From contig NZ_JPME01000042.1 in the NCBI RefSeq assembly GCF_000732605.1, forward strand, positions 1 to 64,000: a DNA stretch of 64,000 bases. Reading direction: 5' to 3'. Both the position numbers and the translations under genes were made by a program. The notes beneath the pieces are model-generated. The model worked only from the letters and a program-made list of their open reading frames with translations, did not search any database and was not told the origin of the DNA. Shown piece by piece: positions 1 to 64,000 of this stretch (position 1 is its first letter; every line of letters begins with the position of its first letter). The DNA comes from Lacrimispora celerecrescens (GTDB taxonomy: Bacteria; Bacillota; Clostridia; Lachnospirales; Lachnospiraceae).

Positions 1-108
1 TTGTCTCTGTCGGAACGCATGTATCAATGTGAATGCGGTTTCATATGTGACAGAGATGTAAATGCTGCACGCAATATCAAGAAACAAGGAATATTAGTAT
101 TGGCATAA
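1..108 (+). CDS. tnpB: TnpB C-terminal end (IS200/IS605 OrfB), 5' part outside window
   Basis: The open frame enters from the left edge and ends at a TAA at 106-108, giving 35 residues. They contain a C-E-C-G pair and the [10 protein letters not shown] signature, which is the end of the zinc ribbon and the third RuvC acidic motif of TnpB/OrfB proteins. TnpB is an RNA-guided DNA nuclease encoded by IS200/IS605 and IS607 elements. Only the C-terminus is visible, so whether the gene is intact cannot be judged. The structured sequence that follows fits the right end of such an element. Confidence 0.8.
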
Positions 109-250
109 ACAGCTAAGAGAAACCGTGGGGCGCACGGGGATAGCTTGTTGATACTGTAACCGTTAGGTTACTTGAGCAAGAAGCCCTCACTTCTAGCATA
201 AGCATTTGGTTGATCCCAAATGTGGTGCTAATTGGTGGGAGTATGTCACT
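109..250 (+). ncRNA. probable omega-RNA / right end of the IS605-type element
   Basis: Downstream of the tnpB stop the sequence has no gene but several hairpins. The clearest is CATTTGG-TTGATC-CCAAATG near 206-225, enclosed by a longer imperfect stem (TAGCA with TGCTA, and CCTCAC with GGTGGG). In this family the 3' end of tnpB and the right-end hairpin are transcribed as the guide (omega) RNA. The run AAGCCCTCACTTC resembles the right-end motif of clostridial IS605 elements and the hairpin at 54.23 kb in this window. The exact right boundary, and so the guide, is uncertain. Confidence 0.5.
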
Positions 251-347
251 TGGCAAGTCAGGAGACTATCCGAGTATGAGAGTGTTCACAAACCTGGGAA
301 CCTATGGTAAAATAGATGAAGTAGAATGAACAGGACAGGAGCGGAAC

Positions 348-917
348 ATGACTGACAATCCAAGGAAAAGTGAAAAAACAAAATACCGTCTGGCTGATTC
401 CATAAAGGATTGCATGAAAGCCAAGCCCGTTGATAAGATTACGGTCCAGAACATTGTGGATGGATGCGGGATGACCAGACAAACCTTTTACCGTAATTTT
501 AAAGATAAATACGATTTGATCAACTGGTATTTTGACAAGCTGGTTTTGGAATCCTTTGCACAGATCGGGGTGGATAAAACCGTACGCCAGAGCCTGAAGG
601 AAAAATTCGAATTCATCAAGAAGGAAAAGGTATTCTTTACGGAGGCGTTCCGTTCTGACGATTATAATTCTTTAAAAGAACATGATTTTGAACTGATCAT
701 GGGATTTTATACGGAACTCATTACCAGAAAGAGACAGGAAATGCTTTCTGAGGAAATCCAGTTTCTTCTTGAGATGTATTGCAGAGGCTCCGTATATATG
801 ACGGTGAAATGGGTCCTTTCGGGCATGAAGCAGACTCCGTCCGAGATGGCGGAAAGTCTGACAGAAGCCATGCCGCCCAAGCTGGAAACGGTATTTTCAG
901 AAGCAGGCCTGATTTAG
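348..917 (+). CDS. TetR/AcrR-family transcriptional regulator (DhaS-like)
   Basis: 189 residues, the usual TetR length. The N-terminus (about residues 10-55) carries the helix-turn-helix, with the signature sequence around GMTRQTFYRNFKDKYDL; the rest is a helical ligand/dimerisation domain like the C-terminal domain of Firmicute DhaS-type regulators. The ATG follows a good ribosome binding site (GACAGGAGCGG). It lies 150 bp upstream of the FucO-like dehydrogenase on the same strand, and the gap holds a perfect 20-bp palindrome, so it probably regulates itself and/or the dehydrogenase. The effector is unknown. Family assignment is firm; the target is inference. Confidence 0.85.
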   Translation: MTDNPRKSEKTKYRLADSIKDCMKAKPVDKITVQNIVDGCGMTRQTFYRNFKDKYDLINWYFDKLVLESFAQIGVDKTVRQSLKEKFEFIKKEKVFFTEAFRSDDYNSLKEHDFELIMGFYTELITRKRQEMLSEEIQFLLEMYCRGSVYMTVKWVLSGMKQTPSEMAESLTEAMPPKLETVFSEAGLI

Positions 918-954
918 TCATGATTGCCATAAAGTAAAAGTTACAGTTTGTGTA

Positions 955-974
955 TTTTGTAACAATTGTTACAA
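955..974. promoter_or_regulatory. perfect 20-bp palindromic operator upstream of fucO
   Basis: TTTGTAACAATTGTTACAAA is a perfect inverted repeat between the TetR gene and fucO. Half-site-like GTAAC/GTTAC copies flank it (around 939 and 987). Such symmetry suits a dimeric repressor such as the adjacent TetR protein. It also resembles, with mismatches, the Rex redox-repressor consensus of anaerobes. The binding protein is not determined by the sequence alone. Confidence 0.55.
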
Positions 975-1009
975 AGTATATGGATTGTAACTTTATTTTT
1001 TGCCTACAT

Positions 1010-1027
1010 GTTGTTAAAATTATAACA
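1010..1027. promoter_or_regulatory. Rex-like operator candidate upstream of fucO
   Basis: TTGTTAAAATTATAACAT matches the clostridial Rex-type pattern TTGTTAA-N4-TTAACAA at most positions and lies 41 bp before the fucO start. Rex represses alcohol dehydrogenase genes when NADH/NAD is low, which fits the gene downstream. It may also simply overlap the promoter -10 region. Confidence 0.35.
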
Positions 1028-1067
1028 TAATAGCATATCAATTTATTAAGGAGAAGGAGAGGTTATC

Positions 1068-2216
1068 ATGGCAAACAGGATTGTATTAAACGAAACATCA
1101 TACCACGGCTCCGGTGCAATTAAGGAGATTCCAGGCGAGGTAAAAAGAAGAGGATTTCAGAAGGCATTTTTTGCATCTGACCCCGATTTAATCAAATTTA
1201 ACGTAACCTCAAAGATCACAAAGATCCTGGAAGAAAACGGAATGGATTATGAGATTTACTCCGATATCAAGCCGAACCCGACCATAGAAAATGTCCAGAC
1301 AGGGGTAGAAGCATTTAAAACGTCAGGAGCGGACTATATCATAGCGGTTGGCGGCGGCTCTTCCATGGATACCGCAAAAGCCATTGGCATCATCATTGCA
1401 AATCCAGAATATGAAGATGTGAGAAGCTTAGAGGGAGTGGCTCCAACCAAAAAGCCAAGCATACCGATCATCGCCGTTCCCACCACGGCAGGTACGGCAG
1501 CGGAAGTTACCATCAACTACGTTATCACTGATGTGGAAAAGAAACGCAAATTTGTCTGCGTAGATCCTCATGATATTCCTATCGTTGCCATCGTTGATCC
1601 CGACATGATGTCCAGCATGCCAAAGGGTCTGACGGCCGCTACAGGCATGGACGCCTTGACCCATGCAATCGAAGGTTATATTACAAAGGGTGCCAATCCC
1701 ATCACAGATATGTTCAATTTAAAGGCAGTTGAGTTAATTGGAAAAAGCTTAAGAGGAGCCGTGGAAAACACCGCCGAAGGCCGGGAAGGCATGGCACTAG
1801 GCCAATACATTACGGGAATGGGATTTTCAAACTGCGGTCTTGGTATCGTGCATTCCATGGCACATGCGCTTGGCGCTGTCTATGACACGCCTCACGGGGT
1901 GGCAAACGCCATTCTTCTTCCAACCATCATGGAGTATAACGCCGAAACAACCGGTGAGAAGTACCGGGATATTGCAAGGGCAATGGGCGTGGAAGGAACT
2001 GAGAGCATGACGGAAGAAGAATTCCGCAAAGCAGCGGTTGATTCGGTCAAAAAACTGTCTGCAGATGTAGGGATACCGGCTGATTTGACCCAGATCGTAA
2101 AAGAGGAGGATGTGCAGTTCCTTGCAGAATCCGCAGCAGCAGATGCCTGCGCTCCGGGAAACCCAAGGGAAGCCAGCCTGGAAGATATCATCAAACTTTA
2201 TAAATCACTTATGTAA
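1068..2216 (+). CDS. fucO: lactaldehyde reductase / iron-containing alcohol dehydrogenase
   Basis: 382 residues, the length of E. coli FucO, and closely similar to it along the whole chain. The N-terminal half is the dinucleotide-binding domain with GGGSS at about residues 95-99. The C-terminal half is the helical metal domain with the ligand set expected for Fe2+ (D195, H199, H262, H276). FucO reduces L-lactaldehyde to 1,2-propanediol with NADH during fucose or rhamnose fermentation; in clostridia relatives may act on other short aldehydes. The start follows a strong AAGGAGAAGGAGAGG region. No fuc or rha genes lie nearby, so the physiological substrate is inferred. A terminator follows at once, so the gene is monocistronic. 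Confidence 0.9.
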   Translation: MANRIVLNETSYHGSGAIKEIPGEVKRRGFQKAFFASDPDLIKFNVTSKITKILEENGMDYEIYSDIKPNPTIENVQTGVEAFKTSGADYIIAVGGGSSMDTAKAIGIIIANPEYEDVRSLEGVAPTKKPSIPIIAVPTTAGTAAEVTINYVITDVEKKRKFVCVDPHDIPIVAIVDPDMMSSMPKGLTAATGMDALTHAIEGYITKGANPITDMFNLKAVELIGKSLRGAVENTAEGREGMALGQYITGMGFSNCGLGIVHSMAHALGAVYDTPHGVANAILLPTIMEYNAETTGEKYRDIARAMGVEGTESMTEEEFRKAAVDSVKKLSADVGIPADLTQIVKEEDVQFLAESAAADACAPGNPREASLEDIIKLYKSLM

Positions 2217-2224
2217 GCGAAAGA

Positions 2225-2256
2225 AACCTCCTGGCCTTCGGTCAGGAGGTTTTTCC
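2225..2256 (+). terminator. intrinsic terminator after fucO
   Basis: A GC-rich stem, AACCTCCTGGCC paired with GGTCAGGAGGTT around a TTCG-type loop, is followed by a T-rich tract, 9 bp after the fucO stop. Confidence 0.85.
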
Positions 2257-2346
2257 TATAACCCGATATCTATGGAAAAAGAACTTGAAATAAGATCCAA
2301 ATCGGTTATTCTGATAGTAATATAAAAGGATAAGGAGAAGACCCAT

Positions 2347-2739
2347 ATAAATGATCGAATAAAAAAGGCCGAATCAGTCCTAGAGATGCTTCCTGGCTTT
2401 CAATATCTCTATAAGGGAGAAGTGAATACAGAAATTATGAAGTATCTAATAAAGAAGGGCTGGGCTCTGGAGGCGGAAGACTGCGGCTCTGTTCATCTGG
2501 CCTCGCTGGCCGGTATGGACAGGAACGATATTTATTTCCAGGCTCTTTATAAAGAGCCGGCAGCCATAAAAGCAGTCATTGGGACATGCAGATTCGTTGC
2601 TTCCAGTTTAAAAGAGATAGAGCTGATCAATGAAGCGGCAGCCGGAAATCTGGCTCCGGGGCATCTGGAAGTGATAGGAATTACCGTGATAGCAGAAGCA
2701 TATGACGACGGAACAATGCCGGGCTTAATTCAATCATAG
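2347..2739 (+). pseudogene. small protein resembling the N-terminal barrel of a PLP decarboxylase; probable remnant
   Basis: The frame is open without an ATG until 2386, but a good AAGGAG at 2332-2337 sits nine bases before an in-frame ATA at 2347. The ATG at 2351 is in another frame and stops at once. Read from 2347 the product is 130 residues. The pattern I see (helix, Gly-Trp-x-Leu-Glu-Ala-Glu, Ser-x-x-x-x-Ala-Ser-Leu-Ala-Gly, Ile-Tyr-Phe, Ser-x-Lys-Glu-Ile-Glu) resembles the N-terminal TIM-barrel strands of diaminopimelate/ornithine-type decarboxylases, but the C-terminal domain is absent. The PLP lysine motif is not seen. Likely a truncated, poorly translated remnant; an unrelated hypothetical protein is the alternative. 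Confidence 0.4.
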
Positions 2740-2932
2740 CATGGAGCCGGGAACCGGGCAAGTTCTTGTAACAAGGATCTTGACAGAATGGTTATGGAAG
2801 ATAAGCCTATTTAAGGGATAGGAAACTCTGTTAATATGTATTAATTGCTGTTACAGGATTTTATAGGGAAAAACTGGATGCAAAATCAGAAGGAAGATGT
2901 TATGATAAAACAGGTAAGGAGATAATATTAAA

Positions 2933-4297
2933 ATGGCAGATACAAAGAATGATTTTTCAAAAGGAAACGTGGTGGAAAACATATTAAAGCTGGCCGTCCC
3001 TATGACATTGGCCCAGCTGATCAATGTGCTTTACAACATCGTTGACAGAATTTACATAGGAAGGATTCCGGAAAATGCAACAATGGCATTAACAGGGCTT
3101 GGCTTGTGCCTTCCCATCATTTCCATAGTCATAGCCTTTGCCAATTTATTCGGCATGGGCGGTGCGCCTTTGTGCTCCATTGAGAGGGGACGGGGGAATG
3201 AAAAGGAAGCGGAGAAGATCATGGGAAATTCCTTCATTCTTCTGGTGGCCTTTGGTTTAGGTCTTACCGTTTTGGGTCTTGTTTTAAAAAAGCCCATGCT
3301 ATACTTGTTTGGTGCCAGCGATCTTACTTATCCTTATGCGGATCAATACATCAGCATTTATCTGCTTGGTAATGTTTTCGTTATGATTGGCCTTGGGATG
3401 AACAGCTTTATCAACTCTCAGGGATTTGGAACGATGGGGATGGTGACGGTTCTTTTGGGAGCGGTTACTAATATTATTTTAGACCCCATATTTATTTTTG
3501 TTCTGGGTATGGGAGTAAGAGGTGCGGCCCTTGCGACCATATTGTCTCAGTTTCTTTCTGCACTCTGGATTGTCAAATTCCTAACAGGAAAGAAAGCCAT
3601 TTTAAAGCTGAGGACATCCTGCTTTCGTTTGAGAAAACACCGGGTAAAAGATATCATTGCCCTTGGAATGTCAGGCTTTACCATGTCCATTACCAACAGC
3701 CTGGTGCAGATCATGTATAATGCATCCTTGCAGCACTATGGCGGCGATTTGTATGTGGGAGTTATGACTGTAATCAATTCAGTCCGGGAGGTTATTTCCA
3801 TGCCTGTAAGCGGAATTACCAACGGCGCACAGCCGGTCATGGGCTTTAATTACGGGGCAAAAAAATACAGCCGGGTAAAGCGGGCAATTATTTTTACATC
3901 TGTAGTTTCCATTACATATACCACGGTCATGTGGGGGCTGGTCCATGGCTTTACGGAGTTTTTCATCCGGATCTTCAATCAGGAAGAAGCACTGTTACAG
4001 GCTGGTGTTCCTGCAATGCGGATCTATTACTTCGGCTTTTTTTTCATGTCCCTGCAGTTTGCCGGTCAGTCTGTGTTTGTGGCCCTGGGAAAAGCAAAAA
4101 AAGCGGTATTTTTCTCCATCTTCCGCAAAGTGGTGATCGTGATTCCTCTGATTCTCATCCTTCCTGGCTTGCTTCGCAATGGCACAGCAGGAGTCTTTAT
4201 GGCGGAACCAGTTTCCAATTTAATCGGTGGCGGAGCCTGCTTTATTACCATGCTGGCTACCATATGGCCGGAGCTTAGTGAAAAAAGACAACAGTAA
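2933..4297 (+). CDS. MATE-family multidrug/toxin efflux transporter
   Basis: 454 residues with about twelve hydrophobic segments arranged as two six-helix halves, the MATE norm. Family-typical sequence is seen at the start (LAVPMTLAQLINVLYNIVDRIYIG) and in the second half (GAQPVMGFNYGAKKY). It works as a Na+ or H+ coupled exporter of cationic or aromatic compounds in the cytoplasmic membrane. The ATG is preceded by TAAGGAG. The acetamidase/formamidase gene starts 12 bp after its stop, so the two are probably co-transcribed. The substrate cannot be told from sequence. Confidence 0.9.
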   Translation: MADTKNDFSKGNVVENILKLAVPMTLAQLINVLYNIVDRIYIGRIPENATMALTGLGLCLPIISIVIAFANLFGMGGAPLCSIERGRGNEKEAEKIMGNSFILLVAFGLGLTVLGLVLKKPMLYLFGASDLTYPYADQYISIYLLGNVFVMIGLGMNSFINSQGFGTMGMVTVLLGAVTNIILDPIFIFVLGMGVRGAALATILSQFLSALWIVKFLTGKKAILKLRTSCFRLRKHRVKDIIALGMSGFTMSITNSLVQIMYNASLQHYGGDLYVGVMTVINSVREVISMPVSGITNGAQPVMGFNYGAKKYSRVKRAIIFTSVVSITYTTVMWGLVHGFTEFFIRIFNQEEALLQAGVPAMRIYYFGFFFMSLQFAGQSVFVALGKAKKAVFFSIFRKVVIVIPLILILPGLLRNGTAGVFMAEPVSNLIGGGACFITMLATIWPELSEKRQQ

Positions 4298-4309
4298 AAG
4301 GAGAAAACT

Positions 4310-5221
4310 ATGAAAACCATAACCAGGGATTATATTACAAATGTTCTTGCAAAGGAGAATCCGCCCTGTGACAGGGTAAGGGCAGGAGAGATTGTGGCCT
4401 TTGAGACTTATGACTGTTTCACAAACCAGTTTCTTCCGGAAGAGGCGACCTTTGAAAATGTAATAAGAAAGCCGGGAAATCCGGCTACAGGGCCTCTCTA
4501 TATTGAGGGGGCGATGCCGGGAGACATGCTTAAGATCGATATTCTGGATATTGAAATGGGCCCTGTGGGAATTGTCATGCTTGGGCCTAACAGCGGAAGC
4601 GAAAAAGAGGAGTTTCCCCGAAAAGTATTAAGACGGGTGCCTGTAAAGGGAGGATATGCCCATTTTAATGAAAGAGTCAAGATTCCGCTAAAACCCATGA
4701 TCGGTGTCATCGGGGTAGCTCCAGCAGGTGAGGGAGTATCCACCATTACTCCCATGGATCATGGCGGAAATATGGACTGCACTCAGATCAAAAAGGGAGC
4801 CTCCTTGTATCTGCCTGTATTTGTGGAAGGTGCTCTTTTGTCCATGGGAGATTTTCATGCTGTCATGGGAGACGGGGAAGTGGAGGACTGCGGTCTGGAA
4901 ATAGAAGGTCGGGCTATCATCCGGGTGAGCGTTGTGAAAAATAAAAACTGCGTCTCCTATCCGATGATCGAAACAGAGGATAAGCTTATCACCCTTGCTT
5001 CCAGGGAACAGGTGGAGGAAGCCTGGCGGGCGGCTACCAGGCAGATGTATGAGTTCATGAAGGAAAAGATTGGGATGGATTATGAAGAGGCCGGCATGCT
5101 GCTTACCATGACCGGGGACCTTGTCATCTGCCAGACAGTAAACCCGATGAAGACGGTGAGAATGGAACTTCCCCGCCATATAACTCAAAGTTATGGTTTT
5201 GATTCCATTTCGGTAGAGTAA
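4310..5221 (+). CDS. acetamidase/formamidase family amidohydrolase
   Basis: 303 residues, similar in length and composition to Firmicute FmdA/AmdA proteins. The N-terminal beta-rich part holds the family sequence around GPLYIEGAMPGDML (about residues 62-75), and the central part has MDHGGNMDCTQIKKG. Members hydrolyse short aliphatic amides such as formamide or acetamide to ammonia and the acid; metal-binding His/Asp residues are conserved in the family. RBS AAAAGGAG lies eight bases upstream. Together with the preceding MATE exporter and the following IlvE gene on the same strand it could serve nitrogen scavenging, but that link is inference. Confidence 0.85.
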   Translation: MKTITRDYITNVLAKENPPCDRVRAGEIVAFETYDCFTNQFLPEEATFENVIRKPGNPATGPLYIEGAMPGDMLKIDILDIEMGPVGIVMLGPNSGSEKEEFPRKVLRRVPVKGGYAHFNERVKIPLKPMIGVIGVAPAGEGVSTITPMDHGGNMDCTQIKKGASLYLPVFVEGALLSMGDFHAVMGDGEVEDCGLEIEGRAIIRVSVVKNKNCVSYPMIETEDKLITLASREQVEEAWRAATRQMYEFMKEKIGMDYEEAGMLLTMTGDLVICQTVNPMKTVRMELPRHITQSYGFDSISVE

Positions 5222-5322
5222 ATAAGGCTTAAGATTCTTGACATCCAACCCTTTTTGGAAGATAATGATAGATAAATTACAACAACTGACAGATATGCCG
5301 GTAAGGGAAAGGAAGAGTATCA

Positions 5323-6393
5323 ATGCAGACAATCAGAATCGAAAAAACAACTTGCCCGAAAGAAAAACCAGGCAATGATAACCCGTTGACATTTGGAACC
5401 ATATTTACGGATCACATGTTTGAGGTGGACTATGAAGAGGGAAGGGGCTGGTATGATCCCAGGATCGTGCCTTATCATAAGCTGGAGCTGGACCCTTCTT
5501 CCATGGTATTCCATTACGGACAGGAGATGTTCGAGGGCTTAAAGGCATACAAGACAGAAGATGGCAGGGTCTTGCTGTTCCGTCCTGATAAGAATATCGA
5601 ACGTGCCAACAGAAGCAACCGAAGGCTTTGCATCCCGGAGATTCCGGAAGATCTGTTTTTAGAAGGATTAAAAACTGTTGTAAACGTAGATCAGGACTGG
5701 ATCCCTACAAAACCGGGAACCTCCCTTTATATCAGACCCTTTGTAATTGCTACCGATCCCTTCTTAGGGGTCAGACCTTCCAATACCTACAAGTTCATGA
5801 TCATCTTATCACCTGTTGGAGCTTATTATGCCAGCGGCCTTGATCCTGTCAAGATATGGATTGAAGATGAATATGTGAGAGCGGTAAAGGGCGGCATCGG
5901 TGAAGCTAAGACAGGGGGAAATTATGTCGCTTCCCTGGCTTCTCAGGTAAAGGCTCATGACGAGGGCTATTCCCAGGTGTTATGGCTTGACGGCGTTCAC
6001 CGGAAATACATCGAAGAAGTAGGTGCCATGAACATCTTCTTTAAGATCAATGGCGTAGTCATCACGCCGGAACTAAACGGAAGCATTCTACCAGGTGTTA
6101 CCAGAGATTCTGTGATTGCCCTGTGTAAAAAATGGGGAGTGGCTGTTGAAGAACGGAAGATTTCGGTTGATGAGGTGGTCGCGGCAGCAAGAACCGGAGC
6201 AATGGAAGAATGCTTTGGTACAGGAACAGCAGCCGTTATATCCCCGGTTGGTGAGCTTCGTTTTGAAGAAGATAGAATGTCTGTAGGCGGCGGAAAGATC
6301 GGAGAATTGACCCAGAAGCTTTATGATTCCATTACCGGCATCCAACTGGGCATCATGGAAGGGCCAGAGGGCTGGTCCGTAGAAGTAAAATAG
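5323..6393 (+). CDS. ilvE: branched-chain amino acid aminotransferase
   Basis: 356 residues, a class IV PLP aminotransferase of the longer BCAT type. Visible hallmarks are FHYGQEMFEGLKAY near residues 63-76, the PLP lysine in EAKTGGNYVAS (K196), and the C-terminal ECFGTGTAAVISPVG region that binds the cofactor phosphate. It transfers amino groups between glutamate and the 2-keto acids of Leu, Ile and Val in the cytoplasm. RBS AAGGAAG precedes the ATG. It stands 100 bp after the amidase gene and 84 bp before a permease gene on the same strand; no other ilv/leu genes are present in the window. Confidence 0.93.
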   Translation: MQTIRIEKTTCPKEKPGNDNPLTFGTIFTDHMFEVDYEEGRGWYDPRIVPYHKLELDPSSMVFHYGQEMFEGLKAYKTEDGRVLLFRPDKNIERANRSNRRLCIPEIPEDLFLEGLKTVVNVDQDWIPTKPGTSLYIRPFVIATDPFLGVRPSNTYKFMIILSPVGAYYASGLDPVKIWIEDEYVRAVKGGIGEAKTGGNYVASLASQVKAHDEGYSQVLWLDGVHRKYIEEVGAMNIFFKINGVVITPELNGSILPGVTRDSVIALCKKWGVAVEERKISVDEVVAAARTGAMEECFGTGTAAVISPVGELRFEEDRMSVGGGKIGELTQKLYDSITGIQLGIMEGPEGWSVEVK

Positions 6394-6477
6394 ATATTAC
6401 GGAATGAATCCGGCGGAGCTGATATAATAGCGCCGCCGGAAGTTTTGAGAATACAAAAAAGAAAAAGGGAGCCGGAT

Positions 6478-7389
6478 ATGACAGCGGTACTGATAAAGGC
6501 AGTTGCATTTGTATCAATTATTATTATGGGATACCTGCTCAAACGGGCAGGTTTTTTTCAGGCCAAGGATTTTTACCTGGTTTCCAGAATTGTGATCAAG
6601 ATTACCCTTCCTGCAGCTATTGTTTCTAATTTCAGCAGGATCACCATGGATTACTCCATCCTTTTTGTCTGTGTAATCGGATTTTTGTGCAATTGTGTGA
6701 CGGTTGCCGTCGGGTATATGATGTATAACCGAAGAACAAAGGCCGAAAAGGCTTTTGCAATGATCAACATGTCTGGTTATAATGTGGGAAATTTCACGAT
6801 GCCCTTTGTACAAAGCTTTTTAAGCCCGGTTGGTTTTGCAGCAACAAGCCTGTTTGATGCCGGGAATGCGGTTATGTGTACCGGAATGACTTACTCCCTG
6901 GCCAGCATGGTGGTGGGAGAGGAGGAAAAACCTTCCGTAAAAAAGGTTGTGCTTAAGCTGTTTTCCTCGGCTCCTTTTGATGCGTATGTCATAATGACTG
7001 TTTTAAGCATACTAAATATAAAGCTGCCTTCTGTTATGATCACCATTGCGGATACAGCAGGAGGAGCCAATGCGTTTCTCGCTCTTTTAATGCTTGGCAT
7101 CGGTTTTGAGATCCGAATGGAAAAAGAAAAGATGAGCCACATTCTTAAGATCTTAGGGGTACGGTATATCCTTTCGGTTTTAATGGCAGCTGGATTTTAT
7201 TTTCTGACACCCTTCGGCCTTGATGTACGCCGGGCCCTGGTGATCGTGTCACTTGGCCCTGTATCGTCAGTGGCACCTGCTTTTACCGGTGCTTTAAACG
7301 GGGATATCGAGACAGCAAGCGCAATCAATTCCCTGTCAATTGTGATCAGTATAGCTGCAATCACGGCAGCTTTAATCATTCTTTTATAA
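6478..7389 (+). CDS. AEC-family transporter (auxin efflux carrier-like permease)
   Basis: 303 residues with about ten hydrophobic segments, including a conserved N-terminal block (FVSIIIMGYLLKRAGFF) and the MSGYNVGNFTMPFVQSF segment typical of the AEC family. These membrane carriers move malate, malonate or related organic acids in bacteria; the substrate is not predictable here. An in-frame TTG exists at 6445, but the ATG at 6478 with AAAGGGAG ahead of it is the better start. It follows ilvE closely and is followed by the promoter of the thrS leader. Confidence 0.8.
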   Translation: MTAVLIKAVAFVSIIIMGYLLKRAGFFQAKDFYLVSRIVIKITLPAAIVSNFSRITMDYSILFVCVIGFLCNCVTVAVGYMMYNRRTKAEKAFAMINMSGYNVGNFTMPFVQSFLSPVGFAATSLFDAGNAVMCTGMTYSLASMVVGEEEKPSVKKVVLKLFSSAPFDAYVIMTVLSILNIKLPSVMITIADTAGGANAFLALLMLGIGFEIRMEKEKMSHILKILGVRYILSVLMAAGFYFLTPFGLDVRRALVIVSLGPVSSVAPAFTGALNGDIETASAINSLSIVISIAAITAALIILL

Positions 7390-7407
7390 TAAAATTTTTT
7401 ATCACAC

Positions 7408-7435
7408 TTGACAAACGGCTTAACCGTGTTATAAT
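7408..7435 (+). promoter_or_regulatory. sigma-A promoter of the thrS T-box transcript
   Basis: TTGACA (7408-7413) and TATAAT (7430-7435) with a 16-bp spacer are perfect consensus hexamers, lying just upstream of the T-box leader. Confidence 0.85.
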
Positions 7436-7465
7436 CTAAAACTATAAAGCAATATAAGAAAAAGC

Positions 7466-7708
7466 ATTGACAAGACCAGTATCATATCAGGAAAGGCCAG
7501 AGAGAGACGTGTTTGGTGAAAGCGTCTTACGGGAATGATGTGAGAAAACCAGCTTGGAGCGTCCCGTAATGGGGAACGGTGATTCCGTTATCATCATATG
7601 AAGTGGTTTGAACGTTTAATTTGTTCACTCAAGTAAGGGTGGAACCGCGATTTCTTTGAATAGAATCGTCCCTTTCTGTATGGAAGCATACAGAAAGGGG
7701 CTTTTTTT
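7466..7708 (+). ncRNA. T-box leader (tRNA-sensing riboswitch) of thrS
   Basis: The leader carries the diagnostic T-box sequence AAGGGTGGAACCGCG (7635-7649), followed by an intrinsic terminator CCCTTTCTGTATG / CATACAGAAAGGG with a T-run (7669-7708). The upstream region has the long stem I with an AGAGAGA motif. By analogy with other aminoacyl-tRNA synthetase T-boxes, uncharged tRNA-Thr pairs with the leader and favours the antiterminator. I could not fix the specifier codon with certainty; the Thr specificity is inferred from the gene downstream. Confidence 0.92.
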
Positions 7709-7767
7709 ATTTGTAAAAGCTATTCACAAAACATTTAACAATAATAGGTAAAGGAGATTGATGGAAT

Positions 7768-9729
7768 ATGAAGATTACATTAAAAGATGGCTCAGTCAAG
7801 GAATATGAACAAGCAATGTCAGTGATTGACATCGCTTCCGATATAAGCGAAGGCCTGGCTAGAAATGCCTGCGCCGGTGAAGTGGATGGAAAGGTTGTGG
7901 ATTTGAGGACTGTTGTTGATGGGGATTGCAGTTTAAGCATTCTTACGGTCAGCGATCCGGCAGGCCTTTCTGCTTACCGTCATACCGCAAGCCATATCCT
8001 GGCAGAAGCCGTAAAAAGGCTGTATCCCCAGGCAAAGCTTGCAATCGGACCGTCCATTGAAAATGGATTTTATTATGATTTTGATATCCCTTCCTTTTCA
8101 AGAGAAGATCTGGATAAAATCGAAGGTGAGATGAAGAAAATCATAAAGGAAGGTGCGAAAGTTGAACGCTTTACCCTTCTGAGAGAAGAAGCAATTAAAT
8201 TTATGGAAGAAAAGGGCGAACCTTATAAGGTGGAACTGATCCAGGACCTTCCCGAGGATGCGGAAATTTCCTTCTATCGTCAGGGAGAGTTTACGGACCT
8301 TTGCGCAGGACCTCACCTGATGAGCACTAAATCCATCAAGGCATTTAAGCTTATCTCTTCCTCCGGAGCATACTGGAGAGGCAGCGAGAAAAACGCCATG
8401 CTCACACGTGTATACGGCACTGCTTTTGCTAAGAAAGAAGAGATGAATGAATACCTGGAATATCTGGCAAACATTAAGAACCGGGATCATAACAAACTGG
8501 GCCGTGACATGGAGATTTTCGCAACCGTTGATGTAATCGGCCAGGGACTTCCTCTATTAATGCCAAAGGGTGCAAAGATTGTCCAGACTTTACAAAGATG
8601 GATCGAGGATGAAGAAGAGAAGCGCGGCTATATGAGAACAAAAACTCCTCTTATGGCAAAGAAAGACTTATATATCATCTCCGACCACTGGGATCACTAT
8701 AAGGAAGGGATGTTTGTACTGGGAAATGAGGAAACAGATGATGAGGTATTTGCTCTCCGCCCAATGACCTGCCCATTCCAGTACTATGTTTACAAACAGA
8801 GCCAGAAATCCTACCGTGATCTGCCTTGCAGATACGGCGAAACCTCTACTCTGTTCCGCAACGAGGATTCCGGCGAGATGCACGGATTAACCCGTGTCCG
8901 TCAGTTTACCATTTCCGAAGGTCACTTAATCGTGCGTCCTGATCAGATTGAAGAGGAATTTAAAGGTTGTGTGGATCTGGCAAAATACTGTCTTACAACA
9001 CTTGGCCTGGAAGGCGATGTGACTTATCAAATGTCCAAATGGGATCCAAGTAAAGCGGATCATTATCTGGGCACACCGGAGATGTGGGATGAAGTAGAAG
9101 GCATGATGCGCAAGATCCTTGACCACATCGGAATCGAATATACGGAAGCTGCCGGAGAGGCGGCGTTCTACGGACCTAAGCTTGATATTCAGGCAAAGAA
9201 CGTATATGGTAAGGAAGATACCATGATCACCATTCAGCTTGATATGTTCTTAGCAGACCGCTTTGATATGAGCTTCGTGGATAAGGATGGAACAAAGAAA
9301 CGTCCATATATCATTCACAGAACTTCCATGGGCTGTTATGAAAGAACTCTTGCTTGGTTGATTGAAAAATATGAAGGAGCATTCCCCACATGGTTATGTC
9401 CGGAGCAGGTGCGCGTTCTTCCGATCTCTGAAAAGTACCATGATTACGCAGGAAAAGTAGCCGCTCAGTTAAAGGAAAACGGGGTTCTGGCAACGGTTGA
9501 TGAACGTGCGGAAAAGATCGGATACAAGATCCGCGAGGCACGTTTATCAAAGCTTCCATATATGCTGGTGGTAGGTCAGAAAGAGGAAGAAGAAGGTGTC
9601 GTATCTGTCAGAAGCCGCTTTAACGGCGATGAGGGACAGCGTCCGCTTTCCGATTTCATCGATGATATTAGCCGTGAGATCCGTACAAAAGAAATCAAAA
9701 AGGTAAATGTAACAGAAGAAGCAAAATAA
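7768..9729 (+). CDS. thrS: threonyl-tRNA synthetase
   Basis: 653 residues, full length for bacterial ThrRS. Domains in order: TGS (about 1-60), the editing/SAD domain with HTASHILAEA and CAGPHL, the class II catalytic core with motif 2 around FRNEDSGEMHGLTRVRQFT and motif 3 around GCYERTLAWLIE, and the C-terminal anticodon-binding domain. It charges tRNA-Thr and edits Ser-tRNA-Thr in the cytoplasm. AAAGGAG lies upstream of the ATG, and expression is controlled by the T-box leader. Monocistronic as far as can be seen. Confidence 0.97.
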   Translation: MKITLKDGSVKEYEQAMSVIDIASDISEGLARNACAGEVDGKVVDLRTVVDGDCSLSILTVSDPAGLSAYRHTASHILAEAVKRLYPQAKLAIGPSIENGFYYDFDIPSFSREDLDKIEGEMKKIIKEGAKVERFTLLREEAIKFMEEKGEPYKVELIQDLPEDAEISFYRQGEFTDLCAGPHLMSTKSIKAFKLISSSGAYWRGSEKNAMLTRVYGTAFAKKEEMNEYLEYLANIKNRDHNKLGRDMEIFATVDVIGQGLPLLMPKGAKIVQTLQRWIEDEEEKRGYMRTKTPLMAKKDLYIISDHWDHYKEGMFVLGNEETDDEVFALRPMTCPFQYYVYKQSQKSYRDLPCRYGETSTLFRNEDSGEMHGLTRVRQFTISEGHLIVRPDQIEEEFKGCVDLAKYCLTTLGLEGDVTYQMSKWDPSKADHYLGTPEMWDEVEGMMRKILDHIGIEYTEAAGEAAFYGPKLDIQAKNVYGKEDTMITIQLDMFLADRFDMSFVDKDGTKKRPYIIHRTSMGCYERTLAWLIEKYEGAFPTWLCPEQVRVLPISEKYHDYAGKVAAQLKENGVLATVDERAEKIGYKIREARLSKLPYMLVVGQKEEEEGVVSVRSRFNGDEGQRPLSDFIDDISREIRTKEIKKVNVTEEAK

Positions 9730-9751
9730 AATTTGTTATGGCTTAAGGAAA

Positions 9752-9785
9752 AGAAGGAAAATATTCGTGAGAATATTTTCCTTCT
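9752..9785 (+). terminator. strong hairpin after thrS
   Basis: A 15-bp perfect stem (AGAAGGAAAATATTC / GAATATTTTCCTTCT) with a GTGA loop begins about 22 bp after the thrS stop. It is not followed by a clean T-run, so it may act as an RNA 3' stabiliser or a weak terminator. Confidence 0.5.
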
Positions 9786-9845
9786 GCTGCGTGCATAATA
9801 GTCCTGAAACATTAACTTAAGTTAGATGCCAGGAGGAAATAAGCC

Positions 9846-10160
9846 ATGACAAAATTAGATTGTAATGTAACAAACTGTCTTCACAACTCCGATAATTACT
9901 GCTGTAAATCCGCCATTATTGTGGAAGGATCCCAGGCAAAAGACAGCTATGATACCTGCTGCGGAAGTTTTGATGAAAATAAGGACGGTTCTTTCCATAA
10001 CTTATTCAAGACTCCGGAAAGCCGTCTGGAAGTTGACTGTGAGGCTGTCAACTGTGTTTATAATGAAGGCCGCCACTGTTCTGCGGAGCATATCGGAATT
10101 GCAGGAGATGGTGCAAACGCAGCAGAGCATACGGAATGCTCAACTTTTAAAACCAGATAA
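9846..10160 (+). CDS. DUF1540 domain protein with two Cys-rich repeats
   Basis: 104 residues made of two copies of the about 40-residue DUF1540 unit. The first runs LDCNVTNCLHNSDNYCCKSAI to the CCGSF segment, the second VDCEAVNCVYNEGRHCSAEHI to the ECSTF end. Each copy has the C-x4-C-x7-C spacing plus a later Cys, suggesting metal binding. The family is widespread in Clostridia, often with several copies per protein; no function is established. The ATG follows GCCAGGAGGAAATAAGCC, an excellent site. It ends just before a bidirectional terminator shared with the convergent EamA gene. Confidence 0.85.
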   Translation: MTKLDCNVTNCLHNSDNYCCKSAIIVEGSQAKDSYDTCCGSFDENKDGSFHNLFKTPESRLEVDCEAVNCVYNEGRHCSAEHIGIAGDGANAAEHTECSTFKTR

Positions 10161-10169
10161 ACATTATAA

Positions 10170-10212
10170 AAATAAGATGCGCCAGGAGAAAGTTCCTGTC
10201 GCATCTTATTTA
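10170..10212. terminator. bidirectional intrinsic terminator
   Basis: AAATAAGATGCG and CGCATCTTATTT form a stem around CCAGGAGAAAGTTCCTGT, which adds its own inner stem. A- and T-rich flanks on both sides allow use by the DUF1540 gene (+) and the EamA gene (-). Confidence 0.75.
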
Positions 10213-10226
10213 AATAGACCATCGGA

Positions 10227-10640
10227 TCATAAGATCATAACAAAGGTTCCTGCCGTAATCAGTAGTATACCTATGAGCTTTTTAATCGTGAATTGTTCGT
10301 GGAGAATAAGAAAAGCCAGGATCACAGTAAGGACGATGCTTAGCTTATCTACGGGAACAACCTTGGAAGCTTCTCCCATTTGAAGGGCTTTGTAGTAACA
10401 GATCCAGGAGAGGCCGGTGGCAATGCCGGACAGGATGAGAAACAGCCAGCTTTTTTTACTGATTTCAGAGAGACCTGTCTGGGCTCCTGTGAGAAAAACG
10501 ATAAACCAGGCCATGAGTACCACAACAATTGTCCGGATGGCCGTAGCCAGATTGGAATTGACTCCCTCGATTCCCATTTTAGCCAGAATAGAAGTGAATG
10601 CGGCAAAAATGGAGGAAAGAAGAGCGAAAACAAACCACAT
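10227..10640 (-). CDS. EamA-type small transporter (half-size DMT family)
   Basis: 137 residues with four to five hydrophobic segments, a single EamA unit like the half-size members of the drug/metabolite transporter superfamily, which work as dimers. The sequence begins MWFVFALLSSIFAAFTSILAK and ends with the typical LIGILLITAGTFVMIL helix. The start is chosen at 10640 because AGGAGG lies 8 bases before it; a longer frame reaching 10709 has no such site. Substrate unknown. Convergent with the DUF1540 gene. Confidence 0.85.
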   Translation of the reverse strand: MWFVFALLSSIFAAFTSILAKMGIEGVNSNLATAIRTIVVVLMAWFIVFLTGAQTGLSEISKKSWLFLILSGIATGLSWICYYKALQMGEASKVVPVDKLSIVLTVILAFLILHEQFTIKKLIGILLITAGTFVMIL

Positions 10641-10753
10641 AAAAGCGCCTCCTGATTCATTTATTTTATTACATACTATCATTGTAGCTCTCTCGATAGA
10701 AAGTTGCAAGATAAACCTTAAAAGGAAAGAAGAGCGGTGTTATAAAAAATATG

Positions 10754-10782
10754 TTGACAGATAGATAAATATATAGTATTAT
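10754..10782 (+). promoter_or_regulatory. sigma-A promoter of the infC-rpmI-rplT operon
   Basis: TTGACA (10754-10759) and TATTAT (10777-10782) are separated by exactly 17 bp and lie upstream of the structured leader. Confidence 0.8.
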
Positions 10783-10787
10783 TATGT

Positions 10788-10985
10788 AAGTTGTGAAAAC
10801 AGCAAACAGGAAAGTAGGTATCCGCCTCACCACGGCACGAGTAAGTGTCCCTGGTTCATAGCCTTTGGTACATAGGTGTACTGTGTAGAGACTTTGGTGG
10901 TGGATAGCGTTTGTCTATCTACTTTTTTTATGCCTATGGGCAAGCAATGTGGATTCCAGCCAACACACACTATATGATGGAGGTG
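10788..10985 (+). ncRNA. L20 leader (autoregulatory ribosomal protein leader)
   Basis: About 200 nt of structured, non-coding sequence separates the promoter from infC. It contains a hairpin GATAG-CGTTTGT-CTATC followed by a T-run (about 10908-10930), that is a conditional terminator, preceded by the GGTTCATAGCCTTTGGTACATAG region. In Firmicutes the infC-rpmI-rplT operon is repressed by L20 binding to such a leader, causing premature termination. Identification rests on position and architecture; no covariance search was possible. Confidence 0.8.
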
Positions 10986-10992
10986 CACGACA

Positions 10993-11502
10993 ATTAGCGA
11001 TTTAATGATTAATGAACAGATCAGAGATAAGGAAGTTCTGTTGATTGGTGAAAACGGAGAAAAATTGGGTATCATGTCTACCAGAGATGCTTTGCAGATG
11101 GCAAAGGAAGCAGAACTGGATTTGGTTAAGATTGCTCCGACTGCAAAACCCCCAGTTTGTAAGATTATCGATTACGGTAAATATCGTTATGAACTGGCAA
11201 GGAAGGAAAAAGAAGCTAAAAAGAAACAGAAGGTAATCGAAGTAAAGGAAGTTCGTTTATCTCCTAACATTGACACCAACGATTTAAACACGAAGATGAG
11301 CGCCGCAAGGAAGTTCCTCGAAAAGGGAGATAAAGTTAAGGTAACCTTACGTTTCAGAGGTCGTGAGATGGCGCATATGTCAAAGTCAAAGTATATTCTG
11401 GATGATTTCGCTGAGAAGTTAGCCGATATCGCAGCTATTGACAAGCCAGCTAAGGTGGAAGGAAGAAGCATGGTTATATTTTTAAATGCAAAACGCCAGT
11501 AG
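10993..11502 (+). CDS. infC: translation initiation factor IF-3
   Basis: 169 residues with the IF-3 N-terminal domain (about 1-75), a lysine-rich linker ([10 protein letters not shown]) and the C-terminal ribosome-binding domain ([13 protein letters not shown]). I choose the ATT at 10993 because GGAGGT lies eight bases before it and it adds the conserved Ile-Ser-Asp-Leu before the first ATG (11005). ATT/AUU starts are known for infC and allow feedback, since IF-3 itself discriminates against rare start codons. First gene of the infC-rpmI-rplT operon behind the L20 leader. Confidence 0.95.
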
Positions 11503-11525
11503 AACTTATCAAGGAGGAAAATACA

Positions 11526-11723
11526 ATGCCTAAATTAAAAACCAGCAAATCAGCTGCAAAACGCTTTAAAGTTACAGGAACGGGAAAGCTTGTAAGAAAT
11601 AAAGCTTACAAATCTCACATCTTAACTAAGAAATCAACTAAGAGAAAAAGAAATCTTAGAAAAGATATTGTTACCGATGCAACTAACGCAAAAGTAATGA
11701 AGAAGATTTTACCATATCTATAG
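11526..11723 (+). CDS. rpmI: 50S ribosomal protein L35
   Basis: 65 residues, highly basic, with the family start [20 protein letters not shown] and the end [10 protein letters not shown]. It is a component of the large ribosomal subunit. It starts 23 bp after infC with AAGGAGG upstream and is followed by rplT, the universal bacterial order. Confidence 0.97.
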
Positions 11724-11753
11724 GATCTTTAAGTTAAGAAGGAGGAAAAACCG

Positions 11754-12110
11754 ATGGCAAGAATTAAAGGCGGTATGAACGCTAAGAAAAAACATAACAG
11801 AGTGTTAAAGATGGCTAAAGGCTACAGAGGCGCTCGTTCCAAACAGTATAGAGTAGCAAAGCAGTCAGTTATGAGAGCATTAACAAGCTCCTATGCAGGC
11901 AGAAAAGAAAGAAAGAGACAGTTCAGACAGTTATGGATCGCTCGTATCAATGCTGCTGCACGTATTAACGGTGTATCTTACAGCGTATTTATGCACGGCT
12001 TAAAGTTAGCTGGAGTTGATTTAAACAGAAAAGTTCTGGCTGACATGGCAGTAAATGATGCAGAAGGCTTTGCAAAATTAGCAGAACTGGCTAAGTCCAA
12101 AGTGGCTTAA
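11754..12110 (+). CDS. rplT: 50S ribosomal protein L20
   Basis: 118 residues, basic, with the family start [19 protein letters not shown] and the conserved [13 protein letters not shown] segment. L20 is essential for early assembly of the large subunit and represses this operon through the leader RNA. AAGGAGG precedes the ATG. An intrinsic terminator follows. Confidence 0.97.
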
Positions 12111-12126
12111 TCGCATATTCAAACCT

Positions 12127-12156
12127 CGGAAACCTCGTGTTTACGGGGTTTTTTTG
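12127..12156 (+). terminator. intrinsic terminator after rplT
   Basis: AACCTCG-TGTTTA-CGGGGTT followed by a run of seven Ts, 20-45 bp after the rplT stop. A second, weaker hairpin with a T-run lies at about 12238-12273. Confidence 0.75.
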
Positions 12157-12642
12157 ATGCCCGCAATATACACGCGATGTACGCGCGATATACGGATGCA
12201 GACCTCCGGACATGCCAAAAAGGCTGCCTTTTGACAGCTCGGAAACCATGTGTTTTCAGGGTCTTTTTTTTGACACTTAAAACGACACTTATCCACAATA
12301 ATGTGGAAACAATTGTGGATTGTATGTTAATGTCTGAAAATACGACAAAATTGTGCAAATTACAACAGGACTACGACCTACGGTTATACACAATTTCAGC
12401 GTTAACACACCTTGTCTAACTGTCCCATATAATATAGTGTAACACAGTAAAAAGGGCCCGCTGAAATAAACATATATCATCAAATCATCAATTCTTTCCT
12501 ATTTAAAAATGAGTTAGAATAAATACATAGAAATAGCTCTTAATTGAGTGAATGCCGATGTCAAGATCATCTTTTGCAGCATTCACATCTTTTCTAATGG
12601 TTCCATATAATAAACTATATAAATAAAAAAAGAGGTGCAAAT
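12157..12642. other. intergenic stretch with DnaA-box-like cluster
   Basis: No convincing gene is seen here; the open frames lack ribosome binding sites and overlap hairpins. Two matches to the DnaA-box consensus occur: TTATCCACA at 12289-12297 and TTATACACA at 12384-12392. Two degenerate inverted copies (TGTGGAAAC near 12302 and TGTGGATTG near 12315) lie between them. A promoter for the downstream Cys-rich gene must lie toward the right end. Confidence 0.4.
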
Positions 12643-12834
12643 ATGGGCTGTTTTTGGGGCGGCTGTAATAATAACTGCAGGCGTAGTTGCAACAATAACT
12701 GCAGATGTGAAAATAGATCTTGTTGCGAAGAACAAAAAGATGAATGTGAAAAGGAAAGAAGAGAAGCTTATTGCGCAGGTTTTCGGGACGGCTGCAACAG
12801 CGCTTCCCGCTGGCGCGGTGATGATGACTGCTGA
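12643..12834 (+). CDS. cysteine-rich small protein, unknown function
   Basis: 63 residues, 12 of them cysteine (C3, C8, C12, C16, C20, C22, C27, C28, C35, C44, C51, C63) with Asn/Arg/Glu-rich spacers such as CNNNC repeated. The ATG has AAGAGGTG seven bases upstream. The regular C-x3-C spacing suggests metal binding or a disulfide-linked surface (for example spore coat) protein, but I recognise no named family. It stands alone between a terminator region and tRNA genes. An overlapping frame from a GTG at 12635 is less likely. Confidence 0.6.
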   Translation: MGCFWGGCNNNCRRSCNNNCRCENRSCCEEQKDECEKERREAYCAGFRDGCNSASRWRGDDDC

Positions 12835-13191
12835 GAAATGAATGTAGAGTAAGGGAAGTGCTCCAGGAGGCTGAGGGTTTCTGATTTGGAATGTGGCGCT
12901 GCATCAGGCGTTTGTATGCCATCTTTTAGGACGGTTATGTAAACTTATAAATATGATTGCCTACAAGTAAAATATAAAATAGCATAAAATCTTACGATAA
13001 ATTAGCCCCGGGATTTTCTCTTCGGGGCTTTTGTGGTGGGAGATTTCTTTCAGTATAGGCAAAATGTATACCAAGATTATGGTAGGACGTTTATATTTTC
13101 TCCCTATTCGGTTGTATGCCGGTTACCTCGTTCTGCCAGAATGGTTTTGGTACATAATCACGTGTGCCTCATATTTTTGGGCAATAAAAAA
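12835..13191. other. intergenic region with a terminator
   Basis: No gene is visible. GCCCCG-N12-CGGGGC followed by TTTTG at about 13004-13033 is a probable terminator, serving the Cys-rich gene or an unseen transcript. Confidence 0.5.
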
Positions 13192-13264
13192 CTCCCCGAG
13201 TAGGACTTGAACCTACGACCCAACGGTTAACAGCCGTTTGCTCTACCGACTGAGCTATCGAGGA
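13192..13264 (-). tRNA. tRNA-Asn(GTT)
   Basis: 73 nt read on the minus strand. The acceptor stem TCCTCGA pairs with TCGGGGA, the discriminator base is G, the D-loop has AGCTCAGTCGGTAGAGC, the anticodon loop CTGTTAA gives GTT (Asn), and the T-arm is GTAGGTTCAAGTCCTAC. CCA is not encoded. It lies 65 bp downstream of tRNA-Leu(TAA) in the same direction, probably one transcript. Confidence 0.96.
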
Positions 13265-13329
13265 ATACATGATTTATTATACTCGAAAAGATAAATATGT
13301 CAATAGGAAAATCTAAACAATAAAAAAAG

Positions 13330-13413
13330 TGCGGGAGATGGGACTTGAACCCACACGTCTATACAGACACAAGATCCTTAGTCTTGCCTGTCTGCCAATT
13401 CCAGCACTCCCGC
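13330..13413 (-). tRNA. tRNA-Leu(TAA), copy 1
   Basis: 84 nt on the minus strand with a GCGGGAG/CTCCCGC acceptor stem, a long variable arm as in class II tRNAs, and anticodon loop CTAAGGA (TAA, Leu). It is almost identical to the plus-strand copy at 13706-13789 except in the variable arm. Confidence 0.95.
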
Positions 13414-13509
13414 ACAACGAACTCTATCTTATCACCATAATGTAGAATTGTCAATATTTTTTGAAAAATATATACAAAAAAAATATTTGAAAAATTTGGA
13501 GAAATGTTG

Positions 13510-13538
13510 TTGACAGATAGGAGCTTGTATACTATAAT
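13510..13538 (+). promoter_or_regulatory. consensus promoter of the tRNA-Leu pair
   Basis: TTGACA (13510-13515), 17-bp spacer, TATAAT (13533-13538), about 33 bp before the mature 5' end of tRNA-Leu(CAG). Confidence 0.85.
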
Positions 13539-13571
13539 AGCTATTGTTGTTACGAGAGATAACAACGAAAT

Positions 13572-13655
13572 GCAGAAGTGGCGGAATTGGCAGACGCGCA
13601 CGGTTCAGGTCCGTGTGGTAGCAATACCTTGAGGGTTCAAGTCCCTTCTTCTGCA
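13572..13655 (+). tRNA. tRNA-Leu(CAG), copy 1
   Basis: 84 nt, acceptor GCAGAAG/CTTCTGC, long variable arm, anticodon loop TTCAGGT (CAG, Leu). It is identical in sequence to the copy at 24832-24915. It is transcribed from the consensus promoter just upstream, together with the tRNA-Leu(TAA) that follows. Confidence 0.96.
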
Positions 13656-13705
13656 TGAAACTATACAGATTGTCATAGCTGTGTGGTTTTCATTTTATAT
13701 GACAT

Positions 13706-13789
13706 GCGGGAGTGCTGGAATTGGCAGACAGGCAAGACTAAGGATCTTGTGGTTGTATGATCGTGTGGGTTCAAGTCCCATCTCCCGCA
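13706..13789 (+). tRNA. tRNA-Leu(TAA), copy 2
   Basis: 84 nt, acceptor GCGGGAG/CTCCCGC, anticodon loop CTAAGGA (TAA). It differs from the divergent copy at 13330-13413 only in the variable arm (TGGTTGTATGATCG in place of TGTCTGTATAGACG). Confidence 0.95.
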
Positions 13790-13795
13790 TTAATA

Positions 13796-13834
13796 AGACA
13801 TATTTTCACTTTGTGAAAGGTATGTCTTTTTTTG
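13796..13834 (+). terminator. terminator of the tRNA-Leu transcript
   Basis: AGACATA and TATGTCT form the stem base around TTTTCACTTTGTGAAAGG, followed by a run of seven Ts, directly after tRNA-Leu(TAA) copy 2. Confidence 0.8.
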
Positions 13835-13863
13835 TATATACAGAGTGCGGCAAAACTGTTTAT

Positions 13864-13911
13864 AAAGATACGCCCAGCTTTTAAGTGAGAAAGCAGAGCG
13901 TATCTTTTTTA
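13864..13911. terminator. terminator upstream of the MerR gene 3' end
   Basis: AAAGATACGC...AGCTTT pairs with AAAGC...GCGTATCTTT; A-run on one side and T-run on the other. It can serve the minus-strand MerR gene and also stop plus-strand readthrough. Confidence 0.65.
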
Positions 13912-13944
13912 TAAACGATAGTCAGTAAACAATCAAGTAAGATA

Positions 13945-14763
13945 TTATTTCTTTTTAACAGGATAACAAACCTCTGTCACTAATTCATCCGGATTCTGCG
14001 TTTGAGCAGGGCTGACGTGATAGATGCAGAACATAGCTCCGTTAAATTCAAAACCATTGTCATTTACCCAATTTGCCACCGCACGGTTTACAGCGGTGAG
14101 CTGCTCGTAGCTGCCTTTGTAGGTTGCCGAAGCAATCTCAACTACGGGCATGGTTTTAAACACTACATGTTCCGTGTCCGGATAACTGCCTTTCACTGTG
14201 ATCTGGATTTCCACATCCACATCGTTTTCCTTATATCCCTCGTCATGGAAGATTGCAAGGCTGCAGCAATTGTCGGCAGGCTGCATCTGCAGCGGAGCCG
14301 TTTCCGTCATCATAAGATTCCATAGGATCCCTTCCTGGTTGTAGGAGGGAATCACCTTTCGTACACTTGCGACATAGCGCTCCGGAAGATTCTTTAATGT
14401 AACATTGTAATTCATAGCGGTATCATCCTTTCTCAGCCGTTTGATGGCTGTATCAAGGAGCAGCAAACGACGGCCTGTTTCTTCAGCTTCTGCCAGAACC
14501 TCAGCCTGCTTTATTACCAGAAAATCAGCCAGCGCCTGAGGATTATCATAGCTCTTTAAGATTTCTCCAATTGCGGAAAGACCAAATCCCATATCCTTAA
14601 GAGCCGTAATTCTGCTTGCAACCGGCAGTTGATCTTCCCCATAGTAACGGTATCCGGTAAAGCTATCCGTGTTTTTTGGCACCAGCAGGCTAATCTCATC
14701 GTAATGCCGAAGCATCCTTATACTGATCCTTGAAAGTTTTGAAAAATCACCTATTTTCAGCAT
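13945..14763 (-). CDS. MerR-family regulator with GyrI-like effector domain
   Basis: 272 residues. The N-terminus is a MerR winged helix (LKIGDFSKLSRISIRMLRHYDE, then TGYRYYGEDQL), followed by a coiled-coil dimerisation helix (about 75-115). A C-terminal GyrI-like/SOUL-type ligand-binding domain starts near MNYNVTLKNLPERYVA. This is the BmrR architecture: multidrug-sensing activators that untwist promoters with long spacers. The aminoacid layout is complete. No efflux gene is next to it; the neighbour on the other side is a divergent response-regulator gene, so the target is unknown. The adjacent 14764-14919 region must hold both promoters. Confidence 0.88.
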   Translation of the reverse strand: MLKIGDFSKLSRISIRMLRHYDEISLLVPKNTDSFTGYRYYGEDQLPVASRITALKDMGFGLSAIGEILKSYDNPQALADFLVIKQAEVLAEAEETGRRLLLLDTAIKRLRKDDTAMNYNVTLKNLPERYVASVRKVIPSYNQEGILWNLMMTETAPLQMQPADNCCSLAIFHDEGYKENDVDVEIQITVKGSYPDTEHVVFKTMPVVEIASATYKGSYEQLTAVNRAVANWVNDNGFEFNGAMFCIYHVSPAQTQNPDELVTEVCYPVKKK

Positions 14764-14919
14764 TTTTATTTCCTCACATATATGTGTATTTTTGAGCTCA
14801 ATATTAGTATAGAGTATACCACAGTGTGAGAGTCAATGGGTATTTTTAAATGATAAATAGATACTGTTTTAAGAATTGTGCTATAATGAAAATCAAATAA
14901 AATTTCAGGAGGAGCACCT

Positions 14920-16134
14920 ATGGGGTACAAAGTATTGGTAGCGGATGATGAGTATATCATTCGTCGGGGGATTATCAGCTTTTTAAGACAATACAGCGAT
15001 TTCGAGCTTGCAGCAGAGGCAGAGGATGGAGAAATGGCACTTGAACTGGCAAAAGAGATCTCTCCGGATGTTTATTTTGTTGATATTAATATGCCATTCC
15101 TAAATGGCCTTCAATTCATAAAAAGCTTAAGGGAAATAAACTCCAGGGCGGTGGTAGTGATTATCACTGGGTATGACCGGTTTGAATATGCCAGGGAAGC
15201 TCTGAAGCTGGGAGTCTTTGAATATCTGCTGAAACCTCTGATGGAAGGTCCTTTCGATGAGATGATACAGCGGGTTCGGGAAAGACTTAAGAGAGAGGAA
15301 AGCGAAGATAAGTATCTTGATTGGGCAAAGAGCATGCTTGCCCAAAACCGTACCTATCTGGCTTCTAACTTTTGGCAGAGGGCTCTGGAAGGACATTACA
15401 CAAAGGAAGAGATCAGGGAACGTTCTCGGTACTTAAACCTGCTGCTTCCTGAACCATTTACGGTTACGGTGGTTTCCCTGGAATATCAGAAAATGGAGGA
15501 TGTAAAAGGCACCTGGAATGAAGATCTGCTGTTTTTTGTAGCTGAGAATATTGCAAATGAAATGTTTCATGGGCTGGAAAACCCAAACAGCTGCCAGGAC
15601 AGGCATGGTAATCTGGTGGTGATTTCAAAAGCTGTGGCACCGGAAGTTGCAGAGGAGCAGACGGAGACTTACTGTAATATGCTGGAGTCGCATTTGCCGG
15701 TGCGCAGCATGGTGATGCAGGGAAACGGAGATGATTACGGAACTCTGGCGGAAACCTATGAAACGGCTGTCAGCCGGTTAAAGGAGCTGGAAACCGGTTC
15801 CTCTGTAATTAAGGATGTGAAGCTCTATATTGAAGACAACTATTCCCGGGAGGACTTTTCCTTTCAGGATGCGGCCGGCCATGTGAATCTGTCTATTCCC
15901 CATTTAAGCAGGATGTTTCGCAGGGAGATGGGGGTCACCTTTATCGATTACTTAACCAGCGTCAGGATCCGCAAGGCAATCGAACTTTTACATAGCGGTG
16001 AATTAAAGATTTATGAAATTGCGGAACTGACCGGTTACGCAAACCAGCATTATTTCAGCAATGTGTTTAAAAAGAACTTAGGAGTCAGCCCTGCGGAATA
16101 CAGGAGGCTGATTAAAAATGATAATCAAACCTAG
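14920..16134 (+). CDS. AraC-type response regulator (YesN-like)
   Basis: 404 residues. An N-terminal receiver domain has the acidic pair D9/D10, phospho-acceptor D55 (in YFVDINMPF) and the lysine of FEYLLKPL. A middle linker domain and a C-terminal AraC DNA-binding domain (about 300-400, with LSRMFRREMGVTFIDYL and ELTGYANQHYFSNVFKK) follow. YesN-type regulators partner with YesM-like histidine kinases to induce sugar uptake operons. The cognate kinase is probably the frameshifted gene at 21053-22842, and the target the ABC transporter that starts 105 bp downstream. RBS AGGAGGAGC. Confidence 0.92.
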   Translation: MGYKVLVADDEYIIRRGIISFLRQYSDFELAAEAEDGEMALELAKEISPDVYFVDINMPFLNGLQFIKSLREINSRAVVVIITGYDRFEYAREALKLGVFEYLLKPLMEGPFDEMIQRVRERLKREESEDKYLDWAKSMLAQNRTYLASNFWQRALEGHYTKEEIRERSRYLNLLLPEPFTVTVVSLEYQKMEDVKGTWNEDLLFFVAENIANEMFHGLENPNSCQDRHGNLVVISKAVAPEVAEEQTETYCNMLESHLPVRSMVMQGNGDDYGTLAETYETAVSRLKELETGSSVIKDVKLYIEDNYSREDFSFQDAAGHVNLSIPHLSRMFRREMGVTFIDYLTSVRIRKAIELLHSGELKIYEIAELTGYANQHYFSNVFKKNLGVSPAEYRRLIKNDNQT

Positions 16135-16239
16135 ACCATGCAATGATTTTATACCTTTTACTCAAATTATTGCAAAGACTTTCTTTCCTCCTTCCGGCAT
16201 AATAACTGTATCGTTCAAATAAAAAAGGAGGATTATAAA

Positions 16240-17298
16240 ATGAAAAAAAGATTTTTAAGCGTGTTGCTGTGTGCATCCATGGCGGCAGTTTCTTTAGCCG
16301 GCTGCAGCAGCGGAGCCAGCAGCTCAACCGCAACCACAGCGGCTCCTCAGACAACGGCTGCACAGGCTGAAACCACAGCAAAGGCAGAGGAAACCACGGC
16401 CAAAGCTTCCGAAACTGCAGGGGAAAAGCTGGTAGTCGGCTTTGCCCAGATCGGTCAGGAATCCGGATGGCGTGACGCAGAGACCCTTTCCATTCAGACC
16501 TATGCGTCTGAAAACGGGGATAAGGTGGAGCTTCTTTTTGCAGATGCGCAGCAGAAGCAGGAAAATCAGATTAAAGCAATCAAGAACTTCATTGAGCAGG
16601 GGGTCGATGTCATCGGTCTTGCACCGGTTGTAGAAACTGGCTGGGATCAGGTGTTTGCTGAGGCGAAAGAAGCAGGGATTCCGATTATTCTTCTGGACCG
16701 GAGAGCAGATGTCGGCGAAGACTTATATGCAACCTTTATCGGCTCTGACTTTATTGAAGAAGGTAAGATGGCTGCAAAGGAAATGGCAAAGCTGATTGGG
16801 GAAAATGGAAAAATTGTTGAACTGGAAGGAACGGTAGGCGCTTCCGCAGCAACGGACCGTAAAACCGGATTTGATGATGAGATCAAGGCAAGCTATCCGG
16901 GTATTGAGATCGTAGCTTCCCAGACCGGTGATTTCACCAGAGCCCAAGGAAAAGAAGTCATGGAGTCTTTCTTAAAATCCAATAAGGATATTAAGGGCGT
17001 TTATGCCCACAATGATGATATGGCTCTTGGAGCAATCGAGGCAATCAAAGAGGCTGGATTAAAACCTGGTGAAGACATTAAGATCGTTTCCATCGACGGT
17101 GTCCGTGGAATCTTTGAAGCAATGGCAGCCGGAGAGGCAAATTGTACCGTAGAATGTAATCCACTGCTTGGACCGCTTTTATTTGAAACAGCAGCAAAGC
17201 TGAAGGCAGGCCAGTCTGTTGATAAATGGGTGAAATCGGTAGATGGCGTATTTACTGCTGATATGGCAGCTAAGGTACTTCCGGACCGCAAATATTAA
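16240..17298 (+). CDS. ytfQ: sugar ABC transporter substrate-binding lipoprotein (YtfQ-like)
   Basis: 352 residues. A signal peptide with lipobox LAGC (Cys at about residue 24) is followed by a Thr/Ala/Glu-rich linker to about residue 65, then a type I periplasmic-binding fold. The mature domain resembles the galactofuranose-binding YtfQ group (GFAQIGQESGWR, DVIGLAPVVETGWD, HNDDMALGAIEAIKEAG, NPLLGP). It captures a sugar at the outer face of the membrane for the permease genes that follow. RBS AAAGGAGG. The gene symbol reflects family resemblance; the actual ligand is not shown by sequence. Confidence 0.88.
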   Translation: MKKRFLSVLLCASMAAVSLAGCSSGASSSTATTAAPQTTAAQAETTAKAEETTAKASETAGEKLVVGFAQIGQESGWRDAETLSIQTYASENGDKVELLFADAQQKQENQIKAIKNFIEQGVDVIGLAPVVETGWDQVFAEAKEAGIPIILLDRRADVGEDLYATFIGSDFIEEGKMAAKEMAKLIGENGKIVELEGTVGASAATDRKTGFDDEIKASYPGIEIVASQTGDFTRAQGKEVMESFLKSNKDIKGVYAHNDDMALGAIEAIKEAGLKPGEDIKIVSIDGVRGIFEAMAAGEANCTVECNPLLGPLLFETAAKLKAGQSVDKWVKSVDGVFTADMAAKVLPDRKY

Positions 17299-17304
17299 AC
17301 CGCG

Positions 17305-17350
17305 GGGTTGTTGCAAAAGTATATCATTATTTTTGCAGCAACCCTTTTCA
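17305..17350 (+). terminator. intra-operon hairpin between binding protein and ATPase genes
   Basis: GGGTTGTTGCAAAA pairs with TTTTGCAGCAACCC (one U-G pair) and ends in a short T-tract, 7 bp after the binding-protein stop. Such partial terminators or stabilising stems often make the binding protein more abundant than the rest of its ABC operon. Confidence 0.6.
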
Positions 17351-17395
17351 TATCAGAGGAAATGCCTCTTAATTGAAAAGCGAGGAGGAAACGCC

Positions 17396-18925
17396 ATGAG
17401 TGCTGGGAATCAGCTTTTGACAGTGAGAAATATATCCAAGGCATTTGGGAAAGCGGTAATTGCTTTGGCTGATGTGCAGTTTGATTTGAATCGGGGGGAA
17501 ATACATGCCTTGTTGGGGGAAAACGGTGCGGGGAAATCAACGCTCATTAAAGTGCTGACCGGAGTGGAAAATAAGGACCAGGGTATCATTGAGATGGACG
17601 GAAGGCAGATCAATCCAAGATCCACTCAGGAAGCACAAAACGAAGGGATTTCAACGGTATACCAGGAGGTTAATCTCTGCCCCAATCTTTCCGTGGCGGA
17701 AAATATTTATATTGGGCGGGAACCGAGAAACCGTTTTGGAACAATTAATTGGAAAAAAATCAATGCCGATGCCAGGGAACTGCTGGATAAATTTGATTTA
17801 CATATAAATGTTACGAAGAATCTGGATCATTACTCTGTGGCGGTCCAGCAGATGGTGGCCATTGCAAGGGCCAGCGATATTGATGCCAAGGTTCTTATCT
17901 TGGATGAACCCACCAGCAGCCTTTCCTCCGCTGAGGTCGATAAGCTGTTTCAAATTATGAGAAAGCTTCGTGAAGAGGGCATGGGTATAGTCTTTGTCAC
18001 ACATTTTCTGGATCAGGTTTATGAAGTCACTGACAGAATCACCGTACTTCGGAACGGAAAATATGTGGGGACGTATCTGACAAAAGAACTGCCAAGAGTA
18101 GAACTGGTAGGAAAAATGATAGGTAAGGATTATGCAGGCCTTAAGGAAGCCATGAATGCAAAATGGCCGGAGGAAGCGGAGAGGCAGGAGAAGGAGACAT
18201 TTATTAAGCTGGTCAATGTCAGCAGTCCCGGAACGGTTAAGGGGTTTGAGCTTACAGTAAAAATGGGGGAGGTTCTGGGTTTTTCCGGTCTCTTAGGCTC
18301 CGGTCGTTCGGAGACAGCTAAGGTTTTGTTTGGAATAGATCCCATCAGCGAAGGCGAAGTAAAGGTGAAAAATGAGATGGCTCACTTACATTCTCCCTTA
18401 GACGCAATCCGAAATGGAATCGCTTTCTGCCCGGAAAACCGGAAGACAGAGGGAATTATCGGTGAGCTTTCCATCTGGGAAAATATCATACTTGCCCTTC
18501 AGGTAAAACGGGGGATCTTCCATAAGATTTCCAGGAAAGAAGCGGAGGAACTGGCAAAGGAGTATATTGAAAAGCTGCAGATTAAAACACCGGGTACAGA
18601 GCAGTTAATCAAGAATTTAAGCGGAGGAAACCAGCAAAAGGTAATTCTTGCCAGATGGCTTGCCACGGATCCGGAGTTTCTGATGCTTGATGAACCAACC
18701 AGGGGAATCGATATCGGAACAAAGGCAGAGATTCAGAAAATCATCATGGATCTTGCAGGAAGAGGGATGGCGGTACTCTTTATATCATCGGAGATTGATG
18801 AAATGCTCCGATGCTGCACCAGGATGATTGTGCTTCGGGATATGAAGCAGGTAGGAGAGTTAAACGGAAAAGAGATATCAGAAGAAGCAATTATGCGGAT
18901 TATGGCAGGAGGTGAAGCATCATGA
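17396..18925 (+). CDS. ytfR: sugar ABC transporter ATP-binding protein, two ABC domains (YtfR-like)
   Basis: 509 residues with two fused nucleotide-binding domains. The first has Walker A GENGAGKS and Walker B VLILDEPTSS. The second is the usual degenerate copy of this family (GLLGSGRSETAK), with signature LSGGNQQKV and Walker B LMLDEPTRGID. This is the RbsA/MglA/YtfR type that powers CUT2 monosaccharide uptake. The start at 17396 follows GCGAGGAGG; the longer upstream frame would overlap the binding-protein gene. It overlaps the permease start by the ATGA arrangement, which suggests translational coupling. Confidence 0.93.
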   Translation: MSAGNQLLTVRNISKAFGKAVIALADVQFDLNRGEIHALLGENGAGKSTLIKVLTGVENKDQGIIEMDGRQINPRSTQEAQNEGISTVYQEVNLCPNLSVAENIYIGREPRNRFGTINWKKINADARELLDKFDLHINVTKNLDHYSVAVQQMVAIARASDIDAKVLILDEPTSSLSSAEVDKLFQIMRKLREEGMGIVFVTHFLDQVYEVTDRITVLRNGKYVGTYLTKELPRVELVGKMIGKDYAGLKEAMNAKWPEEAERQEKETFIKLVNVSSPGTVKGFELTVKMGEVLGFSGLLGSGRSETAKVLFGIDPISEGEVKVKNEMAHLHSPLDAIRNGIAFCPENRKTEGIIGELSIWENIILALQVKRGIFHKISRKEAEELAKEYIEKLQIKTPGTEQLIKNLSGGNQQKVILARWLATDPEFLMLDEPTRGIDIGTKAEIQKIIMDLAGRGMAVLFISSEIDEMLRCCTRMIVLRDMKQVGELNGKEISEEAIMRIMAGGEAS

Positions 18926-19956
18926 GAGAAACCTGGAATCGTTTATCAGAAAAACAGTATTTCCGCCCCCTCATCATTTTTATCATAATTCTGCTCTTTA
19001 ATGGTATTGTCAGCAAGGGAGAATTTTTCACACTCTCCATCGTGGATGGGCATTTATACGGACGTATTATTGACATCGTGAGAAATGGGAGTAAGCTCAT
19101 GATACTGGCTGGCGGCATGACCATGATACTGGCAACAGGCGGTACCGATATTTCCGTAGGCTCTATCATGGCGATCAGCGGAGCCATTGCCTGCAGCATC
19201 GTAAACGGAAATATTTTTCCGTCATTCAATGGGAATGTTGCCGCAGCGATTATTCTTGCAATCCTTGCAGGAACCGTCAGCGGCATCTGGAATGGCTTTT
19301 TAGTGGCCAAAATAAAGATTCAGCCAATTGTAGCTACCATGATTTTAATGGTTGCCGGCAGGGGGATCGCACAGCTGATCACCAGGGGGAAGATCGTTAC
19401 GATTACTTCGGAAACCTATTATTTTATTAATGGAGGTTATATTTGCGGACTCCCATTTCCCCTGTTTATTGTACTTTTCCTGGTTGGCTTTCTCGTGCTG
19501 TTTACGGGAAGAACAGCATTTGGCCTGTTTTTGGAATCAGTTGGCTGTAATCCAACCGCCTCAAAGTATGTGGGCATTAAGGTTGATCGGATGCTGTTAG
19601 CAATCTATACACTTTCAGGAGCATTTGCTGCGGTGGCAGGCTTGATTGAAAGTGCCGGGATCAAAGGTGCGGACTGTAACAATGCAGGGCTGGGGATTGA
19701 AATGGATGCCATTCTTGCCGTTGCAATTGGAGGAACAAACTTAATGGGCGGGCGTTTTTCCATTCCAGCCAGCGTCATAGGTGCATTGATCGTACAGAGC
19801 ATCACAACAACCGTACTGGCGCTGGGAGTTCCGGCCGCCTATATCCGTGTGCTAAAGGCATTGCTGATTATCATCATCTGTTTGTCGCAGTCAAAACAGT
19901 TTAAGGATCTGGTCATTAAGCGCAAAATGATAAACAGAAAGGTGGTTGGCAGCTGA
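18922..19956 (+). CDS. ytfT: sugar ABC transporter permease (YtfT-like)
   Basis: 344 residues with eight to nine hydrophobic helices and the family motif GGTDISVGSIMAISG. It is one of two membrane subunits of the CUT2 transporter. The start overlaps the ATPase stop (ATGA), and the stop overlaps the next start (TGATG), so all three genes are translationally coupled. Having two different permease genes is typical of YtfT-YjfF systems, and this supports the galactofuranose-type assignment over ribose-type systems with one permease. Confidence 0.9.
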   Translation: MRETWNRLSEKQYFRPLIIFIIILLFNGIVSKGEFFTLSIVDGHLYGRIIDIVRNGSKLMILAGGMTMILATGGTDISVGSIMAISGAIACSIVNGNIFPSFNGNVAAAIILAILAGTVSGIWNGFLVAKIKIQPIVATMILMVAGRGIAQLITRGKIVTITSETYYFINGGYICGLPFPLFIVLFLVGFLVLFTGRTAFGLFLESVGCNPTASKYVGIKVDRMLLAIYTLSGAFAAVAGLIESAGIKGADCNNAGLGIEMDAILAVAIGGTNLMGGRFSIPASVIGALIVQSITTTVLALGVPAAYIRVLKALLIIIICLSQSKQFKDLVIKRKMINRKVVGS

Positions 19957-20966
19957 TGGAACAGACAGGAAAAAGAAAAAGAGTTCATATCAATAATATT
20001 TCACTGGTTATCACCGTTGTGCTGTTTATCCTGATGTTTTTGTTTGGTTCTGTAAAGTACAATAATTTCTTATCGCTATCAACCTTTTTAAACCTCTTTA
20101 ATGACAATGCATATTTAATGATAGCGGCGATCGGAGCAACCTTTGTGCTGATAAGCGGAGGGATCGATATCTCCATCGCCTCTACCATAGCTTTTACCGG
20201 CGTAAGTTCCGCATTCCTTTTGGAACGGGGGGTCCCGGCATTCCTAGTAATTCTTCTGATGCTTCTTGTAGGAATCATCGTAGGCTGTACCCAGGGTGCC
20301 TTGATTCATTATTTTAAGCTTCAGCCGTTTATTGTGACTTTGGCAGGCCAGTTTTTGATGCGGGGGCTATGCGTTGTGATCAGTGAACGCTCCATTCCCA
20401 TCAGTGATCCGTTTTTTAAAACCATGGCACTTGGAAAAGTGGCAGTTCGCCTGGGAGAAGCGAAAGCGTGGAACGGGAAAATTTATTACTATGTATTTAT
20501 CCTTTTGATTGTTTTTGCGGCTGCCGTCTATACTCTGAGATATACGAAATTTGGCAGGTGTTTGTATGCACTTGGTGGCGGTGAAACGTCCGCAAGCCTC
20601 ATGGGATTAAATGTTGCAAGAACAAAAATTGCGGCATACGGAATCAGCAGCTTTTGTGCCGCTCTCGGAGGAATCGTGTTCAGTTTTTATACTCTGGCCG
20701 GATTCGGCCTCCAAAATCTGGGCCTGGAACTGGATGCACTTTCATCCGCTGTGATCGGCGGTACCCTGCTAACCGGGGGCGTAGGCACTGTGGCGGGTAC
20801 GGTAGTCGGAGTTATGATAGAGGGAATCATTCAGACAATCGTTACCTATCAGAATTTAAATACCTGGTGGACGAAAGTTACCATTGCGGCGCTTCTGTGT
20901 TTCTTTATTGTAATACAGAGAATCATAGCGATCCGCGCTGAAAAATCAAAGGGGAAGAACGAATAA
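19956..20966 (+). CDS. yjfF: sugar ABC transporter permease (YjfF-like)
   Basis: 336 residues, about nine membrane segments, with the permease motif LISGGIDISIASTIAFTG and the later GVGTVAGTVVGVMIEG. It is the second permease of the CUT2 transporter and probably forms a heterodimer with the YtfT-like protein. The start codon overlaps the preceding stop. The kinase gene begins 86 bp later. Confidence 0.9.
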   Translation: MEQTGKRKRVHINNISLVITVVLFILMFLFGSVKYNNFLSLSTFLNLFNDNAYLMIAAIGATFVLISGGIDISIASTIAFTGVSSAFLLERGVPAFLVILLMLLVGIIVGCTQGALIHYFKLQPFIVTLAGQFLMRGLCVVISERSIPISDPFFKTMALGKVAVRLGEAKAWNGKIYYYVFILLIVFAAAVYTLRYTKFGRCLYALGGGETSASLMGLNVARTKIAAYGISSFCAALGGIVFSFYTLAGFGLQNLGLELDALSSAVIGGTLLTGGVGTVAGTVVGVMIEGIIQTIVTYQNLNTWWTKVTIAALLCFFIVIQRIIAIRAEKSKGKNE

Positions 20967-21052
20967 TATAGCATAATGCAGTTGTAAGAGTCTATTAACT
21001 TCGGTATACTGAATGAAGCAGGCGATATGATATGAAAATAGGAGTGAGAGCA

Positions 21053-22842
21053 ATGAAATATTGGAAGAAACGATTCATGGATATGAAAATTCGTGATAAA
21101 ATGATCAATTCTCATATTTTTATTGCGCTCATTCCTTTTTGCTTTGTCGGAATTTTGGGGATTATCAGCTCAACCAGAGAGGCGGAGCGCAATGTGACCC
21201 AGCATACGTCTCTGCTGGTGGGACAAGTGCAGCATACAACAGATATCTATATAAGCAGCATTGAAAAGACTGCGAATATGCTGATCCGGATTATTGAGCC
21301 AATGCATCTTGGCAGAATCCCATCCGCAGAAGACAGCCGTTGGAAGGAATATGAGGCAGCACTGAAAAACAGCTTTGAGGTGGTAGCGGAAACTCACGAT
21401 GAAATAGCGGGCATTTTTTTTGCTACGGAGCATGATATGTATGTGGGGACCGGGATGTCAAGAATCTCCCGGGACCCGTTTGCAAAAGAGGTCTGGTATG
21501 AAAAAGCAGCGGCATCTCCAGGGGAAATGCAGATCATCAGCAATGTTACCGGAAGGAATATTGTTACGGAGGCGGCCTACAGCGTTGATGATGTATTTTC
21601 AGTAATGAAAGCTGTTATAGACCGGAGACAGGGGAGCGGGTGGGCGTATTGCTGTTTGATGTAAAGCATGAAATTATATCCTCCGCCATTCAGGATGCGA
21701 ATATCGGTGAAAATGGATTTGTATTCGTCCTTGATGAGCAGAATCACTTAGTATATGCGCCAACCAATAAAATCGTCTACCGCATCCGGCCGGAATGGCT
21801 GTGGAATGAAGAAGAGCCTGTGACCGCAGTTACCAATGGGGAGAAGTATCAGATCAGCTATCAGAAATCCGCCTATACCGGCTGGAAAACCGTCAGTGTC
21901 TCGTCTTACCGGGAAATCATGGGCGGAATCAATACCATGCTGATCATGTTTGGCTGGGTTTTGATATTAACAATTCTCACGGTATTTATTGTAGCGGTAA
22001 AAATATCGGAGACGGTCACAAAACCCATTGTCAGGCTCCGCAACTTAATGAAGGAGACGGAAAAAGGCAACTTATCCGTTCGGTTTGAGGGCGATTATTT
22101 AGATGAGGTCAGCGAGCTTGGGCGCCGGTTTAATCAGATGCTAGAGCGAATACAAGAATTGATGGAAGAGGTTTATAAGGAACAGGAAAACAAGCGGAAA
22201 GCGCAGCTTAAGACAGTTCAGGAACAATTTAAACCGCATTTTTTATACAATACTCTGGACACCATAGGCTGGATGGCGAGAGAACATTCCGCTTATGACA
22301 TCGTTCATCTTGTGGATGCTCTCACCAATGTTTTTCGCATCAGCTTAAGCAAGGGCAAAGACTACATTACCATAGAAGAGGAAATCCGGTATATCTCCAA
22401 TTATCTCTACATACAGAAAATCCGTTACGGTCCTAAGGTACAGTATGAAATTCAGGCAGAGGAAGACTGTATGAAGGTGGTTCTTCCAAAGATGATCCTT
22501 CAGCCGTTGGTGGAAAACTCCATTTACCATGGGGTAAAGATGAAGAATGGAGACGGGCATTTGAAGATCACCGGACGGGTGGAAGATGATTGGGTGAGCC
22601 TGGAAGTTTGGGATGACGGAAAGGGCATGGAAGAAGAAAAGGTTTGGGAGTTATCCAGATTGTTAAATGAACCGGGTGAAGCCGGCAGAAACAGGAGCTT
22701 TGGTTTGTTTTATATTAAGGAGCGGCTGCGCATCCGGTACGGAGAGCAGTTCCAGGTATTGGTGGAAAGCAAAGAGGGGCAGGGGACGCGTATTGTTATA
22801 CGAATTCCGAAAGAAGTTCAGAATGATCTTGAAAAAGGATAA
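21053..22842 (+). pseudogene. YesM-like sensor histidine kinase interrupted by a frameshift
   Basis: The first frame (start 21053, RBS GGAGTGAG) gives an N-terminal membrane helix and most of an extracellular dCache-type sensor, ending at a TAA at 21662-21664. The second frame (about 21640-22842) continues without loss: end of the sensor domain (VLLFDVKHEIISS), second membrane helix, HAMP, the His-kinase box EQFKPHFLYNTLD and the ATPase N-box VENSIYHG. The reading frames join in a G-rich stretch (21628-21645), where one base appears missing. Restored, the protein is about 596 residues, normal for YesM. It is the expected partner of the regulator at 14920. The break may be a sequencing or assembly error. 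Confidence 0.85.
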
Positions 22843-22843
22843 A

Positions 22844-24715
22844 ATGGAAAAAAGAACGAAATTACTATTGGTATTACTGATATCGGTATTTGTCTTTTTG
22901 GGATACCGTATTTATAACGGGGCGATTACCCAGACGGTTTATAAAAGCGATGTGGAATATGTGATCGGTGTTTCCCAGGCAAATATGAGGGAAGCATGGA
23001 GAGTAGCCCTGATCAATGAGATCCAGGAGGAGGCGGGAAAGTATCCCAATATCAGGATCGTTACGGCAGACGCTACCTCAAACGTAGAGAAGCAGGAAAA
23101 GGATGTTGACCGGCTTCTGGATTTTGGCATTGATCTGCTGATTATTTCTCCCTGTGATTCCAGCCGTCTGACAAAGAAGGTCAGAGACGTATATCAGGAG
23201 GGAGTTCCTGTGATTGTTATGGACCGGAGCGTGGAGGGCTTTGATTACAACCTGTTTATCGGTCCGGACAATAATCTGATCGGGAAGCAGGGCGGAGAAT
23301 GCGCGGCCCAGCTGCTTGGAAACGGAAAGGGAAAGATACTGGAGCTTCGTGCAACAGCCGGCTCTCTTCAGAGCGAGGAGCGAAGCGAGGGTTTTGATTC
23401 TGTGATCAGAGATTATCCTGACATAGAAAAGACTGTCTGTGATTTAAAAAATGACATGAAGGACCCGGCCTATGATGCGGTTTATGCCATGAAGGAGGAA
23501 CTGAAAGGTGTTTCTCTAATATTTGCCAACAATGATTCCGTGGCCTTTGGAGCATACGAGGCCTTAAAGGACAGGAATCTGGCTGAGAAGATAAAAGTCA
23601 TCGGATGCGACGGCTTTACAGGAGAAAATGAAGGAGTGGATTTGGTCAGAAAAGGAAAGCTGGCGGCAACAATTTCCTGCCCCACGGGTGGTAAAGAAGC
23701 GGTACAATATGCGATTAACATTCTGAGGAAGGAAAGCGGTGTACCCAAACAAGTAATTTTAAGAAGCCATACAATCTATCCCCAGAATGCCGGTGAGTAT
23801 TTGGCGGCTCTTGACAGAGAAAGTATCGACGATGGCAGGAGAATTACCGTAGGATATTCCCAGGTGGGGCAGGAGAGCCAGTGGCGGCTAGCCAATACTC
23901 GCTCGATTCAGGAGGCAGCCAGGGAGTTTAACATGGAGCTTCTTTTTGACAGTGCAGATCAGTCTCAAAAAAAGCAGATTGAAGCGATCCGGAGGTTTAT
24001 TAAGGAGAAGGTGGATGTAATCGTAGTTTCCCCTGTTGTTGAAGCCGGATGGGATGAGGTCTTAAAAGAGGCAAAGGAAGCTAATATTCCTGTAGTAATG
24101 TCCGACCGGAGAATAGAAGCGGGAGACGATTTGACAACCACTTATATTGGAGCTGATTTTTTAGAGGAAGGACGCAGGGCCATGCGCTGGCTGAGAGAAC
24201 ATGTAAAACCAGAGCAGGGGGTTGTCCGCATTTTGGAGCTTCAGGGAAGTGAAGGTGCTACACCTACAGAGGAGAGAAAGAAAGGTTTCTATGAAATATT
24301 GGAGGAGAATCCCCAGTACCAAATTGTATACACGGATTATGGTGATTTCACTTATGAGGGAGGAAAACAGGTTGTCGAGGAATACATAAATAGTCACACC
24401 TGGGATGTGGATATTATCTATTCCCACAACGACGATATGGCCCTTGGAGCAATTAAAGCATTGGAGGCCCATGGATTGAAACCGGGGAAAGACATAACGA
24501 TTGTCTCTGTGGATGCGACGAAAGAAGCGTTTCAGGCAATGATAGACGGCAAGTTGAACTGTGCGGTGGAATGCAGTCCGCTTTTAGGTCCTCCGCTTAT
24601 GAAGGCGATCCGGGATATGATAGCAGGAAAGGAAATGCCTCTTCGGATTATAACAGAAGAAAAGGTGTATGATCAGTCGGATGCGGAAACAGTTATAAAA
24701 ACCAGGGAATATTAA
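22844..24715 (+). CDS. membrane-anchored protein with two tandem periplasmic sugar-binding domains
   Basis: 623 residues from ATG 22844, which follows the kinase stop by one base (AAGGA just upstream; an alternative ATG is 22823). After a basic start comes one membrane helix (LLLVLLISVFVFLGY) without a lipobox, then two type I binding-protein folds of about 290 residues each. The first begins around YVIGVSQANMREAWR, the second around TVGYSQVGQESQWR. The second is clearly related to the transporter binding protein at 16240 (shared VVEAGWDEV, HNDDMALGAI, GLKPGKDI, SPLLGP). With the kinase next door, it probably presents sugar occupancy to the sensor rather than feeding the transporter. That role is inference. 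Confidence 0.85.
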   Translation: MEKRTKLLLVLLISVFVFLGYRIYNGAITQTVYKSDVEYVIGVSQANMREAWRVALINEIQEEAGKYPNIRIVTADATSNVEKQEKDVDRLLDFGIDLLIISPCDSSRLTKKVRDVYQEGVPVIVMDRSVEGFDYNLFIGPDNNLIGKQGGECAAQLLGNGKGKILELRATAGSLQSEERSEGFDSVIRDYPDIEKTVCDLKNDMKDPAYDAVYAMKEELKGVSLIFANNDSVAFGAYEALKDRNLAEKIKVIGCDGFTGENEGVDLVRKGKLAATISCPTGGKEAVQYAINILRKESGVPKQVILRSHTIYPQNAGEYLAALDRESIDDGRRITVGYSQVGQESQWRLANTRSIQEAAREFNMELLFDSADQSQKKQIEAIRRFIKEKVDVIVVSPVVEAGWDEVLKEAKEANIPVVMSDRRIEAGDDLTTTYIGADFLEEGRRAMRWLREHVKPEQGVVRILELQGSEGATPTEERKKGFYEILEENPQYQIVYTDYGDFTYEGGKQVVEEYINSHTWDVDIIYSHNDDMALGAIKALEAHGLKPGKDITIVSVDATKEAFQAMIDGKLNCAVECSPLLGPPLMKAIRDMIAGKEMPLRIITEEKVYDQSDAETVIKTREY

Positions 24716-24831
24716 CAGGCTTTGTTATTCTGCTAAAAAAAATTAAAAAAAGAAAAAAAGTACTTGATTAATTCCCAAAAGTATAGTACTATAATTGTGC
24801 GAATTGATTTACCAATTTGCACAATTAGAAA

Positions 24832-24915
24832 GCAGAAGTGGCGGAATTGGCAGACGCGCACGGTTCAGGTCCGTGTGGTAGCAATACCTTGAGGGTTCAA
24901 GTCCCTTCTTCTGCA
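24832..24915 (+). tRNA. tRNA-Leu(CAG), copy 2
   Basis: 84 nt, identical to the copy at 13572-13655 including the variable arm and anticodon loop TTCAGGT. A promoter-like TTGATT...TACTATAAT stretch lies about 70-40 bp upstream, and a strong terminator follows 9 bp after. Confidence 0.96.
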
Positions 24916-24921
24916 TAGAGA

Positions 24922-24963
24922 TGCAAAAAAGTCCTGTGGAAAACTCCACAGGACTTTTTTGCG
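24922..24963. terminator. bidirectional terminator
   Basis: AAAAAAGTCCTGTGGA and TCCACAGGACTTTTTT form a perfect 16-bp stem with an AAAC loop. A-run and T-run flanks let it serve the tRNA-Leu (+) and the diguanylate cyclase gene (-). Confidence 0.92.
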
Positions 24964-24980
24964 TTATCGGATAAAGCATT

Positions 24981-26630
24981 TTATAAATTCGCCATACTCA
25001 TGCCGGGTTCATAAACCGCATATTGGCTGCGGCCATGCTTCTTTGCGTGATAAAGAGCAATGTCGGCCTTTTCATATAATTCCTCAAATGCAGTTCCATC
25101 TTCCGGATAGGCGGCTGTTCCCAGGCTGCCTGAAATATGGGCTTCCGGTTCCAGAGCACTGCCTATGAGACTGCATAAATTTTCCAGACGTGCGTACAAG
25201 TCCATGCTGTAAGCCACATCTTTTAATAATATGATGAACTCATCGCCTCCCAGCCGGCCAAAGATGTCATCGCGCCTTAATGCGGATTTAAGTCTTGAGG
25301 CGGCGCGGTGGAGGGCCTTATCCCCAAACTGATGGCCGTAATTATCATTCAGCTGCTTGAAACGGTCAATATCCAGCATAATAAGGATGTGGTGCCCCTG
25401 GCTGTTTTTTAATGTATTGCGTATTGCATGTATGGCAGTTGCCCTGTTTAACAGTCCGGTTAAGGAATCCTGTTTGGAAAGCTCCTGTAAATTCAGGGCC
25501 TCCCGCTTGGATTCGTCAATATCCTTAATGAGGATAAAAGCCTTGATCGTATCGGTATAGGGATCAGAAACAATCTGTACCATGCCAAGCCCCCAGTAGA
25601 CGCTGCCATCGGGCCGTATACGCCGGTGCTCCAGCCGTAAGGACCTGTTCCCCCTATAGTAGTGATAGAGTAATTGGTTTTTATTGAAGAATTTTAGAAA
25701 CATTTCCCGGTCTTCTTCAAAAATGTGATTCTCTGCTATGTAGGTCATAATGCTGGAAAAAGAATTGGTAACATATTCCGGCATAGTCTGGGTCATTTCT
25801 CCAATGATTTCTTCGAATAAGTCAAATTTTAAATTATATTCATAATAGCCGATACAGTCCCTTTTCTGTTCCCGCATGTACTCCATCCATTTTTGATAAG
25901 CCAGCTCCTTTTCATACTGGTCCGTAATATCCTGGTAGGATATGATTCCCCTGAGAGGCTTTTGCTTCTCAGTGCACACCAGCGAGTATTGGGATGAGAA
26001 CCAATGATAATCCCCGGAACCAGTTTTTAAGCGTGTGATGCATTTGCCCTCGGGTATCCCTTTCTCCATGTCATCATAAAAGTCCAGAAAGTCAGTAACA
26101 CTTTCCTTGTGTACAATGCCGTTTTCAATAAGGAATTCGGGGGAGAGCGGCAGAGTATGAGGAAAGGGAAACGTTCTGGAAAATTCAGGTGAGGGGGAAA
26201 TGGTTCTTGAAGGAATATCATAGATACTTACAAGACAGCCGGAATGCCGGCTTGCCAGCCGGTATTGTTCTTCACGAATCCGTAAGTGTTCCTGGAATTT
26301 TTTCATACATGTGATATCGGAGATAGCACAGTACAATAGTTCCTCCTCAGGGATATAATTCAATTGTAAGGAATACCAGATGCAGCCTTTTTGTATTTTA
26401 GCTTTGAATTCCAATTCAAAACTGGCTGCCTGGTCTGTCAGGTGGCTGCGTATCTCCGTCAGCAGCTCCGGATATTCTGATTCACATACCATGTCCTGAA
26501 GTGAAGCAGGCGCTTGAAACAATGATTGGATCGCCTGATTGGAGTAAAGAATGGTAAGGTTTTCATCAGTTTTAAGCTTCAGTATGCCGCAAGGAATGCG
26601 ATCTAAAAAAGTTTCTCCGTTCATCTTCAC
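24981..26630 (-). CDS. PAS-domain diguanylate cyclase
   Basis: 549 residues, no membrane helices. Three PAS-like sensor modules are visible in order (about 5-115, 130-250, 260-385; the last contains RRIRPDGSVYWGLGMVQIV), then a GGDEF domain. The catalytic motif GGDEF is at 461-465, preceded by the RxxD inhibitory site (RRDD). It should therefore make c-di-GMP from GTP with product inhibition. The ligand of the PAS domains is unknown. The gene is monocistronic and ends at the terminator shared with tRNA-Leu. No EAL or PilZ gene lies in the window. Confidence 0.92.
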   Translation of the reverse strand: MKMNGETFLDRIPCGILKLKTDENLTILYSNQAIQSLFQAPASLQDMVCESEYPELLTEIRSHLTDQAASFELEFKAKIQKGCIWYSLQLNYIPEEELLYCAISDITCMKKFQEHLRIREEQYRLASRHSGCLVSIYDIPSRTISPSPEFSRTFPFPHTLPLSPEFLIENGIVHKESVTDFLDFYDDMEKGIPEGKCITRLKTGSGDYHWFSSQYSLVCTEKQKPLRGIISYQDITDQYEKELAYQKWMEYMREQKRDCIGYYEYNLKFDLFEEIIGEMTQTMPEYVTNSFSSIMTYIAENHIFEEDREMFLKFFNKNQLLYHYYRGNRSLRLEHRRIRPDGSVYWGLGMVQIVSDPYTDTIKAFILIKDIDESKREALNLQELSKQDSLTGLLNRATAIHAIRNTLKNSQGHHILIMLDIDRFKQLNDNYGHQFGDKALHRAASRLKSALRRDDIFGRLGGDEFIILLKDVAYSMDLYARLENLCSLIGSALEPEAHISGSLGTAAYPEDGTAFEELYEKADIALYHAKKHGRSQYAVYEPGMSMANL

Positions 26631-26924
26631 TTTCTCCCATAAGTGCTATGAAAATAGAAATTGGCCTTATATAGAATATATGAAGCATGTTGTCAAAAAA
26701 TGCACAAAAAAATATAAATATAGTAAACTTTTGGAAATTCATGGGTTTTGGACAATCGTCACAAATGATTGGAGGATTTTGACAAAATCAAAATATAAAT
26801 TAGTGCAGGTTGCTTAAAGTGAAGGAAATGAATAAGATTCGATTGACAATTTGTTACAAATAGGATATTTTTAAATCAGAACTTAATTCGGAGACCGAAA
26901 AAAGAAAGAAGGCGCTGTACAAAT
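26631..26924. other. AT-rich intergenic region between divergent genes
   Basis: No gene seen. It must hold the promoters of the diguanylate cyclase (-) and the ROK regulator (+). I found no clear operator. Confidence 0.4.
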
Positions 26925-27911
26925 ATGAAAAAAAGCGGTTTACAGGACATGAAACGGGAAAATTTACGATTGATCATGAATGTAATTTTAGAAAAGGAAA
27001 CGGTTTCCCGTATAGAATTATCCGAGATCATAGGGCTTTCACCGAGTACGGTTTCATCTCTGACATCGGAATTAATAGAAAAAGGTTGGATCGTGGAAAA
27101 TGGTGTGACCACGCCCACAGGTGGCAGAAAAAGGATCGAATTATCGGTGAATAGCAGCAAAGGGTATATCGCAATTTTGGAGATTGGCTGGAGAAGAGCC
27201 GTCCTGCATTTTTTAGATCTGGCGCTGGAAAAAAAGCATAGTGTTCTCATATCAGATTATTACATTACCGGCAATGAGCTGCTTGAACAGGTTACCCATT
27301 GCTTAAGAGAGGAAGCGGAAAATTTTTGCAATGGGAAACTGGCTGGTATCGGACTTTTGTTCCAGGAAGATATGAGCCCCAGTGATTTTAATGTTATGTA
27401 TTCCACTTCATTGTCTTCCGCCAGCATATCATTCTGTGAGGCGGTGAAAACCCAGTTTAAGGTACCTGTCATGGAAGAATATTCTCAGGTTTATTCCTTC
27501 CGGCAAATTATGAAAAAAGAAGAGAGTACGAACAGTGCACACATTGAGATTGGAAAAAAGGTTTTTGTTTCCATAACCTCCAATGGGACGTTTCTTGATA
27601 TGACGGAGGGAAAGAAAGCGGATATGACTCCCTTCATCGAAAATACCGGTAAAAAAATGAGCGCAGACAAACTTTCCGAAGGAATTGTTAATTTACTGCA
27701 GATGATCTGTATGATGTTTCCCATCGAAAACGTATATCTGTCAGGCCGGCTGGATGAGGGAGACCGTCTGGCGGAACGTATAAACGGACAATTAAAGAAA
27801 AGTGATTTATTAAAGCACGCTGTTGAAGTCAAGGCTATAAAGCCTGTGATTAACCATATGGAAACAGATTTAGGTAAGAGAGTACTGAAAAAAGTAATTT
27901 GTGAAATGTAG
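26925..27911 (+). CDS. ROK-family transcriptional regulator
   Basis: 328 residues. The N-terminal winged helix (about 5-70) reads RENLRLIMNVILEKETVSRIELSEIIGLSPSTVSSLTSEL, typical of NagC/XylR-type ROK repressors, followed by PTGGRKRIEL. The C-terminal ROK sugar-kinase-like fold is divergent: the DxGxT phosphate loop is replaced by EIGWRRAVL, and no CxCGxxGC zinc motif is seen. It therefore probably acts as a regulator with an altered ligand. It is the first gene of the cluster ending at 34101, and is separated from the next gene by 47 bp with a GC-rich palindrome (GCCGTCCGGACGGC). Confidence 0.82.
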   Translation: MKKSGLQDMKRENLRLIMNVILEKETVSRIELSEIIGLSPSTVSSLTSELIEKGWIVENGVTTPTGGRKRIELSVNSSKGYIAILEIGWRRAVLHFLDLALEKKHSVLISDYYITGNELLEQVTHCLREEAENFCNGKLAGIGLLFQEDMSPSDFNVMYSTSLSSASISFCEAVKTQFKVPVMEEYSQVYSFRQIMKKEESTNSAHIEIGKKVFVSITSNGTFLDMTEGKKADMTPFIENTGKKMSADKLSEGIVNLLQMICMMFPIENVYLSGRLDEGDRLAERINGQLKKSDLLKHAVEVKAIKPVINHMETDLGKRVLKKVICEM

Positions 27912-27927
27912 CCGTCCGGACGGCCGC
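27912..27927. promoter_or_regulatory. GC-rich palindrome between regulator and cluster
   Basis: GCCGTCCGGACGGC immediately follows the ROK stop codon and precedes the TIM-barrel gene. It is a 14-bp perfect palindrome, either an operator for the ROK protein or an RNA hairpin. No T-run follows. Confidence 0.4.
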
Positions 27928-27958
27928 CGCAAGACTGCATTTCAGAAAGGAGATGTCA

Positions 27959-28654
27959 ATGGATTTTAAATCAATGGTAAATGAAAACAAATTTACCTTG
28001 GTGGTTAGCCTGCCGGAAAACAATCTGGAACTAGCCAAAGCCGCATTAGAAGGAGGAGCTCAGGCAATTAAAGTTCATGCAAATGTATGGCACCGTGCAA
28101 GCGGCCATACATTCGGAACTTATGATGATAACCGGCAGTTTTTAAAAGAATTGATTGCACTATGCAAAGATGTGCCGGTTGGGCTTGTACCTGGAGGAGA
28201 AGATGCGTTTATTACAAGGGAAGAAAGGCTGGAAGTGGAACAAATGGGGCTTCGGTTCTTTTCCTCCTACCTTCACCATCTGCCGTGTTATATGATGGAG
28301 AGCCAGACATTGACCAAAATGGCTGCCATTGATGATACGTATGATCAGAATACGCTGGAAGCAGTCCGGCATTCCTGCATTGATATTTTAGAATGCAGCA
28401 TTCAGCCGGGAGCACGCTACGGGACTCCGCTTAATTACGCAGATATTTTGCGATATTCCCATATATCTGCTAATGCAGGGAAGCCGACGTTAATCCCTAC
28501 CCAAAAGAAGATTTGCCCGGATGAGGTTAAGCATCTTTATGAAGCCGGCTGTAAAGCCGTCATGATCGGGGCCATTGTTATGGGAAAGGAACCGTCTGCA
28601 GAAGAAGTAAAAAAGGTAACCGGGCAGTTCCGGAATGCAGTAGATAAATTATAA
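27959..28654 (+). CDS. putative TIM-barrel (phosphosugar-type) enzyme, function unknown
   Basis: 231 residues from ATG 27959, placed six bases after AAAGGAG; the ATG at 27953 is too close to that site. The sequence shows alternating beta strands and helices: FTLVVSLPE, GAQAIKVHANVWH, VPVGLVPGGEDA, PTLIPTQKK, and a phosphate-binding-like end CKAVMIGAIVMG. This resembles ribulose-phosphate-binding barrels such as NanE-type epimerases or KDPG-like aldolases. I cannot assign the reaction. Its place in a cluster with a permease and a hydantoinase/oxoprolinase suggests a catabolic step. Confidence 0.6.
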   Translation: MDFKSMVNENKFTLVVSLPENNLELAKAALEGGAQAIKVHANVWHRASGHTFGTYDDNRQFLKELIALCKDVPVGLVPGGEDAFITREERLEVEQMGLRFFSSYLHHLPCYMMESQTLTKMAAIDDTYDQNTLEAVRHSCIDILECSIQPGARYGTPLNYADILRYSHISANAGKPTLIPTQKKICPDEVKHLYEAGCKAVMIGAIVMGKEPSAEEVKKVTGQFRNAVDKL

Positions 28655-28686
28655 ACACCATCTAATTGAAAAATGGAGGATTTCGT

Positions 28687-29988
28687 ATGTTACAGGGAAC
28701 ATGTATCATCATTGCTTTTCTTGTTATTGCAGCATTTATGATGGCAAAAAAACTGCCTACTTTGCTGGCTCTGCCCTTTCTGGCGGTTGTCATCTGCGTG
28801 ATAGCAGGAGTTCCGGCAGTGGGAGTGAATGGGGAAGGGGCTCAGATTGGCTGGCTTTCCACTGTTTTAGAGGCTGGTACTGTCAGAATGGGATCGGCAA
28901 TTATGGCAGTCATCTTCGGCGCGTGGTTAGGACAGCTGATGAATAAGACGGGAGTGACCGAAAATATCATCAAAAAAAGTGCCGAACTTGGAGGCGACAG
29001 ACCGCTAATTGTTACCCTGATCATGGTAACGGCAGTAGCACTTTTGTTTACTACGTTAAATGGATTGGGTTCTGTTATCATGGTAGGAACCATTGTTTTG
29101 CCTATATTGATTTCCGTGGGTGTTCCGGCCATCAGCGCTGCCAGCATCTTTTTGATGGCATTTGCAGTGGGACTTAGCTTTAATATTGCAAACTGGACTT
29201 CATTTTCCAGCATCTTCGGATTGGAAATTGATAATATTAAAGGGTTTGAAGTCTATATGCTGGCTGTAACGCTGATTGCGACAATTATCCTGATTTTTGT
29301 GGAATTTAAGAAAAATGGAGTGAAATTTGCTTTTTCCGCACCTGTTTCAGATCAGATCCAGACAAAACAGTTAAGAGGAACAGCCGGTGGGCTTGCTATG
29401 ATCACACCACTTGTTCCCATCGTTCTGGTAGCGTTTTTAAAGGTGCCCGTTGTTCCTTCTTTCCTGGCAGGCATATTCTGGATTCTGCTGTTTACATCCA
29501 AGAGTTTTTCCAAAGCCATGAATCTCCTTGTAAAAACCTGTTATGACGGAATTACCGATGCAGCGCCTGCAATCATCTTAATGGTAGGCATTGGAATCTT
29601 ATATCTTGCGGTAACGCATGCCATGGTAAAGGAAGTGCTGAACCCATTTTTACTTGCTGTAGTCCCAACTTCAAAAGTCGGATACATAATCTTTTTCTCA
29701 ATTCTGGCACCATTGTCCTTATACAGAGGTCCCATGAATTTATTTGGACTCGGTTCCGGAATTGCAGCCCTGGTGATCGGACTTGGAACACTGAATCCGC
29801 AGGCAGTTATGGGTGCATTTCTTTCCGCAGAAAGAATTCAGGGCTGTGGGGATCCCACCAATACACAAAACGTCTGGACGGCTAACTTTGCCGAGGTCGA
29901 TGTTAATACAATTACAAAAAAACTATTGCCCTATCTTTGGACTATTTCCGTGATCGGTGTGATAATCTCGGCATTCATTTACTTTTAA
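28687..29988 (+). CDS. GntP/CitM-like organic acid permease
   Basis: 433 residues with eleven to twelve hydrophobic helices. The start at 28687 follows TGGAGG; a longer frame from a TTG at 28666 includes the ribosome binding site itself and is rejected. The pattern (two repeats, LFTTLNGLGSVIMVGTIVLPI and the later SLYRGPMNLFGLGSGIAALV) resembles ion-transporter-superfamily carriers of organic anions, such as gluconate or citrate. It probably imports the substrate handled by the downstream enzymes. The substrate is unknown. Confidence 0.75.
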   Translation: MLQGTCIIIAFLVIAAFMMAKKLPTLLALPFLAVVICVIAGVPAVGVNGEGAQIGWLSTVLEAGTVRMGSAIMAVIFGAWLGQLMNKTGVTENIIKKSAELGGDRPLIVTLIMVTAVALLFTTLNGLGSVIMVGTIVLPILISVGVPAISAASIFLMAFAVGLSFNIANWTSFSSIFGLEIDNIKGFEVYMLAVTLIATIILIFVEFKKNGVKFAFSAPVSDQIQTKQLRGTAGGLAMITPLVPIVLVAFLKVPVVPSFLAGIFWILLFTSKSFSKAMNLLVKTCYDGITDAAPAIILMVGIGILYLAVTHAMVKEVLNPFLLAVVPTSKVGYIIFFSILAPLSLYRGPMNLFGLGSGIAALVIGLGTLNPQAVMGAFLSAERIQGCGDPTNTQNVWTANFAEVDVNTITKKLLPYLWTISVIGVIISAFIYF

Positions 29989-30013
29989 GCAATCGGACAG
30001 GAGAATTTAATTT

Positions 30014-32167
30014 ATGAAAGTACGCATCGGGATTGATGTGGGCGGTACCTTTACGGATGCCGCCGCCATTGATAATGAAACTTTTGAATTAATAGGAGTG
30101 GTGAAAACTCCTACGACCCACAATTCCAGGCAGGGGGTGGCAGAAGGAATTGTAAAGGCGCTGCAGCGCATTATGGAGGATTGTCATATTAATCCGGATG
30201 ACGTTGTTTTTATCGCTCACGGTACGACTCAGGCAACCAATGCACTTTTAGAAGGAGATGTGGCTCCGGTTGGCATTGTGACGCTGGGAAGCGGGTTACA
30301 GGGGGCAAAAAGCAGGTCGGATACCAACATCAGCAATATAGAACTGGCAGCCGGTAAATTTTTGGAAAGTCAGAACGAATATGTGGACACTTCGGATAAA
30401 GACAGTCTGGGAAGCAGGATCGATGACGCCATCCACTCTTTAAGAGAACGGGGGGCTTCCAGCATTGTGGCTGCAGAGGCTTTTAGTGTAGATGATCCGT
30501 ACCATGAGAATCTGGCTCTGGAAAAATGCAAGCAAATGAATCTTCCGGGAACGGCTACCAACGAAATATCGAAGCTATACGGCCTGAAAATAAGAACCAG
30601 GACGGCCGTGGTAAATGCCAGCATTATGCCTAAGATGCTTGAAGCGGCAACCATGACGGAAACGAGTATCATAGAAGCAGGAATCAAAAACCCTCTCATG
30701 GTAATGCGCTGTGATGGCGGGGTCATGACTGTGGATGAGGTGAGAAACCGGCCGATCATGACAATTCTCTCGGGCCCGGCAGCCGGTGTTGCAGGCGCTC
30801 TGATGTATGAAAAGCTGACGGATGGTCTTTTTTTTGAAGTCGGCGGCACCTCCACGGATATATCCTGCGTAAAGGATGGCAAGGTTATGATCCAATATGC
30901 AGAAGTGGGAGGACATAAAACCTATTTAAACAGTCTTGATGTCAGAACCGTGGGCATCGGCGGGGGAAGCATGGTACAGATAAAGGAGGGCAAGGCCGTT
31001 AACATGGGGCCGCGAAGCGCTCATATTGCCGGTCTGGATTATGAAGTCTATACCGATGCCGACCTTATTAAAAATCCTAGGCTTATGACAGTCAGACCCG
31101 TTCCATCTGATCCGGAATATGCGGTCATTGAATGTGACAACGGAGTACGGGTGACCCTTACCATGGCAGGAGCCGCGAATATTGCTGGTTATGTCAGGCC
31201 GGAGGACTATTCCTACGGGAACTTAGAAGCAGCAAGGAAAGCCTGGAAGCCTTTAGCGGATCAAATGGGCTGCACCGTGGAAGAAGCGGCAGAAAAGGCG
31301 ATGGCATTTGCAGCGGCTAAAAATGCTAAGGTTGCAGAACAGCTAATAAAGGACTATAAAATGCGGCCGGAACAGACCGTGTTTGTGGGAGGCGGAGGCG
31401 GAGCTGCCAGCGTGGTTCCCCATCTTGCAAAAACCATGAAGCATAAATACCGGATTGCAGGCAATGCCGCGGTGATTTCCACCATTGGCGTCGCTCTTGC
31501 CATGGTGCGGGATATGGTGGAACGGACGGTGTCAAGTCCTTCCCAGGAAGATATTTTAAGCATTCGCAGGGAGGTGGAACAGAAAGCAATTCAAAGCGGT
31601 GCCGCACCGGGGACAATTGAGGTTCACGTAGAAGTGGATACGCAGAAAAACCTTTTAAGGGCAATTGCCGTAGGTGCCACGGAGATGAGAAGTAAGGTTC
31701 TGGGCAATACAAAACTGATGATTGACCAGCTTCTTAAGATTTGTGCCGAAAATATGGATATGAGTCCGGGAGAATTATCCATAACCGCTCAAAACGGAGT
31801 GATGTATGCTGTGCAGTCCCAGAAACTGGAAAAGAAATTTCTTGGACTGGTGAAAAAGAAAACAACTCCCCTGCGTCTAATTGATGAAGAAGGCGTGATC
31901 CGCCTTCAGAAAAGCAATGCACTGGTTTCAGAAGTGAAGATTGTGGACTGGGAAACAAAAATTGAATGGTATTTGGAAGAGATGACGGTGTTTAATGATG
32001 GCGGTGCCAATCTGCCCAATATTTATCTTGTATCAGGGAAACGGGTCATTGATTTATCCGGACTCCAGAGCAAAGAGCAGATTTGTGCACTGGGAAATGC
32101 AGAACTGACAGGTTTTGGCAATGAAGAAAAGGTCCTGATCATTGCTACCGGCCGGACAGATGGATAA
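30014..32167 (+). CDS. hydantoinase/oxoprolinase family protein (HyuA-like)
   Basis: 717 residues. The N-terminus has the actin-like ATP-binding start RIGIDVGGTFTDAA (about 4-17) and HGTTQATNALLEG near residue 75, the hydantoinase/oxoprolinase N-domain. The large A domain follows with GGVMTVDEVRNRPIMTILSGPAAGV and GGTSTDIS. Such proteins open cyclic amides (N-methylhydantoin, 5-oxoproline) or carboxylate ketones using ATP. The usual HyuB partner is missing here, and a C-terminal part of about 200 residues seems specific to this subgroup. It starts 25 bp after the permease gene. Confidence 0.85.
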   Translation: MKVRIGIDVGGTFTDAAAIDNETFELIGVVKTPTTHNSRQGVAEGIVKALQRIMEDCHINPDDVVFIAHGTTQATNALLEGDVAPVGIVTLGSGLQGAKSRSDTNISNIELAAGKFLESQNEYVDTSDKDSLGSRIDDAIHSLRERGASSIVAAEAFSVDDPYHENLALEKCKQMNLPGTATNEISKLYGLKIRTRTAVVNASIMPKMLEAATMTETSIIEAGIKNPLMVMRCDGGVMTVDEVRNRPIMTILSGPAAGVAGALMYEKLTDGLFFEVGGTSTDISCVKDGKVMIQYAEVGGHKTYLNSLDVRTVGIGGGSMVQIKEGKAVNMGPRSAHIAGLDYEVYTDADLIKNPRLMTVRPVPSDPEYAVIECDNGVRVTLTMAGAANIAGYVRPEDYSYGNLEAARKAWKPLADQMGCTVEEAAEKAMAFAAAKNAKVAEQLIKDYKMRPEQTVFVGGGGGAASVVPHLAKTMKHKYRIAGNAAVISTIGVALAMVRDMVERTVSSPSQEDILSIRREVEQKAIQSGAAPGTIEVHVEVDTQKNLLRAIAVGATEMRSKVLGNTKLMIDQLLKICAENMDMSPGELSITAQNGVMYAVQSQKLEKKFLGLVKKKTTPLRLIDEEGVIRLQKSNALVSEVKIVDWETKIEWYLEEMTVFNDGGANLPNIYLVSGKRVIDLSGLQSKEQICALGNAELTGFGNEEKVLIIATGRTDG

Positions 32168-32192
32168 GTGCAGGTAAGGTGGTGAGTGGATT

Positions 32193-32762
32193 TTGAATAC
32201 AGGTTCCATGCCGTTTCCGGGAAAGGAATTGGCACAGGATGAATTAAGCCGTGACAGCTGTTATGATAAAATCCGGTCTGAGGACAGAAAAAGGATCACA
32301 GACCGGGCGTGGCAAAAGGGAGAAGCGGCAGCAGAAATGATCTTTAAGCGTTACAATGGGGAACATGATTTTTTTAGAATTGCAGCAGAAAGCGGCTTGT
32401 CCTGCGAGAAGGTTGATGTCGATTATGTTGCAGGGAACCAGAGATATTTCAGTGATTATCTGACCGGACAGAAGAAGATCCATCTTTATTTGAAATCCAT
32501 TTCGCTTTGGGCAAAAGAAAATAAAATGGAGATGGCGGAAGCCATGAATCTGATTTTAAGCCATGAATATTACCATTTTCTTGAATGGAGTGAACTGGGA
32601 TTTACCAGTAAAGAATATCTGGTGCCAATGCTTACGATTGGCAGTCTGAAAATCGGATGGACTGGGATTCGGGCACTATCAGAAATCGGTGCTCATGCCT
32701 TTGCCTGCCGCTATGATCAGCTGATGAAGGAGGAGAGATATGAAACAGAACTTAACCTATGA
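32193..32762 (+). CDS. HExxH-motif protein, putative zinc metalloprotease-like, function unknown
   Basis: 189 residues from a TTG start at 32193 (GGTGGTGAG upstream; the ATG at 32208 has no site of its own). Near the middle it has SHEYYHFLEW, an HExxH zinc motif (H124, E125, H128). About 36 residues later comes SEIGAHAFA (E164, H168), which could give the third ligand of a gluzincin-type site. No signal peptide or membrane helix is seen, so it acts in the cytoplasm. Its 3' end overlaps the FAD oxidoreductase start by 23 bp, which implies coupled expression. I recognise no family name. Confidence 0.6.
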   Translation: MNTGSMPFPGKELAQDELSRDSCYDKIRSEDRKRITDRAWQKGEAAAEMIFKRYNGEHDFFRIAAESGLSCEKVDVDYVAGNQRYFSDYLTGQKKIHLYLKSISLWAKENKMEMAEAMNLILSHEYYHFLEWSELGFTSKEYLVPMLTIGSLKIGWTGIRALSEIGAHAFACRYDQLMKEERYETELNL

Positions 32763-34101
32763 TGTGGTCATCATTGGAGGCGGGCCTGCCGGTACCGTAG
32801 CAGCAATCGCCAGTGCAAGATGCGGAGCCAAGACTCTTTTGGTAGAGCAGAATGGATATCTGGGCGGTATGCTTACGATGGCCGGAACGGGTCCTCAGAT
32901 GACATTCCATGCAGGAAGTACGCAAGTCGTGCAGGGAATTGCTGAGGAAATTGTAGCGCGATTGGTAAAAGAGGGCTTTTCTCCAGGTCATATGGAGGAT
33001 TTTGTGGGGTATGCCAGTTCCGTGACTCCGTTTGACGCAGAAGGAATGAAATTGATTCTGGAGACCATGGTAAAAGAGGCTGGAGCTGATCTGCTTTATC
33101 ATACCGTCTATACAGGCTGTGAATGGGAGGACCGCAAGATTCGCAAGGTACGTCTGTATGGAAAACAGGGGTTCTTTGATGTATCCGCCTCCGTGTTCAT
33201 TGATGCTTCAGCAGATGCAGACCTGGCCACTCATGCAGGAATTGGAAGTGTTTACGGCAGAGAAGAGGATCATCTGGCTCAGCCCATGACAATGAATATC
33301 AAGGTGAGCAATGTGAACCGGGATAAGATGATTGAATATATAAAGAATAACTCCGGCGATATGCTTGAGACCATTCCATTCGAACGTCTGCAGCTAATTC
33401 CCAGAAGCGGCATGCAGGGGGCATATTCAGTTATTCGTATGGCAAAGGAAAAAGGGGAATTCCCGATTGACAGAGATATGGTGCTTTGCTTTGAGACCAA
33501 CAATCCTGGAGAATACATCCTTAACATGTCCCGGATCATTAAGAAAAGCGCACTGGACTCTTTTGATTTAACGGAAGCGGAGATAGAGGGCAGAAAACAG
33601 GCACATGCTATCGTTGCATTTATGAGAAACTACATCCCTGGATTTGAACATGCGGTTATCGTTACCACAGGGCCGCATATCGGGATTCGGGAAAGCCGTA
33701 AGATAAACGGCGCATATCGGTTGACTGCCTCCGATTTATTAGAGAACAAAATGTTTGAAGATGCCATTGCCATGGGCGGCTATCCCATCGACATCCATTC
33801 CCCTGATGGAGGAACCATGGAGCATCATTATTTAAAGAAAGGCAGCTGGTACTCCATTCCATACCGTTGTTTGTATACAAATGAACTGGATAACCTTCTG
33901 GTAGCCGGGCGATGCATCAGTGCGACTCATGAAGCCTGCGCGGCAGTTCGTGTAACGCCAATACTGATGGCAATCAGTGAAGGAGCCGGGACTGCGGCAG
34001 CGATTGCGGCAAAACAGGGAATTGGGGTTGCCGCAATCGACGTGGCACAGCTTCAGAATCTTTTAAAGGATCATGGCGCTTTTCTTGAACCGTATAATTA
34101 A
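32740..34101 (+). CDS. FAD-dependent oxidoreductase
   Basis: 453 residues. A Rossmann FAD motif (DVVIIGGGPAG, residues 8-18) at the N-terminus is followed by VEQNGYLGGML. A second FAD contact lies near the C-terminus (LLVAGRCISATHEACAAVRVTPILMAISEGAGTA region). This is the FAD_oxidored (PF12831-type) group, whose members act on varied organic acids and heterocycles. No CxxC or Fe-S motif is visible. It is the last gene of the ROK-regulated cluster and convergent with the PFK gene only 29 bp away. Substrate unknown. Confidence 0.85.
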   Translation: MKQNLTYDVVIIGGGPAGTVAAIASARCGAKTLLVEQNGYLGGMLTMAGTGPQMTFHAGSTQVVQGIAEEIVARLVKEGFSPGHMEDFVGYASSVTPFDAEGMKLILETMVKEAGADLLYHTVYTGCEWEDRKIRKVRLYGKQGFFDVSASVFIDASADADLATHAGIGSVYGREEDHLAQPMTMNIKVSNVNRDKMIEYIKNNSGDMLETIPFERLQLIPRSGMQGAYSVIRMAKEKGEFPIDRDMVLCFETNNPGEYILNMSRIIKKSALDSFDLTEAEIEGRKQAHAIVAFMRNYIPGFEHAVIVTTGPHIGIRESRKINGAYRLTASDLLENKMFEDAIAMGGYPIDIHSPDGGTMEHHYLKKGSWYSIPYRCLYTNELDNLLVAGRCISATHEACAAVRVTPILMAISEGAGTAAAIAAKQGIGVAAIDVAQLQNLLKDHGAFLEPYN

Positions 34102-34130
34102 CGGGTTTTAAGATTTGGAAAAGCGGATGA

Positions 34131-35348
34131 TTATCTCCGGTACAGGTACACGGGTCTGCCGCTTTCCATCTTTCTTTGAGGCTCTCCCTGGATCAGCGGT
34201 ATGGCATATTCCAGAAAATCTGGGGAGATATCCGTGCCATTGCCGCAGATCCACTGGGCGGGGAACAACTTTTCCTGATTGCATACTTCGTTGACATCAA
34301 CGGTGATACATTCCATGGAATATGGGGAATTTCCTGTGCGGTGAAAGGCAACCATTCTTCCGGTAATGCCTTTTAAAGCGGCCTTTACTCCTTCAGAGCC
34401 TGCCTGCACGGATTCTTCTATGTCGGTTGCAGAAGCCAGCATGCCGCTGCAACGCTGATTTACATTCAGTTCAATGGAACGGACCTTTACACCAAAACGG
34501 TCACGTACAAAGTTCTCCAGCATTTTACCGCTTCCAGTCAGCATTTTATGGCCGAAGGTGTCCAAACGGACTTCATCCGCGTATTCGCAAATAAATTTGC
34601 CCTGGGAATCAGAGAGTCCTTCTGAGATGCAGATAATAACGGAATTATGTTTGTTAAGGGCAGCTTTTACATCTTCTGCGAACCGCTCAAATTCAAAATC
34701 CGTTTCAGGAAGATAAATAAGCAGGGGATTATCGCCATCAAATTTTCTGGCCAACGCACTGGCAGCAGTAAGCCAGCCTGCATGACGGCCCATCAGTTCT
34801 ATGATGGTGACTGACTTTTGCTGGTACACAGAAGAGTCCAGAACGATTTCGCGGACGGTATCAGCTACATATTTGGCAGCACTGCCGTATCCGGGAGTAT
34901 GATCCGTTAAAATCAAGTCGTTGTCAATGGTTTTGGGAATTCCAATGAAACGGATAGGGCTTCCATGATGGGCGGCGTAGCGGGAAAGCTTACTTACCGT
35001 ATCCATGGAATCATTACCGCCAATATAGAAGAAATATCCGATATCCATAGCTCGGAATTTTTCAAATAGAGCCGGATAAAAAGGAGAAGACAGATCATCA
35101 GGAAGTTTATAGCGGCAGGAACCTAAATAAGCAGCTGGTGTTAATTTCAAAAGCTCCAGTTCTTCTTCTGTTAAGTTACCTGTTAAATCCATATAATTGC
35201 CGGACATGAAGCCTTCTATGCCATTGAGCATTCCGTAAACCCTTCCGATTTCGGCCTGGGCCATTCCTTCCTTGATTACGCCGTAAAGGCTTGCGTTGAT
35301 CACAGCGGTTGGTCCGCCGGATTGTCCTACGATTGCATTTTTCTTCAT
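34131..35348 (-). CDS. pfp: 6-phosphofructokinase, probably PPi-dependent
   Basis: 405 residues. The phosphofructokinase signatures are present: the N-terminal loop GQSGGPTAVINAS (8-20), GGNDS (110-114), PKTIDND (138-144) and MGRHAG (186-191). ATP-dependent enzymes have GGDGS and PGTIDND; the N/D substitution in the first motif and Lys139 in the second mark the pyrophosphate-dependent group. It converts fructose-6-phosphate to fructose-1,6-bisphosphate reversibly with PPi. It is transcribed alone, convergent with the catabolic cluster. PPi dependence is a motif-based inference. Confidence 0.88.
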   Translation of the reverse strand: MKKNAIVGQSGGPTAVINASLYGVIKEGMAQAEIGRVYGMLNGIEGFMSGNYMDLTGNLTEEELELLKLTPAAYLGSCRYKLPDDLSSPFYPALFEKFRAMDIGYFFYIGGNDSMDTVSKLSRYAAHHGSPIRFIGIPKTIDNDLILTDHTPGYGSAAKYVADTVREIVLDSSVYQQKSVTIIELMGRHAGWLTAASALARKFDGDNPLLIYLPETDFEFERFAEDVKAALNKHNSVIICISEGLSDSQGKFICEYADEVRLDTFGHKMLTGSGKMLENFVRDRFGVKVRSIELNVNQRCSGMLASATDIEESVQAGSEGVKAALKGITGRMVAFHRTGNSPYSMECITVDVNEVCNQEKLFPAQWICGNGTDISPDFLEYAIPLIQGEPQRKMESGRPVYLYRR

Positions 35349-35807
35349 GTAATAATATCCTCCAAGTTTGCATATGCCATGGGCACCTTCCCTATTCTAT
35401 AATAGAACGGGTTTCTTTGCAACTGGGAAATATTTGGCCCATAAAAGGGAGGAGCCGGTGAAATGTGACTTTCACCGGCCAGTTATGAAAAAAAGTTTTA
35501 TTTTTAACAAGTATTGGAGTTCTTCTTGTTACTATCTTAATTATAAAAGACAGATGTGAAAAAAGTTTGTAGAAGGTGTAAATAAATTTTGTACGTCTTG
35601 TGAAAAAACTGTGAATGAATGGTGTTGGCTTTTTATAAATGATTGTAGACGATTTATGCAACTGTAGCTGATTATAACTGAATAATTATGAAATAAGAGT
35701 ATTATGAAATCGCATTGGTAGTAACATACTATACAACAAACTATACAACACTATAAAATCTTCTCTATTTCCGTTCTAAACCATTCAATATTCAAGTGAG
35801 TATAAAC
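35349..35807. other. intergenic region at the edge of the prophage remnant
   Basis: No gene seen. A hairpin GCCGGTGAAA/TTTCACCGGC (35454-35479) lies near the start. Around 35724-35755 the short sequence ACTATACAACA occurs twice in tandem. This could be an old attachment region beside the integrase fragment, but no matching second att copy was identified. Confidence 0.3.
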
Positions 35808-36081
35808 TCAGTTTCTGAATGAATTTTCAATATATCTATACGAACCGTGAAATTTTTGAGTTCTTCCAAATAACATAGGCCTGCCTATATCAATGGCTTC
35901 ATGGTAATACTTATGAATTATTGGTAACACCTTTGGAAGAATGGAAACTGTTCTATTAATACCATTGCTAGTTTTTACTCCGCCAGTATATGTCCTGTTT
36001 TCTAGATCAATGTTATTTACTGCAAGAGTAATGACCTCACCTGGACGCCAGCCAGAGTAGCATTGAACAATAGTCATCCGA
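35808..36081 (-). pseudogene. tyrosine integrase fragment (prophage remnant)
   Basis: On the minus strand the region reads HRMTIVQCYSGWRPGEVITLAV, then NIDLENRTYTGGVKTSNGINRTVSI. This is the part of a phage-type tyrosine recombinase around the first catalytic arginine (GWRPGE). The N-terminal domains are absent beyond about 36081, where the sequence switches to the 5' leader of the amidase fragment. The C-terminal HxxR and Tyr motifs are missing, since the frame stops at 35808. It is a non-functional remnant. Confidence 0.7.
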
Positions 36082-36162
36082 TGCGGGAATTCCCGTTTCG
36101 GTTGTAACATCGGAACTTTTAGGCCTGGGTGATCCTGGGCCTTTTTCGATGGAGGGAATTGT

Positions 36163-36366
36163 ATGCAGATCAAGAAATTACTTACACCCTATAATTTTAA
36201 TACCGGTACTGCGGACCGCATTAAGTATATTGCAATCCATTATGTAGGGGCCCTGGGAGGAGCAGAAGCGAACTGCAAATACTATGCCTCCCGGTACATT
36301 GGGGCCAGTGCCCACTATTATGTTGGGTTTGACGGGGAAGTTTGGCAGTCCGCTGAGGAAAAGTAA
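36163..36366 (+). pseudogene. truncated N-acetylmuramoyl-L-alanine amidase (phage endolysin) fragment
   Basis: 67 residues from an ATG with GGAGGG upstream. The start resembles phage endolysins of the Amidase_2 family: [12 protein letters not shown] contains the first zinc His, followed by [15 protein letters not shown]. The frame stops at TAA right after the first third of the domain, so the remaining zinc ligands and the cell-wall-binding part are lost. With the integrase fragment it marks a decayed prophage. Downstream DNA is unrelated and more AT-rich. Confidence 0.75.
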
Positions 36367-36451
36367 TTTCTTTATTTATTATGAAACAAGCACTTATCTA
36401 TTCGGAAGTATATATAAATATACTAGAAATATAAATAAAGGAATCATGAAT

Positions 36452-37147
36452 ATGCATTATGATTATCAATATGGGAATTTATATTCAAGAGGAAATATTT
36501 ATTCAGGCATGAACTGGATACCTACACCAGTTGAAAGAAGAGCAAATTATAATTATAAACTTTTTGAAAATCAAATTACAGCACCCACAGGCCCGACAGC
36601 TCCCACAGGCCCGACAGCTCCCACAGGCCCGACAGTTCCCACAGGCCCGACAGTTCCCACAGGCCCCACAGCTCCCACAGGTCCCACAGCTCCAACAGGT
36701 CCCACATTTCCAGGCTTTCCAGGGATCAAAATACTAACAGGCCCTATGGCCCCAACAGGCCCTATGACCCCAACAGGCCCTATGACCCCAACAGGCCCTA
36801 TGGCCCCAACAGGCCCTATGGCCCCAACAGGTCCTATGACTCCAACAGGCCCTATGACTCCAACAGGTCCTATGGCCCCAACAGGTCCTATTATCCCAAT
36901 AGATGAATTTGAAAATATTGAGTCACAAGAGTGGCCATCTTTATTACCGAGTACAATTGTTTCAATCATTGAAGATTGCATGGATTACATGGTTTATGTC
37001 TGGATGAAAGATGGAGATAATTTTTGGCTGATTCCTAGAAGCAGTACTCAGAGAACTGTTTCTGGTTACCGATGGAATCAAAATGCAGTGTGGAATAATG
37101 AGGAAATATACTACACCGATATTTATAGTGTTACATGTGTTTCTTAA
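36452..37147 (+). CDS. collagen-like hexad-repeat surface protein
   Basis: 231 residues from ATG 36452 (AAAGGAA upstream; ATG 36446 also possible). After about 40 residues come two blocks of six-residue repeats. The first has seven GPT(A/V)PT units, then a short spacer [11 protein letters not shown], then eight GPM(A/T)PT units. The C-terminal about 75 residues form a separate domain with aromatic residues. The repeats recall exosporium collagen-like proteins such as BclA, but Gly occurs only every sixth residue, so a normal triple helix is not expected. No signal peptide. A spore-surface filament protein is the best guess. Next to phage remnants, so possibly acquired. Confidence 0.65.
36573..36897 (+). 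repeat. 18-bp tandem repeat array within the collagen-like gene
   Basis: Units of the form CCCACAGGCCCGACAGCT (first block, about 36580-36708) and CCAACAGGCCCTATG plus ACC/GCC (second block, about 36740-36893) encode the GPTxPT and GPMxPT hexads. The units are near identical at DNA level, which suggests recent expansion and slippage. Confidence 0.85.
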
Positions 37148-37667
37148 AATCCAGGATCAGGATGGAGCCCTACAAATCCAGGACTGGCGGAATAAATAAA
37201 TCTGCTCACAATTCCGTGCAATAAGGCGGGTATCCGGTATTCGGTCCCGCCTCTCTAGAATTTACCCAAAAGAAAACGCCCATCGACTATTCCGACAGGC
37301 GTTTCTAAATAGGGAGGGCTCCCGATGAATAATTAAATATGAATTTTATGTCGTTATTATACTATTAAGATATAAAGCTTCAACCTTACGCCCCCTCCCT
37401 CGCATATAATCGAATATCCGTGTATTCATCCAAATCTGTAAGTTATACCGGTTATATGAGTATGAAAGCGCCTTCTGCTATGGATTCGAATTTTATTTCA
37501 AGAATTTGAAGTGTTCCAAATTTTAGCCTGGGGGACAATATTTTATTTACCTGGATAAATATTCCGCTGTTACAGCCTATAATTAAGTGAATAACAGTAT
37601 ATAATCTTTATGCAAGTCGGTGATATATCATTATACTCGTTGTAAAGCCTGAATTTCAACACCAGGT
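37148..37667. other. intergenic region with weak hairpins
   Basis: No gene is visible. Two hairpin candidates occur: GGCGGG-N15-CCCGCC with a T-rich tail (about 37223-37257), and AACGCCC/AGGCGTTT (about 37274-37306). Short open stretches look like decayed coding sequence, but I cannot identify them. Confidence 0.35.
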
Positions 37668-38597
37668 GTGAAAGTAATTGGACCAACATTAAAATTGATT
37701 ATTAATATAGGAGATATTGTAGGAATGGACCATATAGTAAATGAGAATTATAAAATTATTTTAATAACCATGGATAAAAGTGATCACTTTTGGAAGGTTA
37801 TGGATAATGGTGCTAGAGAAATGGCTTCTATGTTAGGTGTTACATATGAATGGGACGCCCCCTTAACGAGAGATGTAAATAAACAAATTGAAATATTTAA
37901 TAATGCCGTAGTAGCGGGAGCAGATGCAATAATGTTAGCGGCGAGTGATCCTTTAAAGATTTCAAGAGCAGTTGAAGAAGCGAAAGCAAAGGGTGTAAAA
38001 ATCATTTATGTTGATTCACCAGCGTTTGAAGAAGCAGTCATAACCTTAGCTACAGATAATTATACAGCTGGTAAGTTAGCTGGAGAAAATATGTTTTACG
38101 AATTAGAGGAGATTGGTCTCACATATGGTTCAATAGGAATCATTGGGGTAACTCCTGAAAACAGAACGACTGTAAATCGGGAAATGGGATTTCGCGATTA
38201 TTTTAAGCCGTTTGTCAGATATCAAATATTAGATACAATATACACGAATGGTGACCAAGAGTTAGCAAAACAAGCAACGGAAAAATATATAAGAGACAAT
38301 CCCAATCTTGTTGGTGTTTTTTCAACGAATGAAGGATCTACGTTAGGGATGGGGTACGCTTTGAGAGAAAATGATATAAATATTATCGGTATTGGATTTG
38401 ATATCACAGAGATAATTCAGGAAATGATAAGAGATAATACTATAAAAGCTGTATTGGTACAAAATCCATTTACAATGGGCTATTTGGGTATGGCTGAGGC
38501 AGTTGCTGCATTAAGGGGATTTGATACAGGTCCAAAATTTATTAATACTGGAGTAACTGTAGTTAATATATATACGCCAAATCGAATATTATCATAA
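37668..38597 (+). CDS. periplasmic-binding-protein-like domain without signal peptide
   Basis: The frame opens at a GTG (37668, no ribosome site) with ATG 37725 as a more likely start (GGAG and AGGA nearby), giving 290-309 residues. From YKIILITMDKSDHFW onward it is a type I sugar-binding fold, with GADAIMLAASDPLKI, VKIIYVDSPAFEEAVITLATDNYTAGKLAGE and NLVGVFSTNEG typical of ribose/allose-type binding proteins. No signal peptide or lipobox is present and no transporter is next to it. It may be the severed 3' part of a lipoprotein gene or a cytoplasmic sensor. A terminator follows. Confidence 0.65.
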   Translation: MKVIGPTLKLIINIGDIVGMDHIVNENYKIILITMDKSDHFWKVMDNGAREMASMLGVTYEWDAPLTRDVNKQIEIFNNAVVAGADAIMLAASDPLKISRAVEEAKAKGVKIIYVDSPAFEEAVITLATDNYTAGKLAGENMFYELEEIGLTYGSIGIIGVTPENRTTVNREMGFRDYFKPFVRYQILDTIYTNGDQELAKQATEKYIRDNPNLVGVFSTNEGSTLGMGYALRENDINIIGIGFDITEIIQEMIRDNTIKAVLVQNPFTMGYLGMAEAVAALRGFDTGPKFINTGVTVVNIYTPNRILS

Positions 38598-38635
38598 TAT
38601 ATTTGAGAAATAAGGGAATTTCTATAAAGGAAAAC

Positions 38636-38670
38636 CGGTCAGCCAGTTTGTCACAACTGTCTGACCGGCC
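38636..38670 (+). terminator. intrinsic terminator
   Basis: CCGGTCAG-C-CAGTT and CAACTG-TCTGACCGG form a long stem followed by a T-rich stretch, about 40 bp after the binding-domain gene. Confidence 0.7.
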
Positions 38671-38892
38671 CATTTATTTCCTTATTCCGCCGGTACTTAT
38701 AATATGTCCGATTTTTCCTAGTAATTCCAGAGGTCAAGTGTGGGCAGAGCACACAAAAAGAAAGCTACAGGTAACGAATATTGGTGTTAGCAATTATAAT
38801 TGATTTAGAGAGCGAGGATTGATTTCCCGCTCTTTTCTTGAATATTATATATAAATATGATATGTTTCATATATACGAATGGGGGATGTGAT

Positions 38893-39531
38893 ATGAAAAA
38901 ATATCTTTTAACAATTGCTTTGGCTCTTGGAGTTCTCGGTATTACAGGCTGTTCAAGAGAAGGTTCGAAGGTACAAACTACTGCTGAAACAGGGGACGGT
39001 GTTACGATTTACGAAGGAGATAGGAGAGTCATATTTGATTTGAGTGTTTTGCCTTGTGATATGGAATACAAAGGGCATATTCTTCAATTTTCATCATGTG
39101 AACTGTATCAGGAAATGTCAGATGTAAATGATTCCTATACGCCTTATTTAATTGCCAAAGTTAAAATAGATGATATTGATGATGAAACATTGCATCAGTT
39201 TGATGAAGATTTATATGTTTATGGAAAAATATCTAATGATAAAAATCATTTAAATAATAAAGAATTATCTAAAATTTGTGAGGTTGATAATGCAGGATAT
39301 CGATATTATGTATTCTCACAGTCATTATTTGTATCTAGTGATTATAGATATGATTTTTCAGAATCTGCTTTCAATGTGGGTTTTTTGATTCTTCAAGGGG
39401 AAGATTACAGAGCTTTGCATTATATCTATGATGAATATTCAAGTTCAAATGTTAAAGATTTGAAAGATATAAGTAAAGAAGTCTGGTATGAGATCAAGCA
39501 TACGCAGAATCTACAGGGTTTGGCGGAATAG
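38893..39531 (+). CDS. putative lipoprotein, unknown function
   Basis: 212 residues from ATG 38893, which has GGGGGATG seven bases before it; a longer frame from 38857 lacks a site. The start MKKYLLTIALALGVLGITGC is a lipoprotein signal peptide with lipobox ITGC. The mature part is acidic (many Asp/Glu/Tyr) without recognisable domain. It lies in the AT-rich accessory region between the binding-domain gene and the type I toxin candidate. No family assigned. Confidence 0.65.
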   Translation: MKKYLLTIALALGVLGITGCSREGSKVQTTAETGDGVTIYEGDRRVIFDLSVLPCDMEYKGHILQFSSCELYQEMSDVNDSYTPYLIAKVKIDDIDDETLHQFDEDLYVYGKISNDKNHLNNKELSKICEVDNAGYRYYVFSQSLFVSSDYRYDFSESAFNVGFLILQGEDYRALHYIYDEYSSSNVKDLKDISKEVWYEIKHTQNLQGLAE

Positions 39532-39636
39532 GGTCCCAAAGGAATTTGTAAGATATATTTAATAGTATGTACGTAATTCTGAACATATAATATACTAGCA
39601 GATAAAACTGCTGGCAATCGTGTATAGGATGGTGGG

Positions 39637-39660
39637 CCTCAATTCTACATAGAATGGAGG
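39637..39660 (+). promoter_or_regulatory. hairpin sequestering the toxin ribosome binding site
   Basis: CCTCAATTCTA pairs with TAGAATGGAGG (ten of eleven positions), burying the GGAGG Shine-Dalgarno of the small toxin ORF at 39669. RBS sequestration of this kind is common in type I toxin mRNAs. Confidence 0.6.
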
Positions 39661-39668
39661 TGTTGCTC

Positions 39669-39755
39669 ATGAAGTATTATGACTTTAAGGACTTGATGTC
39701 TTTCGGCATGTTCTTTCTGGCACTGCTGACATTCGTCTTAATGACGTGTCGCTAA
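39669..39755 (+). CDS. holin-like type I toxin (Fst/TxpA-like small hydrophobic peptide)
   Basis: 28 residues: a short polar start (MKYYDFKDLMSF), one membrane helix (GMFFLALLTFVLM) and a short Cys-Arg tail. Length, layout and the strong but buried GGAGGTG site match the putative holin-like toxins of Firmicutes type I toxin-antitoxin loci, whose overexpressed peptide damages the membrane. A terminator-like stem lies directly after the stop, and an antisense promoter candidate lies further right. Too short for most annotation pipelines. Toxicity is inferred, not shown. Confidence 0.7.
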   Translation: MKYYDFKDLMSFGMFFLALLTFVLMTCR

Positions 39756-39756
39756 A

Positions 39757-39808
39757 TACAAAAAACCTTCCCTGTACTTTGGCCGGTTGGGAAGGTCTTT
39801 GCTTTTCT
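39757..39808. terminator. bidirectional terminator of the toxin and antisense RNA
   Basis: AACCTTCCC and GGGAAGGTC form a stem around TGTACTTTGGCCGGTT, with AAAAAA on the left and CTTTGCTTTT on the right, so either strand ends with a U-rich tail. Confidence 0.65.
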
Positions 39809-39845
39809 AATTAGCCAACCACCCTGTGGCGATTGCCTTTTTTTA
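39757..39845 (-). ncRNA. candidate antitoxin RNA convergent with the toxin gene
   Basis: On the minus strand a promoter-like TTGTAA and TAATATAAT lie at about 39880-39848. Transcription would start near 39842 and run leftward through the shared terminator stem, giving an RNA of about 85 nt that overlaps the toxin mRNA 3' end. This is the layout of par/Fst and RatA/TxpA loci. Promoter match is imperfect. Confidence 0.4.
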
Positions 39846-40237
39846 TTATATTATCCATACCGTTAGAATATTACAATTTCATGAATTTTTGCAGAAATAT
39901 GCTTATACCCCGCGTATTACAACATAAACCTTACACTTGTCTGACTCCCAAAGAGTTTCTTCAACTACAAATTCCGCTTCCGGAACAAATCCCCTTAGCA
40001 TCGCTTCCATCTGTGACAGACAATGGATTTTACATGGACTGTGCTCTTACCGGTTTTATCAATAGAGTTAATATTAGTTACCGTTATTTTACTAAAATTA
40101 CATGCTTCTTAAGATTTGAAACTTTTACTGTCAAATTTTTACAAATAGTTTACTTGTTTTTACAAATACCTAAACTTCATTGACTTGAAAATGCTATAGA
40201 CTATATACTTTAACTAAATTTAAGGAGGTCAAGATCG
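39846..40237. other. intergenic region upstream of the first cell-wall-binding protein
   Basis: An open frame of 116 codons at 39833-40183 has no ribosome binding site and low-complexity composition; I do not accept it as a gene. The promoter of the 40238 gene should lie at the right end (AT-rich, near 40190-40215). Confidence 0.35.
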
Positions 40238-40693
40238 ATGAAAAAAAAGTATTTAGCAGTTACAGCTTTATCTATAGCGTTAGCCATGGGAAGTGCTATG
40301 TCATCATTTGCTGCAGGATTTGTGAGCACCTCGCAGGGGGTAAAGTATCAGTGGGGATCTGGTGATTACTGTACGAACAACTGGGTCAACTACAAAAATC
40401 ATTGGTTCTTCTTTGGTAATGACCAGCTTATGCGTACCGGGTGGATTCAAAGGGATAACACATGGTATTACACAGCTGACACCGGTGAGCTTCAGGGCGG
40501 GATTATGAAAATTAATAACAATGTCTACTACTTTGATACCAATACCTTGAAGATGGTAACCGGTCCCTACACCTACAATGGTGTCACCTACAACTTTACT
40601 GAAAATGGGGCCACTGACGGTGGACCATACGTCTACACAGAATGGAACAGTGATGGCACCATCAGGCGCGGCGCAAAAGTAGGAGTCCGTTAA
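40238..40693 (+). CDS. secreted protein with cell-wall-binding (choline-binding-like) repeats
   Basis: 151 residues. It starts with a cleavable signal peptide (KKKYLAVTALSIALAMGSAMSSFAA, AxA site near residue 26). The mature part has aromatic-glycine repeats of the CW_binding_1 type, such as NWVNYKNHWFFFGNDQLMRTGWIQRDNTWYY, about four units. Such repeats bind choline or other wall polymer substituents at the cell surface. AAGGAGG lies ahead of the ATG. It is next to a larger protein with the same repeats, so the two may be co-transcribed or paralogous. No catalytic domain. Confidence 0.85.
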   Translation: MKKKYLAVTALSIALAMGSAMSSFAAGFVSTSQGVKYQWGSGDYCTNNWVNYKNHWFFFGNDQLMRTGWIQRDNTWYYTADTGELQGGIMKINNNVYYFDTNTLKMVTGPYTYNGVTYNFTENGATDGGPYVYTEWNSDGTIRRGAKVGVR

Positions 40694-40755
40694 ATTTTTA
40701 AATTTTGAAAGTGTCAAATTATATTATTAAATAAGAAAAAAGTAGGTGAGTTTTT

Positions 40756-42390
40756 ATGAAGTACTTTAAGCGGTTGGTGGCCTGGGCTTCTGTAATAACA
40801 GCTCTCTGGATTAGCATCCCATTTGAATCCCTGGCAGCTTCATCGAAAACGATATCATCAGTGACTATTTATGTAGGGCTGGAGGATTTGGAAGAAGGAA
40901 AGACCTTACCGTCAGAAGTTTCCTTTAAAACAACGGAAAAATCAGGAAATTATGTTTGCAGCAATGATAGCAGGTATGAAGTTACGGATTTAGATTGGAT
41001 AACCTCTGACAATAAGGAAATGATGATTGGTTCAAAGCCGAAGATGAAAGTAACCCTACGGGCCATAGATTCCGATGTTTATGCTTTTAAAGGTGGTTAT
41101 AGTTCCGGCAATGTGTCCATTAAGGGAGGGGATTATGTGACCTCCAGCCGTTCCAAGTCAGATACCTTATATGTGACATTTACGTTCAATCCTTTAAAAG
41201 GAACCTATAATCCACCGGAAAATGCTTACTGGGGGGACTCAATCGGATTAGCAGAGTGGAGCGAAGGAGAATACAGTTCCGGAGCATATGATGTCTATTT
41301 ATATCGCGGAAATACAATCATAAAAAAGGTTGAGTGTTTGAAAAAAACTTCTTATGATTTTTATCCATACATGACAAAAGCAGGCAATTATTCTTTTAAG
41401 GTCAGAACTACTCCAGGTACGGAAACGGAAAAGAAATATGGAAAGAAAAGTGGATGGACTGAATCTGATGAAGCAGATCTTACGGAAGAAAACGTGTCTG
41501 ATGGAAGTGGACAGGAGGGTTCCTGGAATACAGATTCGGAAGTTGGTTGGATTAAGAATGGGAATACCTGGTATTATAAGTACCCCGATGGTACCTATCA
41601 AAAATCCTGGGCAAATATAAATAACAAATGGTATATGTTTAACAGCAGTGGAATGATGGTTACCGGATGGAATCAGAGCAATGGCCACTGGTATTATTTT
41701 AATAGCAATGGAGCCATGGAGACTGGCTGGATTGTTTCCGGTAATAAATGGTATTATTTAAACCCTTCGTCTAATATTGGAGTGGAGGGAGCTATGCAAA
41801 CCGGATGGAGTCAGATAAATGGCAACTGGTATTATTTCAATACCAACGGTTCCATGGCAATCGGTTGGGTTATGTCCAATAATAAGTGGTACTACCTAAA
41901 TCCTTCAGCGGCCACTGGTGTAGAAGGAGCCATGGCAACTGGCTGGAGGCAGGTAAATGGAAACTGGTATTTCTTCAATGCCAATGGTTCCATGGCAACT
42001 GGTTGGGTTACAACCAATAATAAGTGGTACTACCTAAATCCTTCATCGACCGCTGGAGTAGAAGGAGCCATGGTGACTGGCTGGATTGTCTCCGGTAATA
42101 CCTGGTATTATTTGAACCCTTCGATAGAAGTAGGAGTGGTGGGCGCCATGCATACTGGTTGGAGGCAGATAAATGGAAATTGGTATTATTTCAATACCAA
42201 TGGTTCTATGGCAACTGGCTGGATTTTTTATAATAATAAGTGGTATTATACAGATTCTGCCGGAGCTATGCAATTAGGCTGGAAGCAGATAAATGGAAAC
42301 TGGTATTATTTTAATAGCGATGGAACCATGGCAGTCAACACAGTTATCAACGGATTTTTAATCAATGAAAATGGTGTATGGTACAAGTGA
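40756..42390 (+). CDS. secreted protein with unique N-domain and about twelve cell-wall-binding repeats
   Basis: 544 residues. A signal peptide (about 1-28, ending FESLAA) is followed by a region of about 220 residues rich in beta-prone sequence, with two related parts, which I cannot assign. From about residue 260 there are roughly twelve 20-24-residue repeats (GWxxxNGxWYYFNxxGxMxTGW alternating with NNKWYYLNPSxxxGVEGAM), the CW_binding_1 type. The repeats show near-identical DNA blocks, suggesting tandem duplication. It should be attached non-covalently to the wall polymer. RBS AGTAGGTGAG. Confidence 0.85.
   Translation: MKYFKRLVAWASVITALWISIPFESLAASSKTISSVTIYVGLEDLEEGKTLPSEVSFKTTEKSGNYVCSNDSRYEVTDLDWITSDNKEMMIGSKPKMKVTLRAIDSDVYAFKGGYSSGNVSIKGGDYVTSSRSKSDTLYVTFTFNPLKGTYNPPENAYWGDSIGLAEWSEGEYSSGAYDVYLYRGNTIIKKVECLKKTSYDFYPYMTKAGNYSFKVRTTPGTETEKKYGKKSGWTESDEADLTEENVSDGSGQEGSWNTDSEVGWIKNGNTWYYKYPDGTYQKSWANINNKWYMFNSSGMMVTGWNQSNGHWYYFNSNGAMETGWIVSGNKWYYLNPSSNIGVEGAMQTGWSQINGNWYYFNTNGSMAIGWVMSNNKWYYLNPSAATGVEGAMATGWRQVNGNWYFFNANGSMATGWVTTNNKWYYLNPSSTAGVEGAMVTGWIVSGNTWYYLNPSIEVGVVGAMHTGWRQINGNWYYFNTNGSMATGWIFYNNKWYYTDSAGAMQLGWKQINGNWYYFNSDGTMAVNTVINGFLINENGVWYK
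41560..42320 (+). repeat. tandem repeat array in the cell-wall-binding gene
   Basis: About a dozen repeats of 60-70 bp encode the GWxxxNxxWYY units. Segments such as AATAATAAGTGGTACTACCT recur almost unchanged at 41878 and 42018. Confidence 0.75.
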
Positions 42391-42477
42391 TAAAAACAGA
42401 AATAATAGGTTTTGCGCAATATGCAAAGATAGCGGAATATAAGAATTTAAATAGTATAAATGTTCACTTTGCAAATA

Positions 42478-42515
42478 AAAGAGGTAGAGATATTGATGTC
42501 TTTACCTCTAATATT
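42478..42515. terminator. hairpin between convergent genes
   Basis: AGAGGTA and TACCTCT enclose GAGATATTGATGTCTT; A/T-rich flanks on both sides. It sits directly at the 3' end of the zinc-ribbon gene (-) and about 90 bp after the repeat protein (+). Confidence 0.55.
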
Positions 42516-42731
42516 TTATCCATGGACGAGCATACCGCATTCTTCACAATATAGCCAAGTGGACTTATTACGTACTTGATTCGGCGTTTTAATCCTTTTA
42601 GCGTTGGCATTATTATATCCACATACAGGACATATAAATTGGGTTTCGCCATACCAGCCTATTTTTTCTAAAGCATTCAATCCGGATTCAATAAAAACGA
42701 AACATTCATCACTTTTCAATTGTTTTTCCAT
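42516..42731 (-). CDS. small zinc-ribbon protein, unknown function
   Basis: 71 residues from ATG 42731, preceded by AAAGGAG; the longer frame to 42791 has no site. The sequence contains CPVCGYNN and, 28 residues on, CEECGML, a four-cysteine zinc ribbon as found in small clostridial proteins of uncertain role. The N-terminal half (MEKQLKSDECFVFIES) is helical. No catalytic residues. It is read toward the cell-wall-protein gene. Confidence 0.65.
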   Translation of the reverse strand: MEKQLKSDECFVFIESGLNALEKIGWYGETQFICPVCGYNNANAKRIKTPNQVRNKSTWLYCEECGMLVHG

Positions 42732-42838
42732 AGCAATTACTCCTTTGTGTCTTTTCATAATCAGTATAACATATTCTGAAATAAAAATCAAACATATGTT
42801 CGATAATCCCTTTAAACAATGCCACCAGCCTGGCGATT

Positions 42839-43054
42839 GCGGATAAAAGATCTGCTAAATTTGACTATTTCACATATCCATGATAAGGTTAATGAAACAA
42901 CTCCGAATATCTTTCAGGTAGTGGGGGAACCAATCTAAGGGGTGAATCTTATTTTAAGAGGGGCAGCTTGGATGCCCTAATCCGTCAGCTAATCCCATAG
43001 GAGTATACCAAGCGAATGACGAAGCTCAGTAAGAGTTAGTTTATCCGCTTTTTT
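42839..43054 (+). ncRNA. ydaO/yuaA-type c-di-AMP riboswitch
   Basis: The region holds the conserved blocks of this class: GTGGGGGAACC (about 42920-42931), AGGGGTGAATC (42938-42948), TGCCCTAATCCGTCAGCTAA (42973-42992) and CCCATAGGAG. An outer pairing GCGGATAA (42839-42846) with TTATCCGC (43041-43048) closes the structure, and six Ts follow, so the closing stem itself may be the terminator. In the known class, c-di-AMP binding turns expression off, often for potassium and osmolyte transporters. The gene downstream, a cation/proton antiporter, fits. Its 5' limit is uncertain. Confidence 0.85.
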
Positions 43055-43165
43055 GATGTGCAAAAATATACCAAAAGGAGGCCTCGTAGTAATAGGGTAT
43101 CGATATATGCAAAAAGCGTTAAACGTATGTCATAAGGTTTAATATTATGATGTGGAGGAACAAAA

Positions 43166-44404
43166 TTGAATTTTCTATTGAAAATCAGTATTGTAATATT
43201 GGTTGGAATTATAGGCGGGAAGGCAGCCAGAGTCTTTAAGCTTCCCAATGTATCTGGTTATTTGGTAGCAGGGTTATTTTTAGGACCGTCTTTTCTCCAA
43301 TTTATTAGTTCAAGTGATATGGAATCATTTTCTGTAATTAATGAATTAGCCTTAGCAGTGATTGCTTTCAGCATAGGAAATGAATTTGTCATGAAAGATA
43401 TGCTGAAATTAGGGAAATCCATCGTAATTATTACATTGGCAGAGGTTGTTGGAGCCATAATTATTGTTTTTACTGTTATGTATTATTTACTAAATCAGCC
43501 TTTTGCATTTAGCATTGTAATAGCATCAATGTCAGCCGCAACGGCACCGGCCGCAACTTTATTAGTAATAAGGCAGTATAACGCTCATGGCCCATTAACA
43601 AAAACAATATTACCTGTAGTTGCATTAGATGATGTGTTTGGAATAATCGCTTTTGGAATTGCCATGTCTTTAGCAACCCTGTCGACAGGCCAACGGGATT
43701 TTTCCATAGTGCAAATGGTTAGCGGACTGGTTATTGAGATAGGAGGCTCCATTTTACTAGGTTTGGTTTTGGGGTTTATTCTTACTTTTTTTGCGAAGAA
43801 ATCAAGCGGCCGCGACGAGCTTCAGGCAGCATCACTCATGGCAATTGGAATCGCAACAGGAATATCTATTAGTTTAGGATTATCACCTTTATTAACGTGT
43901 ATAATGATGGGGACCACCGTAGTAAATACATATAAAAAGTCAAAGAGAGTTTTTGACTCAATCAATGATTTTGCATCACCAGTCTATATCTTATTTTTTA
44001 CATTAGCAGGTGCCAGCTTGGATTTAAGTATTTTAGTCAGCGTAGGAATTATGGGGGTCGCTTATGTAATTGCAAGAGCCAGTGGAAAAATGTTTGGTGC
44101 ATGGATGGGTGCAAAAGCTGTGAAAGCCGATCCCAATATTACGAAATACCTCGGTTTAGGATTACTCCCTCAAGGTGGTATATCCATTGGTCTTCTTGTA
44201 TTGGTACGTCAGCAATTACCGGAATATGCCGTGGCTATTGGTACCATAATTATGTTTAGCGTATTAATATATGAAGTAACAGGTCCTATATTTGCTAAGC
44301 TGGCGATACAAAAGGCCGGTGAAATCGGTCAATTGGAAAAGCAGGAAGAAAAACATAATCAGAAGAAAAATATTGTTGTTCATGCTTCGCAGTCATTTGA
44401 TTAA
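43166..44404 (+). CDS. cation:proton antiporter (CPA2/Kef-like)
   Basis: 412 residues with about twelve membrane helices. Starts with TTG (43166) eight bases after GTGGAGG; an ATG start with a comparable site is not available. The CPA2 pattern is visible: KAARVFKLPNVSGYLVAGLFLGP, ASMSAATAPAATLLVI and ALDDVFGIIAFG, with the paired acidic residues of the ion site (DD), and a final QGGISIGLLVL. It probably exports K+ or Na+ in exchange for H+. No TrkA-N domain is attached. The PII-like gene follows 34 bp later; control by the c-di-AMP riboswitch links it to potassium/osmotic balance. Confidence 0.88.
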   Translation: MNFLLKISIVILVGIIGGKAARVFKLPNVSGYLVAGLFLGPSFLQFISSSDMESFSVINELALAVIAFSIGNEFVMKDMLKLGKSIVIITLAEVVGAIIIVFTVMYYLLNQPFAFSIVIASMSAATAPAATLLVIRQYNAHGPLTKTILPVVALDDVFGIIAFGIAMSLATLSTGQRDFSIVQMVSGLVIEIGGSILLGLVLGFILTFFAKKSSGRDELQAASLMAIGIATGISISLGLSPLLTCIMMGTTVVNTYKKSKRVFDSINDFASPVYILFFTLAGASLDLSILVSVGIMGVAYVIARASGKMFGAWMGAKAVKADPNITKYLGLGLLPQGGISIGLLVLVRQQLPEYAVAIGTIIMFSVLIYEVTGPIFAKLAIQKAGEIGQLEKQEEKHNQKKNIVVHASQSFD

Positions 44405-44438
44405 ATTAAGTAAGAATATTAAAATTGGGGGTGGAATT

Positions 44439-44783
44439 ATGTACGTTTTATTTATTGTTTTAAACGCAGTTGACAGTCTCGATGACATTTTATCCGGGTT
44501 TGTAAGAGAAGGAATTAGTGGTGCAACCATCTTGGACAGCCAGGGAATGGGAAGTGCTATTGTAAATAATGAGAATAGGAGCGTCCCGTTATTCAGCTCC
44601 TTACATATGCTTCTAAGTGATTCGCATCCTTATAGTAAAACAATTTTTACTGTTCTTGAAAACGAAAGTCTGATAGAGAAAGCGGTAGCAGTCGTTCAGG
44701 ATGCAGTTGATGGCATATCAGATACTGGGAGTGGATTTATGTTTACAGTTCCCATCGGTAAAGTTTATCAGATGAATCGATAG
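44439..44783 (+). CDS. PII-like small regulatory protein
   Basis: 114 residues from ATG 44439 (GGGGGTGG upstream). The start MYVLFIVLNAVDSLDDILSGF, then the GISGATILDSQGMG strand-loop and the LENESLIEKAVAVVQDAV helix give the beta-alpha-beta order of the nitrogen PII fold. The C-terminus ends with TGSGFMFTVPIGKVYQMN. PII-like proteins encoded beside membrane transporters often regulate them by binding nucleotides. It lacks the classical PII uridylylation tyrosine region as far as I can see. It forms one operon with the antiporter and a strong terminator follows. Confidence 0.75.
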   Translation: MYVLFIVLNAVDSLDDILSGFVREGISGATILDSQGMGSAIVNNENRSVPLFSSLHMLLSDSHPYSKTIFTVLENESLIEKAVAVVQDAVDGISDTGSGFMFTVPIGKVYQMNR

Positions 44784-44945
44784 GACGAATCAGATGATAC
44801 AGTTCTCTTACTCCCACAGCCTAACCGCTGAAGATGTTAAAAAGGCCATAGGTGTTGGAGGAGTAGGTCTTGCAGGACGGCACTTTTTGAATCCTTTCAG
44901 TGCTTTTCGGTATGTACAGGCCGTGAATAATATGACATATATTAC

Positions 44946-44990
44946 AGGGGTGTTGCGGAACGAATGCATTGTTCTGCAACACCCCTTTCC
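44946..44990 (+). terminator. strong intrinsic terminator
   Basis: AGGGGTGTTGCGGAAC and GTTCTGCAACACCCCT pair over 16 positions with one mismatch around GAATGCATT, followed by TTTCC. It ends the antiporter/PII-like operon. A 75-codon frame running through it is rejected as a gene. Confidence 0.85.
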
Positions 44991-45127
44991 GTTACCCCTA
45001 ACCGACAAGAAGCAATTATGATATTAGTATACGAATATTTAAGCTATAAAATTGGAAATGCATACATAATATAGAGTGAATATTATGCTAAAGTATAGTG
45101 CATGTGTATTTTGATGAGAGGTATAAT

Positions 45128-46522
45128 ATGGGGAATGAGAAGATAAAAGTACTCTCCAAAAGAGGATACATTGGAAATACTATAATTGTTATAGCTTCAA
45201 TAATACTGATATATTTACTTGTTTCTTTATATTTCATAAATCATTTTTATATTTTCACTGTAATCAATGGAGTAAATGTCTCGTTAAAAGCGAATGATGA
45301 TGTAGATCGGATCATGGAGTATTACGTAAATGACTATAAGCTGCGGCTAATAGAAAGAAGTGGGGAAATCGAAGACATAACCGGGCGGGAGGTTGGACTG
45401 GAATACAATGGAAAAGATAATATTACAGATCTCCTCCGTAAACAGAATTCACTAAAATGGTTAGCTTCATTATTTGAACATCAAAAACTATATTCAAATG
45501 ATTTATTTATTTATAATAAAAAAGCCTTAGAAAATAAAATAAGCGAACTAAATTGCTTGAATAATAATCTGATTGAACCACAAAATGTGGGTTTTAAATA
45601 TTCTAATGGTTCCTATGAACTGGTGGAAGAAGTGTATGGAAATAAAATTAGGAAAGAAGAGTTAAATAAAGCGATTCAATCAAGCATTTTAATGGGAGAG
45701 ACTAGATTAGATCTAAATGAAAAACTTTGTTATGAAAATCCGAAATATACCTTAACCTCTGTTAAAACTCATAAAACCAAAGAACTTTTAAATAAGTACG
45801 TATCAACCAATATTACCTATGTATTTGGTACCAAAAAGGAAATGCTAGATGGGAATTTGATACATAAATGGCTTAGTGTAGATGATAATTTGGATGTGGA
45901 AATAAATAAGGCCGCGATTATGAAGTATGTAAATGGATTGAGCAAAAAATATGATACGGTCGGAATTACAAGAAATTTTCAGTCATCGGTCGGGAAAACA
46001 GTCGAAGTGAAAGGTGGACTTTATGGCTGGAAAATTAATCAGGACGCTGAGACTAAGGAACTACTGGAAAATATAAACCATGGCCTGATACTTACCAAGG
46101 AACCTGTTTATACGCAAAAAGCTTTTTCCCGAGATGGGAATGAAATAGGTAATACCTATGTAGAAATCAACATAACCAGGCAGCATATATGGTTTTATAA
46201 AGATGGGAAGTTGATAATTCATGGCCCAGTGGTAACCGGGAATCCCAACAGAGGAAATTCAACTGTGGTGGGGGCTTATATGCTTAACTATAAGCAAAGA
46301 GATACCGTCTTGACAGGTCCTGGTTATGCGGCGGATGTGAAGTACTGGATGCCTTTTTATGGAAATATAGGAGTTCATGATGCGAGTTGGCGGCATTCCT
46401 TCGGAGGTGAAATATACAAAAGAAAAGGTACGCATGGTTGTGTAAATGCTCCAGTATATTTAGCGAAAATAATTTTTGAGCATATAGAAGAAGGGGTTCC
46501 GATTATCTCCTATGAGGAATAG
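45128..46522 (+). CDS. membrane-anchored L,D-transpeptidase (YkuD) with peptidoglycan-binding-like domains
   Basis: 464 residues from ATG 45128 (GAGAGGT upstream). One membrane helix near the start (IIVIASIILIYLLVSLYFI, about 18-36). Two repeats of a region resembling the PG_binding_4 domain follow (about 50-330). A C-terminal YkuD domain has IGVHDASWR and the catalytic GTHGCVNAP, that is the conserved His and Cys. It should form 3-3 peptidoglycan cross-links, or attach proteins, on the outer face of the membrane. It stands alone with its own terminator. Confidence 0.9.
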   Translation: MGNEKIKVLSKRGYIGNTIIVIASIILIYLLVSLYFINHFYIFTVINGVNVSLKANDDVDRIMEYYVNDYKLRLIERSGEIEDITGREVGLEYNGKDNITDLLRKQNSLKWLASLFEHQKLYSNDLFIYNKKALENKISELNCLNNNLIEPQNVGFKYSNGSYELVEEVYGNKIRKEELNKAIQSSILMGETRLDLNEKLCYENPKYTLTSVKTHKTKELLNKYVSTNITYVFGTKKEMLDGNLIHKWLSVDDNLDVEINKAAIMKYVNGLSKKYDTVGITRNFQSSVGKTVEVKGGLYGWKINQDAETKELLENINHGLILTKEPVYTQKAFSRDGNEIGNTYVEINITRQHIWFYKDGKLIIHGPVVTGNPNRGNSTVVGAYMLNYKQRDTVLTGPGYAADVKYWMPFYGNIGVHDASWRHSFGGEIYKRKGTHGCVNAPVYLAKIIFEHIEEGVPIISYEE

Positions 46523-46570
46523 ATAAATAGAGCGATATGATATTATGGAATAATTAAGTAATGGATTAAG

Positions 46571-46599
46571 AAGAACGCCCATAAAAGAGCGTTCTTTTT
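46571..46599 (+). terminator. intrinsic terminator after the L,D-transpeptidase
   Basis: AAGAACGC-CC-ATAAAAGA-GCGTTCTTTTTG, about 50 bp after the stop. Confidence 0.85.
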
Positions 46600-46626
46600 G
46601 TATGCCGAAAGGATATATTGGAAGAG

Positions 46627-46854
46627 CTAAGATTTTTCGTCTGCCTTGTTAGATTGATCGGAGGAGGAAGTCGTTGATGAAGATTTGTCGTTTGCAGATG
46701 AATTACAGATTGATCGGCGAACAGCGATTGCATTTAATGAATCACTTAACAATAGTGTGTCTGCAGCCATTAGTGCTAATTCATCATCATTTAAACAATC
46801 TGCTATTTGACAGGCCAATGCAGAAATAAATAGTACATCGCAGCAATAACTCAT
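46627..46854 (-). CDS. DUF6774-like small protein
   Basis: 75 residues with GGGGGGAT eight bases before the ATG. The start MSYCCDVLFISALACQIADCLNDDELALMAADTLLLSDSLNAIAV resembles the DUF6774 family of small clostridial proteins. The tail is Ser/Asp/Lys-rich and disordered. Function unknown. It lies between two terminator-like elements, so it is a single gene. Confidence 0.65.
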   Translation of the reverse strand: MSYCCDVLFISALACQIADCLNDDELALMAADTLLLSDSLNAIAVRRSICNSSANDKSSSTTSSSDQSNKADEKS

Positions 46855-47179
46855 ATTATCCCCCCAATTATATATATGAAAGAGTCATTGTTTTATACCT
46901 TTAATTAAGACGGCAGAGGGAGGGATAATTTATGAGGCTTATTCTAGGCCGTAGGCTTTAATTAATTGTTTTAAGGTGAGATTGAAATGATATTATCTAC
47001 GAGGTTTCATAAAATCCATTTCGCAGGTGATGTCTATGATTGCAGTGATTCGTACTATACGGTTAGATAAATACAAAGGTGAGAATTAAACAAGCTACTC
47101 AATTGATGGAATTTTTACAGTTACAATACTAATTTACATTGCAATTTTTGTTCTGCTATTGCCAAGCTATTGGGTTCTT
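46855..47179. other. intergenic region, one possible 27-codon ORF
   Basis: No recognised gene. A short frame at 46987-47070 (start ATG, AAGGTGAG upstream) encodes 27 residues with no known match. I do not claim it as a gene. The promoter of the DUF6774-like gene should lie at the left end. Confidence 0.3.
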
Positions 47180-47485
47180 TTACAGAAAGAATTCCATTAC
47201 AAAAACAACCATGCAGGCGGCTATGGAAACCTGGAACAGGCTTTTTTCCTTATAAGCCAGAATGGCTGCCACCATAAGGGCGGCGGCACCGGACCATATG
47301 CTTTTGGTGGCCGAAAGAATGGCAGGAAAGGTCATTACCGACAATGTTACATAGGGGACATAGTAAAGGAAAGACCGGATAAAGGGTGTCTTTATTTCCT
47401 GCCGGATCAGGGTCAGGGGAAGGACTCGGATAAAATAGGTAACAGCGGCCATGACTAGTATGTAAAGATAGATTCGGTTATTCAT
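47180..47485 (-). CDS. azlD: branched-chain amino acid exporter subunit AzlD
   Basis: 101 residues with three to four hydrophobic helices, and the AzlD pattern AAVTYFIRVLPLTLIR and LYYVPYVTLSVMTFPAIL. It is the small subunit of AzlCD-type (LivFGHM-unrelated) exporters of branched-chain amino acids. It overlaps azlC by eight bp, suggesting coupled translation, and is the 3' gene of the operon. Confidence 0.88.
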   Translation of the reverse strand: MNNRIYLYILVMAAVTYFIRVLPLTLIRQEIKTPFIRSFLYYVPYVTLSVMTFPAILSATKSIWSGAAALMVAAILAYKEKSLFQVSIAACMVVFVMEFFL

Positions 47486-48200
47486 GGGAAACCTCCATAG
47501 TGTCCGGTACCGGGAACAAAACAGCAGCAGCTCCTGCGATCAGTACCGTTAGAATGATCAATCTGAGTCCGGAAGAAACTCCGTTCAGTGCCGGAATCAG
47601 GAAAAACAAAAGACTAAAGATCATGGAAACGACGGTTACTCCCGCCAGAATCCGATCTTTCTTTGCAGGGGGGATGATAATTGCCAGAAACATTCCATAT
47701 AGGGCAACTCCCAAAGCACTTAAAGCCCTTTCGGGAAGAAGCTGGCCTAGGAACGCTCCCGCTGCGGTCCCAAGGGTCCAGCCAGGAACGGCAAGCAGAA
47801 ACAAGCCGTAGCAGTACCAGGGGTTTAACGGACCCGGCTTACAAACGGAAACGCCGAAGATTTCATCCGTTATTCCATAACCGATCAACAGACGATGATA
47901 AAATGGGGTTGTTTTATCAAGCTTTTGGGATAGGGAGCAGGACATGAGACTATAGCGCAGATTGATGACCAGTTGGGCTATGGCCATTTCAGCAAAGGGT
48001 GCACCTGCCGTAATGATGCCCAGGCCGGCAAACTGTCCTGCTGACGTCAGACTGGTAAGGGAGATTGCAATGGACTGCCAAGGTGACAGTCCATAATTTA
48101 TTGCCATAATTCCGAAGGTAAAGGATACGGCAAAGTAACCGAGGCAAATAGGGATTCCATCCTTTATTCCGGATTTCAGCTGTTCTCTTCTGGTATTCAT
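47478..48200 (-). CDS. azlC: branched-chain amino acid exporter subunit AzlC
   Basis: 240 residues from the ATG at 48200, which has GAGGAGG upstream; the frame extends to 48215 without a site. AzlC features: GIPICLGYFAVSFTFGIMA, TSLTSAGQFAG and LVINLRYSLMSCSLSQKL, in a membrane protein with about six helices. With AzlD it forms a pump for Leu/Ile/Val and analogues. The divergent LysR gene 126 bp away probably regulates it. Confidence 0.9.
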   Translation of the reverse strand: MNTRREQLKSGIKDGIPICLGYFAVSFTFGIMAINYGLSPWQSIAISLTSLTSAGQFAGLGIITAGAPFAEMAIAQLVINLRYSLMSCSLSQKLDKTTPFYHRLLIGYGITDEIFGVSVCKPGPLNPWYCYGLFLLAVPGWTLGTAAGAFLGQLLPERALSALGVALYGMFLAIIIPPAKKDRILAGVTVVSMIFSLLFFLIPALNGVSSGLRLIILTVLIAGAAAVLFPVPDTMEVSHE

Positions 48201-48326
48201 TATATTCCTCCTCATCGTGTGCGACTGTCCTAATTATGCTATAAAAATATATCATGATCCTTTACATCAGTAAAACAAATGTTTATAATGAAAACATTAG
48301 AAAAACTTATGATAAGGAGCGGGGAT

Positions 48327-49211
48327 ATGAAGCGGTACCGGGCAGTTATGAAGATTGTTGAAACAGGTGGATTTACCAGGGCTTCCGAAGAACTTGGATA
48401 TACTCAGTCTGCCGTCAGCCAGATGGTGCAGTCCTTAGAGGAGGAACTGGGAACGGTACTGTTTATCCGTTCTAAAAAAGGTGTGGTATTGACCCCCGAT
48501 GGAGCAGAGCTTTTACCTTACATAAAAAATATATACCATGCTTACAGGGAGCTGACGGAGAAGCGAAAAGAGATGGAAGGGATCCAGAATGCCACCATCC
48601 GGATCGGTACCTTTGCCAGTGTATCCTGCCATTGGCTGCCAGGATTAATTAAGACGTTTAAGGAGAAATACCCATTGGTCAGCTTTGAACTCTACCAGGG
48701 AGATTATACGGCCGTTGAGCAGCTGGTTAAGGAGGGAAGCGTGGATTTTGGTCTCATCAATCCCCAGGCAGTAGGAGATCCGGAGCTTAAGACCATCCCA
48801 TTAAAGAAGGACCCTATGATGGCCGTCCTTCCACTTTCTCATCCTCTGGCCAGGCATAAAAAGATCTTATTGGAGGAGCTGGCCTCAGAACCATTTATAC
48901 TTCTGGAAGAAGGCAGCTTGAGTGAACCCATGGAAAGTTTTCGTGAGCATGGGATCAAACCCAATATCCAGTATATCGTCCATGATGATTATACAATCAT
49001 GGCCATGATTGAAAAAGGACTGGGAGTCGGGATCTTATCTGAGCTCATATTAAACCGTGCGGATTATCATAATCTAGTAAGAGAGACAGAACCGCCATTA
49101 GCCAGAACCATTGGCGTTGTCTTTAAGGATAAGAAGATTCTCCCTGTTGCCAGCAGGCAATTCCTGGAGTATCTCACAGAGGAATATGGAGAATTAGGAC
49201 CCAGGGCCTAA
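48327..49211 (+). CDS. LysR-family transcriptional regulator
   Basis: 294 residues from ATG 48327 (AAGGAGCGGGG upstream; the longer frame from 48279 is not needed). The N-terminal winged helix is typical: MKIVETGGFTRASEELGYTQSAVSQMVQSLEEELGTVLF. The C-terminal substrate-binding domain follows from IRIGTFASVSCHWLP. It is divergent from azlCD, the usual position for a LysR regulator, so it may respond to branched-chain amino acids or analogues. The Nudix gene starts about 60 bp downstream on the same strand. Confidence 0.9.
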   Translation: MKRYRAVMKIVETGGFTRASEELGYTQSAVSQMVQSLEEELGTVLFIRSKKGVVLTPDGAELLPYIKNIYHAYRELTEKRKEMEGIQNATIRIGTFASVSCHWLPGLIKTFKEKYPLVSFELYQGDYTAVEQLVKEGSVDFGLINPQAVGDPELKTIPLKKDPMMAVLPLSHPLARHKKILLEELASEPFILLEEGSLSEPMESFREHGIKPNIQYIVHDDYTIMAMIEKGLGVGILSELILNRADYHNLVRETEPPLARTIGVVFKDKKILPVASRQFLEYLTEEYGELGPRA

Positions 49212-49269
49212 AGGGGCCTGGAGAAAAAGGACAGCTTTCGGAAAAAGCTTAGCTATGGAGGGAATAAGA

Positions 49270-49794
49270 ATGGGCCATAAAAATTTAACAACACTTTGTT
49301 ATATCCAGCAGGAAGAAAGTTATTTAATGCTGCACCGGATTAAAAAGAAGGACGATATGAACCAGGACAAATGGCTGGGAGTAGGAGGCCATTTGGAGGA
49401 AGGGGAGAGTCCGGAGGAATGTCTTTTGCGAGAGGTAAAGGAAGAGACCGGATTGTCCCTGACTTCCTACCGGCTTAGAGCCATTATCACCTTTGTATCA
49501 GACAAGTATCCGGATGAATACATGTTTTTATACACCGCAGATGGATACGAAGGGTTCTTGACTGAATGTGCGGAAGGAGAGCTTAAATGGATCCCCAAAA
49601 AAGAAATAGGAGGGCTGTCTCTTTGGGAAGGAGACCGTATTTTCTTTGAACTGTTGCTCACGGATATTCCTTTCTTTTCCTTAAAGCTTGTGTATACCGG
49701 TGATCATCTCTCGGACGCTTTGTTAAATGGCAACCCATTGGTGCTGCCGCCGGATACTACAAAAGTTCCTTGCCCTCAAAAAGCGCATAACTGA
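49270..49794 (+). CDS. Nudix hydrolase, 8-oxo-dGTPase (MutT)-like
   Basis: 174 residues from ATG 49270 (GGAGGG upstream). The Nudix box is perfect: GHLEEGESPEECLLREVKEE plus TGL, from G40 to L62, fitting G-x5-E-x7-REUxEExGU. The protein begins like MutT/NUDT1-type enzymes of Firmicutes (TTLCYIQQEESYLMLHR). Likely to hydrolyse oxidised or otherwise aberrant nucleotides. Its 3' end overlaps the convergent ABC permease gene by 38 bp. Confidence 0.9.
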   Translation: MGHKNLTTLCYIQQEESYLMLHRIKKKDDMNQDKWLGVGGHLEEGESPEECLLREVKEETGLSLTSYRLRAIITFVSDKYPDEYMFLYTADGYEGFLTECAEGELKWIPKKEIGGLSLWEGDRIFFELLLTDIPFFSLKLVYTGDHLSDALLNGNPLVLPPDTTKVPCPQKAHN

Positions 49795-50410
49795 TCTTAT
49801 ACATGAAGAAGTTCCAGACCAGTGCAAGAAACGGAGAGCAGCACAGAAGGATAAATATCGTCTGATCCGTAAATGATACGCCCATCAAGATGAATAGTTT
49901 ATAGATGCCAAAGAAGATGGCAGCAGGAATCAAACAGGAAACAAGCATTAATATACGGGCCTTTTCTGCGCCGAATTTAAACAGAAGAGGGATTGACATG
50001 CTTCCTGCAATTTCTGAAATCATCAGGCTCGCAGCACCTGTAAACAGCAGAGTGAGCATGTCATTTATGCTGCTAAATATACCCTGATGCGCTATGGTGC
50101 CGCCTATCGCGCCAATGACCAGTCCGATGACAGCGCCAATGGCTGAGAAGATCAGAAGAACAATAAATTTGCTGATTACGATATCCTTTCTGGTAACCGG
50201 CATAACCATTGCGTATTTCAGCCATTTGGATTGATCATCAAAGCTGAATGTCGTGATGATCATCATGCTGCATAGAATGCCGCTCATAATAATATAACCT
50301 TCCACTCCGGATGAAGGAATAAGAGCGAAAGCTAATATCAGCAGTATAAAAATCATGGACTTGGCATTGTGACCGATGTTATATAAATCTTTTAAAATCA
50401 AGCTTTTCAT
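49757..50410 (-). CDS. ABC-2 type transporter permease
   Basis: 217 residues with six hydrophobic helices, the ABC-2 membrane subunit layout (starting LILKDLYNIGHNAKSMIFILLILAF). It forms the pore for the ATPase encoded upstream (4-bp overlap ATGA with 50407). Related small systems (Ytr/BcrAB-like) export peptides or act in antibiotic response. Its 3' end overlaps the Nudix gene. Confidence 0.85.
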   Translation of the reverse strand: MKSLILKDLYNIGHNAKSMIFILLILAFALIPSSGVEGYIIMSGILCSMMIITTFSFDDQSKWLKYAMVMPVTRKDIVISKFIVLLIFSAIGAVIGLVIGAIGGTIAHQGIFSSINDMLTLLFTGAASLMISEIAGSMSIPLLFKFGAEKARILMLVSCLIPAAIFFGIYKLFILMGVSFTDQTIFILLCCSPFLALVWNFFMYKISYALFEGKELL

Positions 50411-51270
50411 TTTACCTGGTCTCCCTTTACATAGAGAAGAAGGATATCGTCAATAGAGGCATTATCAACCGCTGCCGTCTTGTATTTACGGCGGGCCTTT
50501 TCTTTGTCTGCCACCAGCACATCCCATTGATAGTCACGTTTCCGGTAAGCGAGGATCTCTGATTGATCGATAGCCTCGAACTGATCTGTTTTACACCGGA
50601 TAATTCCATATTGGTAGCGCAATTCATCCTTTTCTTTGCAGAATAAGGTTTTCCCTTTATGAATAAAGGTGATATAATCCGCCACCTTTTCCAGATCGGT
50701 AGAAATATGGGACGACATAAGGATCGAATGGTTCTCATCCTGTACGAAGTCCAGAAACAAATCCAGCATATCGTCACGCATGACCGGGTCAAGCCCGCCG
50801 GTTGCTTCATCAAGGATCAGAAGCTTCGGTTTATGGGAAAGCGCAACTGCAATGCTAAGTTTCATTTTCATTCCTCTGGAAAATGTTTTAATCTCTTTGC
50901 GGGGAGGAAGCTGTAGCTTTTTCAAATAATTATCATAGGCGGTTTCATCCCACTGCTTATAGGCAGCTGCAGAAATTCTGCCTATTTTGGCCGGTGTAAG
51001 GGTTTCATAGAAATTGACGCCATCAAACACGACTCCTATGTTTTCTTTGATGTTTCTGGGATCGGAAGAAAGCTCCTGCCCCCAGAACTTAACCACACCT
51101 TCGTCCTTTTTAATAAGATCCAGGATTGCATTGATCGTGGTACTTTTACCGGCGCCGTTCTCACCGATCAATCCCATAATAGCACCTTTGGGAATGGAAA
51201 ATGATACATGATCCAATTTAAAATCAGGATACTGTTTCGTTAAGTTTTCAACTTGCAAAATTGGTTCCAT
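50407..51270 (-). CDS. ABC transporter ATP-binding protein (YtrB/BcrA-like)
   Basis: 287 residues. Walker A GENGAGKS near residue 37, an LSIAVAL-type signature (FSRGMKMKLSIAVALSHKP), and Walker B LLILDEATGGLDP. The C-terminal about 70 residues are a non-catalytic tail as in YtrB. It energises the ABC-2 permease in the same operon. It follows the GntR gene by two bp (51270/51273), so all three genes form one transcription unit. Confidence 0.9.
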   Translation of the reverse strand: MEPILQVENLTKQYPDFKLDHVSFSIPKGAIMGLIGENGAGKSTTINAILDLIKKDEGVVKFWGQELSSDPRNIKENIGVVFDGVNFYETLTPAKIGRISAAAYKQWDETAYDNYLKKLQLPPRKEIKTFSRGMKMKLSIAVALSHKPKLLILDEATGGLDPVMRDDMLDLFLDFVQDENHSILMSSHISTDLEKVADYITFIHKGKTLFCKEKDELRYQYGIIRCKTDQFEAIDQSEILAYRKRDYQWDVLVADKEKARRKYKTAAVDNASIDDILLLYVKGDQVK

Positions 51271-51272
51271 TT

Positions 51273-51650
51273 TTACTCCTCCTCCTGGTAAAACATGGTT
51301 AACAGTTCTATCAGTTTGCCCAGTGATATACCGCTGGTACGGGCAATATCGGCGGCTTCCTGCAGATGTTCCTCCGCTTTTCGCTGCTGTTCTTCCTGAA
51401 AAAAATCTTTGTTTTGTGCCGATACAAAACTGCCTCGCCCAACAGTTGTTTCAATGAAGCCGTCCCGTTGTAAATCCTCATAGGCTTTTTGTACGGTGAT
51501 GACGCTGACATGAATGGATTTAGCCAATGCCCGCATGGATGGAATAGGATCTCCGGTCTGCAGTTCTCCGCTCATAATCAGCGCCTTTATCTGCGAAGTG
51601 ATCTGTTCATATATGGGCTTATTTGTATTACTGCTGATTATAATCTCCAC
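51273..51650 (-). CDS. GntR-family regulator (YtrA subgroup)
   Basis: 125 residues. N-terminal winged helix: IYEQITSQIKALIMSGELQTGDPIPSMRALAKSIHVSVITVQKAYEDL, then RDGFIETTVGRGSFV, followed by a short C-terminal helical extension of about 50 residues, the YtrA size and form. Repressors of this kind control ABC operons in response to cell-envelope antibiotics. The inverted repeat 26 bp upstream of its start is a plausible operator. Confidence 0.9.
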   Translation of the reverse strand: MEIIISSNTNKPIYEQITSQIKALIMSGELQTGDPIPSMRALAKSIHVSVITVQKAYEDLQRDGFIETTVGRGSFVSAQNKDFFQEEQQRKAEEHLQEAADIARTSGISLGKLIELLTMFYQEEE

Positions 51651-51675
51651 AGTAGGTCTCCTTAGTGTTGTGTAG

Positions 51676-51696
51676 TGTACTTAGTGAACAAGTACA
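51676..51696. promoter_or_regulatory. YtrA-type operator upstream of the GntR-ABC operon
   Basis: TGTACTT-AGTGAAC-AAGTACA is a perfect inverted repeat with 7-bp arms, 26 bp before the GntR start codon. Typical position and symmetry for autorepression by a YtrA-like dimer. Confidence 0.55.
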
Positions 51697-51743
51697 TTAT
51701 AAGCAGTGCATTTCGCCATGTCAATAGGGAAAAGAAAAAAAGA

Positions 51744-51772
51744 TTGACCGGATTTTCTTTCCGTGGTATAGT
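51744..51772 (+). promoter_or_regulatory. promoter of the MutS2-like gene leader
   Basis: TTGACC (51744-51749), 17-bp spacer, TATAGT (51767-51772), one mismatch each from consensus. Confidence 0.75.
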
Positions 51773-51844
51773 GATGGAAGTATAAAAGATAGGATGTGTG
51801 TGTTTGTTAATTGTATTTAATCATGGAGCATAAGGCAGTTTAAT

Positions 51845-51952
51845 ATGAAAAACAGGAATCGGATCAGGAAGGCCATAGGTCTTACCTTTATTTCGTATAC
51901 CTGTTTTGCCCATGAGATACAAAGCAGACAGAATAAGGTTAAAAGCCTGTAA
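51845..51952 (+). CDS. leader peptide of the MutS2-like gene
   Basis: 35 codons, ATG 51845 to TAA 51950-51952. The peptide starts MKNRNRIRKAIGLTF and ends RQNKVKSL; it is basic with no membrane segment. A weak site AAGG lies ten bases upstream. The stop codon falls within the 5' arm of the terminator at 51941-51983, so a ribosome reaching the end would mask that arm and allow readthrough. Its length and stop position are those of regulatory leader ORFs before antibiotic-inducible ABC-F and rescue genes. I have no homologue in mind for the peptide itself. Confidence 0.6.
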   Translation: MKNRNRIRKAIGLTFISYTCFAHEIQSRQNKVKSL

Positions 51953-51983
51953 GACGTCAATTTGTGGTCTTACAGGCTTTTTT
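51941..51983 (+). terminator. conditional intrinsic terminator in the leader
   Basis: AAAGCCTGTAAGAC pairs perfectly with GTCTTACAGGCTTT over 14 bp around GTCAATTTGTG, followed by further Ts. It lies 94 bp upstream of the MutS2-like start. Confidence 0.85.
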
Positions 51984-52076
51984 GCGCGATGAACGAGCAA
52001 AACTAACATACTGTCTGCCCTATGCTCCATGAACCTCAGGGAACCAGTTGAAATCACGAATAATGAGGAGAATTAC

Positions 52077-53993
52077 ATGGATCACACATTTCAGATTTTA
52101 GAATTTAATCTTATATTAGAAAAACTTGAAGAATTTGCACACACGGAAGCAGCGAAGGAGCATATAAAAAATTTGACCCCATGTCTGAAGGAGGGCGAGG
52201 TGAAAAAGAGCCTTCGTGATACGACCGAAGCCAGGACCATCATTGACCGGATGGGGCTTCCTCCCGCAGTCAGCATGAATGGTCTGAAGGAAATTATGAT
52301 TACGGCAAGACAGGGCGGCTGCCTGTCTGCAGAAGAACTGGAACAGACAGGAGGAATGCTCACCGCAGTAAAACGGTTTAAGGACTTTTTAAACCGGTGC
52401 AAATACTTGGAGCTTGGCCTGCCTTATTATGAGCAGGACTTAAACCCATTGGAGGATCTGGCAAGGGAGATTTATGAAAGCGTCAGAAATGGCAAAGTAG
52501 AGGACAGCGCCAGCAAGCAACTAAAAAATATCCGCCAGGATGTGGCCAGATTGGAAGAAAAGCTGCGGGCAAAAGCAGAGTCCATTTTAAGGGGTAACAA
52601 AAAATATTTTTCCGATTCTTATGTGACCATAAGAAACGGCAGACTTTGCCTCCCTGTTAAAAAAGATTACAGGTCAGGGGTTCCCGGCAGTGTCATTGAC
52701 CAGTCAGCAACCGGCTCCACCCTTTTTATTGAACCGACAGCCATAACAGAGCTTAACGGGCAGCTGGAGCTTTTAAGAATTGAGGAGGAAAATGAGGCAA
52801 GAAGGATCCTGTATATGCTTACTGCCTCAGTGGAAGAAAATTTAGAGGTTCTGGAAGGGAATAAACGCCTTCTTGAAAAGCTGGATTTCCTGTTTGCAAA
52901 GGGAAGCCTAAGTGCCTCTATGGCAGGTACCAGCCCAGGCATTAATACGGATCGGATCATAAAAATCGTAAACGGACGCCATCCATTCATGAGCCCGGAA
53001 ACCGTGGTGCCTTTAAATTTTGAACTGGGAAAGAAGGAACGGGGAATTGTAATTACCGGACCCAATACAGGAGGAAAAACCGTATCCATCAAGACGGTGG
53101 GACTGTTCTCCCTTATGGCCCAATGCGGCCTTCACCTGCCCTGCGAAGAAGCCGATCTTTGTATGAACAGTCAGGTGCTCTGTGATATCGGAGACGGTCA
53201 GAACATTACGGAAAATTTATCCACCTTTTCCGCCCATATCACCAATGTAATGAAGATCTTAAAGGAAGCCGGTCCGGAGAGCCTGGTCATCCTTGATGAG
53301 CTTGGATCAGGAACAGACCCGGCGGAAGGAATGGGAATCGCCATTGCCATACTGGAAGAGTTAAGAAGCAACGGCTGCCTTTTTCTGGCAACCACCCATT
53401 ATCCCGAGGTAAAGACTTACGCTAAAGAGGCGGAGGGCATTACCAACGCACGAATGGCTTTTGATAAGGAAACCCTTAGGCCTCTTTACCGTATGGAGAT
53501 TGGGGAGGCGGGAGAAAGCTGTGCCCTTTATATAGCCAAACGGCTGGGAATGCCGGATTCTATGATAAGAAGAGCCAGAAGATACGCTTACGGAGAGCAG
53601 AAAAGCTTATGGGAAGAAGAGTCAAAAACCTTAAAAGAGAGTGCTGAACACTTGAACTTAAAAGGCCCCAAAATAGAAAAAATGAAAAAGACGACGGTGA
53701 ATAAAAATGTAATGGAAAAAAAGTTCACCATCGGAGACAGCGTGTTAGTTTATCCGGATAAGAAAAAGGGAATTGTATGCAAGCCTGTGAATGATAAAGG
53801 GGTGCTGCAGGTCCAGATGCCGGATAAGAAAATCTGGGTCAACCAGAAACGGGTAAAGCTTCTTGTTGCCGCAGAGGAACTTTATCCGGAGGATTATGAT
53901 TTTTCCATAATTTTTGATACCGTAGAAAACAGAAAGGCAAGGCATAAGATGGAAAAGGGATATCAGGAAGGTCTGGAAATCAGAATAGAGTGA
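52077..53993 (+). CDS. MutS2-like ATPase lacking a Smr domain
   Basis: 638 residues from ATG 52077 (AATGAGGAG upstream). MutS2-type core and clamp helices (about 1-290), Walker A GPNTGGKT (328-335), Walker B LVILDELGSGTDP (403-415) and the following TTHYPEVKTYA. The C-terminus has a KOW-like segment (VLVYPDKKKGIVCKPVN) but ends without the Smr nuclease domain of standard MutS2 (about 780 residues). MutS2 proteins bind collided ribosomes or recombination intermediates; a Smr-less form could split ribosomes without cutting RNA. It is preceded by an attenuation leader, which suggests induction by translation stress. No neighbouring gene is co-transcribed. Confidence 0.85.
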   Translation: MDHTFQILEFNLILEKLEEFAHTEAAKEHIKNLTPCLKEGEVKKSLRDTTEARTIIDRMGLPPAVSMNGLKEIMITARQGGCLSAEELEQTGGMLTAVKRFKDFLNRCKYLELGLPYYEQDLNPLEDLAREIYESVRNGKVEDSASKQLKNIRQDVARLEEKLRAKAESILRGNKKYFSDSYVTIRNGRLCLPVKKDYRSGVPGSVIDQSATGSTLFIEPTAITELNGQLELLRIEEENEARRILYMLTASVEENLEVLEGNKRLLEKLDFLFAKGSLSASMAGTSPGINTDRIIKIVNGRHPFMSPETVVPLNFELGKKERGIVITGPNTGGKTVSIKTVGLFSLMAQCGLHLPCEEADLCMNSQVLCDIGDGQNITENLSTFSAHITNVMKILKEAGPESLVILDELGSGTDPAEGMGIAIAILEELRSNGCLFLATTHYPEVKTYAKEAEGITNARMAFDKETLRPLYRMEIGEAGESCALYIAKRLGMPDSMIRRARRYAYGEQKSLWEEESKTLKESAEHLNLKGPKIEKMKKTTVNKNVMEKKFTIGDSVLVYPDKKKGIVCKPVNDKGVLQVQMPDKKIWVNQKRVKLLVAAEELYPEDYDFSIIFDTVENRKARHKMEKGYQEGLEIRIE

Positions 53994-54029
53994 TCCCAAG
54001 GCCCTAAAAGGCCGCCGTCAAGCCATGCC

Positions 54030-54067
54030 AAAAAGAGCCGGACGCCAATACCGTCCGGCTCTTTTTG
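54030..54067 (+). terminator. intrinsic terminator after the MutS2-like gene
   Basis: AAAAAGAGCCGGAC pairs with GTCCGGCTCTTTTT around GCCAATACC; strong and probably bidirectional. Confidence 0.9.
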
Positions 54068-54214
54068 ATCTTTTTGATCTGACCAATGTTGAAATTCTAT
54101 GGCAGAATTATACAGGATATTGTGTTAATTTGACGGCATTGCATACCTTATGGTAAAATATGTAAGATAGCTGAAGTTCATATTAGGGGGGATTGGCTTT
54201 GACGTTTGTGAATT

Positions 54215-54385
54215 TAACCGAATCAAGTAAGTCCCCCACTTCAAATGCGAAAAGCATTAAGTGGTGGGTGGGGACTTACTTGTGTCAGGTGGAGTACAAG
54301 CTCCACCTGACAAGCAGCGATAGCTGCTATTCGGTTATGAGCAAGTAGCGAAGCGGATTGCGAATATCCCATTGACTGTCGATCT
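54215..54385. mobile_element. multi-hairpin element related to IS605 ends
   Basis: Outer arms TAACCGAAT (54215-54223) and ATTCGGTTA (54329-54337) enclose three hairpins: AAGTAAGTCCC...GGGACTTACTT (54226-54282) with inner ATGC-GAAAA-GCAT, GTCAGGTGGAG-TACAAG-CTCCACCTGAC (54284-54311) and AGCAGC-GATA-GCTGCT (54313-54328). The first resembles the right-end hairpin of IS200/IS605 elements, such as the one at the left edge of this window. It carries no ORF, so it may be a non-autonomous derivative. A 34-nt tail at 54345-54378 recurs at 62046-62079. Confidence 0.55.
54345..54378 (+). repeat. dispersed repeat, copy A
   Basis: AGTAGCGAAGCGGATTGCGA continuing through ATATCCCATTGACT is about 30/34 identical to copy B at 62046-62079. 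Both are intergenic on the same strand. Confidence 0.7.
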
Positions 54386-54551
54386 GGTAAACAAATTAAA
54401 AGTAAAGGGTCTTTAGAAATGTAAAAATACGATTCTTATGAAGCGGGTGAAAATAACCTCCGGCATGAGAAGACACATGAATGCTGGAGGTTATCTGACA
54501 GGTAAGTTTTGGGCTATGCTGCCTTAATTCTGATTGAAAAAGGAGTGTATC

Positions 54552-54983
54552 GTGAGATTCAGATTAAACATGAAGTACCTATGCGCCTTTATTATAGTAT
54601 TCATTATTGAAGTACTTATCGCTCTTTTCATAAATGATAAATTCATCAGGCCATATGTTGGCGACATTTTGGTTGTGGTTCTGATTTATTGCTTTATTAC
54701 GTCATTTGTGGGAATAGAAGGAAAGCTGCTCCCACTGTACATATTTGTATTTGCTGCATTGACGGAGGTGGGGCAGTATTTTCATTTAGTGAAGCTGCTT
54801 GGCCTTAGCGATTATAAAATAGCGAGGATCATCATTGGTTCGACCTTTGATTTAAAGGACATTGCCTGCTATCTGGCAGGCTGTATCGGATTATTCTTGT
54901 TTGAAATGGTAAAGCAGCATAAAAAATCAGGTGAAATGCCGCCTATGTTTGAAAAGGGAAGGGAACAGCAAGGTCGTTATTAA
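54552..54983 (+). CDS. DUF2809 family membrane protein
   Basis: 143 residues from GTG 54552, six bases after AAAGGAG; a TTG frame from 54534 contains the site itself. Four hydrophobic helices, with the DUF2809 segment LLPLYIFVFAALTEVGQYF and the RIIIGSTFDLKDIACYLAG region. Function is unknown for the family; members are found in many Firmicutes and Bacteroidetes. Its last 41 bp overlap the convergent ferritin-like gene. Confidence 0.8.
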   Translation: MRFRLNMKYLCAFIIVFIIEVLIALFINDKFIRPYVGDILVVVLIYCFITSFVGIEGKLLPLYIFVFAALTEVGQYFHLVKLLGLSDYKIARIIIGSTFDLKDIACYLAGCIGLFLFEMVKQHKKSGEMPPMFEKGREQQGRY

Positions 54984-55488
54984 GTTCAGCCAGGATGAGC
55001 CGGAAGATCTGTACGTGGCAGAGTTCATCTGCAATGATCCTGTTTAAGATTGCTTTGATCCGGCAATCGTCGATCCATTGGAGCTGAGCCTGGTATTTCC
55101 TGATGGCTTCCAACTCGCTTTCCAGGGAGTTGGCGACCAGGGGGCCGATCCGGGTGGGATAGCGGTTGCACGCAGGAGTCCAATACCTTAAATTTCCACC
55201 TTGAAAGCTCCACAGCCTGGGGTCTGCGCCCAGCATGATGGACAATTCGCCAAAGGTATTAAGATGATGCATCTCAACAATGCTGATTTTATGGAAGCAT
55301 TCTGCTATGTCAAAAAAGAAGTTTCTGGTAATCATGCTGTTGTAAATATAAAGGCTGATTGCAGACATTTCGGAATTGCAATCACCGATGTTGGAAAGCA
55401 TAGCGGCGGCATACGCTTTATTTTGAGACATGATCTCTATGGGAGGCCAGGGATCTTTGTCGGCAAAAACAAGAGCTGATAAATCCAT
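54943..55488 (-). CDS. ferritin-like di-iron domain protein
   Basis: 181 residues, mostly helical. Metal-ligand pattern of a four-helix-bundle ferritin-like site: E40, E72xxH75 (VEMHHLNTF), E124/E126/E128 (SESELEAI), E155xxH158 (ADELCHVQIF). This is the order of rubrerythrin/manganese-catalase-like proteins of Clostridia, often linked with oxygen or peroxide defence or with spores. Starts at ATG 55488. No rubredoxin tail. Overlaps tail to tail with the DUF2809 gene. Confidence 0.75.
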   Translation of the reverse strand: MDLSALVFADKDPWPPIEIMSQNKAYAAAMLSNIGDCNSEMSAISLYIYNSMITRNFFFDIAECFHKISIVEMHHLNTFGELSIMLGADPRLWSFQGGNLRYWTPACNRYPTRIGPLVANSLESELEAIRKYQAQLQWIDDCRIKAILNRIIADELCHVQIFRLILAELNNDLAVPFPFQT

Positions 55489-55582
55489 ATAATACCCTCA
55501 TTTCAATTTATTCTATTTAAAATATATCCGCCAAATAATAGAGTATGACTTAAAAGCACAAGAAGATGGAGGAACGAAGGAC

Positions 55583-56161
55583 ATGGACTGCATAGAAAAA
55601 TTCAGGAAAACAGTAGAAGATTTTTTGCCGTATAATGAGCAGGAAGAACGGGATAAGGAGATGCTGCTCCAGTACCTCTCGTCAGGGGAATCCATATTTT
55701 TCCGTGAAAGTTTAGGCGCCCATATGTCGGCGTCGGCCTGGGTAGTAAATCGGGCCCACGATAAGGTACTTATGGCCTATCATAATATCTATAATTCATG
55801 GGCATGGACCGGAGGCCATGCAGACGGGGAAACGGATTTACTTAAGGTGGCGGTCCGGGAAGCCATGGAAGAAACCGGAATCAGAACGGTTAGACCGGTT
55901 ACCGAGGACATCTTTTCTCTGGAGGTGCTGACGGTGGATGGTCATGAGAAGAAGGGAACTTATGTTTCCTCTCACCTTCACTTAAATGTGACCTATCTTC
56001 TGGAAGCGGATGACAGGGAGATTCTTCATAAGAAAGAGGATGAAAACAGCGCAGTGGGCTGGTTTCCGGTGGAAGAATGCTTAATGGCAGTAAACGAGCC
56101 ATGGATGAGGGAGAGAATATACGGGAAACTGCTTGATAAAATGAGAGATATCAAATATTAA
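55583..56161 (+). CDS. Nudix hydrolase
   Basis: 192 residues. N-terminal helical segment (about 1-45), then the Nudix domain with box GGHADGETDLLKVAVREAME followed by ETGI (77-100). This is the one-residue-longer variant common in a Firmicute subgroup. The later HLNVTYLLEADD and ENSAVGWFPVEE segments fit the isopentenyl-diphosphate-isomerase-like/ADP-ribose type. Substrate unknown. RBS AGATGGAGGAACG. Single gene, with the darA gene about 110 bp on. Confidence 0.85.
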   Translation: MDCIEKFRKTVEDFLPYNEQEERDKEMLLQYLSSGESIFFRESLGAHMSASAWVVNRAHDKVLMAYHNIYNSWAWTGGHADGETDLLKVAVREAMEETGIRTVRPVTEDIFSLEVLTVDGHEKKGTYVSSHLHLNVTYLLEADDREILHKKEDENSAVGWFPVEECLMAVNEPWMRERIYGKLLDKMRDIKY

Positions 56162-56274
56162 CAAAGAATTGATAATTATTTTCTATTTTACTGTTTTATT
56201 TTTCCTGATTATGATTTATAATAGAGGAATCTAATCAACAAAGTTTTGCCAAATAAGATAGCGAGGTGGTAGAT

Positions 56275-56610
56275 ATGAAGATTATTTACGCGATCGTCAG
56301 CTCAGATGATGGAAACAGGGTGACTGATGTGCTGAATGAACACCAGTTCAGCGTGACAAAACTTGCCACAACAGGTGGTTTCTTAAAGAAAGGAAACTCT
56401 ACATTAATGATCGGTACGGATGACGGACAGGTAGAAGAAGTCATCACTCTGATTAAAGATACCTGCGGAAAACGCCAAAAAATTACCTGCAATGTTCCGG
56501 CGCCAAATATTGCGTCTGTTTCAGCCGGATATATGATGATGCCGATGACAGTGGAACTTGGTGGAGCTACCATATTTGTAACTGACGTAGAACGATTTGA
56601 GAAGATTTGA
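56275..56610 (+). CDS. darA: PII-like cyclic-di-AMP receptor DarA (PstA)
   Basis: 111 residues from ATG 56275 (GAGGTGG upstream). The sequence follows the DarA/PstA family: MKIIYAIVSSDDGNRVTDVL, TKLATTGGFLKKGNSTLMIG (the T-loop region) and the C-terminal PMTVELGGATIFVTDVERFEKI. It is a trimeric PII-like protein that binds c-di-AMP in Firmicutes; its output is not settled. Together with the riboswitch at 42.9 kb it shows that c-di-AMP signalling operates in this organism. A terminator follows. Confidence 0.92.
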   Translation: MKIIYAIVSSDDGNRVTDVLNEHQFSVTKLATTGGFLKKGNSTLMIGTDDGQVEEVITLIKDTCGKRQKITCNVPAPNIASVSAGYMMMPMTVELGGATIFVTDVERFEKI

Positions 56611-56619
56611 TGAACCGGC

Positions 56620-56646
56620 AAAGGGATTGCAGAGCAATCCCTTTTC
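56620..56646 (+). terminator. intrinsic terminator after darA
   Basis: AAAGGGATTGC-AGA-GCAATCCCTTTT, directly after the gene. Confidence 0.85.
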
Positions 56647-56752
56647 GTAACTGCTGGAATGAATGAGCCGGTAGTAAGGCAGTAAAAGTCAAATTCCTGC
56701 GGTAAGCTGCAGGTATATGACTGCCTTTATGAAAATAACAGGAGGTGTGTTC

Positions 56753-57175
56753 TTGAAACTGGATGAGATGACAAAAAGCATGCTGGTGGAAGAGGCTTAT
56801 GTGGCTCAGAAAATGGCTTATGTGCCTTATTCGGATTTTTGCGTTGGAGCGGCCCTGCTTGCAAAGAACGGAAAGGTTTACCGTGGCTGCAACATTGAAA
56901 ATGCATCCTTTACGCCCACAAACTGTGCGGAGCGTACGGCATTTTTTAAAGCGGTATCAGAAGGAGTCACGGAATTTGATGCCATAGCCATCGTTGGGAA
57001 TAAAAGGGGCGAGAGGGGAGAACTATGTGCTCCCTGCGGAGTTTGCCGGCAGGTAATGGCCGAATTCTGTGATCCTGAGGAATTTAAGATCATTCTGGGA
57101 GCAGGAGAGGAGTCTTCCGTATATACCTTAAACGAACTGCTTCCTTTAGGGTTTACGAAAAAGAATCTGGATTAA
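56753..57175 (+). CDS. cdd: cytidine deaminase
   Basis: 140 residues from a TTG at 56753, seven bases after AGGAGGTG. Zinc site CAE (C58, E60) and PCGVCRQ (C95, C98). It deaminates cytidine and deoxycytidine to uridine/deoxyuridine. First gene of a salvage operon with pdp and deoC; the stop is 18 bp from the pdp start. Confidence 0.95.
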   Translation: MKLDEMTKSMLVEEAYVAQKMAYVPYSDFCVGAALLAKNGKVYRGCNIENASFTPTNCAERTAFFKAVSEGVTEFDAIAIVGNKRGERGELCAPCGVCRQVMAEFCDPEEFKIILGAGEESSVYTLNELLPLGFTKKNLD

Positions 57176-57193
57176 GGGAGGTTTTTGAGTGTC

Positions 57194-58522
57194 ATGAGAA
57201 TGTACGATGTAATTGCAAAAAAGCGGAACGGAGAACCTCTGACAGAGGAAGAGATCCGCTTTATGATCAAAGGCTACGTAAAAGGAGATATTCCGGATTA
57301 CCAGATGTCCGCCATGTTGATGGCCATTTATTTTAAGGGAATGAGCGATGAAGAAACAGCCATACTCACGGATGCAGTGGCTCATTCCGGTGATATGGTA
57401 GACTTATCGCCCATACAGGGAGTGAAAGTGGATAAGCACTCCACCGGAGGTGTGGGAGATAAGACGACTCTGGTGGTGGCTCCAATCGTGGCCGCCTGCG
57501 GGGTCAAGGTTGCGAAGATGTCAGGCCGCGGCCTGGGCCATACCGGAGGAACCGTCGATAAAATGGAATCCATACCGGGAATGCGGACTGTCCTGACAGA
57601 GGAAGAGTTTTTCCAAGTGGTTAACACCGCCGGACTTTCCGTTATCGGACAGTCCGGTAATCTGGCTCCAGCGGATAAAAAACTCTACGCTCTTCGGGAT
57701 GTGACAGCAACCGTGGACAGCATTCCCTTAATTGCCGCTTCTATTATGAGCAAAAAACTGGCAGCAGGAAATGACTGTATTCTTTTGGATGTGAAGACCG
57801 GCAGCGGAGCATTTATGAAGACCCTTGAAGACTCCATCACTCTGGCGGAAAAGATGGTGGCGATTGGGGAGCATGCAGGTAAGAGGACCATGGCTCTCAT
57901 AACTAATATGGACATTCCTTTAGGAAGCCTGATCGGCAACAGCTTAGAAGTCATTGAAGCAGTGGAAACCCTTCGTGGAAGAGGACCTGAAGATCTTAAG
58001 TCGGTTTGCCTAAACCTGGCTGCCGGTATGCTCTATCTGGCAGGAAAGGGAAGTATGGAAGAATGCCTGGCGCTGGCAGAAGGCGCCATTGCCGACGGAA
58101 GTGCCTTGGCGCGGCTTATCGCCATGGTGGAAGCTCAGGGAGGCGACTCTTCGGTGATCAAAGACACCTCGCTTTTTGCCAGAGCGGCCTTTGAAAGAGA
58201 AGTGAAGGCCTTAAAGAGCGGTTATATCACCCATATGAATACCGAGCAATGCGGAATCGCCTCCTCCCTTTTAGGAGCTGGTAGAGTTACTAAGGAGAGT
58301 GTGATTGATTATACGGCTGGAATCGCCCTTAAGAAAAAGGTAGGCCAGAAGGTGGAAGAGGGAGAGACCATAGCTTTGCTTTATGCTTCAAAGGAAGAGC
58401 TGTTTGCGGCTTCTGAGGAGGAATTTTTAAAGGCAGTCACCATAAGCGGGCAGAAGCCAGAGGCAGAACCTCTGATTTATGCCAGCGTTACCAAAGAAGG
58501 CGTAAGACGCCTGACAAAATAG
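57194..58522 (+). CDS. pdp: pyrimidine-nucleoside phosphorylase
   Basis: 442 residues, full length. Family sequences: KKRNGEPLTEEEIRFMI, the phosphate/nucleoside site VDKHSTGGVGDKTTLVVAPIVAACG, then GHTGGTVDKMES, and the C-terminal PYNP domain (GIALKKKVGQKVEEGETIALLYA). It splits uridine, thymidine and deoxyuridine into base and (deoxy)ribose-1-phosphate. The start at 57194 (GGGAGG 12 bases before) is most likely; a TTG at 57185 is possible. deoC follows 17 bp later. Confidence 0.93.
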   Translation: MRMYDVIAKKRNGEPLTEEEIRFMIKGYVKGDIPDYQMSAMLMAIYFKGMSDEETAILTDAVAHSGDMVDLSPIQGVKVDKHSTGGVGDKTTLVVAPIVAACGVKVAKMSGRGLGHTGGTVDKMESIPGMRTVLTEEEFFQVVNTAGLSVIGQSGNLAPADKKLYALRDVTATVDSIPLIAASIMSKKLAAGNDCILLDVKTGSGAFMKTLEDSITLAEKMVAIGEHAGKRTMALITNMDIPLGSLIGNSLEVIEAVETLRGRGPEDLKSVCLNLAAGMLYLAGKGSMEECLALAEGAIADGSALARLIAMVEAQGGDSSVIKDTSLFARAAFEREVKALKSGYITHMNTEQCGIASSLLGAGRVTKESVIDYTAGIALKKKVGQKVEEGETIALLYASKEELFAASEEEFLKAVTISGQKPEAEPLIYASVTKEGVRRLTK

Positions 58523-58539
58523 AAAGGTAGGAAACTATA

Positions 58540-59208
58540 ATGACAGATTTAGAAATGTTAAGCTATGTAGACCACACACAGTTAAAGGCGTTTGCCACTT
58601 GGGAGGATATAGAGGAGCTTTGTAAGGAAGCTGTGGAATATAAAACTGCTTCCGTATGTATACCTCCCTGCTATATCAGCCGGGTACATGATCAATTTCC
58701 AGGACTTAATATCTGTACTGTAGTCGGATTTCCTCTGGGCTACAGTGTATCAGAATCAAAGATCCTTGAGACGAAGAAAGCCATTGAAGACGGAGCCTCT
58801 GAGGTGGATATGGTAGTAAATATCAGTGATGTGAAAAATGGGGATTACGGCAAGGTTGAAAAAGAAATCGCAGAACTGAAAAAAGAAACAGGCAAAAACA
58901 TCTTAAAGGTTATCATTGAGGCCTGTTATCTGACCGAGGAAGAAAAGATTGCCATGTGTAAGGCAGTTACCGCAGCCGGAGCTGACTATATTAAGACTTC
59001 CACCGGTTTCGGAACTGGAGGGGCAACTCTTGAAGATATTGATTTATTTAAAAAGCACATCGGACCCGATGTCAAGATAAAAGCAGCCGGAGGAGTCAGA
59101 ACCCTGGAGGATTTAAGAGCTTACATTGAAGCTGGATGCAGTCGTGTAGGTGCCAGTGCAGCTGTTAAACTGGCGGCACAGAATGAGAAAGTCACAGTAG
59201 GAAAATAG
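58540..59208 (+). CDS. deoC: deoxyribose-phosphate aldolase
   Basis: 222 residues, a TIM barrel with the Schiff-base lysine in DYIKTSTGFG (K152), the general-acid Asp in EVDMVVN (D90), and a C-terminal KIKAAGGVR. It cleaves deoxyribose-5-phosphate to acetaldehyde and glyceraldehyde-3-phosphate, finishing pyrimidine deoxynucleoside breakdown begun by cdd and pdp. The mutase (deoB) is not in this window. Terminator follows. Confidence 0.95.
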   Translation: MTDLEMLSYVDHTQLKAFATWEDIEELCKEAVEYKTASVCIPPCYISRVHDQFPGLNICTVVGFPLGYSVSESKILETKKAIEDGASEVDMVVNISDVKNGDYGKVEKEIAELKKETGKNILKVIIEACYLTEEEKIAMCKAVTAAGADYIKTSTGFGTGGATLEDIDLFKKHIGPDVKIKAAGGVRTLEDLRAYIEAGCSRVGASAAVKLAAQNEKVTVGK

Positions 59209-59219
59209 AATATATTTTC

Positions 59220-59273
59220 AACGCTCCAAAAGCGGCACTCTTATAAATGTCTGAATTTTGGAGCGTTTTTTTA
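59220..59273 (+). terminator. intrinsic terminator after deoC
   Basis: ACGCTCCAAAA...TTTTGGAGCGT followed by seven Ts; loop of about 24 nt. Confidence 0.8.
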
Positions 59274-59444
59274 ATTATTTTTATACAATTTTCACAAGTG
59301 AGGACAGGGCATCGTCTAGCTAAATTTCACGAAAATATGAAAAAAAACAAAAAACACTTACAAAAAATTTTTAAAGTGTTAGACTTAATATATAGAAATT
59401 GTAACTTTGTATCAAGTGTTGGCATTCAGGCAGGAGGAATAATT

Positions 59445-59951
59445 ATGTTTCAGGTAAATGATCTAGTAGTATTCGGAACCCATGGAATATGCAGGGTAGA
59501 GGCGGTAGGAAGCCTTAACATGTCCTCAGTGGATGATGACCGCCTTTACTATACGCTGAAACCTCTTTATGAGGCACAGCAATGTGTTGTATATACGCCC
59601 GTAGACAATTTAAAGGCACCCATGAGAGAAGTATCTACCAGGGAAGAAGCCATAGAGCTGATTAATCTGATTCCAGATACTCCGACCACATGGGTGCTTG
59701 ACGATAGACAGCGAGAAGGAAACTATAAGGATATCATGATGAAAAATGAGTGTTCCGGATGGCTTCAGATCATCAAGACACTATATGTAAGGAAACAAAA
59801 GGGTTTGGCAGAAGGTAAGAAAAATTCGGCAAAGGATGATTTTTATTTTAAAATGGCGGAAGACCTGCTTTATGGAGAACTTGCCGTAGCCTTAGAACTG
59901 GAACCGGCCGCTGTGAAAGACATGGTCGTGACGAGGGTGATTGCTGAGTAA
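59445..59951 (+). CDS. CarD-family transcriptional regulator
   Basis: 168 residues from ATG 59445 (CAGGAGGAAT upstream). The N-terminal CarD/TRCF RNA-polymerase-interacting domain reads FQVNDLVVFGTHGICRVEAVG; the C-terminal helical DNA-binding part has LYGELAVALELEPAAVKDM. CarD proteins stabilise open complexes at promoters. In clostridia such paralogs are common. Longer frames upstream contain AT-rich leader sequence and are rejected. Confidence 0.88.
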   Translation: MFQVNDLVVFGTHGICRVEAVGSLNMSSVDDDRLYYTLKPLYEAQQCVVYTPVDNLKAPMREVSTREEAIELINLIPDTPTTWVLDDRQREGNYKDIMMKNECSGWLQIIKTLYVRKQKGLAEGKKNSAKDDFYFKMAEDLLYGELAVALELEPAAVKDMVVTRVIAE

Positions 59952-60263
59952 AAAAGGAAATGGAATCCTTGCGATAATACTCTCGTAGAAATGCAGTGCC
60001 TCCACTAGATAACTATTATAATATAACTTTGATCGCCTCAATTGTCACGTAAGGGTACTTGGTATATATCTGTGCATACCGAGTTCATGTCCAAGTGTAT
60101 CCATCTCCTAAAGACCCCAAGGTACTTTGCAAGCAGTCCACAATCTCATATATCGATATTCACCTGTAGAAACGCAATGCTGAGCTGTCTATAAGGACGC
60201 AAAAGCTGAGCAAAGAGATAATATGATTGAAAGACTAAAAGGAATGAGAGGTATTAATCAAAT
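59952..60263. other. intergenic region, nothing recognised
   Basis: No gene, tRNA or clear hairpin seen. GC and codon texture change here, with the right-hand genes more AT-rich. Confidence 0.35.
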
Positions 60264-61079
60264 ATGATAAGTAAGATAGATAATCATCCTGTTTACTATG
60301 AAGAATATGGTTCAGGAAAACCTATACTCTGTATTCATGGGTTTCCAGAGGATCATAGAACTATGGTAGGGTGTGTTAAACCAATCATGGCGTCTTTCGA
60401 TCATTACCGAAGGATTTATATTGATCTGCCGGGATTTGGTAGTTCCGAGATGAATCCGAATATAAAAAATGCAGATGATATGTTATCTTTTTTAATCAAT
60501 TTTATAAAAGATGTCATTAAAGATGAAAGCTTTTTATTAGTTGGTCAATCTTATGGTGGGTATTTATCATTGGGACTGATGTTAAAAGGGAATCTAAATA
60601 TTAGCGGAGTATTCTTATTATGTCCTTGCGTAATCAGTAAACATGAAAGTCGAAATCTTGCACAAAAAGAAATTCTTGTTATAGAACAGGATTTAAAACT
60701 TGAAGTTCGTGAAAAAGATGATTTTCAGGATTTTATGGATTATGCGGTTATTGCTACAACTAAAACATGGGGAAGATATAGAAATGAAATCATGCCAGGT
60801 TTAAAAAATGCTGATATAGATTTCATAAATACATACCAAAAAGATGGATATGGTTTTTCTTTTGAAGCATCGCTGAAAGATATAAACTTCAACAAACCTA
60901 TTGCAGTATTAACAGGAAAGCAAGATAATTGTGTTGGTTATGAAGATACATGGGAATTAGTAAAACATTTACCACGTTTAAGTTTTCTGTGTCTTGATAA
61001 AGCAGGGCATAATCTGCAAATAGAAAATAAACCACTGTTTGATCTGCATTTTCATGATTGGCTAAAAAACTGTAGTTAA
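60264..61079 (+). CDS. alpha/beta hydrolase
   Basis: 271 residues, cytoplasmic. Oxyanion region CIHGFPEDHRTM (about 23-34), nucleophile elbow GQSYGG (S96), acidic residue in LTGKQDNCVG and catalytic His in AGHNLQIE. This is the general lipase/esterase/lyase fold; substrate cannot be predicted. Codon use is AT-richer than the salvage operon upstream. Ribosome site weak (GAGAGGT about 17 bases upstream). Confidence 0.8.
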   Translation: MISKIDNHPVYYEEYGSGKPILCIHGFPEDHRTMVGCVKPIMASFDHYRRIYIDLPGFGSSEMNPNIKNADDMLSFLINFIKDVIKDESFLLVGQSYGGYLSLGLMLKGNLNISGVFLLCPCVISKHESRNLAQKEILVIEQDLKLEVREKDDFQDFMDYAVIATTKTWGRYRNEIMPGLKNADIDFINTYQKDGYGFSFEASLKDINFNKPIAVLTGKQDNCVGYEDTWELVKHLPRLSFLCLDKAGHNLQIENKPLFDLHFHDWLKNCS

Positions 61080-61210
61080 GTAGTTTTGGTGTCCATCCTG
61101 CTTACCAAGATCCCAAAAGATAATCTAAAGGCTTGATATGACCGCCAGCAATATGTTTTCTAAATTACTCATAATGAGCACATTGCTGAGTCAATAAATT
61201 GAATAGGTAT

Positions 61211-61253
61211 AAAAGACTACTAGCTATCAGTAATTAAGTTAGTAGTTTTTTTG
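61211..61253 (+). terminator. intrinsic terminator
   Basis: AAAAGACTACTAGC...GTTAGTAGTTTTTTT; stem with a T-run, about 135 bp after the hydrolase gene and before the GNAT gene. Confidence 0.65.
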
Positions 61254-61304
61254 CAAAAATTTAATCATAGATAGAGCAAATCAGATCATAAATGAAGGAG
61301 CAAG

Positions 61305-61805
61305 ATGGTAATGCTTGACCAAACAGAGTTCACTGAAGACTATGCAAAAGAAATAAGCACTTGGAAATATGATAACGCATATAGTGTCTACAATTTTCCG
61401 AATTGGGATAAAATCGCAGAACAAAAGTGGGCAATTACCATAGCCGATAAACGCAAAGAAGAGTTTAAGGCAGTTACAATAGAATTGGATGGAAAACTCC
61501 AACTATGTGGATATTTTCGATTTTCAATAAATAGTCAAATTGTTATGTTAGGATTGGGATTAAATCCCCGATTTTGTGGGAGAGGTTACGGTAAACAATT
61601 GATGAGTTTGATTATTCATGAATTTGAACAACGGTTTACTGATAAATTTCTTGAATTAGAAGTGAGGGCTTTTAACAAAAGGGCAATAAAGTGTTATACA
61701 AAAGCAGGTTTTTTCAAAGTTCAAGAATATAAGAAAGAAACGCCCGTTGGCATAGATAATTTTATATTAATGCGATATGATAAGAGTGGTTTATTAAAAG
61801 TATAA
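61305..61805 (+). CDS. GNAT-family N-acetyltransferase
   Basis: 166 residues from ATG 61305 (AAGGAGC upstream; ATG 61311 also possible). The acetyl-CoA-binding P-loop is visible as NPRFCGRGYGKQLMSLII, and the final strand RAFNKRAIKCYTKAGFFKVQE is typical of RimJ/RimI-like GNATs. Acceptor substrate unknown. AT-rich like its neighbours. Confidence 0.85.
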   Translation: MVMLDQTEFTEDYAKEISTWKYDNAYSVYNFPNWDKIAEQKWAITIADKRKEEFKAVTIELDGKLQLCGYFRFSINSQIVMLGLGLNPRFCGRGYGKQLMSLIIHEFEQRFTDKFLELEVRAFNKRAIKCYTKAGFFKVQEYKKETPVGIDNFILMRYDKSGLLKV

Positions 61806-62045
61806 TGCAAAGCTAGTTAGTAACTTTTTCGGCAACATAAATATCGATATGTGTTGGGAATATATTTAAAGGAGTCTGAGGAATTCTAAGAGATCCATTC
61901 CGTCATCAAGTCGGATAATTCAGCTTCCATAAAAGTTGCTGAGCTAAATGGCATGAAAAAAGTAAAAGAATTTTATACAACATACTACAACGGTGAGATG
62001 TTGCATTATCTGTATAAATTAAGTGTTTAAATATGATTTGATCTA
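61806..62045. other. intergenic region with a possible gene remnant
   Basis: An in-frame stretch ending at a TAA at 62028-62030 encodes about 45 residues (ending NGEMLHYLYKLSV) without a plausible ribosome site. It may be the 3' end of a lost gene; I cannot name it. Confidence 0.3.
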
Positions 62046-62079
62046 GCAGCGAAACAGATTGCGAATATCCGATTGACTA
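62046..62079 (+). repeat. dispersed repeat, copy B
   Basis: AGCAGCGAAACAGATTGCGA continuing through ATATCCGATTGACT; about 30/34 identical to 54345-54378. It ends 20 bp before the nucleoside phosphorylase start. Confidence 0.7.
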
Positions 62080-62098
62080 TATGATTGGGGGGCAACAG

Positions 62099-62920
62099 AT
62101 GAATTATCAGGATTTAATTGTCAGTATGGAGAGATTTGGATCAACTAAACGTGATATTTGTATTCATAGCATTGGGATAGATCCAGATCAAATACATAAG
62201 AATGTAATTATCGCTCCTTGGTGGGAACCACCGATTTTTCCGGGTTTTGGAACTTTTGAATATTTAAGTGAATCCGATTATTCTTCAATAAAAGTTTGGA
62301 ATCTCACGATTGATTGCTTGAAAATCAGTTATATAAAAACTGGAATCGGTGCACCTGTATTGATGGATGTTCTTTTAGCCTTGGGTGTTACCCCATGCAG
62401 GCAAATTGCTTTCATAGGGTCTGTTGGTTCTTTGGATGATAAAATAGGTATTGGAGATATTGTAATTCCGGCATATTCCATTTGTGGCGACGGTGCAAGT
62501 CGTTACATATCTTCTGATAAGCTTGCAGATGGCGATGCATTTGGTGAAAAACAATATCCAGATAAAATGATGTACGAGCGTTTAATAAAGGCCACCAGTT
62601 TTAGATGCGAAGAAAGTGGTGTAAAGTGGCATATTGGGAATAATTACAGTACTGATACGGTATTTGCACAGTTTGTTCATATTGATGAAATCATAGGTAT
62701 GGGCTGCAACGTCATTGAAATGGAAACAGCCGCGGCTTTTAAAGCTGCAGCTTTTGCTGGCATTCCAATGGCTGCACTCTTTAGCGTTTCGGATAATACG
62801 GTAGCCAATAAATCTTTAGTCAGTGGCCGTACGTCAGAGGAGATGCAGTATCGGAAAAAAGTACGGCGTGAGCTTTTTCCAAGAATTATTATAGACCTTT
62901 TTCAATCAGCGAACTTCTAA
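62099..62920 (+). CDS. nucleoside phosphorylase (PNP/UDP family)
   Basis: 273 residues from ATG 62099, six bases after a G-run ribosome site. The PNP/uridine-phosphorylase fold is visible: FIGSVGSLDDKIGIGDIVIP, then the GCNVIEMETAAAFKAAAFAG nucleoside-site segment and SVSDNTV. It splits a purine or pyrimidine nucleoside with phosphate. The exact base preference is open. It is followed 25 bp later by thymidine kinase, so it may form a salvage pair. Confidence 0.82.
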   Translation: MNYQDLIVSMERFGSTKRDICIHSIGIDPDQIHKNVIIAPWWEPPIFPGFGTFEYLSESDYSSIKVWNLTIDCLKISYIKTGIGAPVLMDVLLALGVTPCRQIAFIGSVGSLDDKIGIGDIVIPAYSICGDGASRYISSDKLADGDAFGEKQYPDKMMYERLIKATSFRCEESGVKWHIGNNYSTDTVFAQFVHIDEIIGMGCNVIEMETAAAFKAAAFAGIPMAALFSVSDNTVANKSLVSGRTSEEMQYRKKVRRELFPRIIIDLFQSANF

Positions 62921-62945
62921 TTTTTTTACAGTAAAGGAGAAATAA

Positions 62946-63512
62946 ATGGCTAGATTGTTTTTCAGATATGGTGCAATGGGGAGTTCAAAGACGGCTAACG
63001 CACTAATGACAAGATATAATTTTATAGAAAAGGGAAAAAAGGTATTATTAATAAAACCTGATGCTGAAACCAGGGATGAAAAAACGAAAATCAGATCGAG
63101 AATCGGGTTGGAAGCAGATTGCATTTTATGGTCTGAATTCAAACAATACGATTATAGTTCAATCAAAGAATTGGATGCAATCATTGTGGATGAAGTACAA
63201 TTTCTTTCAGAAAATGATATTGAACAACTTTCAAATATTGTTGATGAATACGATATTTCAGTTTTCTGTTATGGCCTCAGAACGGATTTCACATCCCACC
63301 TTTTTCCAGGATCCAAACGCTTGATGGAACTGGCAGATGAAATTGAAGAACTTAAGACAGTCTGCTGGTGCGGCAATAGTGCGAATATGAACGCAAGGAT
63401 TGATAAAGATGGAAATGTAATCAGAGAAGGACAGCAAATATTAATGGGGGCAAATGATAAATACATTTCATTATGCCGTAAACACTATAGAGAAGGTAAA
63501 ATCAGGCAATAG
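62946..63512 (+). CDS. tdk: thymidine kinase
   Basis: 188 residues, type II thymidine kinase. P-loop GAMGSSKT (9-16), Walker B VDEVQF, lasso/zinc part with CWCGN and a later LCRKHY. It phosphorylates thymidine with ATP. AAAGGAG upstream of the ATG. It complements the pyrimidine salvage genes at 56.7-59.2 kb. Confidence 0.92.
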   Translation: MARLFFRYGAMGSSKTANALMTRYNFIEKGKKVLLIKPDAETRDEKTKIRSRIGLEADCILWSEFKQYDYSSIKELDAIIVDEVQFLSENDIEQLSNIVDEYDISVFCYGLRTDFTSHLFPGSKRLMELADEIEELKTVCWCGNSANMNARIDKDGNVIREGQQILMGANDKYISLCRKHYREGKIRQ

Positions 63513-63847
63513 TTTATACTACATCATATACTTATTATCAGCCGGGGCGATGACCCCGGCAAAAAACACATTTTCCCACTGCTTTGTATTCGCGGAGCAG
63601 TATCGTGAATGGCTATTTCAAGTCGGTTTCCCCATGTACCATCATTTTTTTGTCACATTACATAGCTCCCTAAACTGCTGTAATACCTGTTGAGGCGCTT
63701 AGATAACTATTTTGTTTGATTAAAATAATTATTATTAAAAAGATATTGACTAAAATAATTTTATAAAATATAATGAAATCAACCAAAAAGAAATGCATAT
63801 TGAAACATTACTTGTACAATATGCGCACAAGGAGGAGGTATATATTT
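63513..63847. other. intergenic region with terminator and PTS promoter
   Basis: GCCGGGGC-GAT-GACCCCGGC followed by AAAAAA at 63541-63567 is a hairpin after tdk; it is unclear whether it terminates transcription. The consensus promoter for the PTS gene lies at 63746-63774. No other gene seen. Confidence 0.5.
63746..63774 (+). promoter_or_regulatory. promoter of the PTS EIIC gene
   Basis: TTGACT (63746-63751), 17-bp spacer, TATAAT (63769-63774), 73 bp before the start codon. Confidence 0.75.
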
Positions 63848-64000
63848 ATGTTTAAGCAGCTTCAAAAATTAGGTAAGGCATTTATGTTACCGATTGCCAT
63901 TCTTCCGGCAGCAGGTCTCCTGTTAGGAATTGGCGGGGCAATGTCCAATCCAAACACAATCGCAGCTTATCCATTTTTGAACATTTTTGCTCTGCAGGCA
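63848..64000 (+). CDS. PTS transporter subunit EIIC (glucose/GlcNAc family), 5' end
   Basis: 51 codons before the window ends. The start MFKQLQKLGKAFMLPIAILPAAGLLLGIGGAM is characteristic of EIIC domains of the glucose/N-acetylglucosamine PTS family, with the first membrane helix visible. AAGGAGGAGG precedes the ATG. Whether EIIB and EIIA domains are fused lies beyond the window. Confidence 0.9.
   Translation, partial: MFKQLQKLGKAFMLPIAILPAAGLLLGIGGAMSNPNTIAAYPFLNIFALQA

Follow-up and report, generated by a model that had tools for sequence, protein, structure and literature searches.

The gene for a MutS2 paralogue in Lacrimispora celerecrescens appears to be preceded by a stall-inducible transcription attenuator, and the reading favored here, with a probability of about 0.7, is that this attenuator controls an HflXr-like rescue factor of the MutS2 type and that its inducer is a ribosome-targeting antibiotic. 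Ribosome-mediated attenuation of the MutS2-like gene had been proposed in an original prediction made from the DNA letters alone; it is strongly supported by comparison of related sequences, whereas the ORF and the antiterminator pairing originally named are very probably wrong. The locus lies at positions 51,744-53,993 of the window, which is the whole 64,000-nt stretch of DNA analysed (contig NZ_JPME01000042.1, assembly GCF_000732605.1). The host is described as a gut-type bacterium. The features of the locus are:

51744..51772, + strand: sigma-A-type promoter TTGACC-17-TATAGT (consensus scan)
51791..51794, + strand: Shine-Dalgarno-like AGGA of ORF1, 9 nt before the start (AGG invariant in 23/23)
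51804..51833, + strand: putative leader ORF1 of nine codons, MLIVFNHGA*, starting with TTG; the RNA of this ORF forms the B arm, the predicted anti-antiterminator (23/23 same-genus loci plus G023)
51845..51952, + strand: 35-codon ORF of the original prediction, judged incidental (frame in 7/23 rows)
51849..51907, + strand: middle hairpin M (AAAACAGG / CCTGTTTT, with an inner hairpin; RNAalifold consensus and pair counts)
51908..51929, + strand: D arm GCCCATGAGATACAAAGCAGAC, partner of B if B is free and, by prediction, of the terminator loop if B is covered
51941..51983, + strand: intrinsic terminator T, loop with invariant TTTG, U run (two-sided changes at four pairs)
51961..51965, + strand: terminator loop UUUGU, predicted partner of ACAAA in D (alignment columns 190-193 invariant, 194 in 22/23)
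52015..52031, + strand: E arm CTGCCCTATGCTCCATG, complementary to the 3' half of ORF1 and a potential anti-Shine-Dalgarno of the main gene
52065..52070, + strand: Shine-Dalgarno GAGGAG of the main gene (sequence)
52077..53993, + strand: SMR-less MutS2 paralogue, 638 aa (TIGR01069, 597 bits; orthologues; AlphaFold model)
53718..53870, + strand: KOW-like domain, roughly residues 548-598 (aligned with the corresponding region of full-length MutS2; strands in the model)
53880..53951, + strand: clade-specific C-terminal motif LYPEDYDFSIIFDTVENRKARHKM, residues 602-625 (alignment of paralogues)

In the proposed mechanism, the promoter would make a short RNA carrying ORF1. In the uninduced state, B would pair with D, D could not interfere, the terminator would form and the gene would be off. 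A ribosome stalled on the first codons of ORF1 would cover B, and D would pair instead with the loop of the terminator (ACAAA:UUUGU and neighboring pairs); with the 5' terminator arm trapped inside the D:loop stem, the terminator would be absent and transcription would reach the gene. Arm E could add a second layer, with the final part of ORF1 and the Shine-Dalgarno sequence of the main gene as alternative partners. The product would be an inducible ribosome-splitting or rescue factor that stands to housekeeping MutS2 as HflXr stands to HflX, and the natural inducer would be an antibiotic that targets the ribosome and stalls it early in elongation. Stalling as the signal, a drug or other stress as the inducer, and the role of the protein are the parts of this scheme that we infer.

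The leader ORF

The promoter TTGACC-N17-TATAGT is present at 51744-51772 as originally predicted, comparable boxes are visible 5' of same-genus orthologues, and promoter, Shine-Dalgarno sequence and a short leader ORF all lie 5' of an intrinsic terminator, which in turn is followed by the gene. Judged by sequence conservation, the true leader is ORF1, which lies just upstream of the 35-codon ORF. The peptide MLIVxxHGA* is encoded at the same place, with a TTG or ATG start, in all 23 same-genus loci and in G023, and ORF1 is present in 24 of 25 same-genus genomes. Its frame, start, Shine-Dalgarno spacing and stop are constant in 23/23, while GTA and GTG, and likewise TTG and ATG, interchange. 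A covariance model of the leader (R1) finds one strong match (160-210 bits) per genome in 24 of the 25 genus genomes, the next best scoring below 30 bits; among 299 genomes of the family, the four best matches outside G000, together with L060, precede the MutS2 paralogue in five other genera.

The original prediction took the 35-codon ORF (51845-51952) for the sensor and the pairing of GTCTTAC with GTAAGAC for the antiterminator. Both exist in the window, the TAA of the ORF does lie in the 5' arm of the terminator, and five relatives (L002-L006) also have the ORF open, yet this model is hardly credible: its frame is found in 7 of 23 rows (beginning with ATG in the window and L002-L006 and, at equal length, with GTG in L012; L007 reads ATG-TAA there), and GTCTTAC, placed by the prediction at 51890-51896, is actually at 51879-51885, in the interior of hairpin M, where conservation is poor, with complete 7/7 pairing in 3 of 23 rows, the window included. 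Conservation of the leader ORF and of the pairing in related genomes had been proposed as the check, and because neither is conserved both fail by the prediction's own measure; the conserved leader at 51804-51833 and the B:D pairing had been missed.

Folding of the leader exceeds that of shuffled sequences, both for 51779-51983 (z -6.2; 0/200 shuffles as good) and for 51779-52095 (z -5.6; 0/100 shuffles as good). A 5' leader that is structured, conserved and equipped with a terminator could also be a riboswitch or T-box-like element that works independently of translation, with ORF1 incidental. This is very improbable, given that 51700-52100 has no match at the gathering score of any Rfam family, the weak matches falling far below threshold, and that the frame, start, spacing and stop of ORF1 are kept throughout the genus, with similar ORFs recurring in other genera. 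A match to BTnc005 (E 0.015; 20.4 bits, the gathering score being 174.8) was taken as chance.

RNA helices and the predicted switch

Sequence comparison within the genus supports the leader and helices B:D, M and T. In these helices 95.8% of cells are paired, versus 38-54% when the arms are slid, and 43 cells hold two-sided changes, versus a shuffled mean of 13.6 (0/500 shuffles as high), divided as 26 in T, 16 in M and one in B:D. Two of five covariation measures are not clearly beyond shuffles; pairs with a two-sided change number 9 versus 6.0 in shuffles (23/500), and further pair types 31 versus 30 (166/500). Helix B:D (helices 1-3), the putative anti-antiterminator that ORF1 overlaps, is paired in 97-100% of cells with its single two-sided change in the genus, and in the sister genus (L024) about 18 bp of B:D are kept with different letters. 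The terminator, originally described as a perfect 14-bp hairpin at 51941-51983, is present as predicted; it is followed by a U run, and its stem has 15 contiguous pairs (51941-51955 with 51967-51981).

The antiterminator is likely to be arm D with the terminator loop, according to folding models. The mean predicted probability of D:loop pairing is 0.06 while B is free and reaches 0.84-0.89 once a ribosome occupies codon 1, 3 or 5, values from equilibrium folding that are silent on co-transcriptional timing, and the shift of D to the terminator loop when B is covered is predicted for 22 of 23 sequences, L007 being the exception with no switch. The first five codons of ORF1 are the favored effective stall site in these models. 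The pairing ACAAA:UUUGU is found in 97.4% of cells; covariation within the genus gives no support to D:loop (214/500 shuffles as high for paired cells). The 5' arm of the terminator is paired about equally in the two states (0.60 with B free, 0.53-0.54 with B covered at codons 1-5), so the model rests on D:loop pairing that encloses this arm. Across 31 loci (28 from other genera), the predicted number of terminator:D pairs rises from 0.9 to 7.7 once B is covered, versus 3.9 with shuffled terminators (p = 1.4e-5); 25 of the 31 are predicted to switch and six fail the criterion used. These 31 are what is left of 45 loci after removal of four with weak B:D (L005, L036, L088, L118) and ten in which a scan found no terminator; the window's own locus (L001) is among the ten but is included in the 23-sequence prediction. 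In a set of 15 Bacillales loci, stalling is predicted to increase terminator pairing in 13 and to bring it above the shuffled mean in 12, and B pairing is weak in two.

The 17-nt inverted repeat reported at 51822-51838 and 52015-52031 is present, its 3' copy being arm E. A core of eight B:E pairs is kept in 22-23 of 23 loci, and B:E as a whole is 87.7% paired versus 26-49% when slid, with a covariation score that one slid version exceeds. Because the core is invariant, a locus's own B:E duplex is frequently no better than a swapped one. Pairing of E with the main-gene Shine-Dalgarno sequence is predicted in 20 of 23 segments (z from -3.3 to +1.0), the others being L005, L006 and the window, in whose own segment the Shine-Dalgarno sequence is not predicted to pair with the CTCC of E. 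In L026, CTCCAT is absent between leader and gene, and the E arm is not general. With weak pairing support and this lack of generality, E was rejected as the main switch and retained only as a possible second layer; such a layer, in which E would alternate between the 3' part of ORF1 and the main-gene Shine-Dalgarno sequence, is plausible.

The MutS2 paralogue

The original assignment of the product to the MutS2-family ATPases stands as far as the core is concerned; by sequence, the gene is a MutS2 paralogue without SMR rather than a full-length MutS2, of which a separate copy is encoded in the same genome. The TIGR01069 match (597 bits) covers residues 2-538 of 638, and the TGPNTGGKTV and DELGSGTDP blocks are invariant across 23 rows, as expected of a MutS2 core with clamp and Walker P-loop ATPase. 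The KOW-like domain aligns to the KOW region of full-length MutS2 and has five strands within residues 555-597 of the AlphaFold model. The 638-aa protein lacks both the SMR domain and the coiled coil that would precede KOW, and an HGKGTG-like SMR motif is absent from 22 further aligned paralogues read to the stop (626-660 aa), versus its presence in 16/16 full-length MutS2. MutS_V is the only Pfam domain found. A search of plasmids returned 15 records, all with matches below 60% identity, 14 of them predicted to be non-mobilizable and several chromosome-like in length.

With SMR and coiled coil missing, and with other MutS-family ATPases acting in DNA repair, the attenuator could be real and its product a DNA-acting or otherwise non-ribosomal MutS2-like ATPase; some public names for the paralogues do read "DNA mismatch repair protein MutS" (others read "endonuclease MutS2"). 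This alternative is unlikely, because the closest PDB sequence (7qv3) is ribosome-bound MutS2, the two best fold matches are the MutS2 models 9a5o and 7qv3, the KOW-like domain that remains is the one that contacts uS10 in B. subtilis MutS2 (PMC10897456), and stall-gated expression would be unusual in a DNA-repair gene. MutS2 of B. subtilis splits collided ribosomes (PMC10897456); ribosome splitting cannot be assumed for the paralogue.

Leaders in other genera

In other genera of the family, a leader of the form ML[x][V/I] precedes the paralogue in 40 of 55 loci (34/47 plus 6/8), and a leader of the form M..VLN does so in 15 of 16 loci, mostly Bacillales, whereas full-length MutS2 loci have such leaders in 0/15 (family set) and 0/41 (named-scan set). 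The lists had been viewed before the expressions ML[SITRV][VIAP] and the VLN form were drawn up, on largely the same loci, so these counts are descriptive rather than blind tests; reverse-complement, shuffle and full-length controls were run with the same expressions. The count of 47 excludes ten regions without a mapped start (eight scanned separately as the 6/8, L106, which begins inside the gene, and L039, left out) as well as L043, whose upstream part is short; L079 gave no start, and the "leader" of L036 within the count is probably chance. L080 was scored as a miss, though its leader MLIASEYGA is visible in L053, which represents the same place. The named scan covered the best 80 of 592 loci, from which those sorted as Bacillales or other Bacillota make up the set of 16; of its other 23 short loci, 12 (two of them Lacrimispora) match either expression and 11 match none. 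Among its 41 full-length controls, 33 have an SMR-like motif and the shortest reads only 402 aa.

An attenuator of identical RNA design could respond to amino-acid starvation rather than to antibiotics, the ribosome stalling at leader codons for Leu, Ile and Val with uncharged branched-chain tRNAs, and the leaders are indeed rich in these residues (mean fraction 0.45 over 53 hand-picked leader strings). Starvation sensing is nevertheless distinctly unlikely: seven of the 53 hold two or fewer L/I/V codons (e.g., MLA, MSVSR, MFAGVFNS, MSAGVLN), the paralogue has no evident link to branched-chain metabolism, and 44 of 45 leaders have Ile, Ser, Arg or Thr as their third codon, which such sensing would not predict. 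The codon-level test of the leader peptide is mixed. There is synonymous variety at Val4 (GTG, GTA, GTT) and Ser3 (AGT, AGC); Leu2 is TTA in 42 of 45 leaders and 12 of the 15 leaders in the Bacillales set share the letters GTTCTTAACT, and so RNA pairing may constrain part of the leader codons.

A broader form of the antibiotic-stall reading would make the SMR-less paralogues of the Bacillota ("MutS2r") an undescribed class of inducible ribosome-splitting antibiotic-tolerance factors, switched by drug-stalled ribosomes on ML[I/S]V.. and M..VLN leaders through a loop-capturing antiterminator; the odds on this generalization are about even.

Comparison with known attenuators

ABC-F, Erm and HflXr genes are known to be controlled by leader-ORF attenuation; literature searches turned up no description of it for a MutS2 paralogue. 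One close likeness is HflXr of Listeria monocytogenes (rli80 leader), which according to passages of PMC6310831 is a second copy of a ribosome-splitting factor, controlled by transcription attenuation with a leader ORF over an anti-antiterminator, an antiterminator and a terminator; it differs in belonging to the HflX family, in its 14-codon leader with an RLR motif, and in that its induction and resistance are experimental, whereas the locus described here is based on sequence. The ARE-ABCF attenuators (cplR, vmlR, lsaA) similarly have a very short leader ORF before a terminator, with leader consensus MR[I/M], MIN or MAGN, and cplR combines transcription and translation attenuation (passages of PMC10201436), but the gene that follows them encodes an ABC-F protein, and the leaders of the MutS2 paralogue are of the type ML[I/S]V.. 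or M..VLN. The uORFC-6-1 motif, mostly before hflX in Bacillales, also joins a conserved leader ORF and RNA structure to a ribosome-rescue gene, with a different gene family and a different RNA, in sections of PMC8632094, the main text of which has 0 occurrences of "muts". MutS2 (RqcU) of Bacillus subtilis shares core, lever, clamp, ATPase and KOW-like domain with the paralogue, which differs by lacking the coiled coil and SMR and by having its own C-terminal motif.

If the attenuator reading is true, a further ATPase family, that of a widespread MutS2 paralogue, joins the inducible ribosome-rescue or resistance genes, and the recurrence of tiny leaders across many Gram-positive genera would suggest that a group of inducible genes for ribosome rescue or antibiotic tolerance has been overlooked. 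The question of how a MutS2-type ATPase without the collision-sensing SMR domain would find ribosomes becomes testable, and leaders such as MLIVFNHGA, MLSVIVMEKIAK and MSVVVLN are ready-made candidate natural stalling sequences for drug tests.

Leader peptide and RNA conservation

The genome is 5.0 Mb in size, and the attenuator is on its contig C42, in a leader of approximately 300 nucleotides between a promoter and a main gene that encodes a MutS2 paralogue without an SMR domain. The predicted folding of the leader is much more stable than that of shuffled sequence, with z-scores of -6.2 and -5.6.

Upstream of leader and main gene: promoter TTGACC-17-TATAGT, from a consensus scan
51804-51833: ORF1, leader peptide; its RNA is designated B
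51908-51929: D, pairing partner of B
52015-52031: E, an arm before the main gene
52077-53993: main gene, 638 amino acids

In an alignment of upstream regions from 23 same-genus loci, the window's own among them, ORF1 is present in all 23 with a TTG or ATG start, is preceded at nine bases by AGGA (AGGG in one locus), and encodes MLIVFNHGA, MLIVYNHGA, MLIVSNHGA and MLIVSEHGA, each followed by a stop codon, among other variants. The original prediction took as leader a 35-codon frame ending in the terminator arm, and as antiterminator a pairing of GTCTTAC with that arm. The 35-codon frame, the terminator and an inverted repeat are all in the window sequence, but GTCTTAC is at 51879-51885, eleven bases from its predicted place; the frame is kept in only 7 of the 23 rows and the pairing is complete in only three. 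Genome G023 has an interrupted main gene but also carries ORF1; at this locus (L044) the leader is intact, and the main gene matches in three pieces in the assembly.

A covariance model (R1) was made from 12 of the 23 leader sequences. Of the 25 genomes of the genus, 24 contain exactly one strong match to it (160-210 bits, runner-up below 30 bits), the sole exception being G010, which is 67% complete and has one MutS2 match only. With stricter filters than in the genus search, R1 was run on 299 family genomes, where L053-L056, its best matches outside the window's own genome (G000), and also L060 are located 5' of this gene and come from five other genera; matches L057-L059 are accompanied by no match to the paralogue protein.

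The RNAalifold consensus has three parts: B paired with D, a middle hairpin (M) and the terminator (T). Over the 23 rows 95.8% of cells are paired, versus 38-54% after sliding the partners by one to three columns. Two-sided changes occur in 43 cells (T 26, M 16, B:D 1), compared with 13.6 in shuffles and a number that high in none of 500 shuffles; two of the five measures counted are not clearly above shuffles. Within the genus B:D is nearly invariant, its changes being single-sided and compatible. The best support for this helix is the sister-genus locus L024, which retains about 18 bp of B:D in different letters.

Predicted antiterminator

No particular sequence is required of a terminator loop. 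The loop of this terminator has an invariant TTTG, followed by T in 22 of the 23 same-genus rows, and is complementary to ACAAA in D, with 97.4% of cells paired. Partition-function folding was applied to the RNA up to the terminator loop with a ribosome footprint set on ORF1 that covered 14 nt on the 5' side and 15 nt on the 3' side of the first base in the P-site codon; in PMC6238534 an inverse toeprint peak is located 17 nt 3' of the P site. The mean predicted probability of D:loop pairing is 0.06 when B is free and 0.84-0.89 with the ribosome on codon 1, 3 or 5; at codon 7 it is 0.58 and at codon 9 it is 0.39. Pairing of the 5' arm of the terminator is about equal with B free or covered, and locus L007 has no switch by this method.

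For a cross-genus comparison, 45 loci were entered, of which 10 had no terminator by scan and four were set aside for weak B:D, leaving 31 (28 outside the genus, with differing letters). Predicted terminator:D pairs rise from 0.9 with B free to 7.7 with B covered, versus 3.9 for terminators with shuffled letters (Wilcoxon p 1.4e-5). The switch threshold (at least three terminator:D pairs and a rise of more than two) is reached by 25 of the 31 loci, and by 22 of 32 with a wider D. Inside the genus the antiterminator has no covariation support; it is predicted from folding and from conservation of the terminator loop.

The 17-nt inverted repeat that had been predicted to bracket the leader corresponds to arm E. 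Its core, GCTCCATG, is complementary to CATGGAGC of ORF1, and the eight core pairs are kept in 22-23 of 23 rows. CTCC in E is also predicted, with weak z-scores, to pair with the Shine-Dalgarno GGAG of the main gene; 20 of 23 segments show this, the window's own being one of the exceptions. E is a possible second regulatory layer: with a ribosome stalled near the start of ORF1, the 3' half of B would remain available to hold E, which would leave the Shine-Dalgarno sequence open.

Distribution of leaders and candidate signals

At E <= 1e-140, 60 of the 299 genomes searched in the family have the paralogue, the window's own genome being one of the 60. Leaders outside the genus include MLSVIVMEKIAK, MLIVVMEKIAK, MLRVVVMENTAN and MLIVSVKDYTAK. 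The expression ML[SITRV][VIAP] matches 37 of 60 upstream regions examined outside the genus (34 of 47 within the same family). It matches none of the 60 reverse complements, and shuffles give 1.7 matches on average and at most 6. This expression and the VLN form below were fixed only after inspection of leader lists, so that their counts are no blind tests. Eight of ten regions first left out were added later, and six of the eight were positive. Related leaders such as MSVLSVEVKDN, MSVLSVTVMIN and MSVSR are missed by the expression. In a named-genome scan, M..VLN-type leaders (MLGVVLN, MSVVVLN, MSAVLN) precede 15 of 16 paralogue loci, mostly of Bacillales (reverse complements 0/16; shuffle mean 0.06, maximum 1), and a scan places a terminator-like hairpin downstream of each of the 15; 12 of the remaining 23 short loci matched leader expressions. 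Full-length MutS2 loci gave no match among 15 with a start found, nor among 41 in the named-genome scan, of which 33 have an SMR-like motif.

Erm leaders contain IAVV and IFVI stretches, which the aliphatic run of the paralogue leaders resembles; by this analogy macrolides would suit as inducer. The main rival signal is starvation for branched-chain amino acids, with which the abundance of L, I and V in the leaders agrees (a mean fraction of 0.45 in 53 strings picked by hand); against it stand the leaders that are short or variable and a gene product with no apparent connection to branched-chain amino acids. The arrangement is also similar to that of ABC-F attenuators, some of whose leaders are no longer than MIN and MR[I/M] (PMC10201436).

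The terminator sequence AGCATGGCTGTATGGTCATGCT and the D arm GCCTTACAA..TGCTT recur across genera (L083, L086, L096 and other family loci), which suggests from sequence that a second covariance model is feasible for that clade.

The MutS2 paralogue

The main gene product matches NCBIfam mutS2 over residues 2-538 (597 bits) and, in Pfam, MutS_V only. A full-length MutS2, 796 amino acids as read, is encoded separately in the same genome; aligned with full-length MutS2, the paralogue is without the coiled coil of roughly 100 residues and the SMR domain. A KOW-like domain is retained, and the C-terminus carries a motif particular to the paralogue, LYPEDYDFSIIFDTVENRKARHKM. Near-identical proteins in public databases are assigned to Lacrimispora, Clostridium and Hungatella. 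The SMR-like HGKGTG motif is in none of 22 further paralogues (626-660 amino acids, read to stop) but in 16 of 16 full-length MutS2. An AlphaFold model (mean pLDDT 80, pTM 0.67) has a five-strand domain within residues 555-597, and its top Foldseek matches are MutS2 structures, 9a5o (an integrative model) followed by 7qv3 (a collided-disome complex), the latter also the best PDB match by sequence. In a midpoint-rooted protein tree of 41 rows, with Bacillales copies left out, seven full-length MutS2 form one side of a 100/100 branch. Five of the short copies, which belong to other families, nevertheless share the full-length side of the root, so that the tree does not establish that the short copies arose only once. 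A second, shorter paralogue (L042, G013:C1:3835547-3837070; 516 amino acids from its start) has a long branch, and upstream of it no leader of the ORF1 kind was found.

According to PMC10897456, B. subtilis MutS2 splits collided ribosomes by means of its ATPase; its recruitment depends chiefly on SMR, with a further contribution of KOW, which contacts uS10, and its deletion leaves cells hypersensitive to chloramphenicol, tetracycline and erythromycin. By analogy, the main gene product is proposed to be a stall-inducible MutS2 paralogue that would rescue or split drug-stalled ribosomes. The attenuation principle is already known; control of a MutS2-type gene by a leader peptide or attenuator was found in no title or abstract start in the full-text literature (mostly open-access, preprints excluded), and this gene family under attenuation, together with a loop-capturing antiterminator, appears new.

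Neighbouring features

A perfect divergent sigma-A consensus, TTGACA-17-TATAAT (51696-51724, minus strand), is 19 bases from the attenuator promoter and faces an ORF (51273-51650) that by eye resembles a small GntR-type regulator; the next ORF resembles, by eye, an ABC transporter ATPase. Just past the main gene, 54212-54345 is a repeat element with internal inverted repeats, of which the genome has four more copies (about 130 bases, 83-99% identity) as well as four matches that are partial or weaker; the copies resemble a short interspersed or MITE-like family. The window also contains a T-box leader (7458-7676), a c-di-AMP riboswitch (42891-43019) and five tRNA matches (13192-13789 and 24832-24915), four of them at an equal 49.9 bits, including close opposite-strand copies.
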